A DNA stretch of 64,000 nt from Pollenia angustigena (lineage: Eukaryota > Arthropoda > Insecta > Diptera > Polleniidae). Below are positions 1-64,000 of this stretch, one piece after another; positions within the stretch are counted from its first letter, which is position 1, and every line of letters starts with the position of its first letter. Below the pieces are notes generated by a model. The model saw only the letters and a program-made list of their open reading frames with translations. It ran no database searches and was not told the DNA's origin. The stretch is from contig OV884056.1 of NCBI GenBank assembly GCA_930367215.1, positions 87,183,285 to 87,247,284 of the forward strand, read 5' to 3'. The position numbers and the translations under genes were made by a program.

Positions 1-818
1 TTGGTTTAAGTACTGGTGTACGACAGAGATGTATCCTTTCCCCGCTGTTATTCAATATTGTATTGGACTCAATAATGCAGCAATCAATTCGCACTAGAAG
101 AGGCATCACATGGAGTGTGAATAGTCGATTAGAGGATCTGGACTATGCTGATGATATCTGCTTACTCGCTCATAACTTTACTGACATATCAGCCAAATTG
201 GAACAGATACACCAGCTAGCATCGAATGTTGGTCTTCATATTAACATCGACAAAACAAAGGTTATACGCATCAACACAACTAATCTCTATAAGCTCAGGA
301 TCAACAACATAGAGCTCGAGGATGTGCAATCGTTTTGTTACTTAGGAAGCATAATTTCCTCCACGGGCGGGTCCCGTGAAGATATTGCATATCGCATAAA
401 AAAGGCAAAGCAGTCTTTTGGAGCATTACAAAGATTATGGAAATCACTACAAATACATACAGGTACTAAGCTGCGTATTTTCTCCTCAAATGTTCGTTCT
501 ACCCTGCTATATGGATGTGAATCCTGGAACTGTACGGCAAACGACATACAACATCTACAGGTATTCATTTACCGTTGCTTGCGGAAAATATTGAGAATTT
601 TTTGGCCGAACGTAGTTTCCAATTGCGAAATGTGGCAAAGAACAGGCAAAACACCAATCCGTATAGAAATTGCAAAGGAGGCTATCACCTGGAGAAGGCT
701 ACTAGAATCCGAGATAATCAAAACAGGAAAAACCCTGTCTGAAATCAGACTAATGGCACAGGAAAGATCCGGATAAAAGGATTTCATAACGGCCCTTTGT
801 TCCAACTTGGAACCATAG
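1..818 (+). pseudogene. RTE-like LINE reverse transcriptase, 3' part
   Basis: This is the C-terminal half of a non-LTR retrotransposon ORF2, entering from the left window edge. Read from base 3, it has the RT block GVRQRCILSPLLFN (from base 15), the catalytic YADD box at 144-155, and then the thumb-like region with FCYLGSII, LLYGCESW and RCLRKILRI. These are typical of RTE-type LINEs. A stop at 774-776 interrupts the frame where a tryptophan is usual; coding similarity resumes to the natural-looking stop at 816-818. The usual segment between the RCLR block and the WRR...GKT block (near 680-700) is shorter than expected, suggesting an internal deletion. It is non-functional as seen. The clade call is by eye. 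Confidence 0.85.
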
Positions 819-1289
819 GAATCAATATATAAAATGCGAATTAAAATAACAAGAGAAAGTGAAGAAAATATAACTTTGTTGTACGATCGCGGTGCTAAGC
901 CAAAACAATCTTAAAAACAAAGAATCAGGAGCCAAGTATTTCATCTTACCAAGTGGACGAAAGGACGCTATTTCATATTTTAGCTTTGGCATCGAATGTT
1001 TAGCTGACAGTTTATTTAAGGAAATAATGAATTTCAATTAAAAAAAAATTGTTTTCATTTACATATATACATATGTATGTATGTTCCAAATTGTATTAAA
1101 ATCCACATTTAAAAAACTGTTGAGAATAACGTTTGAAAGCAAGTTAAAAAAAATGCATTTCTCAATTTGGAAATAAACTCTTTTTGTTGAGAGTGCTATG
1201 ATTTTTAAATCACTATCAAACGTTTGTCGTTTGAGAAAAGGTTTGATTTCAAATTGAAAATGATTTGTTGGGACGATATAAGTCGCTTA
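819..1289. other. No gene seen; AT-rich spacer
   Basis: AT-rich sequence with poly(A) runs and an ACATATGTATGTATG-like simple repeat near 1060-1085. I see no coding signature, TIR or RNA gene. Confidence 0.5.
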
Positions 1290-2049
1290 AGCTGAAGGTC
1301 CACACCATGCGTTTATGCGTCTGTCCTTTTTATGCATTTGACAAAAAAGTTGAATCTGTGTAATTGTATATGACAAGTTACACAGCAAATCGCATAGAAT
1401 GCATAGACGTATAAACGCATGAAAGTAGGTTTAATTTCTACTTTTGTATCCGTCGCATGTGTGGTGAAAAAAAGTCAGCTGTTATTGATGGCCATGGATG
1501 ACAAATCATATTTTATTTTCAATGTTATCGATAAATATGTTTGTGTGGTGGATTAGTTATTACTATTTTTTTGCATTAAAAAAGTTTTTTAATAAGAGAA
1601 AAAGCTTTCGTAATAAAGATTTTATAAACTTTAAAGAATAAAATAAATTAAAATTCATTTTTAGCACAATTTTACCACGAACAACATTTGCCATTCTCTT
1701 TATCGATTACTTTTATGTTCTGAGTGTCATCTTTGTTGCGTTTTTATTATTTTTTTTTTCACAAATGCCATGAATTGAAACTTATTGATGCCGTGAAAAA
1801 TCACGAATATTTTTATAATAAAAGCTTACTCCTCTATGAATTCTATTAAATAAATTCCATTAAAATATCAATTACACTCTTTGGCAAAATTGTTTTTAAT
1901 TGTTAAACATACTAGCACAACAGCTGATAAAAAAAAAACAAATTTGGCGCATGAAACGCATTGCATGTAACTTGAATTTAGAAACGCATTAAATGCACAA
2001 AAAGTATCATACGCATCTACGCATGAACGCATGGTGTGGACCTTCAGCT
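1290..2049. mobile_element. PIF/Harbinger-like MITE, 760 bp
   Basis: Inverted termini start AGCTGAAGGTCCACACCATG and match at both ends for about 28 bp. The exact 3-bp direct repeat TTA flanks the element (1287-1289 and 2050-2052). A TWA target duplication is characteristic of PIF/Harbinger elements. Both subterminal zones carry repeated ACGCAT/ATGCGT motifs, a plausible transposase-binding array. The core is non-coding and very AT-rich. The superfamily is inferred from the duplication only. Confidence 0.75.
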
Positions 2050-2254
2050 TTAATATCGTTGGTTTTACTGACAGTTATAATCAAATCCAAACAGACGTAA
2101 ATGAAAGGAAACATGAATGCGAGAAATACATCAAAACTCTTTTCGACAATTGTAATAGAAGTACGAATACCCTTACAGTACAGCACAAGCTAAGCGGCCC
2201 AACCAAAACAAAGAATGAGGTAAGATATGGGATTCATGGGTAACATAAAAAACA

Positions 2255-2470
2255 GTCGTGGTGTTTTGCTCATATCTCAGTGATTTATGTACCGCTGTAC
2301 ATGCATTTGAAAAGCAAGCAATTTTGGAGTATACGTGATATAATTTTATAGCTACCTGGTCCCCATCGTCTCTGCGGACTTCGGGAAACGTATTTCAACC
2401 TACAGACGGATTTCGTTAAATCAACTTCTCTCCTTATAAGGATCCAAAATGTATACATATATTTTATAGG
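2255..2470. repeat. Dispersed repeat fragment, GGGTATA family
   Basis: Non-coding repeat resembling 40858-41035: both contain a TTTCGGGAAAC-like or TTTTCGGAAAAC-like block, then TCGTTAAATCAACTTC, then ATAAGGA and a TTTATAGGGT end. It is part of the same dispersed family whose fuller members lie at 29166-29916 and 63470-63980. Confidence 0.6.
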
Positions 2471-2809
2471 GTCAACTCAAAACAAACATTTCGAGATAAA
2501 AGTCTTTAAAGTTTTTTATTTGCTCACACCACTTAGAAACAATAACGACACATTCTCCTCAAACAGGGAAAGTATAGGGATACATATAAAGTTGCATTTT
2601 ATACACAATATAAAGAAAAACATAGCGAAAAATTCTGCATCACTACCTCCAAAATTGAATTTTTTTGAGTTATAACAACGCACACTGGGGATTTTTGTAT
2701 GGAGGTGAGGAAAAAAATATATTTGTCAAAAAATATAATGATTTCAATAATTAGTCTTGTGGTTATTTTGTTGAACTATTTATGGTTTTTAATCCAAATT
2801 TTTCAATAT

Positions 2810-3315
2810 TTTTTTTTTAATTAGGCTTAAGTTCATCAAATTTAATTTTCATTAAATTATTTTTATGAAGAAAGGAATTTTACAACATGAAAATTAATTA
2901 AAATTGTTATTGATAATCTTTCATTCTTGACGTGACTAGGGGTTGAACCGGCAGGTTACTATGACATGTTTCGATCGGAACCACTCGATCTCCTCAGATA
3001 GTTTTGCCGTCTTACACTCGCAGCTATCGAAGGCTGCTGACGTCAGTAGTAGTTGGTTTAAGGATTGATATTTGACTACTGACGTCAGCAGCCTTCGATA
3101 GCTGCGAGTGTAAGACGGCAAAACTATCTGAGGAGATCGAGTGGTTCCGATCGAAACATGTCATAGTAACCTGCCGGTTCAACCCCTAGTCACGTCAAGA
3201 ATGAAAGATTATCAATAACAATTTTAATTAATTTTCATGTTGTAAAATTCCTTTCTTCATAAAAATAATTTAATGAAAATTAAATTTGATGAACTTAAGC
3301 CTAATTAAAAAAAAA
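2810..3315. repeat. Perfect palindrome, 241-bp arms, with tRNA-Ser-like head
   Basis: Arms 2810-3050 and 3075-3315 are exact reverse complements wherever I checked, around a 24-bp spacer. The right arm holds a GATCGAGTGGTTCCG A-box-like stretch and a CCGGTTCAACCCC B-box-like stretch, followed by GTCAAGAATGAAAGATTATC. The related single-copy sequence at 38030-38245 has the same tail and a cleaner tRNA-like head. The structure therefore looks like an inverted duplication of a tRNA-derived SINE inserted in Transib A. Perfect arm identity implies recent formation, gene conversion, or an assembly artefact. Confidence 0.85.
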
Positions 3316-3320
3316 TAATG

Positions 3321-3662
3321 ATTTCATCTCAATTTTAGTTTTATTTATATATTTTTACACAAAAGTAATCAAAATAAAGAAAGTTGGAGAAATGTATATC
3401 GTTACCTACAATGTAAAAAGCCCTAACTAACAAAAAAATTTAAATGATTTTTTAAATTTTTAATTCATTAATTATTTTAAATCTATTTTTAATTTCATCA
3501 CAAACTTAGTTTTATTTATATAGTTATACACAAAAGTAATCAAAATAAAGAAAGCTAGAAAAATATACATATATCGCTCCCTACAATGTAAAAAGCCCTA
3601 ACTAACAAAAAATTTAAATGATTTTTTTAATTTTTATTTTATTATTTATTTTAAATCTAATT
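3321..3662. repeat. Tandem duplication, two units of about 170 bp
   Basis: Two diverged head-to-tail units (starting near 3321 and 3491) share TTAGTTTTATTTATATA, CACAAAAGTAATCAAAATAA and CTACAATGTAAAAAGCCC. They lie between the palindrome and the transposase C-terminus of Transib A, in its 3' non-coding part. Confidence 0.8.
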
Positions 3663-3671
3663 TTTAATTTA

Positions 3672-4034
3672 TCATTCTAAAAGAGCCTTAACTTCGTCGC
3701 TTATATCACTAGGCTTTTTCTGGCTAAACGAAGGAGTCAAGTGTGAGATCATGGGATCTGATGTTAGCATCATTCGTTGCATAATATCTTCGTTCGTGGC
3801 AATTCGACTGCATTTTCTGGAGTGTCTAAGGCGATATTTTTTATAGTCTTTGTTACGACTTTCCTGGGCCTCTTCGGATAATAAGCTTTCAGGAAAAATA
3901 AACTTTTCAATTATATATTTTCCATGAATCGGAATTTTGTGTAGTGTTGAGTTGTTTGTATGGTACGAGTATGTTATATCCTTAATTTTGTAACCCATGC
4001 AATAGATACTCGTATTTTTCTTTTGTAAGTTCAA
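3672..4034 (-). pseudogene. Transib/RAG1-like transposase, C-terminal fragment (copy A)
   Basis: A 120-residue minus-strand ORF. Its core, from IHGKYIIEKF through LLSEEAQESRNKDYKKYR to TSDPMIS, aligns with the C-terminal ORF of copy C (AHGKNLIEY, LSEEAQECKNKNYKHFR, SSDPLIS). In RAG1 and Transib this block carries the third catalytic acidic residue; the SEEAQE glutamates are its candidates here. The ORF ends naturally at a stop, leaving a 3' untranslated tail to the left terminus. Upstream it is joined, near 4034-4100, to the N-terminal block, so the DDE middle has been deleted. Not functional. Confidence 0.8.
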
Positions 4035-4099
4035 GCTTTGTAAACATCCCCAAAGTTTTTAATGTACAAGTTTTGTGGTTGGTTTTTGAAATACTAGAA

Positions 4100-4935
4100 G
4101 AAAATCAATTACTTCTTGAGGAAACATAGCACGTACTTCATCCCTTTTGTATCATTTGGCGCGATCACAGCACTCCTCAAACGATTTGCGTGGCCGACCA
4201 ATTGCAGAACTGGTAGAACATTCAGCCTCAGTAAACTTAATTGTAAATGTGCCTTCAAGCCAATTTGCATTCTTTTTTTCAAATCGCGACTTCGTACGGT
4301 TAGAATCTTGCCATCTTTGTTTGAAGTTATAGTAACAGCTTTTATATATTGTATCCAAAATTTCACATGCTCTAGTATCGTTTAAGCCAACGTGCAATTG
4401 TTGCAAAAACTGTTTTAATTTTGTTCTGTCTTTGTCAAACTCCAGAAGCTTCGAGCATAAAACCCCATGAGAAATAGAAAAACTTTCCCTTGCCGTAAAA
4501 CTCTTGGGCCTTAGTTTCAGTTATAATTAAAAAACCGGAGAAAAATTGGTTGTACTTTTCGCGTTCGTCAGCACTTGTTGAATGACAAAAATCGATCAAT
4601 ATTTTACTGACAGGTACGTTCCAAATATGAGCACTAATAGATGTGGGTGGAATTTCTGTAAAAAAAATCATACAGGTAGCCAACGGAAAACCCCAAATAA
4701 TTAAAAAAGTGCACTTTCCTTTTTTCCTTTCAATTGTCCACGCACATTTATTACCGCTTATTACTTTGCTACCGCAATCATAAAAATCAAATAACCTTTT
4801 GTTTATTACTTTTTTTTTTCTGAGAATCATAAAAAAAGTCATAAATGTTTTTGCAAAGAATTTTGTGCATATCTCGAGCAAATTTTTTAAATGCATACCT
4901 TCACTTAATTGTGAATTAAAGCCAAACGCGTTCAT
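4100..4935 (-). pseudogene. Transib/RAG1-like transposase, N-terminal fragment (copy A)
   Basis: Minus-strand coding remains. The segment 4406-4152 encodes RACEILDTIYKSCYYNF, KNANWLEGTFTIKF and SSAIGRPRKSFEECCDRAK. The GRPR motif followed by a basic helix resembles the nonamer-binding GRPR region of RAG1. A TGA at 4152-4154 interrupts the frame; similarity then continues as YKRDEVRAMFPQEVIDF before the deletion junction. Further upstream an open frame 4935-4435 precedes it, in a different frame (FDFYDCGSKV, KCAWTIERKKG). I do not recognise that part, and it may be leader or untranslated sequence. Copy B has the same upstream sequence but stops after TIYK because of its internal deletion. Confidence 0.7.
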
Positions 4936-5839
4936 CGATATTCATGATTTATGTCTCTTTTTTTTCATAGGTTATGCGACTTTACGCGGAAGTAATAGGA
5001 CTTGAAACTTTTTTTTACTGTTTTGGATTTTTTATGAATTAAAAATAAAAAATTTTAATTTTTTTGGCAAAAAATATTTTTTTTCTTCATACATTTATTT
5101 ATAACTGCGAAACTGTTGCTTATGTAGCAAAATGTTATGTAAACAGATGAAAGTAACTGTAATTCTTGATTTTTCTAAATTCAGCAAAATCCGACTAGTG
5201 GTTCTCGAGTTATGTTAAACAAAAGAGCCTTATCAGAATTGAGTCCCGAATCAATCAGCTGAAAAATGTTGTACTGTGTAATGCAACAAATTGAGAGGTG
5301 GCACTTAAAATTGATAAAAAATGTAAAAACAGATACAAGACAATGTATATGTAGTGATTTCCAACTGGGGAAAAGTAAGAATAAAATTGCAGGTCCAAAT
5401 GTTTGGAGAAAAAACAAAAAAAAAAAACTTAAGTTTCTGCAGATTTTTTTTTTTCAATTTTAGTATACTGAAATATACTACTTTAAATAGAAAAAAAAGA
5501 AAAACGTTAGTTCACATAGTAAAATAATATTCGTTTTTAAATTCTTAGGTTTAAATTAAGTTGGTTCGGTAAAACATACAAGTTCTGAGTTTGAGACGGA
5601 TATAAAAAAAAAACTGGCAGTCAGATCGGAGTAATTCTTTTTTATTTGATTGTACCATTTAGTCTAAAATTTCAACATATCACTGCATATTGCATGAAGA
5701 GTATGTTGACAATTTGACTTTTTTCCGCGAAATCCCCAGTGTACAACGTTGCAGCAAATGAGCGATATATAACCTTTTACCTTCGGTGAAGGGAATAATA
5801 AACTGATGAAAATTTTACGTAAATTTTATATAGATAAGA

Positions 5840-6050
5840 TGGACATTAAAATTTTACACGTCAGAAACAATGATGGCTACACTATTGATATTGATATCTA
5901 AAGTGGTGTCAATCAAGGCTGTATCCTTTTACCTTAACTCTTCAATCTATATGCAGAGTCTATATTCCACGATGCTTGGACGGTAGATTAGGAAATCAAA
6001 TATAGGATTAAAATTGTAAAATACAAGAAAATATTATGTAGTCGTGAAAT
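5840..6050 (+). pseudogene. LINE reverse transcriptase scrap
   Basis: A short stretch reads SGVNQGCILLP, a stop, then LFNLYAESIFHDAW, the conserved RT block that precedes the YADD box in RTE/CR1-like LINEs. It has in-frame stops and no convincing continuation after about 6050. It lies just outside the right end of Transib A. Confidence 0.6.
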
Positions 6051-7830
6051 TCTTCATCTGGTTTATACTACGATATTCCATGGAGTCTTGAACCCTTAAA
6101 ACTGACCACATGAATAAGGAACCCAAGTAAGCTGTCTTCTGGATGGCTGGCTAGAGAAGGAAGAAAAGGCATTACGCTAAATTCGAAAAGTTTTGGTCTG
6201 CGAAAGGGGAAATTCTTGTAAGCGACGCGAAAATGATTTCCTGAAAAGGCACCGTCCTATCCTTATAAATCCAGACAACTGAGGCAAATCTCTTTTATTA
6301 ATCTTGCAAATGCTTGGGTTCTCTTTCGTTGAAAAAAATTAACTTCTTGTGTGTTTTCCCGAAAGCTGACCCCCTTATTATCTAAAACACTTCATCTCAC
6401 TTGAAAAATATTTTCATACAAATTTTGAAAACTTCCAAAAATTTTATGTAAAAAATTTCTAAAGACAAGCTGAAGGATTCGACAAAAATCAAAAATTGAC
6501 TGCTCACAGAAGAAGAAACTAAGCGAAAAGTTGGCAAATGATCGAGAGGAGCATCTGCTGCTGTGTGCAATAGAGAGTTAATTAATTTTCTCTTCTTCCT
6601 TGAAAGATACAAAAACTATTTTTGATTTTCTGCTTAACTTTAGGTTTAAAAGCCAAAGTCTTAATATATTTTAAAAAAGAACATCTGATAAGCTTTTTAA
6701 CTAAAAAAAATCATACTGCTTACTTCTTAGTGACTTCACATTTTATGGTTCGTAAAAATTTTATTTAAAAAAATTTGGAAAATTTCCATTTTACACACTA
6801 CCACAAGCATATGCCTGTTTTATTTTTTATAAAACTTAAAAAAAAAACTTGATGTCTTGACTTAGAGAAACAAATTAAATTTGACCTCAATTTTGTTTCC
6901 CTCCACGAAGCAGCCACTTAAAATACACAAAACGCTCTTGGGTCCCACCAATACTCACAACTTGAAGTTACATTTTTGTTAACTCTCCTTGTTTTCCTCA
7001 AATACCAGCTTTACAATACAAACACACAAATCCATCCATCCAATAGATACAGCCAGACAAATTCAACAATGTAAAACTATTTACAATTCCAACAAATAAC
7101 AACAACATTTGGTTTGGTGGGGCACTTCAAACAATAACAACAAAAACAACCACTACAAATAGGGAAAAAATTCCAAAGACAAAGTACGACTACGAACTTA
7201 AAGATACAGACAGATACAAATAAAGCAAAAGCATTTCGGTTTTTACCCAGTCTTATGTATGAAGTATTTATCCAAGTTACTTGAAACTTTTATTAGAGGG
7301 AAATATAATTTTGTAGCTGAAACTAAAGGTTTCTAGAAAAATAGATATGAAAAATATTGGAGAAAACTTAAACTAGGCAAATACACTCTGGCATGTAACG
7401 AAGAGTACAGTGTAAAGTGGGTTTTTACTTTTTGGTAAAACTAAAGGAATAATATCGTAATACCGATAAATTCAATCAATAATTTTTACGATGTCTATTA
7501 GAATTAGAATTAACCAGACTTACGATATTAATAACATGTTTTCTTTTTTTTTGCCTTTATAAAGAATTATTAAAAGTAAAGAAATTTTAAAAATTTTAAG
7601 ATCAGAAAATATTTGAGTGATAAATTTTTTAAGATAAAAAAAAAATCTTTTTTAACGCATTTTTTCATTCTTAATTAAAAATTTTTCGATTTAGACAAGT
7701 TTTTGGATATTTAAACTTTTAAAAAAATTTCTTTAAAATCTTTTTACAAATAGAAAAGCTTAGGTAAGGTTTCATTGGCAGCCGCAATCAAACAAAGCTC
7801 ACTTAAATCCAGCAATTAGTTCCCGTTGTA
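6051..7830. other. No gene seen; AT-rich with CAA-rich tract
   Basis: Long AT-rich sequence with many poly(A/T) runs. A CAACAATAACAACAAAAACA-type simple repeat lies around 7080-7160. I see no TIR pair, coding motif or RNA gene. Confidence 0.5.
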
Positions 7831-8490
7831 AAGGGTGTTTTTATAGAGTGTTACAAGTTTAAATCATAATAATACATTGTAATTTTTTTTTGATATTAAT
7901 GAAACGGTCTTTATTGGAACACCAATTTTCACAATTTACCCATTCAACCAAAAATGGGCTTCATCGGAAAATAAAATTTTGAATGGAAATTCAAAATCAA
8001 TATCAATTTGTGCTTCAGCCCATTTGCCGAATTGGCGCAGCCTACGATGTTTTTTTGGCTTAAATTCCTGCGCAAGTTAAATCATGAAAGCTTTTAAGCC
8101 AAGATCCATTCGTAAAATCATTCATTAAGTGGAAGAACACAACCCCAGTTGCTGAGAACGGCGACGAATTAATTCATTAAGATTATCTTCAATGCTTTTC
8201 CGTACAGCGGCTACAGCTTCTTTAGTGCGCACTGTTCGGCGTCTCACGGGGTGCACATTATCAGTAACAGTAAATTTGGTTCGAATTAGCATCTCTGAAG
8301 GATTATATACGCCATAAAATAGATTATATACGCCATAAAATAGACGAAGTGCGCGATAAGTTTGATTACAAATTTCCACAATTTGCATGCGTTGCTCTGG
8401 TGTAAGTCGATCCATAATGAAATGTCAAAGCAAACTAATTTAAAAAGCAACTATCAGCTGTTAAATGGGTGGCCAAATAAAGCAGTGATG
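7831..8490 (-). mobile_element. Mariner-family element, internally deleted
   Basis: The left end is AAGGGTGTTTTTATAG after TA (7829-7830), a mariner-like terminus. On the minus strand 8415-8125 encodes the transposase N-terminus (LTPEQRMQIVEICNQ, then VRRRTVRTKEAVAAVRKSI, RRRSQQLGL). After a stop it continues to the first catalytic block, reading SDEAHFWLNG near 7950. A small tandem duplication of FYGVYN sits in the N-terminal domain. The second and third catalytic aspartates are absent, so roughly the C-terminal half has been deleted. The right terminus is not recognisable. Dead copy. Confidence 0.8.
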
Positions 8491-8514
8491 CCAACTCAAA
8501 GTTGTATCACTCCA

Positions 8515-8533
8515 AAAAAAAAAAAAAAAAAAC
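8515..8533. repeat. Poly(A) run
   Basis: An uninterrupted run of about 18 A between the mariner and the minus-strand LINE. On the LINE strand it reads as T, so it is not that LINE's tail. Confidence 0.8.
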
Positions 8534-8539
8534 ACGCTT

Positions 8540-9201
8540 GTGCCATGGTTCACTGTTTCCCAGGGGTCCTATGTTACCTGGCCGCTGACATTCTCACTTA
8601 GCCATCTAATAAAAGAGAGGATCCTGTTTAAATCAATGTCAGAAAGACAAGTTTTGTCACAAAGGGTTCTTCGACAAAACACTTCGACTGTTACAACTCC
8701 GAATGTCGGGCAATGACAGGGTAGATTTTCCGTTAACTCCACTTCCTCCTCGTTGTCGCAACTTTTACCTGGGCCTGTTTCCTAAGAGGCCAGTTGTCAG
8801 TTATAACAACCTTAGATTGCTGAGGTAAAGGCTGGACTGCTCCAAAGCCCACTGAGCCCTTTTTTCATCTGGGCCAGATTTTTTTTGGTAGTTTCAGCAA
8901 ACCATCGCTGACTGGCAATACGATGAAATTTGTGTGCGAAAAGTTGCTTACTCATCGAGAGCCAAACACCTATATCATATGTTGAACCGTTCTGACTCAA
9001 GGTAATGCCTGCTTGCTTTAAGGAGTAAGCCATCCAGGTTCCATGTACACCCCTGTGTCCAGGGACCCATTTAAGGGTAACTACTAAATGCCTCGCTATC
9101 TCCTCCACAGACACACGGCATTTGTGGGCAATTCTTGATGAGAACAACACATTCTCCCGGGATCTTATGGCCGCATTAACATCGGTAACGATATCGAGGC
9201 A
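8540..9201 (-). pseudogene. RNase H and zinc-knuckle end of an R1/I-like LINE
   Basis: Minus-strand translation gives an RNase H domain: DVNAAIRSRENVLFSSRI, then LKWVPGHRGVHG with a KQAGITL helix. A frameshift follows, then a Cys-rich tail GKSCDNEEEVE...LPCHCP, the usual C-terminal motif of RNase H-bearing LINEs. The downstream ISFIRW-type tail runs to about 8540. The MITE at 9205-9445 splits the copy at its 5' side; coding similarity seems to resume just beyond 9448. It is degenerate and 5' truncated. Confidence 0.75.
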
Positions 9202-9204
9202 TTA

Positions 9205-9445
9205 CCGCACAAAAAGCTTAAGCGACATCATTTAAAATTTAAATTTTTTTTTAATAAATAACTTTATTGGCAACACTTACACGATCTCCTAAAATGTCAT
9301 GGTCACACATGGCACCGTTGCGATTTTATAGCAAAACCAATTTTATCTTAAGCGACAACCTTCATAAAAATGTATGTATATGATATAAAATAAAAAAAAC
9401 CTTCTCCTGTAAAATTTTGTTATTGTCGCTTAAGCTTTTTTGCGG
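9205..9445. mobile_element. Harbinger-like MITE inserted in a LINE, 241 bp
   Basis: The ends read CCGCACAAAAAGCTTAAGCG and, inverted, CCGCAAAAAAGCTTAAGCG. They are flanked by TTA at 9202-9204 and 9446-9448. An internal inverted copy of the CTTAAGCGACAA motif lies near 9346. A second, inverted copy of the family is at 9991-10172. The 3-bp TTA duplication suggests PIF/Harbinger. Confidence 0.75.
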
Positions 9446-9990
9446 TTACGAATCGATGTGATCCCTGCCAGATGTCTTATCATAACGAATGTATTTAAAA
9501 ATAGAAAAACTATTAAATATGTTTACTTTCCCTCATGGGTTGTAGGGATCCTCTTAAGACTAATTCAGCGTTTGGTGTTACATCCTGCGGGGCAAATCGG
9601 GGATCCGTAAGTATTCAATTTGACCATAAATGAATAACTGGCAATAGCTGCCGTGAGAGAAGCCGTCGAGAGGTATCGAAAGATTTATTGTGGAATTCTT
9701 TGGAACAGAGATGTGATAGCGGTCTAGAGAAACATGAAAGTTTACTGTTGCATCGATATTCTTTCCTCGGACATTGAAATGCTGGAGCCATCAGCTGTAT
9801 GTATACCTAAGCTGTCGCAAGCATCTGAAACGACAGGGCTCTTTGGGATCTTTTGATTTCAAGGAGTCCGAAGTTATACCTCAGAACTTAACTAATGGGT
9901 CACGGGAGTCAGTAGCCCCCCTCCTTTTGCAAGCCGGTCTATTGGTGAGGTCTACGTTAGGAGGAAGGAAGGAATACTTTCGGGTCATTA
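9446..9990. other. Unassigned spacer between two copies of one MITE
   Basis: More balanced base composition than its surroundings. The first ~60 bases may be the upstream continuation of the LINE split at 9205. A plus-strand open stretch (9774-10058) reads KCWSHQLYVYLSCRKHLK and further, but I recognise no domain. It could be LINE debris. Confidence 0.4.
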
Positions 9991-10172
9991 TCGCAAAAAA
10001 TGCAAAGCAAATATGGATAAGGTTTTTTTATATTTTATTTCATACAAATTCTGTATGAAGGTTGTCGCTTAAGATACATTTTTTTTTGCTATAAAATCGT
10101 TACGGTATCTTATCGTACCGTATTTTTAAAAACCGAAAAGTGAAAATTATGTCGCTAAAGCTTTTTTTGCGG
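9991..10172. mobile_element. Second copy of the CTTAAGCGAC MITE, inverted
   Basis: It shares GAAGGTTGTCGCTTAAGAT and TTTTGCTATAAAATCG with 9205-9445, in opposite orientation. Its ends are TCGCAAAAAATGC and CTTTTTTTGCGG, flanked by TTA (9988-9990) and TCA (10173-10175), an eroded form of the 3-bp duplication. Confidence 0.65.
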
Positions 10173-10835
10173 TCATAACTCGACGTGGAAGCTGTGGTTG
10201 AACCCAAATCGCAGGTTACACGGGGTGTCTTTATTCGTAGGGGAGCCCTTTAGGTTCTGTTTTTATCAGTACGGAGAATGCCATTAAATCGATTGACAGC
10301 GAGGGTTAGATAGATCCAGCACCTAAAAAAGGCGGAGAGTATGATTTCGTCCTGGTAAAGTGGTTGAGATCGATAATGAGATTAGGCAATAGTGCAGGTG
10401 CTTATGTTAATTAAGATCATTTCTGAAAATTTTTACGATCTAAAGAATTTCGATCGAAAATATTAACGATCAGAAATAGTTGCTATCGAAAATTTATACG
10501 AACTGCAGAATTTCTTTTGGGAAGTTTTAACGATTTGAAAATTTTAGTATTTTAAATTTTAATGATCTTAATAATTTTTTAAGAAAATTTTGTACGATCT
10601 TTAAATATTTTCAAAGTTAAAAAGGATTTTATTTAAATTAAATTTAGTCTTTTAAAGTACTTGTTTAAGGTACCAACCAGTATGTGTTTTAAGTACCCTT
10701 TTTCATTTATGTGCAGTAAAAAAGCAATAGAAAAGCTAAACCTAAAAATTGTATTTAAAGTTTAGTACGTTTAAATTCAAAACGAACTGTTTGTTCGTTT
10801 GTATGCGCTCTTATGTTTAAGTATGTGTAGGTATA
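10173..10835. other. No gene seen
   Basis: The first ~250 bases are GC-balanced without a recognisable frame. After about 10420 the sequence becomes AT-rich with irregular repeats of TACGATC/AACGATC and AAAATTTT. Nothing else is supported. Confidence 0.4.
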
Positions 10836-11207
10836 CCCTGCAAATAATAGGACCAGTCCAAACACGCGTGTAAAGAGTAGCCCACAAGGGACCAGGACTA
10901 GTCCAAAAGTAACCCAAACGTATGGAAAACATGGTCTATTTAACATTACGATGTCCTAGGGGAGGACCATATAACCCACCTTTGGACTATTAAGGAGTAG
11001 TTTTAAAACCACTCTTTGGTAGGTATACACAAGAGGATTAGTTTTGAAGTCGTTTAAAAACGAAAGTCATTAAAAAACGAAGACATGTCGTCTCACTACA
11101 AACATTTTTTAACAATGACATGTTCCATGCTTGCATTACATCTGACCAGTCCATGGAGTAGTCCATTTTATCAAAATGGACCAGGTGGTCAAATTTTATT
11201 TGCAGGG
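10836..11207. mobile_element. GGACTA-motif MITE, copy 1 (372 bp)
   Basis: Termini CCCTGCAAATAA at the left and TTATTTGCAGGG at the right are inverted repeats flanked by TA (10834-10835 and 11208-11209). The interior is studded with GGACTAGTCC, GGACCAGTCC and ATGGACTACTCC motifs. The block TTTAACATTACGATGTCCTA is shared with 36366-37455 in inverted orientation, which confirms a dispersed family. The TA duplication would fit a Tc1/mariner-type source, but no protein remains. Confidence 0.75.
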
Positions 11208-11265
11208 TAAGATCTGTTTTATACAAAATGGGGTTTTCCTTGATTGAAATTAATTCCTAGACTAT

Positions 11266-11300
11266 AGCAACAGCAACAGCAACAGCAACAACAGTAATAA
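11266..11300. repeat. CAG/CAA microsatellite
   Basis: AGCAACAGCAACAGCAACAG repeat followed by AAT units. CAA-rich simple sequence continues irregularly to about 11450. Confidence 0.85.
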
Positions 11301-13234
11301 TAATTACAATAAAAGCAACAACATGAAAAAGCGTAAAAGGCATAATAATAGTACAAAGTGGAAAACAACAAAGACACTGTCTAAAAAACTTAAAACAACA
11401 AGTAGGTAACAACAACAAAAACAATTCAACAGTTACAACATATTGTTGTTGTATGGTAGCACAAACACAACTATGCACTTACAAACATGGAAACACACAT
11501 TTCAAGTTAGTTCAGATGCATATACAAAACGTATTAGAGTTTCTAAGAATGTATGTATGTATGTGTTTTCCGTTTGTGTGTTTGTATTTTAATATGAGCT
11601 AAAAACATACTCTCAAATATTGTATTTCAAAGATAATTTTTAAGCTTTAACTATAAACCGAATACAAATGAACAGACATACAGACAGTTAACTCACCTAC
11701 ATAAGTATCTCCTACTAACAACTGAACATTAACCAGCAAAATAAAGAGCAAAGAAAAAATATACTTTAATCATTTTGTGAAAGAGCAAGAAATGGATACT
11801 TTATGCTCAGGGCCTTACGAAAATCTACTCAAATCATTGCGAATAGAGCAAAACTGGACTTAACACTCTGCACACATGTCTTTGCATGTCTTTTTTTTTC
11901 TTCTTTTTAACATTTACGAGAAGGGGACCAACAAGTGTCATGCAAGTGGTGTTAATGAATGTTTTTTGTCTTTTGATTTTTTTTTTGTTTGTTTACAATT
12001 TACCGCATTTTGGTTTCATTTAAGATTTTGAAATAAGAGTTGCCAGATCAATTTCAAACATGTATTTAAGTTACTGACAAAATATTGAATAAAAAGGTGC
12101 AGTTGTTCTTTACGCGCAGACAACGCAAATGATAAAAAGTTTTCTTATTTAATTTTAACATTTTAAGAAATACTTCTAGTACATTTTAGGAAAAATGGTG
12201 CTTAAGTTTCCCTCTTAGAAAAAAATATAGATTTTTACTCGTACCAGAGATGGAATGTTGAATACCGCTGTTAGAAATTTAAATATGACAATATTAATTA
12301 AAAACACCCTACAGCATTATAAAAAACATCCATGCGAGCTTTTCAGAATTTATACAGGATATGTCCATCCGTCTAGCCGGCTGGTCGGATAATTGTTAAG
12401 ATCAGAGTCTATTAAAAATGGTAATATAAAAATTTTATTGATTATCATAACTGTCGTACTGTGGGCCATACTTTGAGAATGCGGGCAAAATCATTTTTTA
12501 TGGCTACCGCTTTTAAAGATATGTAAATAATTTGAAACAACATACAAGTGAATCTCGAGAGCCAAAAAAATTCAGCTCTTTTCCAACTATATCACAGCGA
12601 ACAGGGTGATCCAAAATGGACTTTCTCAGTATTTTGCTAAAATTTAAAATTTCTTCGTAAATTTAAATTTTTAAATGACTATAACTACTTTGTTTTAAGA
12701 GATTTGACAGCAAACTTATTTATTTTAGAATTTCTGATAGATACCTGACAGAAGTCTAATGAAAAAGACACGGAAAATTCTGATGTTTTAATAAAATAAA
12801 ATTCTAATCTAATAATCGCACAGATTACTGTAAGAAGTTTTTTATTTTATTGCAAAATAAAAGTTATAATTACAAATGTATCCACATATGTACATACATA
12901 CATACTCACTATTTTATTTAGCCTTTTTCAAACAATAAAATAAATTAAAAATCTTTTCAACTTAATGAGAATTATTACTATTTCCACAAATAAAAAAACA
13001 CACACACACACATACTGGAATTAATATTAGTAAGAGAAATTTAAAAACAATGTTCAGCTATTCTCCAGCTTGGAGGCAAACGGCTTTAATTAGAGATTTT
13101 CATCGGATTAGATTGGGGCAATTTGTTTAGCTTCGTTCCATGTAAATTTTGATGATGCTTGTTGGCTTATCGTGGATGTGCACTAGCTTTTCTTTAGGCA
13201 TCCTCGTTGGCAGGAGCTTTGTAACTCGGAAAAG
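11301..13234. other. No gene seen; simple repeats
   Basis: AT-rich DNA with CAACAACAAA runs (to about 11450), GTATGTATGTATG near 11550, poly(T) near 11890 and 11970, and an (AC)7 tract at 12998-13013. I found no coding block, element terminus or RNA gene that I can defend. Confidence 0.5.
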
Positions 13235-13300
13235 TCTGCGATCTGAATTTTCGCCTTAAGATGTCCTGATGGATTGTTACCTGCCTTGTAGTGCTAAGCA
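13235..13300 (-). repeat. RTE-like LINE scrap, inverted relative to 13640-13853
   Basis: GAATTTTCGCCTTAAGATG and CTGCCTTG match the reverse complement of 13786-13826 with few differences. Two pieces of one LINE thus lie in opposite orientations about 500 bp apart. Confidence 0.7.
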
Positions 13301-13639
13301 GGGCTGTGAAGTCGAAGTAACCACAATTACTAACGACTCCGGATCCAAAATTTAAAAAATTTTTCTAATATTTTCAAAAATAAAAATTCTTTGAAATTAG
13401 CGAGGCAATATTTGAAATATAGATTTGAAATTTTCACAGTATAATTCTCTGGCTATAATTTATCCATTCAAAAGGTACTGCATTATAAAAACGAGTTTAA
13501 AGTCAAATAAGGAAACGGGTTAATTTTTTAAAAATTTAATAAAATTGGGAAATGCTCTTGTGAATTTTATGGAAACTTAATAACTTCACCAAATATCGTT
13601 TCGATAGGGCAAGCCAAGAATTTTTAAGACCTGAAGTAA

Positions 13640-13853
13640 GCCTACCCTCATTTATGGATGTATAGCCGGCGGTCTGAATAAACACGCCACGAACAGGCTC
13701 CAAACATTCGCCAACCGTTGTCTACGTCGTTTAATTCGATGCTTTTGGTCAAAAACAGTCAGCAACTCAGAGCTTCTGCAAGGCAGATACCAATCCACCA
13801 GGTCATCTTAAGGCGAAAATTCGGATGGATTAACCACTTTGCCGACGACGACG
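13640..13853 (+). pseudogene. RTE-like LINE C-terminal fragment, target of Transib B
   Basis: Plus-strand translation gives NRLQTFANRCLRRLIRCFW, TVSNSELL and, after a frame change, RRKFGWINHFADDDE. It corresponds to the post-RT region that also appears at 540-690 in the first LINE fragment. Transib B inserted exactly at the CGACG that ends this fragment. Confidence 0.7.
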
Positions 13854-15429
13854 AACACTGGGGATTTCGCGGAAAAAAGTCAAATTGTCAACATAGTCTT
13901 CATGCAATATGCAGTGATATGTTGCAATTTTAGACTAAATGGTACAATCAAATCAAAAGAATTACTCCGATCTGACTGCCAGTTTTTTTTTTTATATCCG
14001 TCTCAAACTCAGAACTTGTGTGTTTTACCGAACTTAATTAAAACCTAAGAATTTAAATGCGAATATTTTTTTACTATGCGAGCTAACGTTTTTCTTTTTT
14101 TTTCTATTTAAAGTAGTATATTTCAGTATACTAAAATTTAAAAAAAAATCTGCAGAGACTTAAGTTTTTTTTTTTTTTTTGTGTATTTTTATGAACATAT
14201 AACAAAAATCCCATTTTTCTCCAAACATTTGGACCTGCAATTTGATCTTTACTTTTCTTTAGTTTGAAATCACTACTAATACATTGTCTTATATCTGTTT
14301 TAACATTATTAATCAATTTCAAGTGCCACCAGGTGCCACCTCTCAATTTGTTGCATTACACAGTACAACATTTTTCAGCTGATTGATTCGGGACTCAATT
14401 CTGATAAGGCTCTTTTGTTTAACATAACTCGAGAACCACTAGTCGGATTTTGCTGAAAAAAATTTAGAAAAATCAAGAATTACAATTACTTTCATCTGTT
14501 TACATAACATTTTGCTACATAAGCAACAGTTTCGCAGTTATAAATAAATGTATAAAGAAAAAAAATATTTTTTGCCCAAAAAATTTAAATTTTTTATTTT
14601 TAATTCATAAAAAATCCAAAACAGTAAAAAAAAGTTTCAAGTTGTATTACTTTCACGTGAAGTCGCATGACCTATGAAATAAATGAGACATAAATCATGA
14701 AAATCGATGAACGCGTTTCGCTTTTATAAACAATTAATTGAAGGTATGCATTTCAAAAATTTGCTCGAGATATGCACAAAATTCTTTGCAAAAACATATA
14801 TGACTTTTTTATGATTCTTAGAATTCAAAAAAAAAAAAAAAGTAATAAACAAAAGGTTATTTGATTTTTATGATTGCGGTAGCAAAGTAATAAGCGGTAA
14901 TAAATGTGCGTGGACAATTGAAAGGAAAAAAGGAAAGTGCACTTTCTTAATTATTTGGGGTTTTCCGTTGGCTACCTGTATGATTTTTTTTTACAGAAAT
15001 TCCACCCACATCTATTAGTGCTCATGTTTTGGAACGTACCTGTCAGTAAAATATTGAAAAATACGTAGTATTTATAGGTGTTCGTTTATCGATTTTTGTC
15101 ATTCAACAAGTGCTGACGAACGCGAAAAGCACAACCGATTTTTCTCCGTTTTTTTTTTTAATTATAACTGAAACTAAGGACCAAGAGTTTTACGGCAATG
15201 GAAAGTTTTTCTATTTCTCATGGGGTTTTATGCTCGAAGCTTCTGGAATTTGACAAAGACAGAACAAAATTAAAACAGTTTTTGCAACAATTTTGCACGT
15301 TGGCTTAAACGATACTAGAGCATGTGAAATTTTGGATACAATATATAAAAACTTAATTTGTGATGAAATCATTAAATTTTTTGACAAATATATTTTTTTC
15401 CTCACCTCCATACAAAAATCCCCAGTGTG
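13854..15429 (+). mobile_element. Transib (RAG1-related) transposon, copy B, internally deleted
   Basis: The 1576-bp element has AACACTGGGGATTTCGCGG at the left and CACACTGGGGATTTTTG, inverted, at the right. It is flanked by CGACG at 13849-13853 and 15430-15434. Its left 1.4 kb matches 5743-4340 of copy A in opposite orientation, including the transposase leader and the VGLNDTRACEILDTIYK coding piece. It then jumps directly to the 3' terminus, losing the GRPR, catalytic and C-terminal regions. Both ends survive, so it could in principle be mobilised in trans by an intact relative; that is inference. Confidence 0.85.
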
Positions 15430-15474
15430 CGACGCCCAAAGTTTCCTAGTCTTGGCTCTACTGTAGAATTTTAG

Positions 15475-15705
15475 GGGGGGGGGGGGGGTGCTTTAATACC
15501 ATGGTAGATAAGGCCATGATGACCATGCATAACAATCTTCTGAAAAAATATGGCTTTATCTCTCATTTGCGAAAAAAAATATGACTATATATACCTCTCA
15601 ATGATTGGGCAATAAGGCCATTATGGCTTTATTTTCCATTCAATTGAGCAATAGTGCCATCATGGCCTTATCTACCATGGTTTTAAGGCACCCCCCCCCC
15701 CCCCC
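15475..15705. mobile_element. MITE with poly-G/poly-C termini (231 bp)
   Basis: Flanked by an exact 9-bp direct repeat GAATTTTAG (15466-15474 and 15706-15714). Termini are G14 on the left and C15 on the right, followed by near-perfect inverted repeats containing ACCATGGTAGATAAGGCCAT. A 9-bp duplication with G-starting ends is compatible with Mutator-like elements, while 8 of the 9 bases could also be read as a hAT-type duplication. The homopolymer ends are odd. There is no coding capacity. Confidence 0.8.
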
Positions 15706-15714
15706 GAATTTTAG

Positions 15715-16411
15715 CGGATAAATAGCAGTTTTTATACATCGCCTTTTTTATTTTTCTACTGGTACCGCTTTGCCAGTTTCCAACTTTAAACTGCTTAGAA
15801 CTATTAAAAAAAAACAATGATAAAAGTTTGTTTATTGAATGCAATAAGAAATTTTGTTTTCTTGATCACTACTTGATGATTGAAATTTCGCAGCCCTGCT
15901 TCTTCTCACCTGTATTTAGTTGAAAAATTTAATCTTAAGATCTCTATCTCTCTCTCTAGTTGACTAATATTTTGTTTACTTGTATCTGCATTTTTGACTT
16001 GTTTAAAAACAAAATATGTTTTTCTTAGGATTATGCAAAGATGTTTTTGTATTGCTCTTGCTATTGTTGTGATTTTTATTTTTGTCCAGTTTCCTATTTG
16101 GTAAGATGATCTCATTTTAACCCATTTTATTTAGACACAATACAAGTTTCTATTATTTCTGTTAAGTCTTCTTTTTTCTTTGTTTTTTTTTTTTTTTAAC
16201 AAAAGAAGTTTGTTTTATTAACAAATTTGTCTACACCCTTATGAAGAATTTACATGGTAGAAGTACTGGTCTCTCTTTATACCATTGTAACCACTAAAGA
16301 GATACAGTGGGATCGAAGGTGAAAATATGGTATATGGTATGCGTGTGATAAAGGTTATAAAAAGGTTAATAATTTTAACTTCTTACTATTTAATATTAAT
16401 TGTAACTGATA
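15715..16411. other. No gene seen
   Basis: AT-rich. A 69-codon minus-strand frame (16115-15906) has a Lys/Glu-rich end but no recognisable domain. A poly(T) run lies near 16188-16198. Confidence 0.4.
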
Positions 16412-17028
16412 TACATAGAAAAAAAAAATTTAGGTCAACAAACTTTTTATTTGATTAAATTAAAAAATTATCAAAATTGCGCCTTGCGAAATAGCACTCA
16501 ATTAAACATATTTAATAATGAAATAATAAAAAATATTTGAATCAGAGTAAAGATAGTATTTTTCCAACTCTTGTACATATTTCAATAGCTTTGATATAGT
16601 TGCAAATAAGACTTAAGTATTTGTAATTCTCATTCGCTTTACATTTTTATTTGTTTCCTGATGATCTGGCCTTATCAGCCAGCGAAATGCGAATAGGAAC
16701 GGGCTTATCCCCCAACAATAAATTTTAGTGTATATTTTAAAGAATAAAAATTGGGAATTTAGAACATCATAATTAATGACTAAATAAATAAAGATTCGAT
16801 AAACGTTTTGTTTGATTTATTCAAAATTTCCAACAATTTATTTTAACAAATCACGTAAACATTAATCACGTAAACATTTTATCAAGAATAACAATTGGGA
16901 ATTAGGCACGACAAACAAAATCTTGTAAACATTTTGTTGAAAAAATCATTTTGTGCAGCAACATTTTTTTAATTGACTCAATAAACTTGTTCGTATTCAA
17001 ATATGAAAATATTTGTTTTCCGTGTACA
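16412..17028. mobile_element. Possible AT-rich MITE
   Basis: The left end TACATAGAAAAAAAAAATTT and right end TTTGTTTTCCGTGTACATA form imperfect inverted termini beside TA. The interior has AACAAA/TTTGTT motifs and a 15-bp tandem duplication (ATCACGTAAACATTA) near 16851. The layout recalls the better-supported element at 47252-48259, but the match is weak. Confidence 0.4.
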
Positions 17029-17209
17029 TAAATGAAATTTTGGAAAAAGTATGGCAAAATTAAGCAATGGATCAAGAACTGTCGAAATTATTTTAAACTT
17101 TTGAAAATCTGTTTATATTTCCACTTTTTTATTTTATTTTACTAGGAAAAAAGGAAGAAAGAAAAAATTATATCAGGGGAAATTTAATTAAATGGGTTCA
17201 CACTATTAA

Positions 17210-17402
17210 GGGGACTGTACACGGTCGAAGTGCTTGACGTCACGGCGATATTACTCGTGTACGTTTGCTGGGCGTAATATTCGCCGTCATATCAAAATTT
17301 TTGATTTCCCATCCAGCATCGTCGGTGTCACACATACAATCACATTTTCACTTATACTACCAAAGAGCTTGATGAGAAATGCTTGACCGTGTACAGACCC
17401 CT
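17210..17402. mobile_element. TTAA-flanked MITE (193 bp)
   Basis: Termini GGGGACTGTACACGGTC and, inverted, AGGGGTCTGTACACGGTC are bounded by TTAA at 17206-17209 and 17403-17406. TTAA duplications occur in piggyBac and Kolobok elements. Related sequence (AGCACTTTGATCGTGTATAG) lies at 17490-17511, and CACCGACGATG-containing interior sequence recurs near 55985. Confidence 0.75.
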
Positions 17403-17517
17403 TTAAAGTTTTCTTTAAAAAATTCTGATTGGTGAGAGGGGAGACCCCGACAATGTTAGATGGAAAATCAATTTACATGAGCTTGACAGCAAGCACTTTG
17501 ATCGTGTATAGACCCTT

Positions 17518-18963
17518 CCATGATACAAATACACAAGGTAGTTCCACTCTCTCTTTTAATCGCCATATTAACGTTCTGACGTTTATTGGAATTATGAGAA
17601 TTTGTGCTACCATATTTCATTTATTAATCCCATTTTTATTGTTGCTTTATATAAAATAAATTAAATTAAATTTATGTACATAGAAACATATTTCATAAAT
17701 ATCCAAATATTTTGCCATTAAATAAAGCGACAACAACCCGAGGTTATTCGGCAAATATCGCCAAAGCTGTAAGTAAGATAACCAGCATAATGGGGCACCT
17801 TAAGAAGATGTTTGTAATGTTATACGCAGCAACAGTTGGATCATTACTGCCTTTGAGAATTAAAGAATCATAAAGCGGACCGAAAACAATTTAATGCTAT
17901 CCCTTATTTCTTTATTGATATTAATACACCAAATTCAATGGTAGCGAAGAACTATAATTTAAAACTTCATCTGTTGGTGTGAGTGTGTAAAAGATTTAAA
18001 TCTGTATGGTTTCACGATTCGCTATTATTAAGTACATCGAATCGGCTATAAACGTAACATTGGATACGGGCGCAAATTGCCCGGGCAAATATTTAACCCT
18101 TATCAAGTGCAATGCCTACGTTTGTCTACCATTTGATGAGGTGCCTGGTAAAAATTGGAGTAAATGACGGTCATTTGGCGAATGAGCAAGATATACAATG
18201 GGCTTTTGTATCGAGTGTGAGAAATTTTGTATTTGGATTTTTTTTTTAATTTCCTAAACGTTTTTGCTTAATTGACTCCTGTTAATCTAAAGAGGAACCC
18301 ATGCGCCAGCTTTCTAAAAAGTTAGTGCAACGAAGGAATAAGAGTTATTGTGGAGCTACGAAAACACAAGATTGCTAAAATTTATGGAGGAATAAGTATT
18401 TGTTTTTTTTTTTTTTTTTTTTTGATATTATGAATCATGTAAATAAAGAAAAAAATTTAAAATGAATGAATCCCAGTAAAAACTTCGCCTAATTTTTCAA
18501 AATGAATTGGTTCTTTCAGTAGAATTGTAAGTAGTGCTCTTATGTTTTTCTGATTACTCAACACATTATTTTGTAGGCGAAATTTTTACTGGGGTGTGCA
18601 ATGCTTACAGTCTGTGCCAAATAATTATCAGCATCTTTAAGAAGACAAATATATGACCGAGTATACTTTCTTTTTTGTTTAAAATTTATTTTTTCAGTTC
18701 CTAACAAAAGTGCCGTATAAGTTTGGTGGTTAGTGTTAAATGAATAGTTTAACACAATCAAACTTTAATATTAATATGATATTGGTATAAAAATACAAAT
18801 TACACATTTTTACTAATAATTTCCAAAAGGAATTTATTGTTTTTTTTATAAGTGGCAACGCTTTTTTTAGGTTTACAAAAAATAAATTTCAAATAATTCC
18901 GATAAACTTCAAAAAAAATATTGTGAGGGAGAAGTGGAACTACCTTCTGTTTTTGTATCATGG
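17518..18963. mobile_element. Long-TIR element with 6-bp duplication (1446 bp)
   Basis: Termini CCATGATACAAATACACAAG and, inverted, CCATGATACAAAAACAGAAG continue as imperfect inverted repeats for about 95 bp. The exact 6-bp repeat ACCCTT flanks it (17512-17517 and 18964-18969). The core has no intact ORF. A stretch near 17740-17850 can be read as KAVSKITSIMGHLKK, which may be LINE debris. A CCCAG-type MITE (18472-18593) is nested in it. A 6-bp duplication is uncommon among DNA transposons; I cannot name the superfamily. Confidence 0.65.
18472..18593. mobile_element. CCCAGTAAAAAC MITE, short copy (122 bp)
   Basis: Termini CCCAGTAAAAACTTCGCCTA and, inverted, CCCAGTAAAAATTTCGCCTA. The interior CTGATTACTCAACACATTAT is shared, inverted, with 48532-48739. 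The left flank is AT; the right flank is GT, so the duplication is eroded. Confidence 0.75.
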
Positions 18964-19022
18964 ACCCTTCTGTATAACATGAAATTATGGCACAACATTT
19001 GTGTGACTATCGGTCTATAATT

Positions 19023-19406
19023 GAAGCACAGCCGCGAATAACGTTTTAAGTTACAAAATAATAATTTTTCAGGAGAGCAAAAAAACGTTTTTTGACAAGC
19101 AGCATTATTTGTTTTAAAAATTTTTTTTTTCTATTATTTAAAACAGTGATAATAAAAACTTTAATGCAAAAGGCTTTTAAAACATTATTCCGCACTGCAA
19201 AACCATTTCGGTTTCATCATAATGTTAGTAACTTGCAATGTTCTTCCACTGGCTGACACTTTGTACGCCATTTTGAAGGCGTTAAGGTGCATAGTTTTGG
19301 TTGATTTGATGTTTAAACTGTGTTAGAGAGTAAAGTCAACGTTTATCTGCAAAAAAACAGTTTTTGCAAAATGTGGCGTTTACAACGTTTTTCGCGGCTG
19401 TGCTTC
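19023..19406. mobile_element. MITE with GAAGCACAGCCGCGAA termini (384 bp)
   Basis: Left GAAGCACAGCCGCGAATAACG and right TTTTTCGCGGCTGTGCTTC are inverted repeats, each next to AATT (19019-19022 and 19407-19410). AATT may be a 4-bp duplication or part of the palindrome. The CpG-containing ends stand out from the AT-rich core. Confidence 0.7.
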
Positions 19407-19410
19407 AATT

Positions 19411-19844
19411 GACCATTGACATTTTAATTGACACGGATAACAATTATGTCACTTATTTAGGCTAAAAAAGGACCGTTATTAATCTCCCTCTATCGCTCGT
19501 GAAAAAAATTATAATTAACTGAGAAGTAAGCCACTTAGAAAATATATTTATTATGGGCCAAATATCGGAGTTAAGCTTAAATTTTTTTTCAAAGACGCAC
19601 ATCTTGCATTTTATATGTCCATTGAGGCAGTTGACCATGAAAACCACAGATATATGAGTAGGTATTAACTCTTACATTCCACGTACAATGCAATGAAATC
19701 TTTCGAATCGGCTTAATAATATGAAAATGGTACCGTTCTAAATTTTGTATACACCCGAGAAGCTTCATTTTGATAACTTATTGACAGAATTCTCTATTTC
19801 GGATAAGTTATCTTCAAAGCGGACTATTTGTTTAGATCCCTCGG
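19411..19844. other. No gene seen
   Basis: AT-rich spacer with no inverted termini or coding similarity that I recognise. Confidence 0.4.
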
Positions 19845-20640
19845 GCTAGGTTAGGTTCCGTTGGATTAGAAAGGCTGGTGCGAAGTAAACTTCACACCCT
19901 CACTTAGAGACCAATACAGTCCATTGTGACGCCTTAGATAATGAAATTATTCTGTTATGAAAGAATAGGAGAAGTAAAGGGTTAAACAACAGGAAAAAGA
20001 GAAAGTAGTGGAAGATAAAAAAATCGGACAGCACAAGAAAAAACAACCCTACTAAACAGAAGTCTGCCCTACATGAGCCCAGTCTTCAGTTTCATGCAAG
20101 GTCATTCCCATTACGAGTTCCATAAGATTCGCGCAGGAATTCGCTACCTAGCCGCCTTAGCCTGCTGTCTTGTAGCCTGGGACAGTAGCACAAAATGTGC
20201 TCAACTGTCTCCAACTCCTCACACAACCTACACATATCCGAAAAGTCAGATCCCATTCTCCCCACCATTCTACCTATTATACAGTGGCCCGTGATAATAC
20301 CTATCATGGTCCTGACGCAGGCCTTACTCCTGCCCAGCAGAGCATCCGAATTAGACCTACACAGTCGAATTAGGGCACAGCGTGCGCGATACCCGGAAGT
20401 CCGTTCGGCTCCGCCAAACACGATTAGTCCCGCTCAGAACCCATTCCCAAATTCTTCCAAAGAAGAAACCCATTTAAGGCCTGACCGTCTGCAAACTGTC
20501 AGGGTCCTCCGTTTCCGAGCCCAGTCTCGCCAACTTATTAGCTATCTCGCTGCCGGGGATGTTGCAGTGACCCGGTACCCAGCACAGCCTCACCACATAA
20601 TGCCCTAAGATCTACTAGCCTGGATTTTACATAACAGCCC
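19845..20640 (-). pseudogene. R1-like LINE 3' end (RNase H end, zinc knuckle, 3' UTR)
   Basis: Minus strand. Near 20590-20480 the RNase H end reads IPGNEIANKLARLGSETEDP. After frame changes, 20421-20092 encodes IGIITGHCIIGRMVGRMG, CRLCEELETVEHILCYCPRL and SRLRRLGSEF, the classic C-terminal knuckle. The 3' UTR, down to about 19845, contains CTCTAAGTGAGGG and ends in a CCTAACCTAG-like stretch. It is related to the 3' UTR at 46707-46848, so both are members of one or two related LINE lineages. 5' truncated and frameshifted. This island is visibly less AT-rich than its surroundings. Confidence 0.8.
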
Positions 20641-21964
20641 ATCAAGGCCCTATGACCCCCAGGGTCTTAAGAAATATCCATCACTTCACGTAGCATTTAA
20701 AGGAGTAGTCAATACCTCATGCTTGTCTGCGGCTTAAAATAAGCTCATATTTAGCAGACTGCGGCTAACAGAACACCTCTCAGGTATATTTAGTCCCTAG
20801 TTTAAACAGGCCATGGAGTACTTTTTGGAGAAGACACTTAGCAGTTTATGTGGCGGTGTGTGTGTTGAGGACTGTTTTCTGTCAGTAACCTAAGAAACAG
20901 TTCGGGGCATTCTGTATTAATTTATTATTGAAGAAATTCTACTTCACAAGATTTCTTTTTAACCATTCCTTTGTTTGTATTTTATATAAATAACCAACCT
21001 AAATGCTAGTTTATATATTTTATAGCTTTGATCTTTTTTAATCCATCCCACTGTAAATGAGTTTAAATTATGAGACATTTGTAGGTTTTCTATGACCACA
21101 ACACAATTCTTTTCTGCTCTGCTCTATTGTCTTGGACTTTGTTGCCGTTTCAGCATAAAACCATAAAATATTTGCTATTTAGGCCTTCTTTTGTTAACGT
21201 TTACGCTTACAAAATATACAAAAAGAGAAAACTACAAAACAGCAGTAAATAAAATAAAATAAATGTGAGAGCCCAAGATCAGTGTGTAGAATATTGATGG
21301 GTGTGAGTTTGTTTGTTTGATTAAGTTTGTATCGGTGTAAAGGTAGCGTTAATAACGGTACCCTTAAAACTTCGCCGCATTTTGTTAAACAAACACACAA
21401 GCCCAGCGAACTACAAGATACAGGGAATGACACACAGACACATAGTTTTAAGTAAATGTTAAACAGAATGGCAGCGATCGCAGCTGCAAGCTGAGCAGCC
21501 GACCAACTAAAAAGCTTAAAGAATCAATTTTATTTTTCTAGCTTTTTCTGGAGTTTTTTTTCAAGAGCGTGACTTCAAGCAGGTCGTCGTAACAGGTAGA
21601 TAGATCTCTGAGTAGGAATATTCAAGTGAATTGAGGAGTAACTCACTCAGTTTTGTTCTTTAATGGACAGCGATGACAATGCCTTTTCCAAATACAAAGT
21701 ATTTATTTTGTAAAGCGTTGGTAACTTTTGTTTTTGTTAGTTTTGTCTTGTAAAGTTGTAGTTTTATAATGCTTCCGCTAACTGTTTGGATGTGTGATGG
21801 ACTGAATGACAGATTGTCTGTCTGTCTGACTGTTTGTGTGTAAGTTACACAAGTTTTCTTAAGCCTGCTAGCCTGACATTTAGCCAAATGAAACGAATTA
21901 GTAATGTCAATTAAGCGATTTTTTTCATGAAATTGGGAGGCGTAACTTTTTTTTTTAGAAGTTA
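20641..21964. other. No gene seen
   Basis: The first ~250 bases are GC-balanced and may be further LINE debris. The remainder is AT-rich with no defensible ORF. A 79-codon minus frame (21433-21194) starts well but has no recognised domain. Confidence 0.4.
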
Positions 21965-22080
21965 CCAAATGAAATCTGTGGCATTTTGGCAAAACATCTT
22001 AAGTCGAGATAAGATGGCAAAAAAGTTAACAAAAAACTCTATAAAAAAATAATTTTTATTAAAAAATAATATAAACCAAA
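21965..22080. repeat. Half of the TATCTGTGGC MITE family
   Basis: ATCTGTGGCATTTTGGCAAA and TAAGTCGAGATAAGATGGCA match the left half of the MITE at 32233-32491. The opposite terminus is absent. Confidence 0.7.
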
Positions 22081-23077
22081 TTTTGTGTTTGGGACATGGG
22101 ACTTTCAGCATAGGTGCACGTAGTGCGGAAAGTTTTCTGACTGTCATTCACTTGGGAGTGACCAGTAACGATTCCTCTGTCTGACTGTCCAAGTACCTCA
22201 CTACTTCCGGTCCTAGACCAATTATTTCCCGGGCAATGGCTTTTCAGATTCCTCTGAAAGCTAGCTAAAGTGAGAAGGCGCCCAGTCATGTAGCCTGAAT
22301 GGTTTAAGTACATCTTAACGTCTCAGGCAAATTACATGAATATTTGCTGAAGCATGACTGCATCGTGGGATTGGACACGAAGATAGCAGCCCTATCACCA
22401 ATCTAAGAAAGCCAGCAACCCACTTTTCCGAAATATAATTTGCTAACGAATCGCCTAGGTGCCCTATGCTCCAGTGGGAATAAGAGGAATATATATATTG
22501 TATATAAAATTCGTATGATTAACAACATGTTTTTCAACTTTTTTAATTTGATTATTTAATAATTTCGGAACGACATAATCCAAATAACCCTAATTTGTTA
22601 GTGTTGGTTATAAAAAGAAATTCACCCCCAATAATGAAAGTCGACGTCGACACAAGCCGACGGCAAAGGAACAATAATTGTAATATATAAGTAATTATTG
22701 GCAACAAATCGATTACAACTGACAGTCGCTTGTTATTTTCTACGGCCGGCTACTCACAAAGGGGTGTAAATGCAGCCTTATGATTTATGACTGCCTGGAA
22801 ATGGATGTTCACCAAAGTCTTATCCGATCCCACGGCATCCAGCAGCCTCAGCTAAGGAGATAGGATCTGGACCTTTTAGTATTGGGCCGCCTTAGAAGAA
22901 AACATGGTGGTTGTTTTATGCCCCAACCCTTGAAGTAAGATCTTAGAAATGCAGGTTAAGGGACTGATTATTTCTCGTAATCAAGGGCAGATCTTGGCAT
23001 TCTTGGTAATTTTTTTCTATGCTACTTAAGTGGAGGTTAAAAATAATTTTTAATTAGGTCAACTGATTGACTTCTTA
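22081..23077. other. Unassigned; possible degenerate LINE segment
   Basis: 22090-22330 is GC-balanced; on the minus strand it reads SDRGIVTGHSQVNDSQKTF, vaguely like the TGH-containing region before a LINE zinc knuckle, but no Cys motif follows. 22740-22990 is also GC-balanced and unidentified. I assign neither. Confidence 0.3.
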
Positions 23078-23203
23078 GGGCCATTATTATAACTTGGCGT
23101 TAGCTGTTATCCGACAGTTAACAGACGCTTTTTGACAGATAACACATTATTATCTGTCAATTTAATCTTAACTTTAGCTAACTTCAAGTTGTAATAATGG
23201 CCC
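23078..23203. mobile_element. Harbinger-like MITE (126 bp)
   Basis: Termini GGGCCATTATTATAACTTG and, inverted, GGGCCATTATTACAACTTG are flanked by exact TTA repeats (23075-23077 and 23204-23206). The GGGC-type start and TWA duplication are typical of PIF/Harbinger. It is small, non-coding and well preserved. Confidence 0.8.
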
Positions 23204-24639
23204 TTAATGTATGAGCTGTAAAATAAAAAAAGCGATACAAAATAACAAGTTTCGTAAGTTTTCTTGTCTCGAGAACTGTTATCTTGTCATCACTGCTTGT
23301 TGATCCCCTTATCGCGTGTGAGTGTGTAATCGTGTATGTGTATAAAATGTGAAGTTGTATGTGTCATTCACTGACCAACTTTACATAGTTCACGTTCATA
23401 CATACTAACTTTTTTTACTTGTCAAGCTTCGTCAGCATTGAAAACAAATTGTCGCCGTTGACGTTTTGTTTGTTATTGTTGCAGTTTTTTTTTTTTTTTT
23501 AATTTTCTTATAATTTTTTTTTTTCGTTTTAACCAAGACTTTCGAAATTTTACTCAACCACTGTCACATAATCAGGCTGACTGTGGCTCTGCCTTTTTAT
23601 TTGTTGTCTTTTCTTGCCTTTTTCCAAAGTCTGATTTACAACTGACTGCATGTTTCAAAACTTGGCTTTGATTTGAATTGCTTTAGGGTTTCGTCTTTAG
23701 TCTAATTGGGTTGTTTGTTGTTGTTAATTTTCTGTTTCAGTTCGTTTCTCTCCATAATCTTTTGCCATGTAATTTTTGTTTCTTCTATTTATTATGTAAA
23801 ATTTTACTAAAAGTTTGACTCTCCGCCCCGCCTGAGAATGCTGGTAAATATTTATGTTCGTTTAAAAATATACATGTATGTGCATATTTAAACTATTTGA
23901 ATTTTTTCCACATTTTTTTTTGGTTGAGGAATTCATGGGTTATTAGTCGTTATTGTTGTTATTGTTATTATGGGGTATTAACGGTTTGTTAGTTAAATTC
24001 ACTATTTAGTTGTTTTAGAAAAAAGACGTGTCTGTAATTCTCTATGCTTTTATATTTTCCTTTTTTCTTGCTTCTTTTTCATTCATTCTCGTACTTGTTG
24101 GATATTTTTCCTTTCTTTTGTTCTGTTTCCTTCGTAGTTACCGTTATTTATTAGCTGTACTTTGTTAATTTAATTTAATTGTAAAATACATAGTTTTTAT
24201 TTTATGATTTTTTTTTTCCTAAAGGGGCCGTTTATTGTTAATGATTATTAAGTGCTTTTCGAAAAAAGTCTTTGGGTAGTGCAAATGAGTGTCTGAAGTA
24301 GTTTCTCCTGTTCACAGAAGATTTTTTTTTTATTTTGTATGTTACATCTTTAAGTTTGAAATGAATTGAAGCGTAAAGAATAGAGAACGAATTATTGCGG
24401 GAAAAATGAAATATTATAAAAAAGAAGTTATGGGATTTCAAAACTTTAAATTAACAATATTTTAACTACCTATCAACAATCTCTTGTTGTTGTGTTCTTT
24501 CTCTAAAAAACCTCTCTTTCTATCTGCTACATACATAATTATTTTTTTTCCTTTTCACTTATAACATGCGGGGTCAGATCCAGATCAAATACTCTCCAGC
24601 AGACGTATTCTGTATTTCCCTTAGCTAAAGCTAAAGCTC
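23204..24639. other. No gene seen; T-rich low-complexity DNA
   Basis: Extremely T-rich on this strand, with poly(T) near 23486-23501 and many GTTGTT runs. Short ORFs here look random. No element termini recognised. Confidence 0.5.
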
Positions 24640-25554
24640 GATCGCTAAAATGCCTAATAAAAGCGGCCAATTGACATCTCCACCACGTGAGATAACACGG
24701 TCATTGAATTTGTCGCGCAAAAGAGCCATTGTTTCGTTAGCTGTTTGACAGGTAACACAATCCTCTTGAAAGCACAAATCGGGCCATAAAAAGTTCGTTA
24801 TCATCTCACGGTAGCGAACACCATTCACAGTAACTGCCGGATCGGCCTCATTTTAGAAAAAAAAAAAAAATACATAATCTTATACACCTCGCCAAACAGT
24901 CACTCCTTGTGGGTGCATTTGTTTTTCGACAATCACTCCTGGATTATCATTCGCCCAAATGCGGCAATTCTGCTTATTGACGAATCTACTGAGGTGAAAA
25001 TGTGCCTCATCACTGAAGATGATTTTTTTCGAAAAGTGATCATCCACTGTTGCCATTTCTTAAAACCATTCTGACCTTTGACGACGTTTGGAATGGTCAA
25101 GAGGCTTTTGTTCATGAGTCATTGCACTTTGCAAGCGTGTTAATGCAAGTGTTTATAAATAATGTTCCTCAGCGACGAGCGTGAGAGGTGCAATTGTTGG
25201 GCACGACGACGACTTCGCAAACAGCAGCAATATTTTCTGCAGTACGAGCATGCACTGGTGTTTTCACATCTCCTACAGACCCGGTTTGTTAAAATTTTTG
25301 CACGATTTTTCCGATTGTACGCACATTTGGACAATTAAATTGACCGAAAAAATCACGAAGTGCACAATATGAATTTTGATTTGAACGCCTATTTTCATAA
25401 TAAGCCTGAATAACTTTTACGCGTTGCTCGATTGTGTATCTTTCCGTGGTTTGAATTGAGTTAGTCTGAAATTGAGAAATTTCAAATGAAATGCACAAAA
25501 AACTTGACGCTTAGGTGTGGTTCACATTCAACATCGGCCCTCTAAGTTTAACCA
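24640..25554 (-). pseudogene. Mariner transposon, truncated second copy of the 30-kb family
   Basis: Minus strand. RYTIEQRVKVIQAYYE opens the helix-turn-helix region. The first catalytic block follows, with VDDHFSKKIIFSDEAHFHLS around 25010-25050, then further blocks to 24650. The right end keeps ACATCGGCCCTCTAAGTTTA but breaks off after TTTAACCA, and the left end is truncated within the coding region before the third catalytic block. Several stops and a poly(A) insertion near 24857 disable it. It retains 13 bases missing from 30080-31361, so the two copies explain each other's lesions. Confidence 0.85.
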
Positions 25555-25656
25555 AATACAAAATTTTAAATTTCTAGCGACGGCATTACATAAAAGCTAA
25601 AATTGCGGCAAATTTAAGTTTTTCGCATAGCCAAAAATCGCTTAATCAACTTTATC

Positions 25657-25893
25657 GGGCATGTTCCGACAATCGCAAAACGCTTAACATTTGCGATATT
25701 GACTTGAAATTGCATAATACGTGTACTGTTAATCGCAATCGCAAAAGTTTGATGACTTCAAATTGCAAAAGTATGCTCAAGAGAACATTAAAAAACTATG
25801 ACAGGTCTCATGCAAAACGCACCAGTTTCAGAACACCATAAAATAAATCTGGCGTTTTGCGATTTCAAATCGTGCGATTGTCAGAACATGGCC
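25657..25893. mobile_element. MITE with GGSCATGTTCYGACAATCGC termini (237 bp)
   Basis: Left GGGCATGTTCCGACAATCGC and right (inverted) GGCCATGTTCTGACAATCGC are near-identical inverted repeats. Inside, GCAAAACGC and GCGTTTTGCG extend the fold. No clear target duplication is left. Confidence 0.65.
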
Positions 25894-26301
25894 GTATAGA
25901 TTTTAAGCGATAGAGATTTAGATTTAGCGAATTACAGAATACGGCTGCAGATAAAACCTGTTTTTAGCATTTGATTTTTTTTTATCTTCATGGACTATTT
26001 TACTTACAATATTCCATTATGTTGACAATTGACAGTTTTTTTTATTGGTTCTCAAAGGCAGAATATCTTAATAATATAATATTATAATATCTTTTTCGAA
26101 ATTCGAACGTTTGAGGGGTGAAAATCGTAACTATTTGTACTTTTTTTACAAAACATTTTGCTTTATTCATTGACATATTCGTACTAAATTATTGGCACCC
26201 ACTAAAATACTGCAATGTTTGATACTTTAATAAGGGGAAAAAATAGTACCAAAATGGAAAACACGGGAAATTTAATATGTTTCTTCAGCGTTTTGGTTCT
26301 T
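25894..26301. other. No gene seen
   Basis: AT-rich spacer between a MITE and a minisatellite; nothing else supported. Confidence 0.4.
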
Positions 26302-26600
26302 CAACTGGTATTTTTTAATTATCGTTAATATTTGACCTTAAAACATAAAACTTAACATGCAATGCCCTGAGTGGAAACGAATCTATGAGGGAACATTTTG
26401 GTACTTTTTTGTTGTTCTTTAACTGGTACTTTTTGAGTATTAGACCTAGAAACACAAAATTCAAGATGATATGTCCTGAGTGGATAAGAATCGAAAGGAG
26501 GAAAGTTTTTGGTACTTTTTTGTGTACTAACTGGTACTTTTTGAATTTCCGTTAGTATTGAACCCAGAAACATAAAATAAACAAGTTAAAACCTGGAAAA
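26302..26600. repeat. Minisatellite, about 118-bp unit, 2.5 copies
   Basis: Units begin AACTGGTACTTTTTGA or AACTGGTATTTTTTAA (near 26302, 26420 and 26538) and share a CCTGAGTGGA block, then TTTTGGTACTTTTTTG. Head-to-tail and diverged. Confidence 0.8.
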
Positions 26601-27110
26601 ATAAACTTTGGCATACAAGTGTGTCCACGAAGAAAAATAAAAAGCTAACGAAGTAGCGGGTTTAATGCTAGTATTATATAAATAAAAATAAATATATCAA
26701 AGTTTTTCTTCGGATTCAAAAAATTAATTAACAAGGTTTTGTTTAAATGTGCTTAATTCCTATTTCATACTATTGATATACTGAAATTTATTGTTGATGG
26801 GATAAGCAGCTATAAAAATAAACACACAAAAAAACATTCAAAATTTAAAACATGTAAATATTTATCGAAAAATAAAAAACAAAAATAAAAGTAAAACTGA
26901 ATAAATAAATTCTATATTAAACAATTAAGAACTATTTAGATAATGAATAAATTTTAAACCATAATAACAAGTAATTGGTAAAGTACGAATGACGTAATTT
27001 AAGAAACGTCAAAATAATTAAAGACATTCAAAAAATTGATGTTGACATAATAGTTTCGATTGCATTTTGTTTTTCTTTTCTAAGAATATATTAACCCTCT
27101 AACACTCATC

Positions 27111-27210
27111 AAAAATCGTGCAATGCATGTAAAACGGAGTTTCGAAAAATTCAAAAATGTCAAGGCCCGGAATTTCGAAAATCCGTTTGACATACATTGC
27201 ACGATTTTTT
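27111..27210. repeat. Short inverted repeat
   Basis: CAAAAATCGTGCAATGCATG and its near reverse complement, CATACATTGCACGATTTTTT, flank a TTCGAAAA-containing loop. It could be a tiny MITE; no target duplication was identified. Confidence 0.6.
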
Positions 27211-27239
27211 GGTCTTAGAAGACCACTGCTGAAATTTAA

Positions 27240-27746
27240 TGCAAAAAATATTCATCGAAAGTGCCGTTTTAGTATACTTCTGCGTAGAAGTTAAAAAATG
27301 GACAAAAATTACCCTTTAAATTATAGGTAGAAGTTATAGGGTAAATATATTTTAAGAATATATTAACTACTAAAGATATCTGAAATAGTATTTCAGCTCA
27401 GACGTACATTTAGTACATTCTTTTTTGACTTATACTAAACGCGTTTTCAAAAAAACCAAAAACTTTAGGGGCCAATGTTTCGGGAACCCGAGCTTACTTT
27501 TCAAACCCCTTTGGCAGATTTTCACTACCAATAGTATAGTTTCATTTCGCGTTGCAAGTATTGAGGGTGGCGGCGATGAACCGAAGTTTGTTGCACTGTG
27601 TAGTTGGTGTACTGCGCCCGATTCTATTGCAAGGGCTGCTAGTTGAACCAACAGGGCTGCTTTTCTTTACAGAGGCCGCCTTAACTGAAGGAACATTCGG
27701 AACATGGACATTTTTGTCCATGGATGGTATTTTATTTCCCGCCATT
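27240..27746 (-). pseudogene. Unknown repeat family D, main part (minus)
   Basis: I do not recognise this sequence. Minus strand 27745-27542 is open, starting MAGNKIPSMDKNVHVPNVPS and ending CNKLRFIAATLNTCNAK. The part from CNKLRFIAATLNTCNAK onward, plus about 300 further bases, matches 55361-55690 on the plus strand. Its 5' continuation (reading MAPKGKSVGFHVNNE) lies beyond an inserted TIR element at 28977-29056. The composition (Pro/Ser/Lys-rich, then hydrophobic) could suit a small gag-like or LINE ORF1 N-terminus; this is a guess. Confidence 0.5.
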
Positions 27747-27950
27747 CACTGATAGAAAAATGCATCTTCATATTGATGATGCCCTTACATCAGAATTGTG
27801 ACATCAATGTTACTACAAATGGCATCAATGATGCAAAATTAACATCAATCCAATGACTAACGTCTTCGTTCAATTTTGTAATTTTTAACATGCCATCTAT
27901 TTTATGACTATAGTGACATCAATTCGATGCCACATTTTGTATACTATTAC

Positions 27951-28177
27951 GTCTGAGTTCATACGGCTCATGTCTTATTGACAAGATTCTTCCTTTTTCT
28001 TCTTTGAACATGAATTGGCGTTCAAATGATGCATGTCATGTTGACGACATGTGCTTTTTTGATATTGAAAACAATAACAAAATTAAACAACGAATGAAAA
28101 AGCAAAACGTAAAGACAGTACATGCATCTGTGTATTCGTTTCCTTGTCAATAAGACATGAGCCGTATGAACACAGAC
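27951..28177. mobile_element. MITE with GTTCATACGGCTCATG termini (227 bp)
   Basis: GTCTGAGTTCATACGGCTCA at the left and, inverted, GTCTGTGTTCATACGGCTCA at the right, both continuing TGTCTTATTGACAAG. The inner TCTTATTGA block also occurs in the 37081-37237 MITE, hinting at a related family. The target duplication is unclear. Confidence 0.75.
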
Positions 28178-28183
28178 TAACAT

Positions 28184-28445
28184 CCCAGCGGTAACTAGAA
28201 TGAGTAAAGAGGCCTAATAGAAGGCCTTATTTAGCAGTCACAAGCAGTTCCTTTCTCCCTTCTCAAAGAAGGGAGTAGCGAATGTGTACTAAATATTTCA
28301 GAAGGTCTTTTAAAAAGAAGTTTATACCTTCTAGAAGGCATACTTCTGAAGGCAGGATATCATGCGAAGCGAATCTTTTAGAAAGGAGTATAAAGGCCTT
28401 CAGAAAGGCCTGCCACTTGCGGTCCTTTCAATATTTACCGCTGGG
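28184..28445. mobile_element. CCCAGCGGTAA MITE with AT duplication (262 bp)
   Basis: Termini CCCAGCGGTAA and TTACCGCTGGG are flanked by AT (28182-28183 and 28446-28447). The interior repeats AGAAGGCCTT-like palindromes. It shares the CCCAG start and AT duplication with 48532-48739. Confidence 0.75.
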
Positions 28446-28976
28446 ATTATTTTCATGATTACAATGTATTATAAGAAGTAAAAATTCCTATATTCTTTTC
28501 TTTAAATTATTTAGTTAAATACATCAAATTTTTAAAGTGAAATGATTCCGAAAACCATATGGCGCATGGTGCTAGTGTCTTATTATTGAGAGTTCTGCTG
28601 TAAACAAAGGTCGTTATTCAACAAACGTGAAACAAACATATGTTACGGGTAAGTAAATAATAATATTCTCTCACTTTGACTTATGTAAGTTCCAATGACT
28701 TTGACTGAATGACAAACTGTCATTAAATTGATGCTAATGTGTCCTTTCTCTGGTGCTACTGCGTCATCGTACTGAGGACATGTTCGTCAGTTCTGTGATG
28801 CCGATGTGTCATCCCATTGATGACATAATTTCATTTTGACCCCGATGACACTTTGGCCAAGTGATGTTAAGGTTGACATCACCATGATGAAAAGTGTCAT
28901 GGGGTCAAAAACGAAGACACTTGTCATAGTACTGATGTCAAAATACATCAGCGTTATGATGCCTTTTCTATCAGTG

Positions 28977-29056
28977 TTGGTCCGTCCAAAAGACACGTTA
29001 AATTGGCTTTCGTTATTCACGTGAAAGCCCACGCTTTTACCCTTGGGCGCCATATT
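28977..29056 (-). pseudogene. Unknown repeat family D, 5' part
   Basis: Minus strand from 29053 encodes MAPKGKSVGFHVNNESQFNV and ends at the TIR-element insertion. ATATGGC around the ATG is a plausible insect start context. It continues in another frame at 27745. No known domain. Confidence 0.4.
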
Positions 29057-29165
29057 AACTATAACGTGCCTTTTCGGTGGCGCTAAAGTATTCCTTCGCT
29101 TAGCTCAAAATCGAGTTTTCCTGAATGTGCTCTTCCCTCACTGTAGCTTAAAACCTGTGAAAAAA

Positions 29166-29916
29166 AAAACAAGTAAAAGTGCACTAGTTTTGAATGAGGG
29201 TATACCAAGTTTGGCATTCCGTGTAAAACTTTTTTATTATTCGTCTAGGACCCTAAATAGTGCTTACATTTTTGGTCCTTCATTAATTCTATTACGATTA
29301 AGACATGTCTGCCTGTCTGATTAAATCATGCGCACTTCCGAACGACTCAAGAGAAAAGAATAATTTTGTTGTAAAATTGTTTCTAGTTCTCCGAGGCCGC
29401 TTGGTATTGTAATCCAGCGTAGTATCCAATGAAGTATCAAGTAGGAGAAGAGTTATGAATCAAAATATGGAATAAATACCTTCAAAAAATTAATACTTTT
29501 GTTACAAAAACTAACATAAATTGGTGGCCGAATTTCGTGAAAAGCGGTACATAATTTACCACTGACTACTGGTTTTTCCTTTTCTACAAAAAAAAAAAAA
29601 AAAAAAATGTGACATTTTATTTAAAAAAATTTTTAAGAGACAGTAACCAAATGACATTTTTTTAAAATAAAATGTCACACTTTTTTGTAGAAAAATCACA
29701 CTGCCAAGTTTCGTCAAGATCGGTGCATAATTTACCATAGAAATATACTTTAATACGCCCAAGACTGCAACAAATTACATTACTGTGACGTCAGTATTTA
29801 TTTAGATTAATTTTAAATTAATAGATCCCATATAAAGCCCACTCCTGAAATATTCTTTCTGAAGGTGGGAAGTATCAAAGTTTCGGCACAGCCGAATATA
29901 GCACATTTACTTGTTT
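29166..29916. repeat. Dispersed repeat, GGGTATA family, near-complete copy
   Basis: Its ends are inverted: AAACAAGTAAAAGTGC at the left, and GCACATTTACTTGTTT after TTTCGGCACAGCCGAATAT at the right. It contains GAGGGTATACC, TTTGGCATTCCGTGTAAAAC, a GTCTGCCTGTCTG tract and GAACGACTCAAG. Related stretches lie at 2255, 40858, 56150, 56985 and 63470. Non-coding; the transposon class is uncertain. Confidence 0.65.
29577..29692. repeat. Short inverted-repeat insert in GGGTATA repeat
   Basis: TTTTCTACAAAAAA and TTTTTTGTAGAAAA, each with an adjoining TGTGACATTTTATTT-type block, face each other around a 30-bp centre. It is possibly a MITE nested in the dispersed repeat. A poly(A) run near 29588 expanded the left arm. 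Confidence 0.55.
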
Positions 29917-30079
29917 AATTGTTAATTTTTCTATTTCTATCAGGTTACTAAAAATAGTTTTTAAAAGGCTATAATTGCTATCAATTATATTCATATAACT
30001 TTAACTACGGCTTCCAGAAATGTTCTGTAGCAGTACATACAACTAAACTGTAGCTATCTAATTCGAAATCGAGTATGTA

Positions 30080-31361
30080 AAGGGTGGTTAAATTGTAAGG
30101 GCCGATGTTGAATGTGAACCACACCTAAACGCCAAGTTTTTTTCCGAAATTTATTTGACATTTCTCTATTTCAGACTTACTCAATTTGAAGATACACAAT
30201 CCAACAACGTGTTAAAGTTATCCAGACTTATTATGAAAATGGGCGTTCAAATCAAAATGCATATCGTGCACTTCGTGATTTTTTTGGTCAATTTGATCGT
30301 CCAAATGTGCGTACAATCGCAAAAATCGTGGAAAAATTCGAGCAAACCGGGTCTGTAGAAGATGTGAGAACACCAGTGCATGCTCGTACAGCTCGTACTG
30401 CAGAAAATATTGCTGCTGTTCGCGATAGTGTGGCTGAAGAGCCGTCCACCTCAACTCGTCGTCGTGCCCAACAATTGCACCTCTCACGCTCGTCGTTGAT
30501 GAACATTATGCATAAAGACTTGCATTTACACGCTTACAAGGTGCAATTGGCTCAAGAACTAAAGCCTCTTGACTATTCCAAGCGTCGTGAATGGGCAGAA
30601 TGGTGGCAAGAAATGGCAACAGTGGATGATCAATCATCTTCAGTGATGAGGCAAATTTTCACCTCAGTGGATTCGTCAATAAACAGAATTGCCGCATTTT
30701 GGCGAATGATAATCCAAGAGTGATTGTCGAAAAACCAATGCACCCACAAAGAGTGACTGTTTGGTGCGGTTTATGGGCTGGCGGCATCATCCGGCCGTAT
30801 TTTTTCCAAAATGAGGCCGGTCAGGCAGTTACTGTGAATGGTGTTCGCTATCGTGAGATGATAACGAACTTTTTATGGCCCGAATTGGAAGATATGGATG
30901 TGGACGATATGTGGTTTCAGCAGGACGGTGCCACTTGCCACACAGCTAACGAAACAATGGCTCTTTTGCGCAACAAATTCAATGGCCGTGTTATCTCACG
31001 TAATGGCGATGTCAATTGGCCGCCAAGATCATGTGATTTGACACCGTTGGACTTCTTTCTTTGGGGTTATTTGAAAGAAAAGGTGTACGTCGATAAGCCA
31101 GCAACAATTCAAGAGCTAAAGGATGAGATAATTCGGCACATTAACGGCATAGAACCTCCATTATGCCTCAGGGTCATCGAAAATTTGGACCAACGGATGG
31201 AGGTGTGCCGCCGTGGTCGCGGCGCCCATTTGGCCGATATTTTGTTCCATACATAATTGAGTAATACCAATATATCATAATAAAATAAAATTACAATAAT
31301 TTCCTAAATAGTTTGTGTTTTATTCAAAATCAACATCGGTCCTTGAAATTTAACCACCCTT
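30080..31361 (+). mobile_element. Mariner transposon, full length (1282 bp)
   Basis: Termini AAGGGTGGTTAAATT at the left and AATTTAACCACCCTT at the right lie between TA dinucleotides (30078-30079 and 31362-31363), the universal Tc1/mariner target. Length is typical of mariner. The inverted repeats extend to about CCGATGTTGA on each side. The transposase is almost complete but damaged (see the CDS entry). A truncated sister copy is at 24640-25554. Confidence 0.9.
30150..31256 (+). pseudogene. Mariner transposase (D,D34D type), frameshifted
   Basis: DDE transposase performing cut-and-paste of the enclosing element. The N-terminal helix-turn-helix domain (QQRVKVIQTYYENGRS, then ALRDFFGQFDRPNVRTIAK) runs to the linker with HARTARTAENIAAV. 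The first Asp is in SDEANFHLSG, the second in WFQQDGATCHTA, and the third in CDLTPLDFFLWG, consistent with D,D34D. The C-terminus ends CRRGRGAHLADILFHT. Two lesions are visible. Near 30187 a 9-bp loss relative to the 25-kb copy leaves an in-frame TGA. Near 30633 a 13-bp loss shifts the frame between VDDQ and the SDEA block. Hence inactive, though the three catalytic residues remain. Confidence 0.9.
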
Positions 31362-31363
31362 TA

Positions 31364-32230
31364 TAATACTAAAACGTAAACTGCCAATAAAGTAGTACAT
31401 AGTTTCATTATCAAATAATTTGCTATTTATACCGTCTAGTTTTTTTATTTTATTTATATATCTCCAATTTTACTTTTAAGTAGCATAAATTAGCTGCAAA
31501 AGTAGTAAAAAAGGAACTTTTAGATTGGCAATAGTTGCTTTTTAATTGTAAATATAGCAGTAGCAAAGAAAATTTTAAAATTCTGCTACTCTTAAAATTA
31601 AATTTTTCTGATACGACTTCAACTATTGCTTTGAGAATTTAAAGGTAGCACTAGTAGTAGTGAAAATAATCTATACATTTGTATTTACACTATTGGGTAT
31701 ATTTTCTTTGCTTTTGCTACTTTTTGTCTAGTTTTATTTTATGATATCAACTTTTAGGTTATAATTTGGATTTTTTTTAAATTGAACAATTGTATAACGG
31801 AGGAAAACACTTTTTATTCAATCGAGTACCAAAAGTATTATAAAGAAACCCCTAAAACGTTGATTGGTATTTCAGAGGACATTTTTATGGAAGCTTAACA
31901 ACGATTAAAATGTTGATAAGATATTGAATATAACGTAGAAAAAAAACGAAATAAAAATGAAAAATTTTTAAAAAATGTAAAAATAGGCAAATTTTGAGGT
32001 GCCATTACTCAGCCATTTCTTATCAGATTAAAATTTCGACGCATATCGACGGAAAAGGCATTCAATTACCTTTCCAACGATATGACATTTATTTCGACCG
32101 GACTTTTTGGTTGGGCTCCACAAACGTTTTTCGTGTTCAGGTGGTCTCAATTAACTTATCTAGGCATGTGGCGTTCTTGGTTTTTTTGGCTGTAATCCAG
32201 TGTCATCAAACAAGTTATAAATAGAGAGAA
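31364..32230. other. No gene seen
   Basis: AT-rich. AAAAGTAGTAAAAAAGG near 31500 and TTTGCTACTTTTTGTC near 31714 face each other loosely and might be an old MITE, but I cannot set boundaries. Confidence 0.4.
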
Positions 32231-32232
32231 TA

Positions 32233-32491
32233 TATCTGTGGCATTTCAACAAAACATCTAAAGTCGAGATAAGATATCAAAAATAGTTTTTAAGAAAACT
32301 CGGTGAAAAAATCATTTTTATCAAATAATAAAATAAACCGAAGTTAAAGAAAAATCTCGTTTATAATTTAAAATTGTAAAATCGTAAACAAAAAATGTTT
32401 TTTAAAGGAAAATTCGTAGGTATAATTAACAGCATTTTTTTCAATTTCTTAAGATGTTGACTTCAGATGTTTTGTCAAAAGGCCACAGATA
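32233..32491. mobile_element. TATCTGTGGC MITE with TA duplication (259 bp)
   Basis: Termini TATCTGTGGCATTTCAACAA and, inverted, TATCTGTGGCCTTTTGACAA share about 35 bp including AACATCTRAAGTC. They lie between TA dinucleotides (32231-32232, 32492-32493). Half of another copy is at 21965-22080. Tc1/mariner-type target. Confidence 0.75.
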
Positions 32492-32493
32492 TA

Positions 32494-33220
32494 AACCCTT
32501 CATTTTAGTTAAGATATTAAATATAGTGTAGTCGAATTGAATTATTTAACAATATAAACAAATTAAGGGGGCACAGCAAGCAACATTTTCTATACTAAAA
32601 TCCTGGCGGACGATGTCAATCGACAACAAGTCACTCATAAACGCCCCACTCAGGGTTGTCAGATTTTTTTGAGCTGACTCGCCAAACCGTATGTCAGAAA
32701 TCGCCAAACGTCAATTTTGTTCAGTTTTCTTATTTTTTTTTTTTTTTTAATTAAATTTTGCATACAAAAAAAAGCTAGGATAATATTTCAGCAAAAAATC
32801 TCCAAAAACTGAGAAAAAATACAAAAAGTCGCCAGAAGTAAATTTTGTTTAGTTTCTGTTATTTTTTTTTTTTTAAATAACATAAAATGGAGATCATATA
32901 TACATATTCGGCTAAAAAAAAGCTAAAATTATGTCTATAAGATCGTACACTTCAGCCTTTACTGGTGTTTTGACCTGCATTCATACTTCACTTAAAATGA
33001 TAACAAAACAAAAATCATGTGAAAAAATGCTGCCAGATTTTTTTTAACTTAGTAATAATAACAAAAAATTACAAACTGTTAAAAAAATCGAAGAAAATCG
33101 CCAGCTATATCAAAAATCGCACATTAAGTCGCCAGTCGCCAAATGGAAAATCCCATCGTCAAACACGTTTCAAAATCTAATAACTATCGATTTGTCGGTC
33201 GTCCGGTTTTTCCTTTCTAA
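32494..33220. other. No gene; repeated TCGCCA motifs and poly(T)
   Basis: The text CAGGGTTGTCAGATTTTTTT at 32652 looks like a hAT-type end, and TCGCCA/TCGCCAGAAGTAAATTTTG motifs recur to about 33140. I find no matching inverted right end or 8-bp repeat, so no element is called. Confidence 0.4.
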
Positions 33221-33225
33221 CGGCG

Positions 33226-33868
33226 CACTGTGGCGCCTTTTCCCAAAAACCGTGGCAAAAATACAAAATTTGATGACAAAATTTTGTAAAATGAATGAAC
33301 GCATCGTATAAAGACCATTTTACTGATCAGAACTCAAAAACGTTTTTCTTAATTGGATAAGAATTATAGCTGGTGGAGCTGCTTAAAGTCGACAGTTTTT
33401 TAGAAACTCCAAAAAAGGTGATTTTGAGAAAAAAAAGACATTTTAGAATTGAAGTGTCAGAAATATTGCCTGCCGTGTGATCACCACTTTTTTGGTATTG
33501 TTTTAAAGGTATATTTATTGTTTATTAAAAAAAAGTAAGAAAATGTCCACCAGATACCCTACTTTTTTGGCAGTTGCCGTTTTTCAGACACCCTATATTT
33601 AGGTACTTTTTACAAATAAAATAGAGAATATCTAAAAATGGGCAAAAATGGTCACGCCCATATTTTGTTAGCATATTTACTACACAGTACTTTAAATAAT
33701 TTAGCTAAATTGGGTCACAAAAAATGACAGGTTTTCTTGAAATTTAAAGAAAGATGTTACAATCTTATAGACAGCGTTGCCACAGCCAAGATATTTTTGC
33801 AACCAAAATTAAAAAAAATTGACAAATAAGGAAAAAAGCTACCAAAATTTTAATATTTTTTATATTTT
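33226..33868. other. 5' non-coding part of Transib C
   Basis: AT-rich leader between the left terminus and the recognisable transposase. I find no GRPR-like N-terminal domain here, unlike copy A. It has either been lost or lies in an unrecognised, decayed exon. Confidence 0.5.
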
Positions 33869-35243
33869 ATGTTATCTGTTTTATGTTATCATAATGTGAA
33901 TGTTCTTCCTGGATATAAAAAGGTAACCTCTGCCAAAAAAGAAGCAGTACCATCTAATGTAAAAGTTACTGAAGTATCAGCAGAAGTTAAACTGCAAGAC
34001 TTAATGGATCATACATCTAAACGATTAGTTCATAGTTTTCCTGAAAAAGAAAGAGCATTACTTCCAGATAGGCTTACATTGATAAGCAAGTGGGGATGTG
34101 ATGGATCATCTGGTCAAAGTGCTTACAAACAAACAATATCGACAACTGACATAACTATTACAGATGCAAATATGTTTATGGCTTCTATAGTTCCTTTACG
34201 ACTTAGAGGTGAAATCTCTGAGCATTGGAAAAATCCTCGCCCATCGTCAGTCCATTTTTGCCGTCCGATATTTTTTAAATATGCAAAGGAGTCTTCAGAG
34301 ATAATCAAGTCTACAGTAAATGATATAAAAAAGCAAATTTCCGAAGTAAAGCCTTCTGTTATTATGAATTTTGTCTTACAATGATTGATGGCAAAGTCTT
34401 AAATGTAATAACAGATACTTCTTCAACTTTGAAGTGTGCAATTTGCAAAAAGTCACAGAAGGACTTTCAAAATTTTAATGATTCAAGTGATGTGCAAAAC
34501 TATGAATATGGAATTTCTCCGTTACATGCCAGAATTAGGTGCATGGAGTTTATTTTAAAATTAGCGTACACAATTCCGAGAGTAGGAGAACGTTTTCATG
34601 AGAATGCAACACCAAAAGAAAAACTAACTGCTCGAAAAAATATTATACAAAATGAATTTCTTAAGAACCTTGGACTAAAAATAGACTGCCCAAAGCAGGG
34701 ATATGGAAATACTAACGATGGTAACATGTCCAGATCGTTTTTTGAAAATGATGAGGTAACAGCCCAAATTACTGGTGTCGACAACCATATTATTAAAAGG
34801 TTGGCAGTTATTCTAAATGTTATAAACTCTAGAGAAATGGTAAATGGCCCAAAGTTTCAGGATTATGAATCAAAAACTGCCCTGCTTTTGGCTCAAAAGT
34901 ACCCTGAGAAGAAACTTACTCCTACATACTCCATAAGATTTTGGCTCATGGCAAAAATTTAATTGAATATCAATGCTTACCAATTGGAGAGTTATCAGAA
35001 GAAGCCCAGGAATGCAAAAACAAAAATTACAAGCACTTTAGATATGCGAATACTTGCAAAATTTCACGGATTAGACAGAATGATGATCTTTTTAATATGT
35101 TGGCGGCCTCTTCAGACCCACTGATTTCATCGCGGAGACATGTAAGATCTCGAAAGGATTTGGAAGAATATAATTATAGCTCCGATATGTTAAGTCTATT
35201 ACAAATCGCTAAAAATGTTAATGACTATTTTGAAGAAAACTAA
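33869..35243 (+). pseudogene. Transib/RAG1-like DDE transposase, three broken frames
   Basis: Recombinase of the RAG1/Transib family. Frame 1 (33869-34384) has NVNVLPGYKK, resembling the LLPGYH stretch of RAG1, then KWGCDGSSGQSAYKQ with the first catalytic Asp at about 34100, and HWKNPRPSSVHFCRPI, like the EPKPNS...CCKPL block after Asp600. Frame 2 (34381-34962) has a CAICKK Cys pair, YGISPLHARIRCMEF at the Asp708 position, and QGYGNTNDGNMSRSFF, like the MNGNFARKL block. Frame 3 (34941-35243) has AHGKNLIEY and IGELSEEAQECKNK, where RAG1 carries Glu962. Frameshifts lie near 34380 and 34941. In my alignment the second Asp position is not Asp. The start is unknown because the N-terminal domain is missing. 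Confidence 0.8.
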
Positions 35244-35439
35244 CTATTAAAAAAATTTATAAAAATAACTCAATATCATATTATAATATAGCATACTATA
35301 AAATAATATTATAAATTAACATAAGTATTAAAAATATTTCAATAATTTTTATCTGTAATATAAATAAAAAGAGTTATATTATTATAACATGTTATATTAG
35401 AGTAGCATTTTTTCTAGACTTCCCTATGAGAATGTCATT

Positions 35440-36193
35440 TAAAGCACAAAAAGTTGTGTTTTAAATGTTTGAGAAATTTTAAAAATATCATTACTTCAAC
35501 ATATATGATTTTTGCGACAAGAAAGGTTAAAGGTGTCATTGTGTCCAATGCCTATTACAATAAGGGAGCACTTATTTTGATCCTAAGAGATTTAAAAATC
35601 AAGTGTTTTCCCCCCATTACAAATTTCTTGGTAACTTTTAAAAATTATGATGTTTTCAACAAAAAAAAAAAAAAAAACACTGTGCACAGTGCCTCCACAA
35701 AGCTATGGCTAATAATGATGCTCATTTTTAAGTTATGATGTTTGTAAAAAAAACAGTCGAAAGCAGACACTGTGCACAGTGCCGCGCCTAACCTATGACC
35801 TTGCAAATCATATATATATATTAAAGAAAAAGGAGTTTTCTTTCAAATGCTAATTACAATTGTGCCGTTTATTTTGAAAGTGGCATAAGTCAATTCGGTT
35901 TTTAAGTCGAGATATTTAAGGGTTTGCGTTTTAACACGTTTAAAAATATGGATGCTAACTTTCGAGAAGATTCACTTGTATTTGATACATCATGATAATG
36001 ATATTTTTCTCAGTATTATTATTATTATTATTATTTATTATTATTATTTATTATTATTATTTATTATTAACTCGATTTTTTTTGAAAAAGTGACTAATGC
36101 CACTTTCAAAATAAACGGCTCAATTTTTAAATATCTTTATCAGTTCAAAAGTTATGATTTTTGCAACGAAAAAAGTCAAAAGGCTCCACTGTG
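35440..36193. repeat. Irregular tandem copies of the Transib C right end
   Basis: Variants of GTTATGATTTTTGCAACGAA followed by a CACTGTG heptamer recur near 35632-35691, 35726-35781 and 36150-36193. An earlier partial copy is near 35500. The two internal copies end in the 14-bp palindrome CACTGTGCACAGTG (35678-35691 and 35768-35781). An ATT microsatellite lies at 36015-36070. The region is non-coding. Confidence 0.7.
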
Positions 36194-36642
36194 CGGCGCC
36201 CACTATGACCTGTTCGCGCTTATTTGTACTTACTTGAATAATTCCAGGTTTCTCGCATTGGTACTAAGCGTCAGTTGGCTCGGCTCGGCAACAAGCGGCT
36301 ACTCTGTACGCATCCTTAGTTAGTCAATATGTCAAAAACACAAGCAACTTTTGTATTTCTCTCTCCCCTACAGATAATATTGGACTACGTGGTCCATTGT
36401 GGCTTAAATGGACTACTTACAACATGGTCCAATGTACTGCAGTATGGACCATGTTATAAGAAATTAAAATGCAGTGCTGCCAACAACTGCATAATGTATA
36501 CTTTTCTATAGTTTACAGTATTACACATTGGTAGCTCTGATGGTGTCCATTATTAATTGTTTATTTAAAAGTGAAAGTTTGTGAAATTTGTGGAAAAAAG
36601 ATAAAAAAAATTAAAAATACCAAGTAAATATATTTAATAATA

Positions 36643-37003
36643 CAGTACTTTTCGCTTATAGTCCATTCCGCTTAAAGGCCAAAAACGGATTTAAGCCAAA
36701 ACTGTCATATTCACTTGCAGATTTTTTCGAATTTCATACAAATTATTTGTTCTAAGGTCCGTTTCGCTTGTAGTCCATTTTCGTTTCAAAGCCACATTTT
36801 CTTAGCATGCATTTATAATTCTTTATGCAAAAATGTTCGCTTATAGTCCACTCTGTTTTTTATATATTTTAATCAACTGGCAACATGTTTTTATTTTTTT
36901 TTTTTTTAAATGGCTTATACAAAAAATCGGTTATAGTCCAAATTCGCTTATAGTCTAAAAAAGTTGTGCAACTATAGTAGAGGACTATAAGCGAAAAGTA
37001 CTG
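36643..37003. mobile_element. Pogo-like MITE (361 bp)
   Basis: Termini CAGTACTTTTCGCTTATAGT and, inverted, CAGTACTTTTCGCTTATAGT are identical and lie between TA dinucleotides (36641-36642, 37004-37005). TTCGCTTATAGTCCA-type motifs recur inside. A CAGT start plus TA target is characteristic of pogo/Tigger elements of the Tc1/mariner group. No transposase. Confidence 0.8.
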
Positions 37004-37080
37004 TAGCAATAATAGACTACAAGTACACACCATAAAATGCGATTAGTAAAAAATGAAAAAGAAAAATGCATAAAATACCC

Positions 37081-37237
37081 CTTAAGTCCCAATTCACACC
37101 TTGCATGTCTTATTGATCAGCTTGCTACTTTATAACGAGAGTGAAGAGAGGAAAATAAACGTTTCTCTCTCACTCTCTCTCGCCTATAAGGTAGCAAGCT
37201 GATCAATAAGACTTGCAACGTGTGAATTGGCACTAAG
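37081..37237. mobile_element. Palindromic MITE (about 157 bp)
   Basis: AGTCCCAATTCACACCTTGC and, inverted, AGTGCCAATTCACACGTTGC continue through TCTTATTGATCAGCTTGCTA, giving arms of about 55 bp around a CTCTCTCTCAC tract. The target duplication is unclear. Confidence 0.75.
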
Positions 37238-37626
37238 TGTACTCCATACTGTAGTAACGTGAAGTACTTTTAAAACTAACCCACTTTAGTACTCCATGGA
37301 GTAGTTTAGGGACTACTTCGGTGGGTTATATGCTCCCTTCCTAGGACATCGTAATGTTAAACGGACCACCTTTTACCCATATATTTGGAGTACTCCTACT
37401 CCTTTATGAACTACTCTTTACATGCATGTATGGACTAGTCTTGTTATCTGCAGGGTCTAAATAAGAAAAAAAGTAGCTCAGCTGTGTTTTTTATGCCACC
37501 TTTGAAGTGAATTCGCCTTGATAATCCATTTATTCATTGTCAAACGACTATATTGTTATCAACAATAGAAATTTGTGAAACATTTTTTATTATACAATTA
37601 AATTGCATTAGTTGTGTTTGTTTGAC

Positions 37627-38245
37627 GGAAAGAAATTTTCAATAATTAGTATTGAGGTTAGTTTTGTTGAACTGCTTATGGCTTTTAATCCAAATTTTTA
37701 TATTTTTAAATTATTTTTAAAAAACAAGGAATTCTACAACATGAAATTAATTAACAAAAATAACCACAATACTAATAATTGTTAAAAGCTAAGGCACGAG
37801 CTTCTATGCTAACATTTGTACTTCAAGTTGTGCTGAAAACGTCAACAAGAAAAAGAAAGACAAAATAAATGAAAAAAATGTACTTTGGACTACGAGAAGA
37901 ATTCTTAACAAAAAGAACGAAAAAAATAGCAGTAAGGAAGATCATGTAAATCAATTAAAGTAGATAATCATTCAAAGCAAATTTCGATCTCCCAAAGGTT
38001 AAATACAATTTGGTTTAAAGATTGATGTTTGACTTTTGACTGCCAGCAGTCGTCGATGATTGAGTGGTTACTAATGACACATGCAAGGGTAACCTGCTCG
38101 TGAAAGACAGGGTTCGAGCCCCGCGGCAGTCAAGAATGAAAAATTATCAATAAATTTTAATTGATTTCATTTGGGAGAATTCGTTTCTTTATAAAAATAA
38201 ATTAAAAATTACAAAATTTGAATTAAAAAGAAAAAATTTTTATAA
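37627..38245 (+). repeat. tRNA-Ser-like SINE / foldback relative
   Basis: 38036-38135 resembles a tRNA. GACTGCC and GGCAGTC can pair as an acceptor stem. GCAGTCGTCGATGATTGAGT with GGTTACT looks like a serine-type D arm and A box, and AGGGTTCGAGCCCC is a good B box. The downstream tail GTCAAGAATGAAAAATTATC matches the arms of the palindrome at 2810-3315. The left flank (37650-37770, with GAATTCTACAACATGAAATT) matches the same arms inverted, so this may be a decayed foldback copy with a longer centre. Not a functional tRNA. Confidence 0.65.
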
Positions 38246-40310
38246 AAAATATTTAGTGTTATGGTTTCAAGTAAAATTAAAGAAAAAAAAATTCGTTAAA
38301 TATTGCAACAAAATGCGTCTGCCGATAACCACAACACAAGTCACTGATTTTGACATTTGTGTTCGCATAATATTTCATAGTGAAGGCCAAATTTGTATGA
38401 AAACTATTACGTTGTTGCTCGCATGCTTTTTCGATCGACTTTTCGTGCTTATAATTTTAATTGGGACCCATATCAGCTGTTTGTTGTTGAAAATGCAATC
38501 GAGCGATGGCGGTCGACTTCGTGGGCCAGGCTGATAGACTTTTTTTTAACAATTCCATTCTTTTAATATTTTTTTTTTTTTGTTTAATAAAATATAAAGT
38601 GGATTAATAATGTAGGATTATAACGGCTTTGATCTACATAAACAAATATCTAACTGTAGGTCTAAAACTTTCATTTGACATACTATTGTTTACAAAAAAA
38701 TAGCCGCTGTTATCCGTAACTGCTCTTTTACAGTTTCTTAACTTTATTTTGTTAATTTGTCTATTTTATTACAAATTTTCTTTGAGTGTTATCATAATTG
38801 TTGTAGGATTTTGACAATGAACACACATCTATAAATTAGAATTACAAAAACAAGGTTATTTTATTGACATTTATTTGATAAAATTTGAATCTATGGGCCT
38901 GTTTTACGACTGGATTTGATTGTGTGGGTCGTTTCACTCAGAGTCAGTCTCTGAAATAAAAATTCAAATTTATTCATTCATACGAGAATTTCTTGGTGTG
39001 CATTTTAAGAGCCATACCTTGATTTTTGTAGTTGGCTTTTTTTGTGTGTGGCATGTTTCAGTTACAGAGACAAAGAGACAAAAAGACTGTTGGTTAAGTC
39101 AGTCAGTTTAATAGGTTATATTTTTTCTTTGGACAGGAAATAAATAAAATGTGTTACAAATTGTTTGTAAGAGCTTTAAATGAAAGTCTGTTTGTTCAAT
39201 TTTTTTGGAATTCGTGTTGAGTAACACTTGTCTGCCTTGTTAGTGGTCTGAGGAACTATGATTTATGTAGATCTTGTACATCAAGTGGACCCTACAAAAC
39301 TATCTCGAAACCATTTTTTATTTAAGCAGCAAGTGTAATTATTAGATTTTCTTGAAAACAGGCTTAATAAACTAAATAGAACCTGCCTAAAAAACGATAA
39401 ACCTTCATACAAGTATTTATATCAAATCGGACAGACCAACCAAACGACCAGTGTTGTAAACAATCTGCATATTTTTAACAAAAAAATGTTTAAACCATAT
39501 TAAGTTTGGTTATTTTTGAACAACGTCAACAGCAACAAATATTTTCAAAACTAGGTAAATCTCATAAAAATATATAATTTAAACACGCGACAGCAAAACC
39601 AAAACTTCAATATGTACATGGATTCAATATGAGCAGCACAGACTTCTACTTGCCACCAATAAGCCCGATAATACCTAAACACTCGCTTTACTACCTACAA
39701 CAACATCACAACACGAATAAAGTCATGGATACACTTTGAGTTCTACCACAAAAGTTCCAAAGACCAAGTCAGATAAAAGGACGGACATTGTTTTTGTAGA
39801 AAAAAATCATACGGTTTTATTTCTATTAAATCTTTTGGAAAAGTGAGACATACATGGTACACGTACTGTTGCAGCGAAAAGCCTGGAAAATATTACAGTA
39901 ATCGCAAATAATGTACAGTGGAACCTTTATAAACTGGATATCCATTGAAAAAACGAACCGCAAATTCATTCCTTGTGGCACAAAACAGGTAAAAGTACTA
40001 TATTAGGCTCTGTCGAATTTAATACAACCTTGTCCATTGTATTGAAAGCCAATTCTTCCCTAGCGCATATGTTATGTGCGCTATTATGTCAAAGTCACGA
40101 TTACGGGAGCATATTTATAAAAAATAATAGGTCGATTTTAAAAACCAAATAAATTTCATATTTAGGGAATATTTGGGCTTAATTTTTTGTAATTTAGAAG
40201 TACACTTGCATGAAGGCCAGGTGAAAAATGCACAAACTTGGCTGATTGTTAATACTTGATGTTCTTAAAAATAACTATCCAAATATGGGGTATCATCGGT
40301 CAATGGAGAT
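38246..40310. other. No gene seen
   Basis: AT-rich with poly(T) near 38568-38581. A 92-codon frame (38256-38534) and a 63-codon frame (38920-39111) show no recognisable domains and are likely chance. Confidence 0.4.
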
Positions 40311-40317
40311 CACTACA

Positions 40318-40690
40318 TGAAGATGAACCGAAGCTTTTTTGTGGAGGAATATTGATGACTCAGACGTGGAAAATATGTGGTGCCACTTCCCACACAATAA
40401 GAGAAACAATGGATCTTTTAAAAGAAAAGTTCGAAAATCGCATTATTTCTCAAAGAGGAGGAGTGAATTGGTGACCAAGATCATGCGATTTTAAACCTTT
40501 CGACTATTTTTTCTGGAGGGTTTTTAAATCGAAAGTGCACAACAATAATCCCATAACAGTTCAAGAGCCTAAAAACAACATTATGGAGCAGATATTAACC
40601 ATTGACAACCGTTCATTTGAAAAACGTGATTGAGAATTTTGTTAAAAAAAACTTGACCGTCATAAAGCTGGAGAAAAAATATTTTCATTA
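40318..40690 (+). pseudogene. Mariner transposase C-terminal remnant
   Basis: Plus-strand translation reads GATSHTIRETMDLLKEKF (second catalytic region) and ENRIISQRGGVNW. A stop follows, then PRSCDFKPFDYFFW, in which the usual CDLTPLD is changed to CDFKPFD. Frameshifted upstream and stopped; only the C-terminal half is present. It differs clearly from the 30-kb family. Confidence 0.75.
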
Positions 40691-40857
40691 TTTCAAAAAC
40701 AACTAAATTTTTCCTTTGGTTTATTTTCACAAATAATATTCTATTAAGTTTATTTAGGGAGAAAGTGTAAAAATTTATTATAAGAAGCCTACAAGTTTAC
40801 ACAGATTTGTAGTTACAAATTTGACGCAGTCTTGGATTTTTGTTCATATCCCAGCTA

Positions 40858-41035
40858 AAATTCAATTGGTTTCTATTTTGGAGTACATGTAATATAATAT
40901 ATAAACCCAGGCCCCGCCATTTCAGAGATTTTCGGAAAACCAATTTCAACATACACACGGAAAGACGAACATCGTTAAATCAACTTCGCTTCTCATAAGG
41001 ACCCAATATATACATACTTTATAGGGTATAAGATC
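40858..41035. repeat. Dispersed repeat fragment, GGGTATA family
   Basis: CAGCTAAAATTCAATTGGTT, TCGTTAAATCAACTTCGCTT and CTTTATAGGGTATA match the fragment at 2255-2470, in the same orientation. Confidence 0.65.
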
Positions 41036-41334
41036 AATATTGTAGAAATTAAAAATGGAATGAAAAACTTATATAAACCCTTTTTCCCTGTGGCGAAAGG
41101 TATAATAAAACAAGCAAGATTCCTTTTAAAGCGTTTACCATGGTGCGATAAGAACAGAAATATATAAAAATACTGGTATATTTTGTGCGGATATAGTCTA
41201 CTGATAACAAGATTATTTTACCTAATTTGGAAACTCTCAAGATATACAAAAAAAGATATCAACAAGGGATTTATGATTAAAATTAGAGGCAGAAATTTTT
41301 TTATATAAATTTTTATAAATAAATTTTGACATTG

Positions 41335-42304
41335 GGCCTCCGCAACTGCTCCTAATGAACACAATCCTGTCGTTCCAAAAAAGTAGTTCAAAGGTGTCAA
41401 GTCACACGATCGAGGTGGTCAATTCACAGGTCTATTTCTTGCGATAATACGGTCACCAAAGGTTTGGCTCCACAAAGTGATGGTTTCACGCTCTGCATGG
41501 CATGTTGCGCCGTATGGTTGAAATCATTTCTCCTCAAACTGATCTGCAATGATATGAGGAATAAAAAATCATGAATCATTTGCCTGTAGCGTGTGCCATT
41601 CACTGTAGTGTTGTCACCGGTTTCGGATTTAAAGACAAATTCAGCGATGAAGCCTTCGGCATCTAAGCCGCACCAAGCTTTGGTTTTTTTTGGGAATGTA
41701 ATGGAGCCTCAGGAGTCTCATCACATTTAAGTTGTTGTTAAGCCAGAAGCTGACTTGACAACTTAAATTTGGTTTCACTTTCAGTTAATTCTCACCCCAT
41801 TCACCGAAAAACGAAGCAACTGATAGCCCGCTGGATCTACCAACCTTGCATTAGTTGGATCTTTTATAATTGAAGGCCAAGATCTTTCCTGGAATTTTAA
41901 CAAGTAGTGCACGGGCAGAGACCGAGTTGTTGAGGTTAGCGTCGGGACGATGAAATCGAGTCCTCTGTCAAACTCACGCCTACAGCGGCAATGACTTAAT
42001 CTGCACGTACGGTACGGACTCGATTTGGATGAATATTATCCAAAAGACGAAATGTGGTGATGAATCGATCCATAGTATTGCGTTAAGCAGTTGGACTATT
42101 GGGCACACCGTTAACTTTACGAAGTGCTCTATATGCTTGTCGAACAGATCGCCAATTCGGGAAATAAATTTCCACGATTTGTAAACGTTATTCTGGTATA
42201 AGTTTTTACATGGAGATTTGCCAAAGTCAACCAAACTTATTAATATGACAGCTAGTTTTAAAGTTATCCCTATCGGAAGTTCTATGCGTTAAAAAAACAC
42301 CCTT
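41335..42304 (-). pseudogene. Mariner element, degenerate, 3' truncated
   Basis: The right terminus is AAAAAAACACCCTT before TA (42305-42306). On the minus strand the transposase reads ALRKVNGVPNSPTA-like sequence, then NIHPNRVRTVRTA and PVNPLLTSS-type debris. Further on come KTKAWCGLDAEGFIAEFVFK, NGTRYRQMIHDFLF and a decayed third catalytic block near 41390. Many stops and frameshifts. It is closer to the 7831-8490 mariner (similar ACACCCTT terminus) than to the 30-kb one. Confidence 0.7.
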
Positions 42305-42306
42305 TA

Positions 42307-43899
42307 TAGGAGATGTAGATATAACTGCCTGTTTTTAGTTGACGAGCGCGAAATTAGTTTGTTCAACTTACTGAGCTACCTAAATAAGAGCGTTAAGCGT
42401 TTTGTTTCATGTCGAAACTTCACATTTTCATTAAGTAAATACGAAACAAACCTTTAGAACGCGAATTCAGGACCACCCAGTTTGAAAATCTTATTTGACA
42501 GATCGTTAGGTCGGTTTGTTTTATCGAATATGTATTGACAATAGAATTTTAATGGTTTAACAAACGCTTGTTGCTCTTACGTAAGTAGCTCAGTTACATT
42601 TAAAACCAACTTGCAATATATCCAAATTTTTGTAGTGGATTGTTTTCTTACTGTTAATAAGAAAAATTAAACTATTGTCGTTTTTTAATTTTCAAAGATA
42701 TTCGAATGAATTTTTTTTATATTTTATTCGTTCGATTGTTACAAAAAAAGCTTAATATTATTCGGCTTTTCGAACACGAAATAAATATTATAAAATCCGA
42801 ATAATTGTCAACACTAGCTAGGACCCACTGTTACTGCAAAATATACATTAAAAACAAATAAACAACATTCATTCAATTATCCAAACGAAATTACACCACA
42901 AATACAACAACAGTTGCAAATAAATACAGACACACAAACTGACAATATAATAAAATCAAACAGCATGCTCAAGGTCATTCAAGCGCGCCAAATGCAATCA
43001 AACAACAACAACAACATTTAAAGCTCAGAAAAAGTTGAATTAATGAAAAAAGATCTCTACAAACATTCGTGCATAAAAAAGTAGAAAAAAAAATCTCTTA
43101 AACACTGCCGGTCAGACAGACATTTAAATTTTTTTCTTCATACAAGTTTAATAGAAAAAAAAGAAATCCATCGCTAACAGAAAAAACCGAATAAGTCAAA
43201 AATTTTAAATATTATATTTTACAACAAATTAGTTTGTGTTTTTTTCTAGTTTTTTAATACAAAATTTTATTTTGTAAGTTTAACATATTTTTTTTTAAAT
43301 TCTTCAATTATTTATTATTTTATTTTATTGTTGATATTTTAAGAAAAATCTTATAACTTTATTTAGTGTTTTTTTACGTTAAGTAAAGTAAACTTTGTAA
43401 TGTAATTTGCTTAGAAATTTTTTTAAGTTTATAAATAATTTCCCAAGCTTTAAGGCAAATTAAAGGAAAAGACGTTTATAAACAATTGTAATACAACAAA
43501 CATTAGCTGAACATTCACAGACAGTATCCAGCATAAATAATTTTTTTTGTTTACTAAAAACATTTGAGTTAAAACTGCGATTGAAGTTAAGAATATAAGA
43601 AAAAAGTTTATAAGGAAAAAGTTCTAAGAGTATTTCTTTAAGAATAAATGAAATATTTGATCAGTGTTGCAAGATATTTTTTTTAAAAAACCTACGCAGT
43701 CAATAAAAAATCCAATTATTTCTAACACGCCAGAAACAAATTTTCCCTACATAAGTCTCTCATATTTTGTACAAAAAAAAAAAAAAATAAATAAATAAAT
43801 AAACAATAACAATGAAACTTTATACTCCAAATATGTTTTGGACAAACTCAAAATACGGATTGAAATTTTTTTAAAAAAATTAAATTAAATAAACATCAG
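42307..43899. other. No gene seen; AT-rich with CAA microsatellite
   Basis: Strongly AT-rich. A CAACAACAACAACA tract lies near 43003-43016 and an AAAT repeat near 43785-43802. No element termini recognised. Confidence 0.5.
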
Positions 43900-45345
43900 G
43901 GTTCCCCTAGTAGGCTTGTTGGTAGTGAGCTAGTCAGGGTTGTGAACTATTTCTAATCAAAAAGCGCCGTGTCTCCAATCAAAAAGCGCTAAAAAGCGCT
44001 AAATAAAATTTAAATAAAAAACTTAATGACATGTTTAAGATCCAAGTTTTAAAAAAATCGTTTTAAATAAAAATTTATGAAAAACAAAGATACTACTGCG
44101 CTAAATTCAAATCCGTTTTCAGTTGTTTCTATCATGTCTTGTTCTTTTATGGGCTAGTCTTATATTTTGACCGAAATAAGGCATTTATGTGCTACATATA
44201 TTTTATCATAACTTGAGAACGATATTGATATTTTACAAATAATTATTTTATATTTTATATTATATTTTCCCATGCAAATTAGTATTTTTATCATTTATCA
44301 GAAATCCAGGTATATTATGAATAAAAAAAGCAAGAAATCAGTAAACAAAATGCTAACTAGACGTGTTTGAATAAACTATTTGCATTTAGCACGCTAAAGT
44401 GAATTAAAATCACATAATCAAGTTCTCTAGATCGACTTTTTTTTAGTTTTTTTGCCGAGCAGAGTTAATAAAACATTAATATTTTTAAAAAGCCTTTTCT
44501 GATATTTAAGGAAGATTAAAGTAATATAATTTCTACTATACACTGAAAGAATTATTTACTAATTCACCAGAAAATATGTATTGAACCACGAAAATTTTGC
44601 ACTATTCTCGTCCAAGCCGAAAATTTCTTATTGTATATAAACATAAGCTAAAAGTTGTGACTCAAAGTGAACTAAAATTTACTAAAATACAGCTAAAAAA
44701 TTCATTTAACTATAGAATAGTTACTTAAATCAAGTTTTCTTTGCTTTTTATTTTACAAAATCAGAAGAAAAGCCTAAAATTTTTCCATAAAAACGTATAG
44801 CACTAGTTAGTTTATAAAAAAAAAACTTTGTTTCTTGATTCTATTTTAAAATCAGACTAATATTAAATAAATGCTTCTTGAAATTTTTGATCATATACCA
44901 AAAACGTGAATTTTTTAATCATGAGAAAATGTTTCTTTATTTAAGAAACTTTTACTTAATACGAACAAAATAAGTTAAAATCAGTTATTTAGTTTTGAAT
45001 TTTCTTGTTTTAAGAAACGAAATGGATTTCTTTAGAAAATAAACGTCTTTCCTTGTATAGAATGCTCATCAGAGAAAAGTATTTTCAAAACGGAAACAAA
45101 TTTTGGTTTAATGTGTCTTGATTTTAATGTATGCAAATAACAGTACAAAAATGTTGGGTATCAATAAAAGCGCTAATTTAGCGCTCTTTTTAAAAAAAGC
45201 GCTAAGGAAAAAATATGCGCCTTTTCGACAGTTAAAAAGCGCTTTATCTAGCGCCAAAGGCGCTAAATTGGCAACTCTGGAGCTAGTCTATCAGTGCGGG
45301 GGTTGTGGGTTCGATTCCCACCAGATAGTCTGGTCTGTTTCACTA
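43900..45345 (+). repeat. tRNA-like SINE split by a hAT element
   Basis: The two halves, 43900-43934 and 45288-45345, join to give CCCTAGTAGGCTTGTTGGTA (A-box-like), GTGAGCTAGTCTATCAGTGC and GTGGGTTCGATTCCCACC, which holds a perfect B box with a 5-bp T-stem. The join is defined by the duplicated GAGCTAGT. Whether it is a SINE head or a lone tRNA pseudogene cannot be told from one copy. The anticodon region is not convincing, so no functional tRNA is claimed. Confidence 0.6.
43935..45279. mobile_element. Non-autonomous hAT element (1345 bp)
   Basis: Termini CAGGGTTGTGAAC and, inverted, CAGAGTTGCCAAT are flanked by an exact 8-bp repeat GAGCTAGT (43927-43934 and 45280-45287), the hAT signature. 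AAAGCGCTAAA-type motifs repeat at both subterminal regions (43970-44005 and 45168-45268), as hAT transposases often require. The core is AT-rich and non-coding. Confidence 0.9.
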
Positions 45346-45349
45346 TAAC

Positions 45350-45858
45350 GGGCTGAAGGTCTACGTTTCTATTACTCGGTTGATTAAGTTAAGCTCAAAT
45401 TAGACTTGACATAAACATAATGCCACAGCCGTAAGGGCGAATTTAGAAACCAAAATTGAATTAGTTTGTATGGTATGTTTATGTCGTTTTGGTAATACAG
45501 TTTTGGTATGGTTATGTCACGTCTAATTGGACCTTTAGAATAAAATTTGTAACTCTTACTAAATAAATAAATAAAAATATAAAAAACAGCCAATTAGGCA
45601 CAGACATAAAATGAAGAGTTTATTTTGTGGAAAAATGTCAAAAACGTCTGTTTCAAAGACGTAGGTATTTTTTTCCTACTTCTGGCAACACTGAAACTTT
45701 CGAAGAAATGAGAAGATAACATTTACACCTTACTGAGTCCTTTACAATTATTAAGGACCTTTTGAGACAATAAAAGACAAAGCAAAAATTCTTCACATCA
45801 AAAAATTGATGGGGTATAAAAAAGGAGTATAAATCTGCAGCATCTAAACCAGTCATAA
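45350..45858. other. No gene seen
   Basis: AT-rich spacer with short inverted stretches around 45400-45540; no boundaries can be set. Confidence 0.35.
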
Positions 45859-46036
45859 CCACTCCATAGACTCGCGAGCAGTCAATAATTGTATTTTTCA
45901 CACAGACACGGTCGGCAATTCACATGTATACAACAACTTTGTTCGGGCCACTCCATAGTCTCGCGAGGCAGTCAATAATCGTATTTTTTGGAACAGACAC
46001 GGTCGGCAATTTATATGTTTACAACAACTTTGTTTG
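45859..46036. repeat. Tandem duplication, 89-bp unit, with CTCGCGAG
   Basis: Two units, each with CCACTCCATAG, CTCGCGAG, CAGTCAATAAT, ACAGACACGGTCGGCAATT and ACAACAACTTTGTT. The CpG-rich CTCGCGAG palindrome is unusual in this AT-rich context. Confidence 0.85.
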
Positions 46037-46706
46037 TTGCTTGGTTATCACTGATCTAAACGAATAGTTCGATTTTGATGAAATATCACATATTAATAGC
46101 AGAGCCTTTCTTTCTGAGAGTTTTGAATTTTGCGTACCCCTGAGGTGTCCTACAGTTAATCTTTCAAGTTTTACCCCACCTGTCAAGTTGTACCCCACCT
46201 AAGAGGATTCCAAATTAAAAACTTAAATTCAACTTCACCTAAGCTTTCGATATGTGATGTTTTATCAATAGAAACTCGTACTATGGCACGTATTTATAGC
46301 CTTCAGTTTCTTCTACAAGCGCGGATTCACCGCGGTCATAACCTCCCCACAGGGTAAGTCGATAAATAATATTATTAAATCATGGAGGCTGTCCCAACTT
46401 AATTTCTACTATGTCCCCTAAGTAAAAGGCTTGGTACTACTCTTCTAAAAAAATTGTAAGGTAGATGGATCAAAAGCTTTCTGCGACCTTTAAAAAAAGA
46501 GCACTTTAAGCCAGTCTCTTTAATTCGTTTTTCCTAGTCTTGTCTTTCTTTTCTCATGACATGCGATCTCTGGTTTTGTCCTGCATGTAATGTTTGTTTA
46601 TAAGTTATATAAAGGTTACACTTTAATAAGAGAAATCTACTAAAGGCAGTTTCACACTATAATAAAAGTTGTAAGTATTGTGAGGAAAATACAACCGTGA
46701 CATGAT
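46037..46706. other. No gene; short TACCCCACCT duplication
   Basis: CAAGTTTTACCCCACCTGT followed by CAAGTTGTACCCCACCTAA near 46167-46202 is a small tandem duplication. Nothing else recognised. Confidence 0.4.
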
Positions 46707-46848
46707 AGAATAGGTTAGGTTAATAAGGATTATGCACCCAGTGGCTTAACTCCACTCGGAGACCAATACCAATTGTGAATCCCTTAAATAGAAGTAGAAA
46801 TAAGAGAGAACAAAAGAAGAATAGAGTTGACAGATAGATTTAATATTT

Positions 46849-48377
46849 TTTTTTTTTTATTGAATCTTTCTTGTCGAAAATTACAATTTGTATTCAAAGC
46901 TTAATCCTAATTCTAATTTGTATTTGTTAGCCATTACCAATGTAACCGCTAATTAATTGCATTCAAGTGTCAAAAAAGGCTGCTAGGCTCAAAGTGTCGG
47001 ATCTTTTCAGCCTCCTCGAACTTTATTAGATCCCGAGCGAGGTAGTTGGGATGGACCATAAACTTATCTAGGTATTTGACTGAATACGTTTTAATTTCTT
47101 CCTGGATGGTAGCGATGTTAATATCTATGTGGATAATGTCATTACGTATATACCATGGGGTGGAGACAATTTGCCGTAATATCCTAGACTGTCTTCTTTG
47201 TAGCTTCTGGATGTTTGATGCGCATGCAGTACCCCATAATTGGATGCCATACACAGAAAAAATTATTGCCGAATTATTTTCAAACAAACGCTTGTTTGAA
47301 AATTTTTTTAATTTCTACAAATTTTTTTACTGATTCAATTAAAATTTTTGTTTGATTTTTATTTAACCAACAAAAATGTTGACAACCATTCAAAAATATA
47401 ATACACGCGTTATTGGTTTCAAGTTTTCATAATTTTGTATGAAATATTAAACGCTTTTTAATGTTGTCGTCTTTTTGCATTTTTTTTTTTGATCGTAAGC
47501 AGCACTTCCTAATGTGAAATGTAAGAACTACAACAAAAAACACATAAAGTCTATTTTTGGACACTTTAAAAAAGTACAACAGTGAGAAAGATGAATAGGT
47601 TTGAAGTAAAAAAAAAACAAAAAAATAGCAGGAAAAAAAACGTTTCACTCTTTTTAAACAACAGAAACAACAACAACATTATAAGAAACAAAATAAATTT
47701 TTGGTTGGTTTCAAAGTTGGTTAAAAAAAACAAAATCCCGTATTCAATTTTTTCAAACTGTTTGCTTAAATACATCAAATACAAAAATATAATGATGACG
47801 AAAAACATATCGAGTCGGTCTGTCGCCGTTTTTGGGTTACATATCTTCTTCATTAGCAAAGGAAAGGATACAGCAACAGTGAGTGATGACGAAAAACATT
47901 GTGTGTATAAAAAAGGCTTCGTTCAAAAATTATTCCAACAAAAAAATGTGTCTCAAAGTCAGCCGGCCGCTCTGCTCTCTCTGCCATCATCTTCTAATAC
48001 AGTGCCTGCTTGTGTGCGCATCATTGCTTGTGCAAAAACCTTTTTTTTTTATTTTGAAATTTAGTATATGAATTTCAGTAAACTTTTTGTTTGATTCAGT
48101 TAAATTATTTGTTTGAAAAAATCAGTGTTTTTTTTCCAATAAACAAAATGCAAATAAATTGTTTGAATATGCGAATTTGTTTATAGGACCGATTTCAGAC
48201 AAAAAATTGTTTGATTCTACAAATTTTTTGTTTGAATTGGAAAAATAATTTTTTCTGTGTATGTCCATATTGGTTTTATGATAGACTTGTATAAGAGAAC
48301 TTTGTTGTCTAAGGATAAGTTTGAGTTTCGACCGAATAGCCAATGTAGTTGAGCTGCTTTAAGTTGCATAGCCCTTT
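46849..48377 (-). pseudogene. Jockey-like LINE, 5' truncated, inserted in R1-like LINE
   Basis: The 3' end is marked by the poly(T) at 46849-46860 (poly(A) on its own strand), with a TTCAATAAA-type signal. The coding part, 48360-48260 joined to 47250-46970, reads LFGRNSNLSLDNKVLLYKS, IIKPIWTY, then GIQLWGTACASNIQKLQRRQ and further to FEPSSLF and a stop. It is the C-terminal end of ORF2 only. The coding frame is continuous across the MITE insertion once one TA is removed. It resembles, but is not identical to, the 60.6-62.2 kb copy. Confidence 0.8.
47252..48259. mobile_element. TA-target MITE inside Jockey LINE (1008 bp)
   Basis: Termini CACAGAAAAAATTATTGCCG and, inverted, CACAGAAAAAATTATTTTTC lie between TA (47250-47251 and 48260-48261). 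Removing the element and one TA restores PIWTYGIQLW in the host LINE, which proves the boundaries. Both subterminal regions repeat TTTGTTTGAAAA/CAAACAA motifs. The interior has short frames without recognised domains. Confidence 0.9.
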
Positions 48378-48531
48378 AGTCCTCTCATCAGAAATAACCG
48401 TCCTATTTATCTGACAAACCCCGGTAGATCGACTGGATAACATACAGCGATTTACCCCAGTTCGCGGTGAATTTTAATTCCTAGCCATTTCTGCCTGAGA
48501 CCCTGCATCCTACGACAGTGGCACAGTACAT

Positions 48532-48739
48532 CCCAGTAAAAACTTCGCCTTCCAAATAATGTGTTGAGTAATCAGAAAAACATGAAGGCGCTACTTACAA
48601 TTCATTATTTTTTTACTTAAATACATCCAGAAAAAAGTAGTTATAGAAGTTGTTATAGCTGTAGTTATAGAAGAAAGCTACTAAATAATGAGTTAAAGAA
48701 GCTATTCATTTTGAAAAAGTAAGCGAAGTTTTTACTGGG
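48532..48739. mobile_element. CCCAGTAAAAAC MITE with AT duplication (208 bp)
   Basis: Termini CCCAGTAAAAACTTCGCCTT and, inverted, CCCAGTAAAAACTTCGCTTA are flanked by AT (48530-48531, 48740-48741). Excision of the element and one AT restores the LINE knuckle ETVEHVLCHC, confirming a 2-bp duplication. The sister copy is at 18472-18593. Confidence 0.9.
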
Positions 48740-48898
48740 ATGCTCAACCGTCTCTAGCTTCTCAGCATTAAGGGTCCTGAGACCACTCCTATCCAGCCCT
48801 AATAGAACCCTGGTTGCTCCTGAGTCCAATCTGGGCCGGAGCGCCCTAGACACCCTGTAATCCTTTCAATCCCTTCAGAACCGGTTAACGTAGTAGTG

Positions 48899-49252
48899 AC
48901 ATAAGGTTGGTTTTACCCCCAGTCTCTTGCCACTAAGTCAAGATTCGAACCCTCTCCCGTTATTTTGACTGCTACCTCATTACCATCCACCTTGAAGTAT
49001 CCGGGTACCCAATACAGCATTTCTCTGAATACTTCCATGAGCCCTCTTAGAGCATTCCAACACCGTGCGATCAGTGACATAAGGTTGGTTTTACCCCCAG
49101 ACCCTTACCACTACATCAAGATTCGAACCCTCTGTCGTAATTTTGTCAGCTACCTTATTACCATCCACCTTGCAGTATACGGGTATCCAACACAGCATTT
49201 CTCTAAATACCTCCATGAGCCCTCTTAGAGCATAAGGTTGATTTTACCCCCA
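48899..49252. repeat. Tandem duplication within LINE RNase H
   Basis: ATAAGGTTGGTTTTACCCCC occurs at 48901 and 49079, and with one change at 49232 (steps of 178 and 153 bp). Between them CATTACCATCCACCTTG and CATGAGCCCTCTTAGAGCAT are repeated. On the minus strand this duplicates the GNEVAD-like end of RNase H. Confidence 0.85.
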
Positions 49253-49600
49253 ATGCTCTGAGCGCAGCCTGACTATCGACGTAAATTTTCACCACAGACC
49301 CCTAAGATGTGACCCAGTATCGCTAGGATCTCAGCCTGGAAGACACTGCACTCATCCGGGAGTCTAAATGACCTTTTCCCGTCAGTGTCAGCAATATCAA
49401 CACCGGCAACAGTGCCAGCGTCCATCTGGGACCCGTCCGTAAATACTGCCCGCCCTTCAAACAGCCCTTTGGATCCACGCCAAGCTCTTCCCTTTTCGAG
49501 AACTCCACTGGTGGTGTTACACCAAAATCTATGGTCATAATTCTATGATCTGAAATTCCCACGAGACTACTACGCTGATTAAGCAGACCCACTACGCACA

Positions 49601-50617
49601 AGCCCTGACATGATAAGTTGTTATTGTTTATTGAAAATGTTTAAGCCATAATAAGCATTTTCGTCAAAATACTTGAGACTTGCTTTATAGTGTAAAACGG
49701 TCATTTGGAATGTCTGCTATTGAAGACCTTAACTATTTTTTTTTTTTTTTCAGTATACCAATTAAAGTAATATGCTTATGTTTAATTGCACTGTATCCTT
49801 CTAAAATTTCTTTGACAAACTAATTGACTTACTAATTGCAAGATTGAAAATTTAATAAAATATATAACTGAAAATAGATAACAGTAAACGGTTTGAAAAT
49901 TAGAACAAATAGTTTGGTTATCTATACAAAATATCTGTCAAAAAAGGGGACTGGATTAGAGAAGGGGCTACTTTTAATATAAACACAATATAGATTTTAG
50001 TATATCTGGAGTAAAGAAACAGCAAAAGTATCTAAATCAGGGTTTAAAAAACTGCAGTCGAAACCAAAAACTGTCGAACAAAAAACAATTTAACTAATTG
50101 CATTTCAATTTAGGAAGCGAAGCGCACCGGGTTTATTTGGTATGATATAAACGTCAAATCATAAAAATACGATAAAAAAAATCTTCTAGTGCAGTTTCTT
50201 ACCAAATGTTACGACAGTTTAATTAAGTATTCTTTAAACTCTTATAGATGGATTAAAAAAAAAATTAACAAAGATACATACTTGTATTAACATACGTTAT
50301 ACTAGATACAAATGTATAGATACACTTACAAACATACATATGTATGTAAATGTGTAATAAAAGTTAAATGTCAAACACACTGGGTTAAGTTGTGCTTAAT
50401 ATCAAATCATTTTTATGAAATGTCACAAGTAGCGGCGGGAGCGACTGTAGAATGGTAAGAATTTTTTTTAACGTTGCATCTTTATATTAAGAGTAATTAA
50501 CATTTATTGTTATTGTAATAAATTGTAATAAAGCGGACTAAAGAGAAAGAAGTCACTGGGGAAGAACGGAATTCCATCCGAACTACAACGGCTGTAGGAA
50601 ATATCGCCCAAAGAAAA
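49601..50617. other. No gene seen
   Basis: AT-rich with poly(T) at 49739-49750 and ATACATATGTATGTA simple repeat near 50334. No coding or terminal motifs recognised. Confidence 0.4.
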
Positions 50618-51966
50618 ATGGCAAAAAAAAAAAAAAAATGAAAAATCGCCCAAATGAAGAATCGCCCAAAGGAAAATGAAAAATGACCCTAAAAGTTAAA
50701 TATGAAATTTTGCCCAAAAGAAATGAAAAAGAGCCCAAAATAAAAATGAAAAAGGACCCAAAAAGAAAAAACGAATTTTTTCCCAAAAAAAAAAAAAAAA
50801 AAAAAAAATTAAAAATTACCCAATTTGCAAAACAGTGTTTATTATTCGTATAAATTTAGTAACTTACAAATGTAAAACAAAACTATGTTTAAAGAAACTT
50901 ATTTTACCATAATGTGGTTGTCGATGACAATGATTTGGTTAAATTAAACATAATATGGTCAACATTTTTTTAAAAATGGTTTTGTGGTTTTTTCTCTGAG
51001 TGCATATATTAAACATATAACGAAAACACTTTTGGGCGCAAGGATTTTCTCCTCTTTGATAAAAACAAGTACCGGCTTCGCTAACTAAAGCGTCTCAGCA
51101 TAGCCGGCCTTTGGCCGGGCGCAAGGATTTTCTACTCTATGGTATAACAAAAACCGGCTTCGCTAACTAAAGCTTCTCTGCATAGCCGGCCTTCGGCTGT
51201 GCGCAAGGATTTTCTCCTCTGTGATATAACAAAGGCCGGCTTCGCTAACTAAAGCTTATCTGCGCAGACGGCCTTTGGGCAGGCCCAAGGATTTTTTCCT
51301 TTATGGTATAACAAGTACCGGTTTCGCTAATCTGCCTTGTTTCCGAACGAAGGCCGACTTCGCAGGTAAGCTTTAGTTATCGAAGCCAGTATTTGTTATA
51401 CCATAGAGGAGAAAATCCTTGCGCCTGGCCGAAGGCCCGCTGGGCAGAGAAGCTTTAGTTAGCGAAGCAGATTTTTGTTATACCATAGAGGGGAAAATCC
51501 TTGCCCCCGGCCGAAGGCCGGCTGTGCAGAGAAGCTTTAGTTAGCGAAGCCGGTACTTGTTTTTATCAAAGACGAGAAAATCCTTGCGCCCGGCCGTAGG
51601 CCGGCTATGCTTTCAAGTTTGTAAGCTATGCTTTCGAGTTTGTCCACGGACACTATGACACTGGACGTTATGACATGCAACCTTTTTGCAATATGTCCCG
51701 TTATTTTTATAAATAACATTTTGGAATTCGTCGTATAGTAATAATGAATGATTTAGACAAATAGTATGCCCGAAAAAATGGGCTATTTTTCATATAATAT
51801 TTTGGGTGATTTTTCATAATGGAAAATCACCAAATTTAAAAAAGGAAAATCACCCAATAGTAACGAAAAATAGCCCAACAATTTTGGGTCACTTTTCATA
51901 TGAATTCAGGCCCAATTTTACATGGAATTTTTTTGGGCGATTTTTCATTTATTTTTTTGGGCGATT
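50618..51966. mobile_element. Foldback-like palindrome built from tandem repeats
   Basis: The outer arms are simple tandem variants of AATCGCCCAAA with AAAAATGAA on the left (50605-50830), and of TTTTGGGCGATTTTTCAT on the right (51775-51966), inverted. The inner arms are 82-bp units, four forward and three inverted (see next entry). Inverted repeats made of tandem direct repeats are the hallmark of Drosophila Foldback (FB) elements; relatedness is inference. The inner part is much more GC-rich than the flanks. No target duplication identified. Confidence 0.65.
51034..51612. repeat. GC-rich 82-bp units in mirror array
   Basis: Forward units start GGCGCAAGGATTTTCTCCTC near 51035, 51117, 51199 and 51281. 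Each contains a TATAACAA tract, CCGGCTTCGCTAACTAAAGC and a GCCGGCCTTCGGC-like hairpin. After 51330 the units run inverted (GAAAATCCTTGCGC near 51411, 51493, 51574). The array can fold on itself, and each unit contains its own small GGCC hairpin. Confidence 0.85.
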
Positions 51967-52479
51967 GATGTTGGTGTTAAGTATAGACTCAACATGTTAG
52001 AAGTTTTCTCATGTTATAACACGGTTGCAAATGCTTTAACAACGCTTTTATAACATCAAGTTATAACAGCAAATCATGTCAGTTGTAGACGGGCAGTTAT
52101 GCAAGCAAATCCCTAAGTAGCAGCAGAAATCTTGCTGCCCCCTTAAAAAAACACATGGATTAACGAACATCTTCCCAACTCATGGAATAAAATAGTAATA
52201 AAAAAAAAAATTTCGAAGAAAAACAATCAACTGGAGGGGAATTTATCTTCTCAATTCTATCTATAAACTAGTGTCAAAAAACTTTTTTTTGTAACAAGTG
52301 GGGTGCCCGGCGGGTGTATCTAATTTGAGGATGCTGAATCCAGTGGTGCTAAGCGGTTTTTCGGTTAATTAAGATTGAAAAACTATGGTCGAAAGTATCT
52401 AAGAACGCAATTTGTTCCATTTTCTACCATTTATTAGTTACACAGGTCGACATTGAAAAACTGATTCTTATGTTTTTTG
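51967..52479. other. No gene seen
   Basis: AT-rich spacer, with a short GC-balanced stretch near 52300-52350. Nothing supported. Confidence 0.35.
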
Positions 52480-52870
52480 ACATGCTGAAGCTAAATATGA
52501 CTTCAGTTTTCTCCAAGCAACAGTACCCCAAGGACGGCGTTGAAAAGGTCCCGGTAAGGAATTTGATGCCCACGAACCAATTGTATGCCAGATAGCAATA
52601 TGAAAATTAAATTGGATAGGCCACACACTTCGAAAGCCAAATAACTGAAGTTGGAATGGAACCCGCAAGCAAGTCGACGCCCAGGTCGTCCAAAAATACA
52701 TGGCGCTAAACATTCATAAACGAGTTAAAAAGAGCAGACAAACCTTTTGATGAAATAAAAATCTTATGTAAAGCATTTGTTGGAATGTTCCTGTAGAAGC
52801 CCAAGTAGCTACCGTAGCTACTGAATATCGCTGGGAAAAGTGTATCGAGCTTAAAAATGATTATGATGAG
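52480..52870 (+). pseudogene. RTE-like LINE C-terminal fragment
   Basis: Plus-strand frames read KLNWIGHTLRKPNN, then, after frame changes, LEWNPQASRRPGRPK and FINELKRADKPFDEIKIL, and a tail near NVPVEAQVATVATEYRW. This is the region missing from the 1-818 fragment (the WIGHTLR...GRPK segment). Frameshifted and short. Confidence 0.75.
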
Positions 52871-54572
52871 AAACAAACGAACTTTTATCCCAAACTTGTT
52901 GTGTTTTCTTTATTAGCACGGCCGATTTTGGGACCGCCCTCGTACATACATACATATGTACATAATTTTTTTATAAGGGCCTTTTGCTTTCCCTTATCCT
53001 GGTTATTACATGTTTGTATATTTCGTTGATGTTTTTCTTCTTTATTTTTTGGTTTTGTCAACTTCATTGCTCATTGTCATTTTGGAATTGGCGATAAGCC
53101 TGTGTCAATAACTTTTTTGAAACGTTTATTGTCATAACAAATATGTAATAAATGTTTACGTATGGGTGTATACTGAATTCAGGAACGAGTACAATGGGTA
53201 TGAGTAATACTTTCATTATGAATAAATAATTGAAGGAAAGTAGCACGCAGGCATGCAGGTATTTGTATATTTAAAGAGTTGAACTGACTAATTTACGAAC
53301 AAATTATTCGCATGACTCTACAAATATATTTGGCCATAATTGAATGAAATATTCCTGTTGAAAAGTGTTTCTTAAATAGATTTTTATTTAAATGTTTCTT
53401 TCGATTCAAATTTACTGCGTAGGGCTTTTGGAATAATCGGAGGGAGTTTTAAAGAATGTCAATGATTTTTCAGATATTAAGGTATTCATTTTAATATTAA
53501 TGCGACAGTGTGAATATTTAAAAAGTGTGTACTTCCTTTGAAGTATAATTAAAATCTGAGCATAGTTTAGCATATTATGCATATTTTATCTAGCTTAAAA
53601 CTATTTTTGGCCATAAATTTAATTTAAAGAAAAAATATAGAAATATATTTGTTCTTATAAAATGTTTTCAGGCAATTCATAAATAAATATTTTTAAAATA
53701 CATTTTGTATAACTTTGGGAACTGCTGACTTTGGGCTTAATAAAATCAATGAGATAATGACTCCTGCTGAATTGAAAAAAATTAGCAGATATCAAGTTAA
53801 TATATGTATATCCAGTATATACTGGATTACCTACATACATACATATGTACATATGATAGCAATGGCTGTGTGTGCGTGCGTGTGTGTTGAAGTATCTTTG
53901 TGTGCTTTTTTTTTTGTTAAACACATCCTGATGATAAAATTCAAATAAAATTTTATGTTTATTTGTTGTTGCCTTTTATCATTTATTGTTGTTGTTCTGT
54001 GTTTCATTTCATTGCTGTTTGTTTATCCTCGTACAAACAACTGTTTGCAGATAAAGTGCCTTCTTTTGTTGTTACTCCAACTTTTTATGGTTTTTGTATA
54101 TTTTTAGTTACTGTATGAACTCAGTCCTTTTTCGAATATAAATAAAAACAATTCGACCCTGTGTTTTTTTTTTTTTTTTGTTGCGGTTTACGATAAGTTT
54201 TTTCGGTATTTTATTTTATGCAGCAACAGCAACAAAACTGAATAAGCAAAAATTTATTTAAAGAAATACATCCGTTTTTATACCACGAAACAAGGATGGC
54301 AACCGTCACGAGTTTATTTTTCGGTATTAAAGAATTTGTTATTTGATCTAAACGGCTTATGGCGGCCAAACACTACACAAGTTCAGTGATTAATTCCGGC
54401 GGTATTCAAATTTAACAGTATTTAAGCGAATTCCGTATTGATATAAGTATCGGTTGCCAACCTTGGAACAAACTAATAAAATACACAAATTTTTTTATGA
54501 CTTCAATTTCTACAAACATGTTAATGACAAATTAAACTAAAAAGTTCTTTAATTTTTTAGAAATATGAGTAA
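52871..54572. other. No gene seen; simple repeats
   Basis: TACATACATATGTACATA microsatellite-like palindromes near 52944 and 53834, a GTGTGCGTGCGTGTGTG tract near 53867, and poly(T) near 54163-54179. ORFs here are short and featureless. Confidence 0.45.
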
Positions 54573-54605
54573 CTAGATGACCCGTGCGAATATTTCGCAC
54601 CGTTA
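54573..54605 (-). other. Helitron-like 3' terminus
   Basis: On the minus strand the sequence reads GGTGCGAAATATTCGCACGG (a hairpin with a 7-bp stem and 3-nt loop), then GTCATCTAG and T. A short GC-rich hairpin about 10 nt before CTRR, followed by T, is the 3' signature of Helitrons. The element would extend rightward from here; I could not identify its TC-starting 5' end or any Rep/helicase coding. Confidence 0.5.
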
Positions 54606-55360
54606 GTTGTCATTTTTGTAACATAAAATGAAAATAATTAATAGAAATTTTAGTAACTTCAATACATTTTAAAATATAATTTTTATCAATGAAAATATTA
54701 ATTTTTCAATTTCTAATTATTTTTCGTCATTAGTGTTAGAAATAAGCTTTAAAATGAGATATCATTCATTAAATTTTATGCGGTGGTATGGAAGATATTT
54801 GCAACCGACAAAAAAAAGTGCTTTAGAAATAATATATATGATTTTTGAAGACTGAAAGGAATCTGAGCTTTGAAAAAGCGGAGTTCAGACTTGCGCTAGA
54901 GAAAATGCAAACTATCGTTGCTCTTTTGTTAAATTCAACTAAAAATATTCCGTTATAGGTACTTCATAAAGGTGTTGCGATATTGTGGATTTGCTCTTTT
55001 GTAAAACCATTTGCACCAAACACTCAACTCTGCTATAGTCTATAGTTAATTTGTAAAATTGTGTTCTGTACGAAATACTTCTCGTTTATAGTCAGTCGTT
55101 AATATTCTAGTTCAATCGGTATAGTCTAGTTTGGTGATACATATATTTGAGCTTTCTTTCCAATAATCGTTTGTTGTCATTCACAGTCCAATTGCTAGTA
55201 TGTATTATAATACATACAGCTTGTTCATACATTTTGGTCGTTAAAGTCCAGTCGTTTATATTGTTTACTTTGTTTATAATATAGTCAACTAGTCGTTTCG
55301 TCAATAGCCGTCTGTAACGCAGAAGTCTATAGTCTGATCGTCTATAATCAATGACACAGA
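54606..55360. other. Non-coding; TATAGTC-type short repeats
   Basis: Possibly the body of the Helitron-like element. From 55030 onward, variants of TATAGTC and AGTCGTTTATA recur irregularly on this strand. No gene seen. Confidence 0.45.
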
Positions 55361-55690
55361 GCAACAAAATTTGGGTCATCGCCGCCAACCTCAATACTTG
55401 CAACGCGAAATGAAACTAGACTGCTGGAGAGCAAATCTGCCAAAGTGGTTTGAAAAGCTATCACGGTTTTCCGAAATTCCAGCCCTTGAATTTTTTGAAA
55501 AGGCATTTGGAATAAGTCAAAAAAATATACTAAATAAACTTCTGCGCTATAAAATTATTTTCGATGTCTTTAGTAGAATTGTATGGCAACTCTTTTCTAA
55601 TTTTATTTATGTTTTTTCCAACTTTCACACAAAAGTATACTAAAGCGGCACTTTTTTAGGGTTAAAATGTTTTACGAATATTTTCTGCAT
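55361..55690 (+). repeat. Unknown repeat family D, second copy
   Basis: ATCGCCGCCAACCTCAATAC and CTTGCAACGCGAAATGAAAC match 27604-27530 (minus). Similarity continues to AAAGTATACTAAAGCGGCAC and an AATATTTTCTGCAT block near 55690. An open frame 55371-55643 includes CWRANLPKWFEKLSRFSEI and FFEKAFGISQKNI, which the first copy has only as frameshifted pieces. I cannot identify the protein. Confidence 0.55.
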
Positions 55691-55810
55691 GAAATGTCAC
55701 TAGCATATATGACGAGTTTAAACTACATATAAGCTTAAGTTTAGTTCCACTAAACTAGCGTTTAAACATTAATTGATTTATTAGACATTAGTGTCTTATA
55801 CATATAAAGC

Positions 55811-55900
55811 CGAACTTTAAAAACGAACATGGGTAATTTTACAAGTGCTGTCAGTCGAACTTTAAAAACGAACATGAGTAATTTTACAAGTGCTGTCAGT
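55811..55900. repeat. Tandem duplication, 45-bp unit
   Basis: CGAACTTTAAAAACGAACAT and the following TAATTTTACAAGTGCTGTCA occur twice head to tail, differing at one or two bases. Confidence 0.9.
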
Positions 55901-55949
55901 GAAGAATCTCGCATCACTGGTTACATTAATCGAATTTAATATCAAGCAT

Positions 55950-56025
55950 TATGACTTTATCAGTGAAAATTTGCTTGTATTTGCGACACCGACGATGGTG
56001 GATGGAAAACTATTTGGATTTTAAC
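55950..56025. repeat. Fragment of the TTAA MITE family of 17210-17402
   Basis: GACACCGACGATGGTGGATG and TTTTAACGTCAAGCAC match the inverted interior of 17210-17402 (CACCGACGATGCTGGATGG). The termini are lost. Confidence 0.6.
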
Positions 56026-56149
56026 GTCAAGCACACAAACACGATGTTCGGGCAATAACAAAAAATAATGCCTTTTCACAGAATAATAATTCAAAACATT
56101 AACAAATTATATTTTTCTATAGAATTTAGAATAAGCCCCCTTCCGAAAA

Positions 56150-56225
56150 TCACTTAAATAATCGAGTATAAATTTTAATTCTCGGTGGAGGGTAGTTTCG
56201 GCACAGCCAAATACATTTTACAATT
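56150..56225. repeat. GGGTATA family, terminal fragment
   Basis: GGTGGAGGGTAGTTTCGGCA followed by CAGCCAAATACATTT is the same terminal block as at 29870-29905. Confidence 0.55.
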
Positions 56226-57292
56226 TATTGTGCATAAAAAAACTTGCCTTGGTTATCACATATTCTTTATTTGCTTTTTGATAAAAAGAAAGATGAAACA
56301 AGAATCACAACCCCCCTCCTAAGAAAAGAGAATAATAAAATAATTTTTTAACCTTTAACTTAACGAGAATTTGTAAGACAAGCTAGCTTAAGAAACTTAA
56401 CAGCAACGTCTGTCCATCTGTCTTATGCAACCTCGGATTGAAGTATAAAGTTGTTATTTTTTCAGTTTAAAATTTTTGTGGCACGTTTTACCTTCAACAT
56501 TAAATTCTTAGCATTTGTAAACTTAAAGCGGTGTGCTGGTTTTTTTTTAAATTTTTTTTTAACTTAATATTTCATATACTTTTTACTTTATTTTTAAGGT
56601 TTTGCATTACAATGTTTTCAGTAATAATTTTTTTTTTTTTTTTTTTAGAAAATAAAATTTCTTATAATTCATACCGAAATGAATTGGTTGACTGTCGAAG
56701 GCAAGAAAGTGAAAATTTTGTGACCCACATCTTTTTTTTTTTTTGTTAAACCATCGAGTTCTTTTTGTCACAATTAATTTATTTTATTGTTGCTTTTAAT
56801 TCTTAAGAATTTTTTAGTTTATTAAGCAGAAAAATAATTAATTTTTAATAAATAAGAACAAATTGCTGGAGTAGGTTAAAGGTATCTTTTTCTTTGGTGT
56901 TAAAATTATATTTTTTTTACGATTAATGAAAAGGTAAGCAATTGTAATTGAAATTAATTCTAAGTTGTCCTATAAAAACTCATGTTTATACCCACTACCA
57001 AAAAGTTGGGGTGATTAATTGAATTTGTCATACTGCTTGTAACATATCGAAAAATTTATTAAAGACCCTAAAAAGTTTATAGGCTTGCACCTTCTTTGTC
57101 TCTTGCTGGTAGCAACTTACGAGAAATAGCTTAAAACAAAAATTCTTTTAATAAAAAAGAGTGGTTTACTATTTAAAATAGTTTAAATCGGTCTCTAAAG
57201 CAAGGTTGCCTCTTCGTGAGTAATTACCCGAATTGGCTGTAATTTTAACTGTCGAGAGTAGAGCGTGGGTAATTTCTTATAGGTGTAGATCA
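56226..57292. other. No gene; poly(T) tracts and a GGGTATA-family scrap
   Basis: Very AT-rich with poly(T) near 56629-56646 and 56731-56744. At about 56985-57050, TTTATACCCACTACCAAAAA and TTTGTCATACTGCTTGTAAC look like the start region of the GGGTATA repeat family. Confidence 0.45.
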
Positions 57293-57533
57293 GGGGCCTG
57301 ATTCTGGCAGTCGTGATCGAGTACGTTCTCGACTCGAAATCAATATAATATCTAATTATTTCGGTCAATACTGAACGAATCGGAATTATTTTTTCAGTGT
57401 TGTAAAGCATACGTTTGAGTTTCACAATACTGAAAAAATAATTTTGATCGTTCAGTATCAACTAAAAGAATAAGAAATAAAATTACTTTCGAATCGAGAA
57501 AGTACTAGATCACGACTGCCAGAATTAGGCCCC
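57293..57533. mobile_element. Palindromic MITE with GGGGCCTRATTCTGGCAG termini (241 bp)
   Basis: GGGGCCTGATTCTGGCAGTC and, inverted, GGGGCCTAATTCTGGCAGTC continue through GTGATC and TCTCGA. The centre also folds (CTGAAAAAATAATT against AATTATTTTTTCAG). No clear direct repeat flanks it. Confidence 0.75.
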
Positions 57534-57587
57534 AGGTGTAATTTGAATTAATTTTCTTTCTTAGAAAATACTTCCATAGGTAAATAT

Positions 57588-59118
57588 TAGGGAATTCAAT
57601 TAATCGACCTTTTGCAGTAATCGGTTAATCGCTCGATTAATTAACCGAGGTTTTGGTTTAATCGGTTAGTTTTGTTTTTGATCGGTTAACCGGTTAATCA
57701 AGTTTTTTTTATAAATTAAGTAATTTCAATATATAAAAATGTATTAATTGTTTAATATTTGGAGTTTATTAGTAAAAAAAAAAAAAACAATAACATAGTA
57801 AACATAACAATTCTTGAACTAAAACGAGCAAACAAAAAACAATTCATAAATATGTTTTTATATGTTTTCAATTAAAACACAAGGTGTGCTATCAAGACAT
57901 ATCGTCATAATATCTATCATAAATAATATTTTACAATTGTTTAAAATAAATATTGTTGTGTTTCAAACAAAAACAAAATTGTAATGCTGTATTCATTGAT
58001 TCGTCATAACTGTATAGTAGAAAACAGTCATATCGTCGGCTTAATATGCAAACCCGCTTACTCACGTTCAGCACATTTTACAGGAGAGACAAAAAACTTT
58101 TTATTTTTTCATATTTACAGCTTGATAGAAAATTAAAAATTCAGTAAGTTTTACGCGCTTCAAGACTTATGGCGATTTCTTTTCTGAGAAAAATGTTGCA
58201 TTAATGTTACATGGGGTCTTCACCTGACAATTTTTTGTCATAATAAACGTCAAACTTCATATAAAAAAAACGCTGACAAAAATTTTCAAGTTTTTTTATA
58301 TGGAGTTTGACGTTTGGTATGACAAAAAATTGTCAGGTGAAGACCCCATGTAACATTAATGCAACATTTTTCTCAGAAAAGAAATCTCCATTAAATAGAA
58401 GAAAAACTACGTGCTGGTCGACGAGGCGTATCTTTTTCTACCACGGCATCAAAATCTCAATTTACATTAACAGTGGATATAGCCGGTTTGCATATCAAGC
58501 CGACGATATATATTTCTTGTAATTATTTTAAGACACAAGGCTTTATGACTATCTTGTGAATCCCCCAAATAAGTATTTATAAGAAAATAAACTGAGAAAA
58601 TTTTATTAGTTATTTCAATGGTTAAAAAGAGATCTTATAAAATAATCATTTAGAAAAGTAATTTTGACAAAACTTGATCTAAGGATGAGAAGATATGTAT
58701 GAGAAACGTGAAACAAAAAAGTGGTGTTGAAAATCAAACATTTAATCCATTTTTCGCCACACTCCTGCTAATCGACGATGAAGATAAAAAAAATTGAAAA
58801 ACATTTTAATTTTAGTCACCGGTCGGCGGAAAATGGGTTAAAATGAAGGTCACTACTGAACACCTTCTGTGTTTGTAAAAAAAAAATATTTTCTTAACAC
58901 ATACATTTTGTACATGAGACGAAACAAATAATTAAAAACACAAAAAAATATGTTATAATACTATAAAAAAATTTAAATTTTTGTAACATCTGTTAATCGA
59001 CTGTAAATTAACCGGTTTAATCGTTAATCGAAAAACGTCAATTTGAAATCAACCGATCATTTAATCGGGTAATAATCAATGGGTTAACCGATTGACGGTT
59101 AACCGAATGAAAACCCTA
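57588..59118. mobile_element. Non-autonomous hAT element (1531 bp)
   Basis: Termini TAGGGAATTCAATTAATCG and, inverted, TAGGGTTTTCATTCGGTTA are flanked by an exact 8-bp repeat GTAAATAT (57580-57587 and 59119-59126). Multiple TCGGTTAATCG/TTAACCG motifs fill both subterminal regions (57600-57705 and 58990-59105). The core contains a palindromic MITE (58033-58506). No hAT transposase is detected. Confidence 0.85.
58033..58506. mobile_element. Palindromic element nested in the hAT (474 bp)
   Basis: Outer ends TCGTCGGCTTAATATGCAAA and, inverted, TCGTCGGCTTGATATGCAAA lie between TA dinucleotides. The centre is a near-perfect inverted repeat of about 105-bp arms (58170-58275 against 58285-58392) containing ACATGGGGTCTTCACCTGAC and ACGTCAAACT. 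Confidence 0.8.
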
Positions 59119-59404
59119 GTAAATATAGATTTTCAAAAGCTTGAAAATTTCGGCAGATGGAGTCTTTTATTTCGATTAAGATGAGTTTCATAGTGATTTG
59201 GAACTCGAAGTTTATGGGAAAAAGTAATACAAACTAAAAATTAACCTATAGAATTTATATTTCGATTTTTCCAAGACATAATAAATTTTACTTTGGCACT
59301 TTCACACGCTTTAATTGAAAGAACATTTAGCGCTTTTTACAGTTGTAAAACTGATTAGGGAAAGAGACGGTTTCCTGAAACTATTACAGGAATTTTTTTT
59401 TAAT

Positions 59405-60290
59405 AAATTACATAGATATAAAGAGTGTTTTTTTTACCATATGAAACTTAAAATTGCAAAAACACAAAAATAATAAATTTTATTCAATACATGGCATAAA
59501 CATTTGAAACAGATTTTGGGCATATATGTAGGTCCGCGATTGTCCTTGACGAAACACATTGTAGATGTCCCATTTTTGGCTACTTTTTTGAGCATTGCTG
59601 GCTGTAGGTCATAAAAAATAAGAACAAAGTTGGCCACCAAGGTGTCAATCAGCAAAAACCAGTAACTTCACATAGCCTGACGAGAGGTGTCACATCGTAC
59701 GACCCTAAAGACTTAAGCCCTTATGGCACTTCATTTTTTATTCAGGAAACAACTTAGCCAGCCCTGTTCTTCTAATTTTATTAAATGTTGCCAACTTTTT
59801 GTTTATGAGACACCTAAAAACAAAAAGCGGTAAATCGCTGAATTTGCCCATAAACCGCTGATTCAGCAACACTTTTAATATTTCAAGCTTGAAATGTCAA
59901 TTTTAAGTTGAATAATTTTACATTTTTTTTGACATAACTTAATTTTATTATCGATAACTTTAGTAAAACGTTTGACAGCTTGCCATTTATCTTAAAACAG
60001 CTGAACTCTTCGCACTTAGTAAATTTTTCTATTACTTTATATTTGCACTGTTCACCAAAACTTGAACAATGCATTAAAAATTTAGTGTCATAAGGGCTTT
60101 ATTAACGGGTTATTTTCTCGAAATTAACCTTTCGGCTAAATTTTTGAAAAAGTAAGGTTCGCCATTAAAATCATAAAGTCGCCTATAAGTTGCACGAATC
60201 GATATCTGATTTTCAAAATGAATTTGGATAATTTGGTAGCGTTGTTCAAGCATGAATCTATTCATGATAATTTGCCAGAACATACTGAAA
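59405..60290 (-). pseudogene. Mariner transposase, N- and C-terminal remnants
   Basis: Minus strand. Near 60264-60150, MNRFMLEQRYQIIQIHFENQ and RATYRRLYDFNGEP form the N-terminal helix-turn-helix start. Near 59640-59470, LQPAMLKKVAKNG, DNRGPTYMPKICFKC form the C-terminal end. The intervening catalytic domain is gone, replaced by about 500 bp of unrelated AT-rich DNA. A decayed GAGTGTTTTTTTTACC near 59421 may be the left terminus. Confidence 0.65.
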
Positions 60291-60643
60291 TAATTGTCAA
60301 AAAATTAGTGCAGTATAACAGTTTGTTTGAGAGTTAATTCTTTTGTAAATTCCATCGAACTTAAAACGAACCTTTGAACCCTTTCCTATATATGTGTATA
60401 TCTTCTTAAGACCCTGGGTACACATATTTGTACCTTAACTTATTTCAAGTTTTAAGGACTAACGACATCGTGTGTCAACTAGAAACAGTTTTATTACTTA
60501 CTTTAAGCTACGAAAGAAGATATCAAAAGATAGTACATAGTGCTAAGAAGTTTAAGCCCATATTTTTGCATTTGAATTTAAAAGTTTGAAAAAACCAAAC
60601 TGTTTGGATATTGTTCCTCAATAACTAATCGTTAAGACCTGAA
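60291..60643. other. No gene seen
   Basis: Spacer between the mariner remnant and the Jockey insertion; includes one copy of the 10-bp target at its end. Confidence 0.4.
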
Positions 60644-60653
60644 GTACACATAT

Positions 60654-62212
60654 TTTTTTTTTTTTTTTTTCATATTTTATTTATTGAATCTTTTCTTAAC
60701 TGAAATTGACAATAAGTTTTTCAAATCTTAAAATTCTAAATTATTTTATGAGGTAACGTGCCAATGCAAGTTGCCAATTAGATGTGAGAGGAGGTAATGC
60801 ATTGTTTATTATAGTGTTGCCAGATCTAGCGTGTCTTTTCTTTTTAGACGCCTATGTCCATCGCTAGAAAGTAAGTTTTGAGCTAAGGAATTTGGATGCA
60901 CTAACAGCTTATTAACATATTTAATACAGCTCTCCCGAGCTACTGTGATGACGGTAGAAATACTTAAGTCCTTGTGAAGGTTAGCATTCCTTACGTACCA
61001 GGGAGCTCCAGTAATTATTCTCAAAATCTTCGATTGTCTTCTTTGAAGTTTTTCAATATTTGTAGCGCATGCTGTTCCCCAGAGTTGGATTCCATAGGAC
61101 CAAATTGGTTTTATTATTGTGTTGTATATAAGGACTTTATATTCCAAATTAAGGGTGGATCTAGAGTTTAAGAGCCACATTAGTTGAACGGTCTTTAATT
61201 TGATTTGAGTTATTTTTGCTTCAATGTGTCTGCTCCACGTGAGTCGCCGATCTAGGTGTATTCCTAGGTATTTAACATGATTCTGTTGAGGAATTTGTAC
61301 GTTATTAATTTTAATTGGGGTGCAGTCATGTTTTCTGAGGGTAAATGTAATGTGGGTACATTTAACGGGATTGACATTAATTTTCCATTTGTCAAGCCAG
61401 ATTTGAAGTTCGTTAATGTGATTTTGCAATAGCTTTGATGCTTCTACTGGGCAAGAATGGGTACTTATAATGGCAGTATCATCGGCAAATGTAAATGTTT
61501 GGGTTTTTAAGTGAGTTGGCATATCTGCAGTATACAAGACATATAAGAAAGGACCAAGAATACTGCCTTGGGGTACACCAGCTTTTACAGAACAGGATCT
61601 GGATATAGTATCTTTTACTTTGATTGTAAATGACCGATTTGACAAGTAATTTTTAAGAAGTAAGTGTGTACTAGGTGGTAAAATGCAAGAGATTTTAGAT
61701 ATAAGCCCTTCGTGCCACACTTTGTCGAAGGCTTGAGCTATATCAATGAATAGAGCCGAACAATATTGCTTTGCTTCGAAAGTTTGTCTTATTAGTGTGA
61801 CAATTCGGTGCACTTGTTCTATTGTGTTGTGACTTTTGCGGAATCCAAACTGATGCTGAGGAATGATACGATGTTCGTTGGCATAAGGAATAATAAGGCT
61901 TAGAAGTAGTTTTTCATATAATTTTGATAATATTGACAGCAAGCTAATTGGTCTATATGATGTCGTTTGTGTTAAGTCTTTGCCAGGTTTCGGGATCATA
62001 ATTATTTGTGATTTTTTCCAGGTTGTGGGAAAGTGCCCTGTTCGATTTATGCCGTTGAATATGTATATAAGTACTTTTAACGCACATTCGGGCAGTTCTT
62101 GGATCATTTTGGCAGTAATTTTGTCATGGCCGGCAGATTTTTTGACTTTTAGCTCTTTAATGGTTAGTTTTAATTCTGGGAGTCTAAAATGAATTGGGTT
62201 AAGTGGATAATT
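60654..62212 (-). mobile_element. Jockey-like LINE insertion, 5' truncated, young
   Basis: Flanked by an exact 10-bp direct repeat GTACACATAT (60644-60653 and 62213-62222). Its 3' end (left) is a poly(A) of about 17, read here as T from 60654, preceded on its strand by ATTCAATAAATAAAAT with overlapping AATAAA signals. It is truncated at the 5' end inside ORF2, as is usual for target-primed reverse transcription. The reading frame is uninterrupted over its whole coding length, so the insertion looks recent. Confidence 0.9.
60809..62212 (-). CDS. Jockey-like LINE ORF2, reverse transcriptase to C-terminus (partial)
   Basis: Reverse transcriptase of a non-LTR retrotransposon; it would copy the element RNA at a nicked target. 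Visible RT blocks are AGHDKITAKMIQ, IMIPKPGKD...SYRPISLLS, HQFGFRKSHNT, ALFIDIAQAFDKVWH, AGVPQGSILGPFLY and the catalytic TFADDTAI, followed by KYLGIHLDRRLTWSRHI and GIQLWGTACATNIEKLQRRQ. The frame stays open to a stop at 60809. The first residues of the longest frame (upstream of NYPLNP) come from flanking DNA, so the ATG at 62233 is not a real start. The N-terminal endonuclease domain is missing, so it is not autonomous. The RT blocks themselves are intact. Confidence 0.9.
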   Translation of the reverse strand, partial: NYPLNPIHFRLPELKLTIKELKVKKSAGHDKITAKMIQELPECALKVLIYIFNGINRTGHFPTTWKKSQIIMIPKPGKDLTQTTSYRPISLLSILSKLYEKLLLSLIIPYANEHRIIPQHQFGFRKSHNTIEQVHRIVTLIRQTFEAKQYCSALFIDIAQAFDKVWHEGLISKISCILPPSTHLLLKNYLSNRSFTIKVKDTISRSCSVKAGVPQGSILGPFLYVLYTADMPTHLKTQTFTFADDTAIISTHSCPVEASKLLQNHINELQIWLDKWKINVNPVKCTHITFTLRKHDCTPIKINNVQIPQQNHVKYLGIHLDRRLTWSRHIEAKITQIKLKTVQLMWLLNSRSTLNLEYKVLIYNTIIKPIWSYGIQLWGTACATNIEKLQRRQSKILRIITGAPWYVRNANLHKDLSISTVITVARESCIKYVNKLLVHPNSLAQNLLSSDGHRRLKRKDTLDLATL

Positions 62213-62222
62213 GTACACATAT

Positions 62223-62805
62223 GTGCACCTCATTTTTCTACCATTTTAAGTAAAAAAAAATTAAAAAAAATAAAAATAGTTAATAAACCCTTTACTCAAT
62301 CGGTTCAGTTCAGATCTTAGAGGATATGCAACCAAATGTGCAAGTTGAACACCTTTTTTAAGTGTTTTGTTAATTTATTTTAACTGCCGTATTCATAAAA
62401 AATTAAAATGGATTTGAAATGTTTTTTAAGACAAATTTTTATGAAAATTTTTATGAAAATTTTGCCTATCTATCACTTACAATTACTTAACAATTTTTTG
62501 ATTTTAAAAAACTGAACCGCAACAGAAAAGAAAAACTAATCAATATCACAGGTTTTTTATTAACAAAAACAAATCAGGTGATTCGTAACAGAAAAGACTA
62601 ATTGAGCCTTTTCACTGCAGTTAAGGTACTTTTAGACGAGATGTATTTTGCAGTGGCTTTGCCAGATGTAAAAACCAAATGTAATTGCGCATTTATCCTT
62701 AATTTGAAAATACAGAAGTCTTATAATTTCTGTTTTCACACTTTTGTTTTGGTTTTCATCGGACATAACCTAAAAACATTTACAATTCACTTTTGATTTT
62801 ATTTC
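62223..62805. other. No gene seen
   Basis: AT-rich flank of the Jockey insertion; a 64-codon frame (62602-62796) has no recognised domain. Confidence 0.4.
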
Positions 62806-62846
62806 AGTCAGATGGTTTATCAGTTCAGTCAGATGGTTTATCAGTT
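62805..62846. repeat. Tandem duplication, 21-bp unit
   Basis: CAGTCAGATGGTTTATCAGTT is present twice head to tail. Confidence 0.9.
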
Positions 62847-62859
62847 CAAAATTGAACAC

Positions 62860-63035
62860 GCTCTAATTGAAAAATGTTACATCTATTTTTCACTTTTTGC
62901 ACATACGAATGAGAAACATGATACTTTTTGGCCAAATTCTGCACAGACGCATTAGGTTTTAAAATCATTTTCCTTTTAATGTGTTGCGCTAATTTTAATC
63001 CAGTAGGTCGACCAGATCCGGTATTCTATCGATTG
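62860..63035 (-). pseudogene. Tc1/mariner transposase DNA-binding fragment
   Basis: Minus-strand translation reads GSGRPTGLKLAQHIKRK, then MILKPNASVQNLAKKYHVSH and SYVQKVKNR. A GRP-type hook followed by a helix-turn-helix of this spacing is typical of Tc1/mariner transposases (paired-like domain). No catalytic part remains. It is distinct from the other mariners in the window. Confidence 0.65.
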
Positions 63036-63469
63036 ACTGGTAGGTACCTACTTCTGAAATCGAATTATAACATATCTAGAGGTTGCCCTGGGCGTCTCAG
63101 ATAATTTTCCTATACTTACATAGGAAAGAGTAGGATTTTGTAAAAATATTTTTCCAAACTTTTTTTTCTGTGTTTTTCTAATTTAACTCTTGATGCCGTG
63201 ACTCACATTTAAAATTAAAAATTAGATTTGTTGTACACAGACAAGAAAATTAACGGGATTTTTTTAATGGTGTATACAAAAGTCTTGTTATTTAAATTCA
63301 ATTATGTAAATTTTATTTGATTCTAACCTTCACATGTCGTCTAAGACCACCTTTATTGCATTAAGCCCCAATACTGCCAGAATTTTTTTTAAAAAATGCC
63401 AACGCAATAAAAAAAATTCAGTTGCTTTCCACATTAAAAAAGTTTTTATCTACCAAAATTCTTATAATT

Positions 63470-63980
63470 TTTTTTTACCCTCCACCACAATTAGTTGTGA
63501 AGAGGGTATATTAAGTTTGTCATTCCGTGTGAAACTTTTTTATTATTCATCTCAGACCCCATAAAGTCGATTTAAGTCGATTTAGCCATGTCCGTCTGTC
63601 TGTCCGTCTGTTGAAAACACGCTCACTTTCGAACAACTCAAAAGAAATGAACAAACTTGGTGCAAAATTGTTTGAAGTTATCCTAAGCAGTTTGGGATTG
63701 AAATCCAGCAAAATCGGTTCAGTAGGACCAGAGCTATTAATCAAAATGTGGAACCACCACCTAAAAAATTTATAAATTTGTTACAAAAAATAACATAAAT
63801 GGTGGAACAAGGCACGGAATTAGATAAGATTCTGCGAAAATTTGTTTTATTTAACTGGAAATCACGCTGTTAAATTTCTTGAAGATCCGTTTATAATTTA
63901 CCCTAAGCCCCATATAAACACTACTCCCGGAAAACAGTACGCCTAAAACCGTAAAAAATAACGCTAGCGTAACAAAATTT
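63470..63980. repeat. Dispersed repeat, GGGTATA family, to window end
   Basis: GAGGGTATATTAAGTTTGTC, ATTCCGTGTGAAAC, CATGTCCGTCTGTCTGTCCG and GAACAACTCAAAAG match the 29-kb copy in order. It runs to about the CCCATATAAACACTACTCC block near 63910; the window ends soon after. Confidence 0.65.
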
Positions 63981-64000
63981 GGTACGTCACAGTTTTTTAG

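What the first reader, a model, noticed from the sequence alone, without database searches (positions are those of the whole stretch)
33221..36198. A RAG1-like transposon whose ends read like recombination signals
Seen: exact CGGCG direct repeats flank a 2968-bp element. Its right end starts CACAGTG, identical to the RSS heptamer consensus, and its left end starts CACTGTG. Both ends have a GCAAAAAT block exactly 22 nt inside the heptamer; at the right end GCAAAAATC matches the RSS nonamer consensus (ACAAAAACC) at 7 of 9 positions. The left end also has CCAAAAACC (8 of 9) after a 10-nt gap. The encoded protein aligns by eye with RAG1 core blocks. Established: Transib transposases and RAG1 are homologous DDE recombinases with 5-bp duplications. 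Inference: this copy preserves an unusually RSS-like terminus.
Basis: partly seen in the sequence, partly recalled or inferred. Interest (0 to 1): 0.88.

Follow-up and report, generated by a model that had tools for sequence, protein, structure and literature searches.

The report
Transib transposon with internal signal joints
This is a decayed jumping gene of the Transib group, relatives of the enzyme that assembles antibody genes; its RSS-like ends are an expected feature of that group, but it and a young relative in the same genome carry end-to-end junctions like the signal joints made in antibody-gene assembly.

Summary
Window 33226-36193 is a cut-and-paste element with 5-bp CGGCG duplications, CACTGTG/CACAGTG tips and GCAAAAAT 22 nt inside each. 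Its broken transposase matches the solved transposase 6pqn (best piece 1e-32) and RAG1 only marginally. Copies in its own 1.37-Gb genome end at the same bases, with TSDs mostly CGNCG. So it is a Transib, and RSS-like Transib ends are published. The nonamer match is marginal: P=0.013 right, 0.19 left.

The stronger result was not in the finding. The 3' region holds two perfect heptamer-to-heptamer palindromes, CACTGTG|CACAGTG, each preceded by a copy of the right end. The 14-mer occurs 256 times in the genome against about 1 expected. A related, very young Transib (1142 exact right ends) shows such junctions fresh: three head-to-tail dimers with no base between the heptamers. The two read in full have near-identical units and a TSD only outside. 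I read these as natural signal joints, and the window's palindromes as old ones; the latter is inference.

The parts
33221..33225 (.). left target-site duplication CGGCG
   Evidence: TSDs of other copies
33226..33232 (+). left (5') terminal heptamer CACTGTG
33226..33265 (+). 5' terminal repeat, with GCAAAAAT at 33255-33262 (spacer 22) and CCAAAAACC at 33243-33251 (spacer 10)
33854..34384 (+). transposase piece A (176 aa), holds CDGSSG with the first catalytic Asp by recalled Transib/RAG1 alignment
   Evidence: 6pqn E=5.3e-25; motif at 34097
34324..34962 (+). transposase piece B (212 aa), other frame, holds MIDGK with the second catalytic Asp (recalled)
   Evidence: 6pqn E=1e-32; motif at 34381
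34908..35243 (+). transposase piece C (111 aa), third frame, holds ELSEEAQE with the catalytic Glu (recalled)
   Evidence: 6pqn E=8.7e-16, Pfam RAG1 E=0.0081; motif at 34989
35477..35543 (+). R0: right-end repeat ending in a degenerate heptamer CATTGTG (35537-35543)
   Evidence: D4; R0 vs R3 consensus alignment 0 of 500 shuffles
35642..35684 (+). R1: right-end repeat ending CACTGTG
   Evidence: D2
35678..35691 (.). internal joint 1: CACTGTG|CACAGTG
   Evidence: present in other copies
35730..35774 (+). R2: right-end repeat ending CACTGTG
   Evidence: D2; R2 (longer form from L041) vs R3 0 of 500 shuffles
35768..35781 (.). internal joint 2: CACTGTG|CACAGTG
35775..35820 (-). U3: end-like sequence facing R2, heptamer CACAGTG, GCAAATCAT 21 nt inside it
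   Evidence: aligns with inverted R0, 0 of 2000 shuffles
35862..36121 (.). ~260-bp insertion absent from the listed copies, bounded by 38-bp inverted arms (35858-35895 / 36088-36125)
36149..36193 (+). R3: true right (3') end; GATTTTTGC at 36156-36164, heptamer CACTGTG 36187-36193 (reverse complement CACAGTG)
36194..36198 (.). right target-site duplication CGGCG

Best explanation
The element is a decayed, internally deleted copy of a Transib family that moved by cut-and-paste and inserted at CGNCG with a 5-bp duplication (shown by copies and TSDs). Transib transposases, like RAG, are known to cut at the heptamer and leave blunt signal ends (recalled). I infer that in this genome such ends are sometimes ligated directly to one another, heptamer to heptamer with no base lost, instead of being integrated: a V(D)J-type signal joint. 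In the young family B this has left head-to-tail dimers with the TSD only on the outside. The dimer could come from a joint between the right end on one sister chromatid and the left end on the other, from recombination of a signal-joint circle with a resident copy, or from transposition of a ready-made dimer; I cannot choose between these. The window family's internal CACTGTG|CACAGTG palindromes are then fixed remnants of older joints between ends, carried as passengers since.
For: Transposase. Termini and TSDs. The 14-mer joint: 256 in 1.37 Gb, 0 for the reversed control, about 1.2 expected; the 23 loci around such sites that I held (L041-L063, 15 distinct 3' regions, the window's among them) all match this family's 3' region. 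R0-R3 are copies of the right end (each of the six pairs 0 of 500 mononucleotide shuffles), and the stretch facing R2 is end-like (0 of 2000 against inverted R0; 36 pairs were tested). Family B: dimer 1 at C3:102629908-102632743, 2 x 1418 bp, one difference, CGACG on both outer sides, TACTGTG|CACAGTG at the joint. Dimer 2 at C3:217774198, 1744 + 1745 bp, no mismatch and one gap, CGACG outside. Dimer 3 at C2:77262727, same joint, form that carries transposase coding, period 3201 bp. A monomer with TSD CAGCG/CAGCG shows the same tips are true ends. The three dimers are of three different unit types, so a single copied founder event is unlikely (inference).
Against: No joint between the window family's own two ends was found: 17 places, all with exactly 2 mismatches. 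Of these 17, three are the family B joints; I read 5 newly fetched loci plus one known copy (L012), and 11 were not inspected beyond the matched letters. Two neighbouring window-family copies in L063 proved to be separate insertions, the second with TSD tgtcg on both sides, not a dimer. The internal joints are no better conserved than other 14-mers (77% of copies, median 75%), so nothing shows that they work as sites today. U1 and U2, the stretches facing R0 and R1, are not significantly end-like, and U3 resembles 3' ends, not 5' ends. In L060 an extra partial palindrome lies beside joint 1, and L056 and L061 show disrupted forms of that stretch, which looks like local duplication. Dimers are rare: 3 found against 1142 exact right ends, though the pattern was not made for family B, so 3 is a lower bound. 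Outer ends of dimer 3 were not read. The gap-size test for family B did not complete.
Confidence: 0.62

Rival explanations
1. The internal palindromes of the window family are subterminal repeats that arose by local duplication of the right end and heptamer, perhaps as extra transposase-binding sites; they never were joined ends. The family B dimers would be a separate matter.
For: Four right-end repeats in direct order; extra partial palindrome in L060 and disrupted forms in L056 and L061; spacing between the joints varies (about 90 or 114 bp in most listed pairs); U1 and U2 not end-like.
Against: Simple duplication of the right end does not create the inverted half CACAGTG nor the end-like U3 that faces R2; joints are not conserved above background as binding sites would be; family B shows that exact heptamer joints do form.
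Confidence: 0.28
2. Nested insertion: one Transib inserted exactly at the heptamer of another, using CTGTG as its 5-bp target.
For: Transib does make 5-bp duplications; insertion beside another copy is possible.
Against: After the second unit of dimers 1 and 2 the outer sequence is CGACG, matching the far-left flank, not CTGTG; after R2 comes CACAGTGCC, not CTGTG; CTGTG does not fit CGNCG.
Confidence: 0.04
3. Ordinary Transib; its internal palindromes are chance and the dimers are assembly errors.
For: One ancestral accident copied by transposition could give all 256 sites; I have no reads with which to check the assembly.
Against: Two perfect 14-mers in one family's 3' end plus three dimers in another, each cut exactly at the element tips, with different unit types and, for the two read outside, distinct flanks; about 1.2 such 14-mers are expected in the whole genome.
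Confidence: 0.06

Closest known systems
Transib superfamily (solved representative 6pqn; that it is Helicoverpa zea HzTransib is recalled)
   Same: Transposase homologous over 450 residues; 5-bp TSD; RSS-like tips; GC-rich target. Hztransib was described as 3518 bp with 5-bp TSD GCTCG and a deduced 489-aa protein (PMC1852546, passages).
   Different: Internal heptamer-to-heptamer palindromes and zero-gap head-to-tail dimers, which I did not see described for Transib in the papers and listings looked at.
V(D)J recombination signal joints (RAG1/RAG2)
   Same: Head-to-head ligation of blunt heptamer ends (described in PMC8355894, passages).
   Different: No antigen-receptor locus here; joints are inherited in a transposon; the enzyme is a Transib transposase; chemistry not shown here.
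Episomal hAT elements (hobo, Hermes)
   Same: Excised elements whose two ends are joined, compared with signal joints by their authors (PMC2803484, abstract and passages).
   Different: 86% of those episomes with two intact ends carry 1-1000 bp between the ends (same paper); the joints here have none and sit in the chromosome as dimers.
ProtoRAG / RAGL transposons
   Same: RAG1-type transposase, CAC-starting tips, 5-bp TSD (PMC7204232 and PMC9435367, passages).
   Different: The protein matches RAG1L only at E=0.0036 against 8.5e-86 for the Transib-type 6pqn. A RAG2-like gene was not searched for.

Membership tests
Transib superfamily | DDE transposase homologous to known Transib transposases | tested here: met
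   6pqn: 5.3e-25, 1e-32, 8.7e-16 for the pieces; 8.5e-86 for a 481-aa copy; that 6pqn is a Transib is recalled
Transib superfamily | 5-bp target-site duplication, GC-rich | tested here: met
   24 of 40 loci with both ends; 19 of 24 identical, the other 5 one base off; 13 of 19 CGNCG
Transib superfamily | tips starting CAC with an A-rich block inside | tested here: met
Transib superfamily | catalytic D-D-E retained | tested here: inconclusive
   CDGSSG, MIDGK and ELSEEAQE motifs present in three frames; which residues are catalytic is recalled, and the gene is broken
RSS (12/23 recombination signal) | heptamer CACAGTG | tested here: met
   right tip exact, left tip CACTGTG
RSS (12/23 recombination signal) | nonamer ACAAAAACC at spacer 12 or 23 | tested here: inconclusive
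   right 7/9 at 22 nt, P=0.013; left 6/9, P=0.19; 12-spacer no excess
RSS (12/23 recombination signal) | 12/23 asymmetry of the two ends | tested here: not met
   both ends have the shared block at 22 nt
RAG1/RAGL proper | closer to RAG1/RAG1L than to Transib | tested here: not met
RAG1/RAGL proper | a RAG2-like gene in the element | not tested
   no search was made for one
Signal joint | two heptamers fused head to head with no base between | tested here: met
   window joints 35678-35691, 35768-35781; family B joints, where the left heptamer reads TACTGTG
Signal joint | both partners are genuine element ends (family B) | tested here: met
   monomer with TSD; dimers 1 and 2 with outer TSDs
Signal joint | both partners are genuine element ends (window family) | tested here: inconclusive
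   R-type sides and U3 are end-like, U1 and U2 not; never seen as free tips, as that search did not complete
Signal joint | made by transposase cutting and end joining | not testable with these tools
   needs biochemistry

The most novel reading that the evidence does not exclude
A Transib transposase in an animal-type genome makes true signal joints in the germ line: it cuts at two heptamers and the blunt ends are ligated precisely, leaving heritable element dimers and, in time, new composite ends. The end-joining half of V(D)J chemistry would then be visible as fossils and fresh products in a wild transposon, without an immune system.
Probability: 0.5. Interest if true: 0.72.

Novelty: new variant of a known kind. 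Interest (0 to 1): 0.55.

Why it matters
RSS-like Transib tips are old news, but a young Transib with over a thousand identical right ends, some copies with transposase coding, and chromosomal dimers joined heptamer to heptamer makes a long-standing question testable: whether precise signal-end joining is a property the RAG system took over from its transposon ancestor or something added later. The window family suggests that such joints can become fixed parts of a transposon end.

Tried and rejected
Considered and dropped: the similarity between the window's outer right flank (CCCACTATGACCTG) and the stretch after joint 2; other copies have unrelated flanks there, so it is chance. First thought that 114-bp-spaced joints were another family; the one read in full (L041) is a longer form of unit 2 in the same family. 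First took U3 for a 5'-type end; alignment favours an inverted 3'-type end. Joints between the window family's own ends: none exact. Two neighbouring copies in L063 as a possible dimer: separate insertions. Selection on the joints: not seen. Pfam on the 481-aa copy gave only BTG at 0.029, no use. No structure prediction was run.

Unanswered: whether R2 is ever used as a true end (GTCGAAAGCAGACACTGTGCGNCG), whether U3 is ever a free tip (CGNCGCACAGTGCCGCGCCTAACC, tried only), and the gap distribution in family B (CGGGCGCTACTGTGN{0,30}CACAGTGGCGCC): the server was busy each time. A DNA query with window 35600-35860 also did not complete and was given up.
Full report
What is in the window. Three overlapping frames, 33854-34384, 34324-34962 and 34908-35243, each have their best match in the Protein Data Bank in the transposase of entry 6pqn, at 5.3e-25, 1e-32 and 8.7e-16. 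A 481-aa open copy elsewhere in the genome (L013) matches it at 8.5e-86 over residues 21-470, against 0.0036 for the RAG1-like protein of 6b40. Pfam RAG1 scores 14.8 bits on the last piece, below its cut-off of 25, and is not listed for the 481-aa copy. So the protein is a Transib transposase; the entry gives only 'DNA-mediated transposase', and that it is HzTransib is recalled.

The family. The window lies in a 1.37-Gb genome with 31 contigs that is held without a name. The search with the element gave 101 matching stretches; only 40 of 2555 first-look candidates were scored, so this is a lower bound. I held 40 loci, the window copy among them. Where the ends survive they stop at the same bases; several copies have lost or mutated one end. 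Both ends were caught by pattern in 24 of 40; 19 of 24 have identical 5-bp duplications, the other 5 differ by one base, and 13 of the 19 are CGNCG. Copies differ by 4.5% on average in the 3' region (524 pairs with more than 300 shared columns, of 34 copies; range 1.0-23.6%). The window copy is a poor example: it carries about 260 bp that the listed others lack, appears to lack N-terminal coding that others keep and is broken into three frames.

Are the ends unusually RSS-like? The heptamer is exact at one tip. At the position where a 23-RSS has its nonamer, the right end matches 7 of 9 (P=0.013 against dinucleotide shuffles) and the left 6 of 9 (P=0.19); the 8-of-9 CCAAAAACC at the left is not rare in such AT-rich sequence (P=0.19). 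The two ends do share an 8-nt block at the same offset (P=0.007). There is no 12/23 asymmetry (all). The literature already describes RSS-like Transib TIRs, including some with 12/23 asymmetry and heptamers or nonamers identical to RSSs (PMC8355894, passages read). The original Transib paper is not held. This part is therefore ordinary.

Inside the 3' region there are two perfect CACTGTG|CACAGTG palindromes, at 35678-35691 and 35768-35781. Each follows a copy of the element's right end; with a more decayed one (R0) there are four right-end repeats, R0 to R3, and in each of the six pairs none of 500 shuffles reached the score (consensus pieces, R2 in its longer form from L041). The 14-mer occurs 256 times in the genome; its reversed control occurs 0 times, and about 1.2 are expected. 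All 23 loci held around such sites, which cover 15 distinct 3' regions, match this family; most of the 256 were not looked at. The stretch facing R2 is itself end-like: none of 2000 shuffles reached its score against inverted R0 (36 pairs tested). The stretches facing R0 and R1 are not significantly so. The palindromes are as conserved as their surroundings, no more (77% of copies against a median of 75%). In L060 joint 1 has an extra partial palindrome beside it, and L056 and L061 have disrupted forms there.

A second family shows how such junctions may arise. A search for junctions between the window family's own ends, allowing two mismatches, gave 17 places, all with two mismatches. Three of them were something else: TACTGTG|CACAGTGGCGCC, made of two ends of a related Transib, family B. 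Its transposase pieces are 61% and 65% identical to the window family's over 274 and 196 residues. It is very young: 40 of 40 scored copies, of 1102 first-look candidates, are given as 100% identical over 570 bp, and its right end occurs 1142 times exactly. A monomer at C4:26327712 has CAGCG on both sides. Dimer 1, C3:102629908-102632743, is two 1418-bp units, one base different, with CGACG on both outer sides and nothing between the two heptamers. Dimer 2, at C3:217774198, has units of 1744 and 1745 bp with no mismatch and one gap, again CGACG outside and nothing between. Dimer 3, at C2:77262727, joins two copies of a form with transposase coding, which is broken into several frames in what I read; the second period, 3201 bp away, is identical over the 200 bases that I held. 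The pattern was not made for family B, so three is a lower bound; left-left joints of family B would have fallen within it and none was seen, while right-right joints would not have.

Interpretation. A zero-gap junction of two intact heptamers is not what insertion gives, since that leaves five bases, nor unequal crossing-over between separate copies, which would keep the sequence between them. It is what joining of two blunt signal ends gives. The dimers could form between sister chromatids, by recombination of a signal-joint circle with a resident copy, or as ready-made dimers that then transpose; the outer duplications fit all three. That the transposase did the cutting is inferred from the known chemistry of Transib and RAG (recalled), not shown here. 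For the window family the same reading is weaker: the joints are old, shared by descent, and local duplication cannot be excluded.

Comparison. Joined ends are known from V(D)J signal joints (PMC8355894, passages) and from episomal hobo and Hermes elements, where 86% of those with two intact ends have 1-1000 bp between the ends (PMC2803484, abstract and passages). In the searches that I made (listings, plus passages of PMC8355894, PMC9435367, PMC1852546, PMC2803484 and PMC7204232) I saw no description of Transib dimers or internal heptamer joints; subscription journals are mostly missing from that library, so this is no claim of priority.

Verdict. The finding itself is a real but ordinary Transib copy. 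The junctions are a new variant of a known kind, well supported in family B and plausible in the window family.

Noticed in passing
window 3744-4520, minus strand: Remains of a second, different Transib transposase: C-terminal piece 45-56% identical to the two families here, N-terminal piece 35% identical to family B; a 171-bp tandem repeat lies beyond its end at 3321-3674.
   Followed up: partly
window 51034-51606: Two adjoining arrays of what looks like the same 82-bp unit in opposite orientation. The copy at L014 sits in sequence that looks like the same unit, with TSD GGCCG (by eye).
   Followed up: no
window 35858-36125: About 260-bp insertion with 38-bp inverted arms and an ATT-rich core, only in the window copy among those listed; looks like a foldback or MITE-type insertion.
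   Followed up: no
window 30190-31256, plus strand: Two overlapping frames that look like a broken mariner/Tc1-type transposase (by eye, recalled).
   Followed up: no
window 60809-62245, minus strand: 478-aa open frame that looks like a non-LTR retrotransposon reverse transcriptase (by eye, recalled).
   Followed up: no
L057 (G000:C1:124996200-124997500): A tandem duplication with a 351-bp spacing that includes joint 2, the true right end and its flank CGGCTGTTTCC: local duplication of a Transib end together with flanking DNA.
   Followed up: no
L063 (G000:C1:64332400-64336300): Two window-family 3' regions in the same orientation about 2.7 kb apart; they are separate insertions, the second with tgtcg on both sides.
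   Followed up: yes
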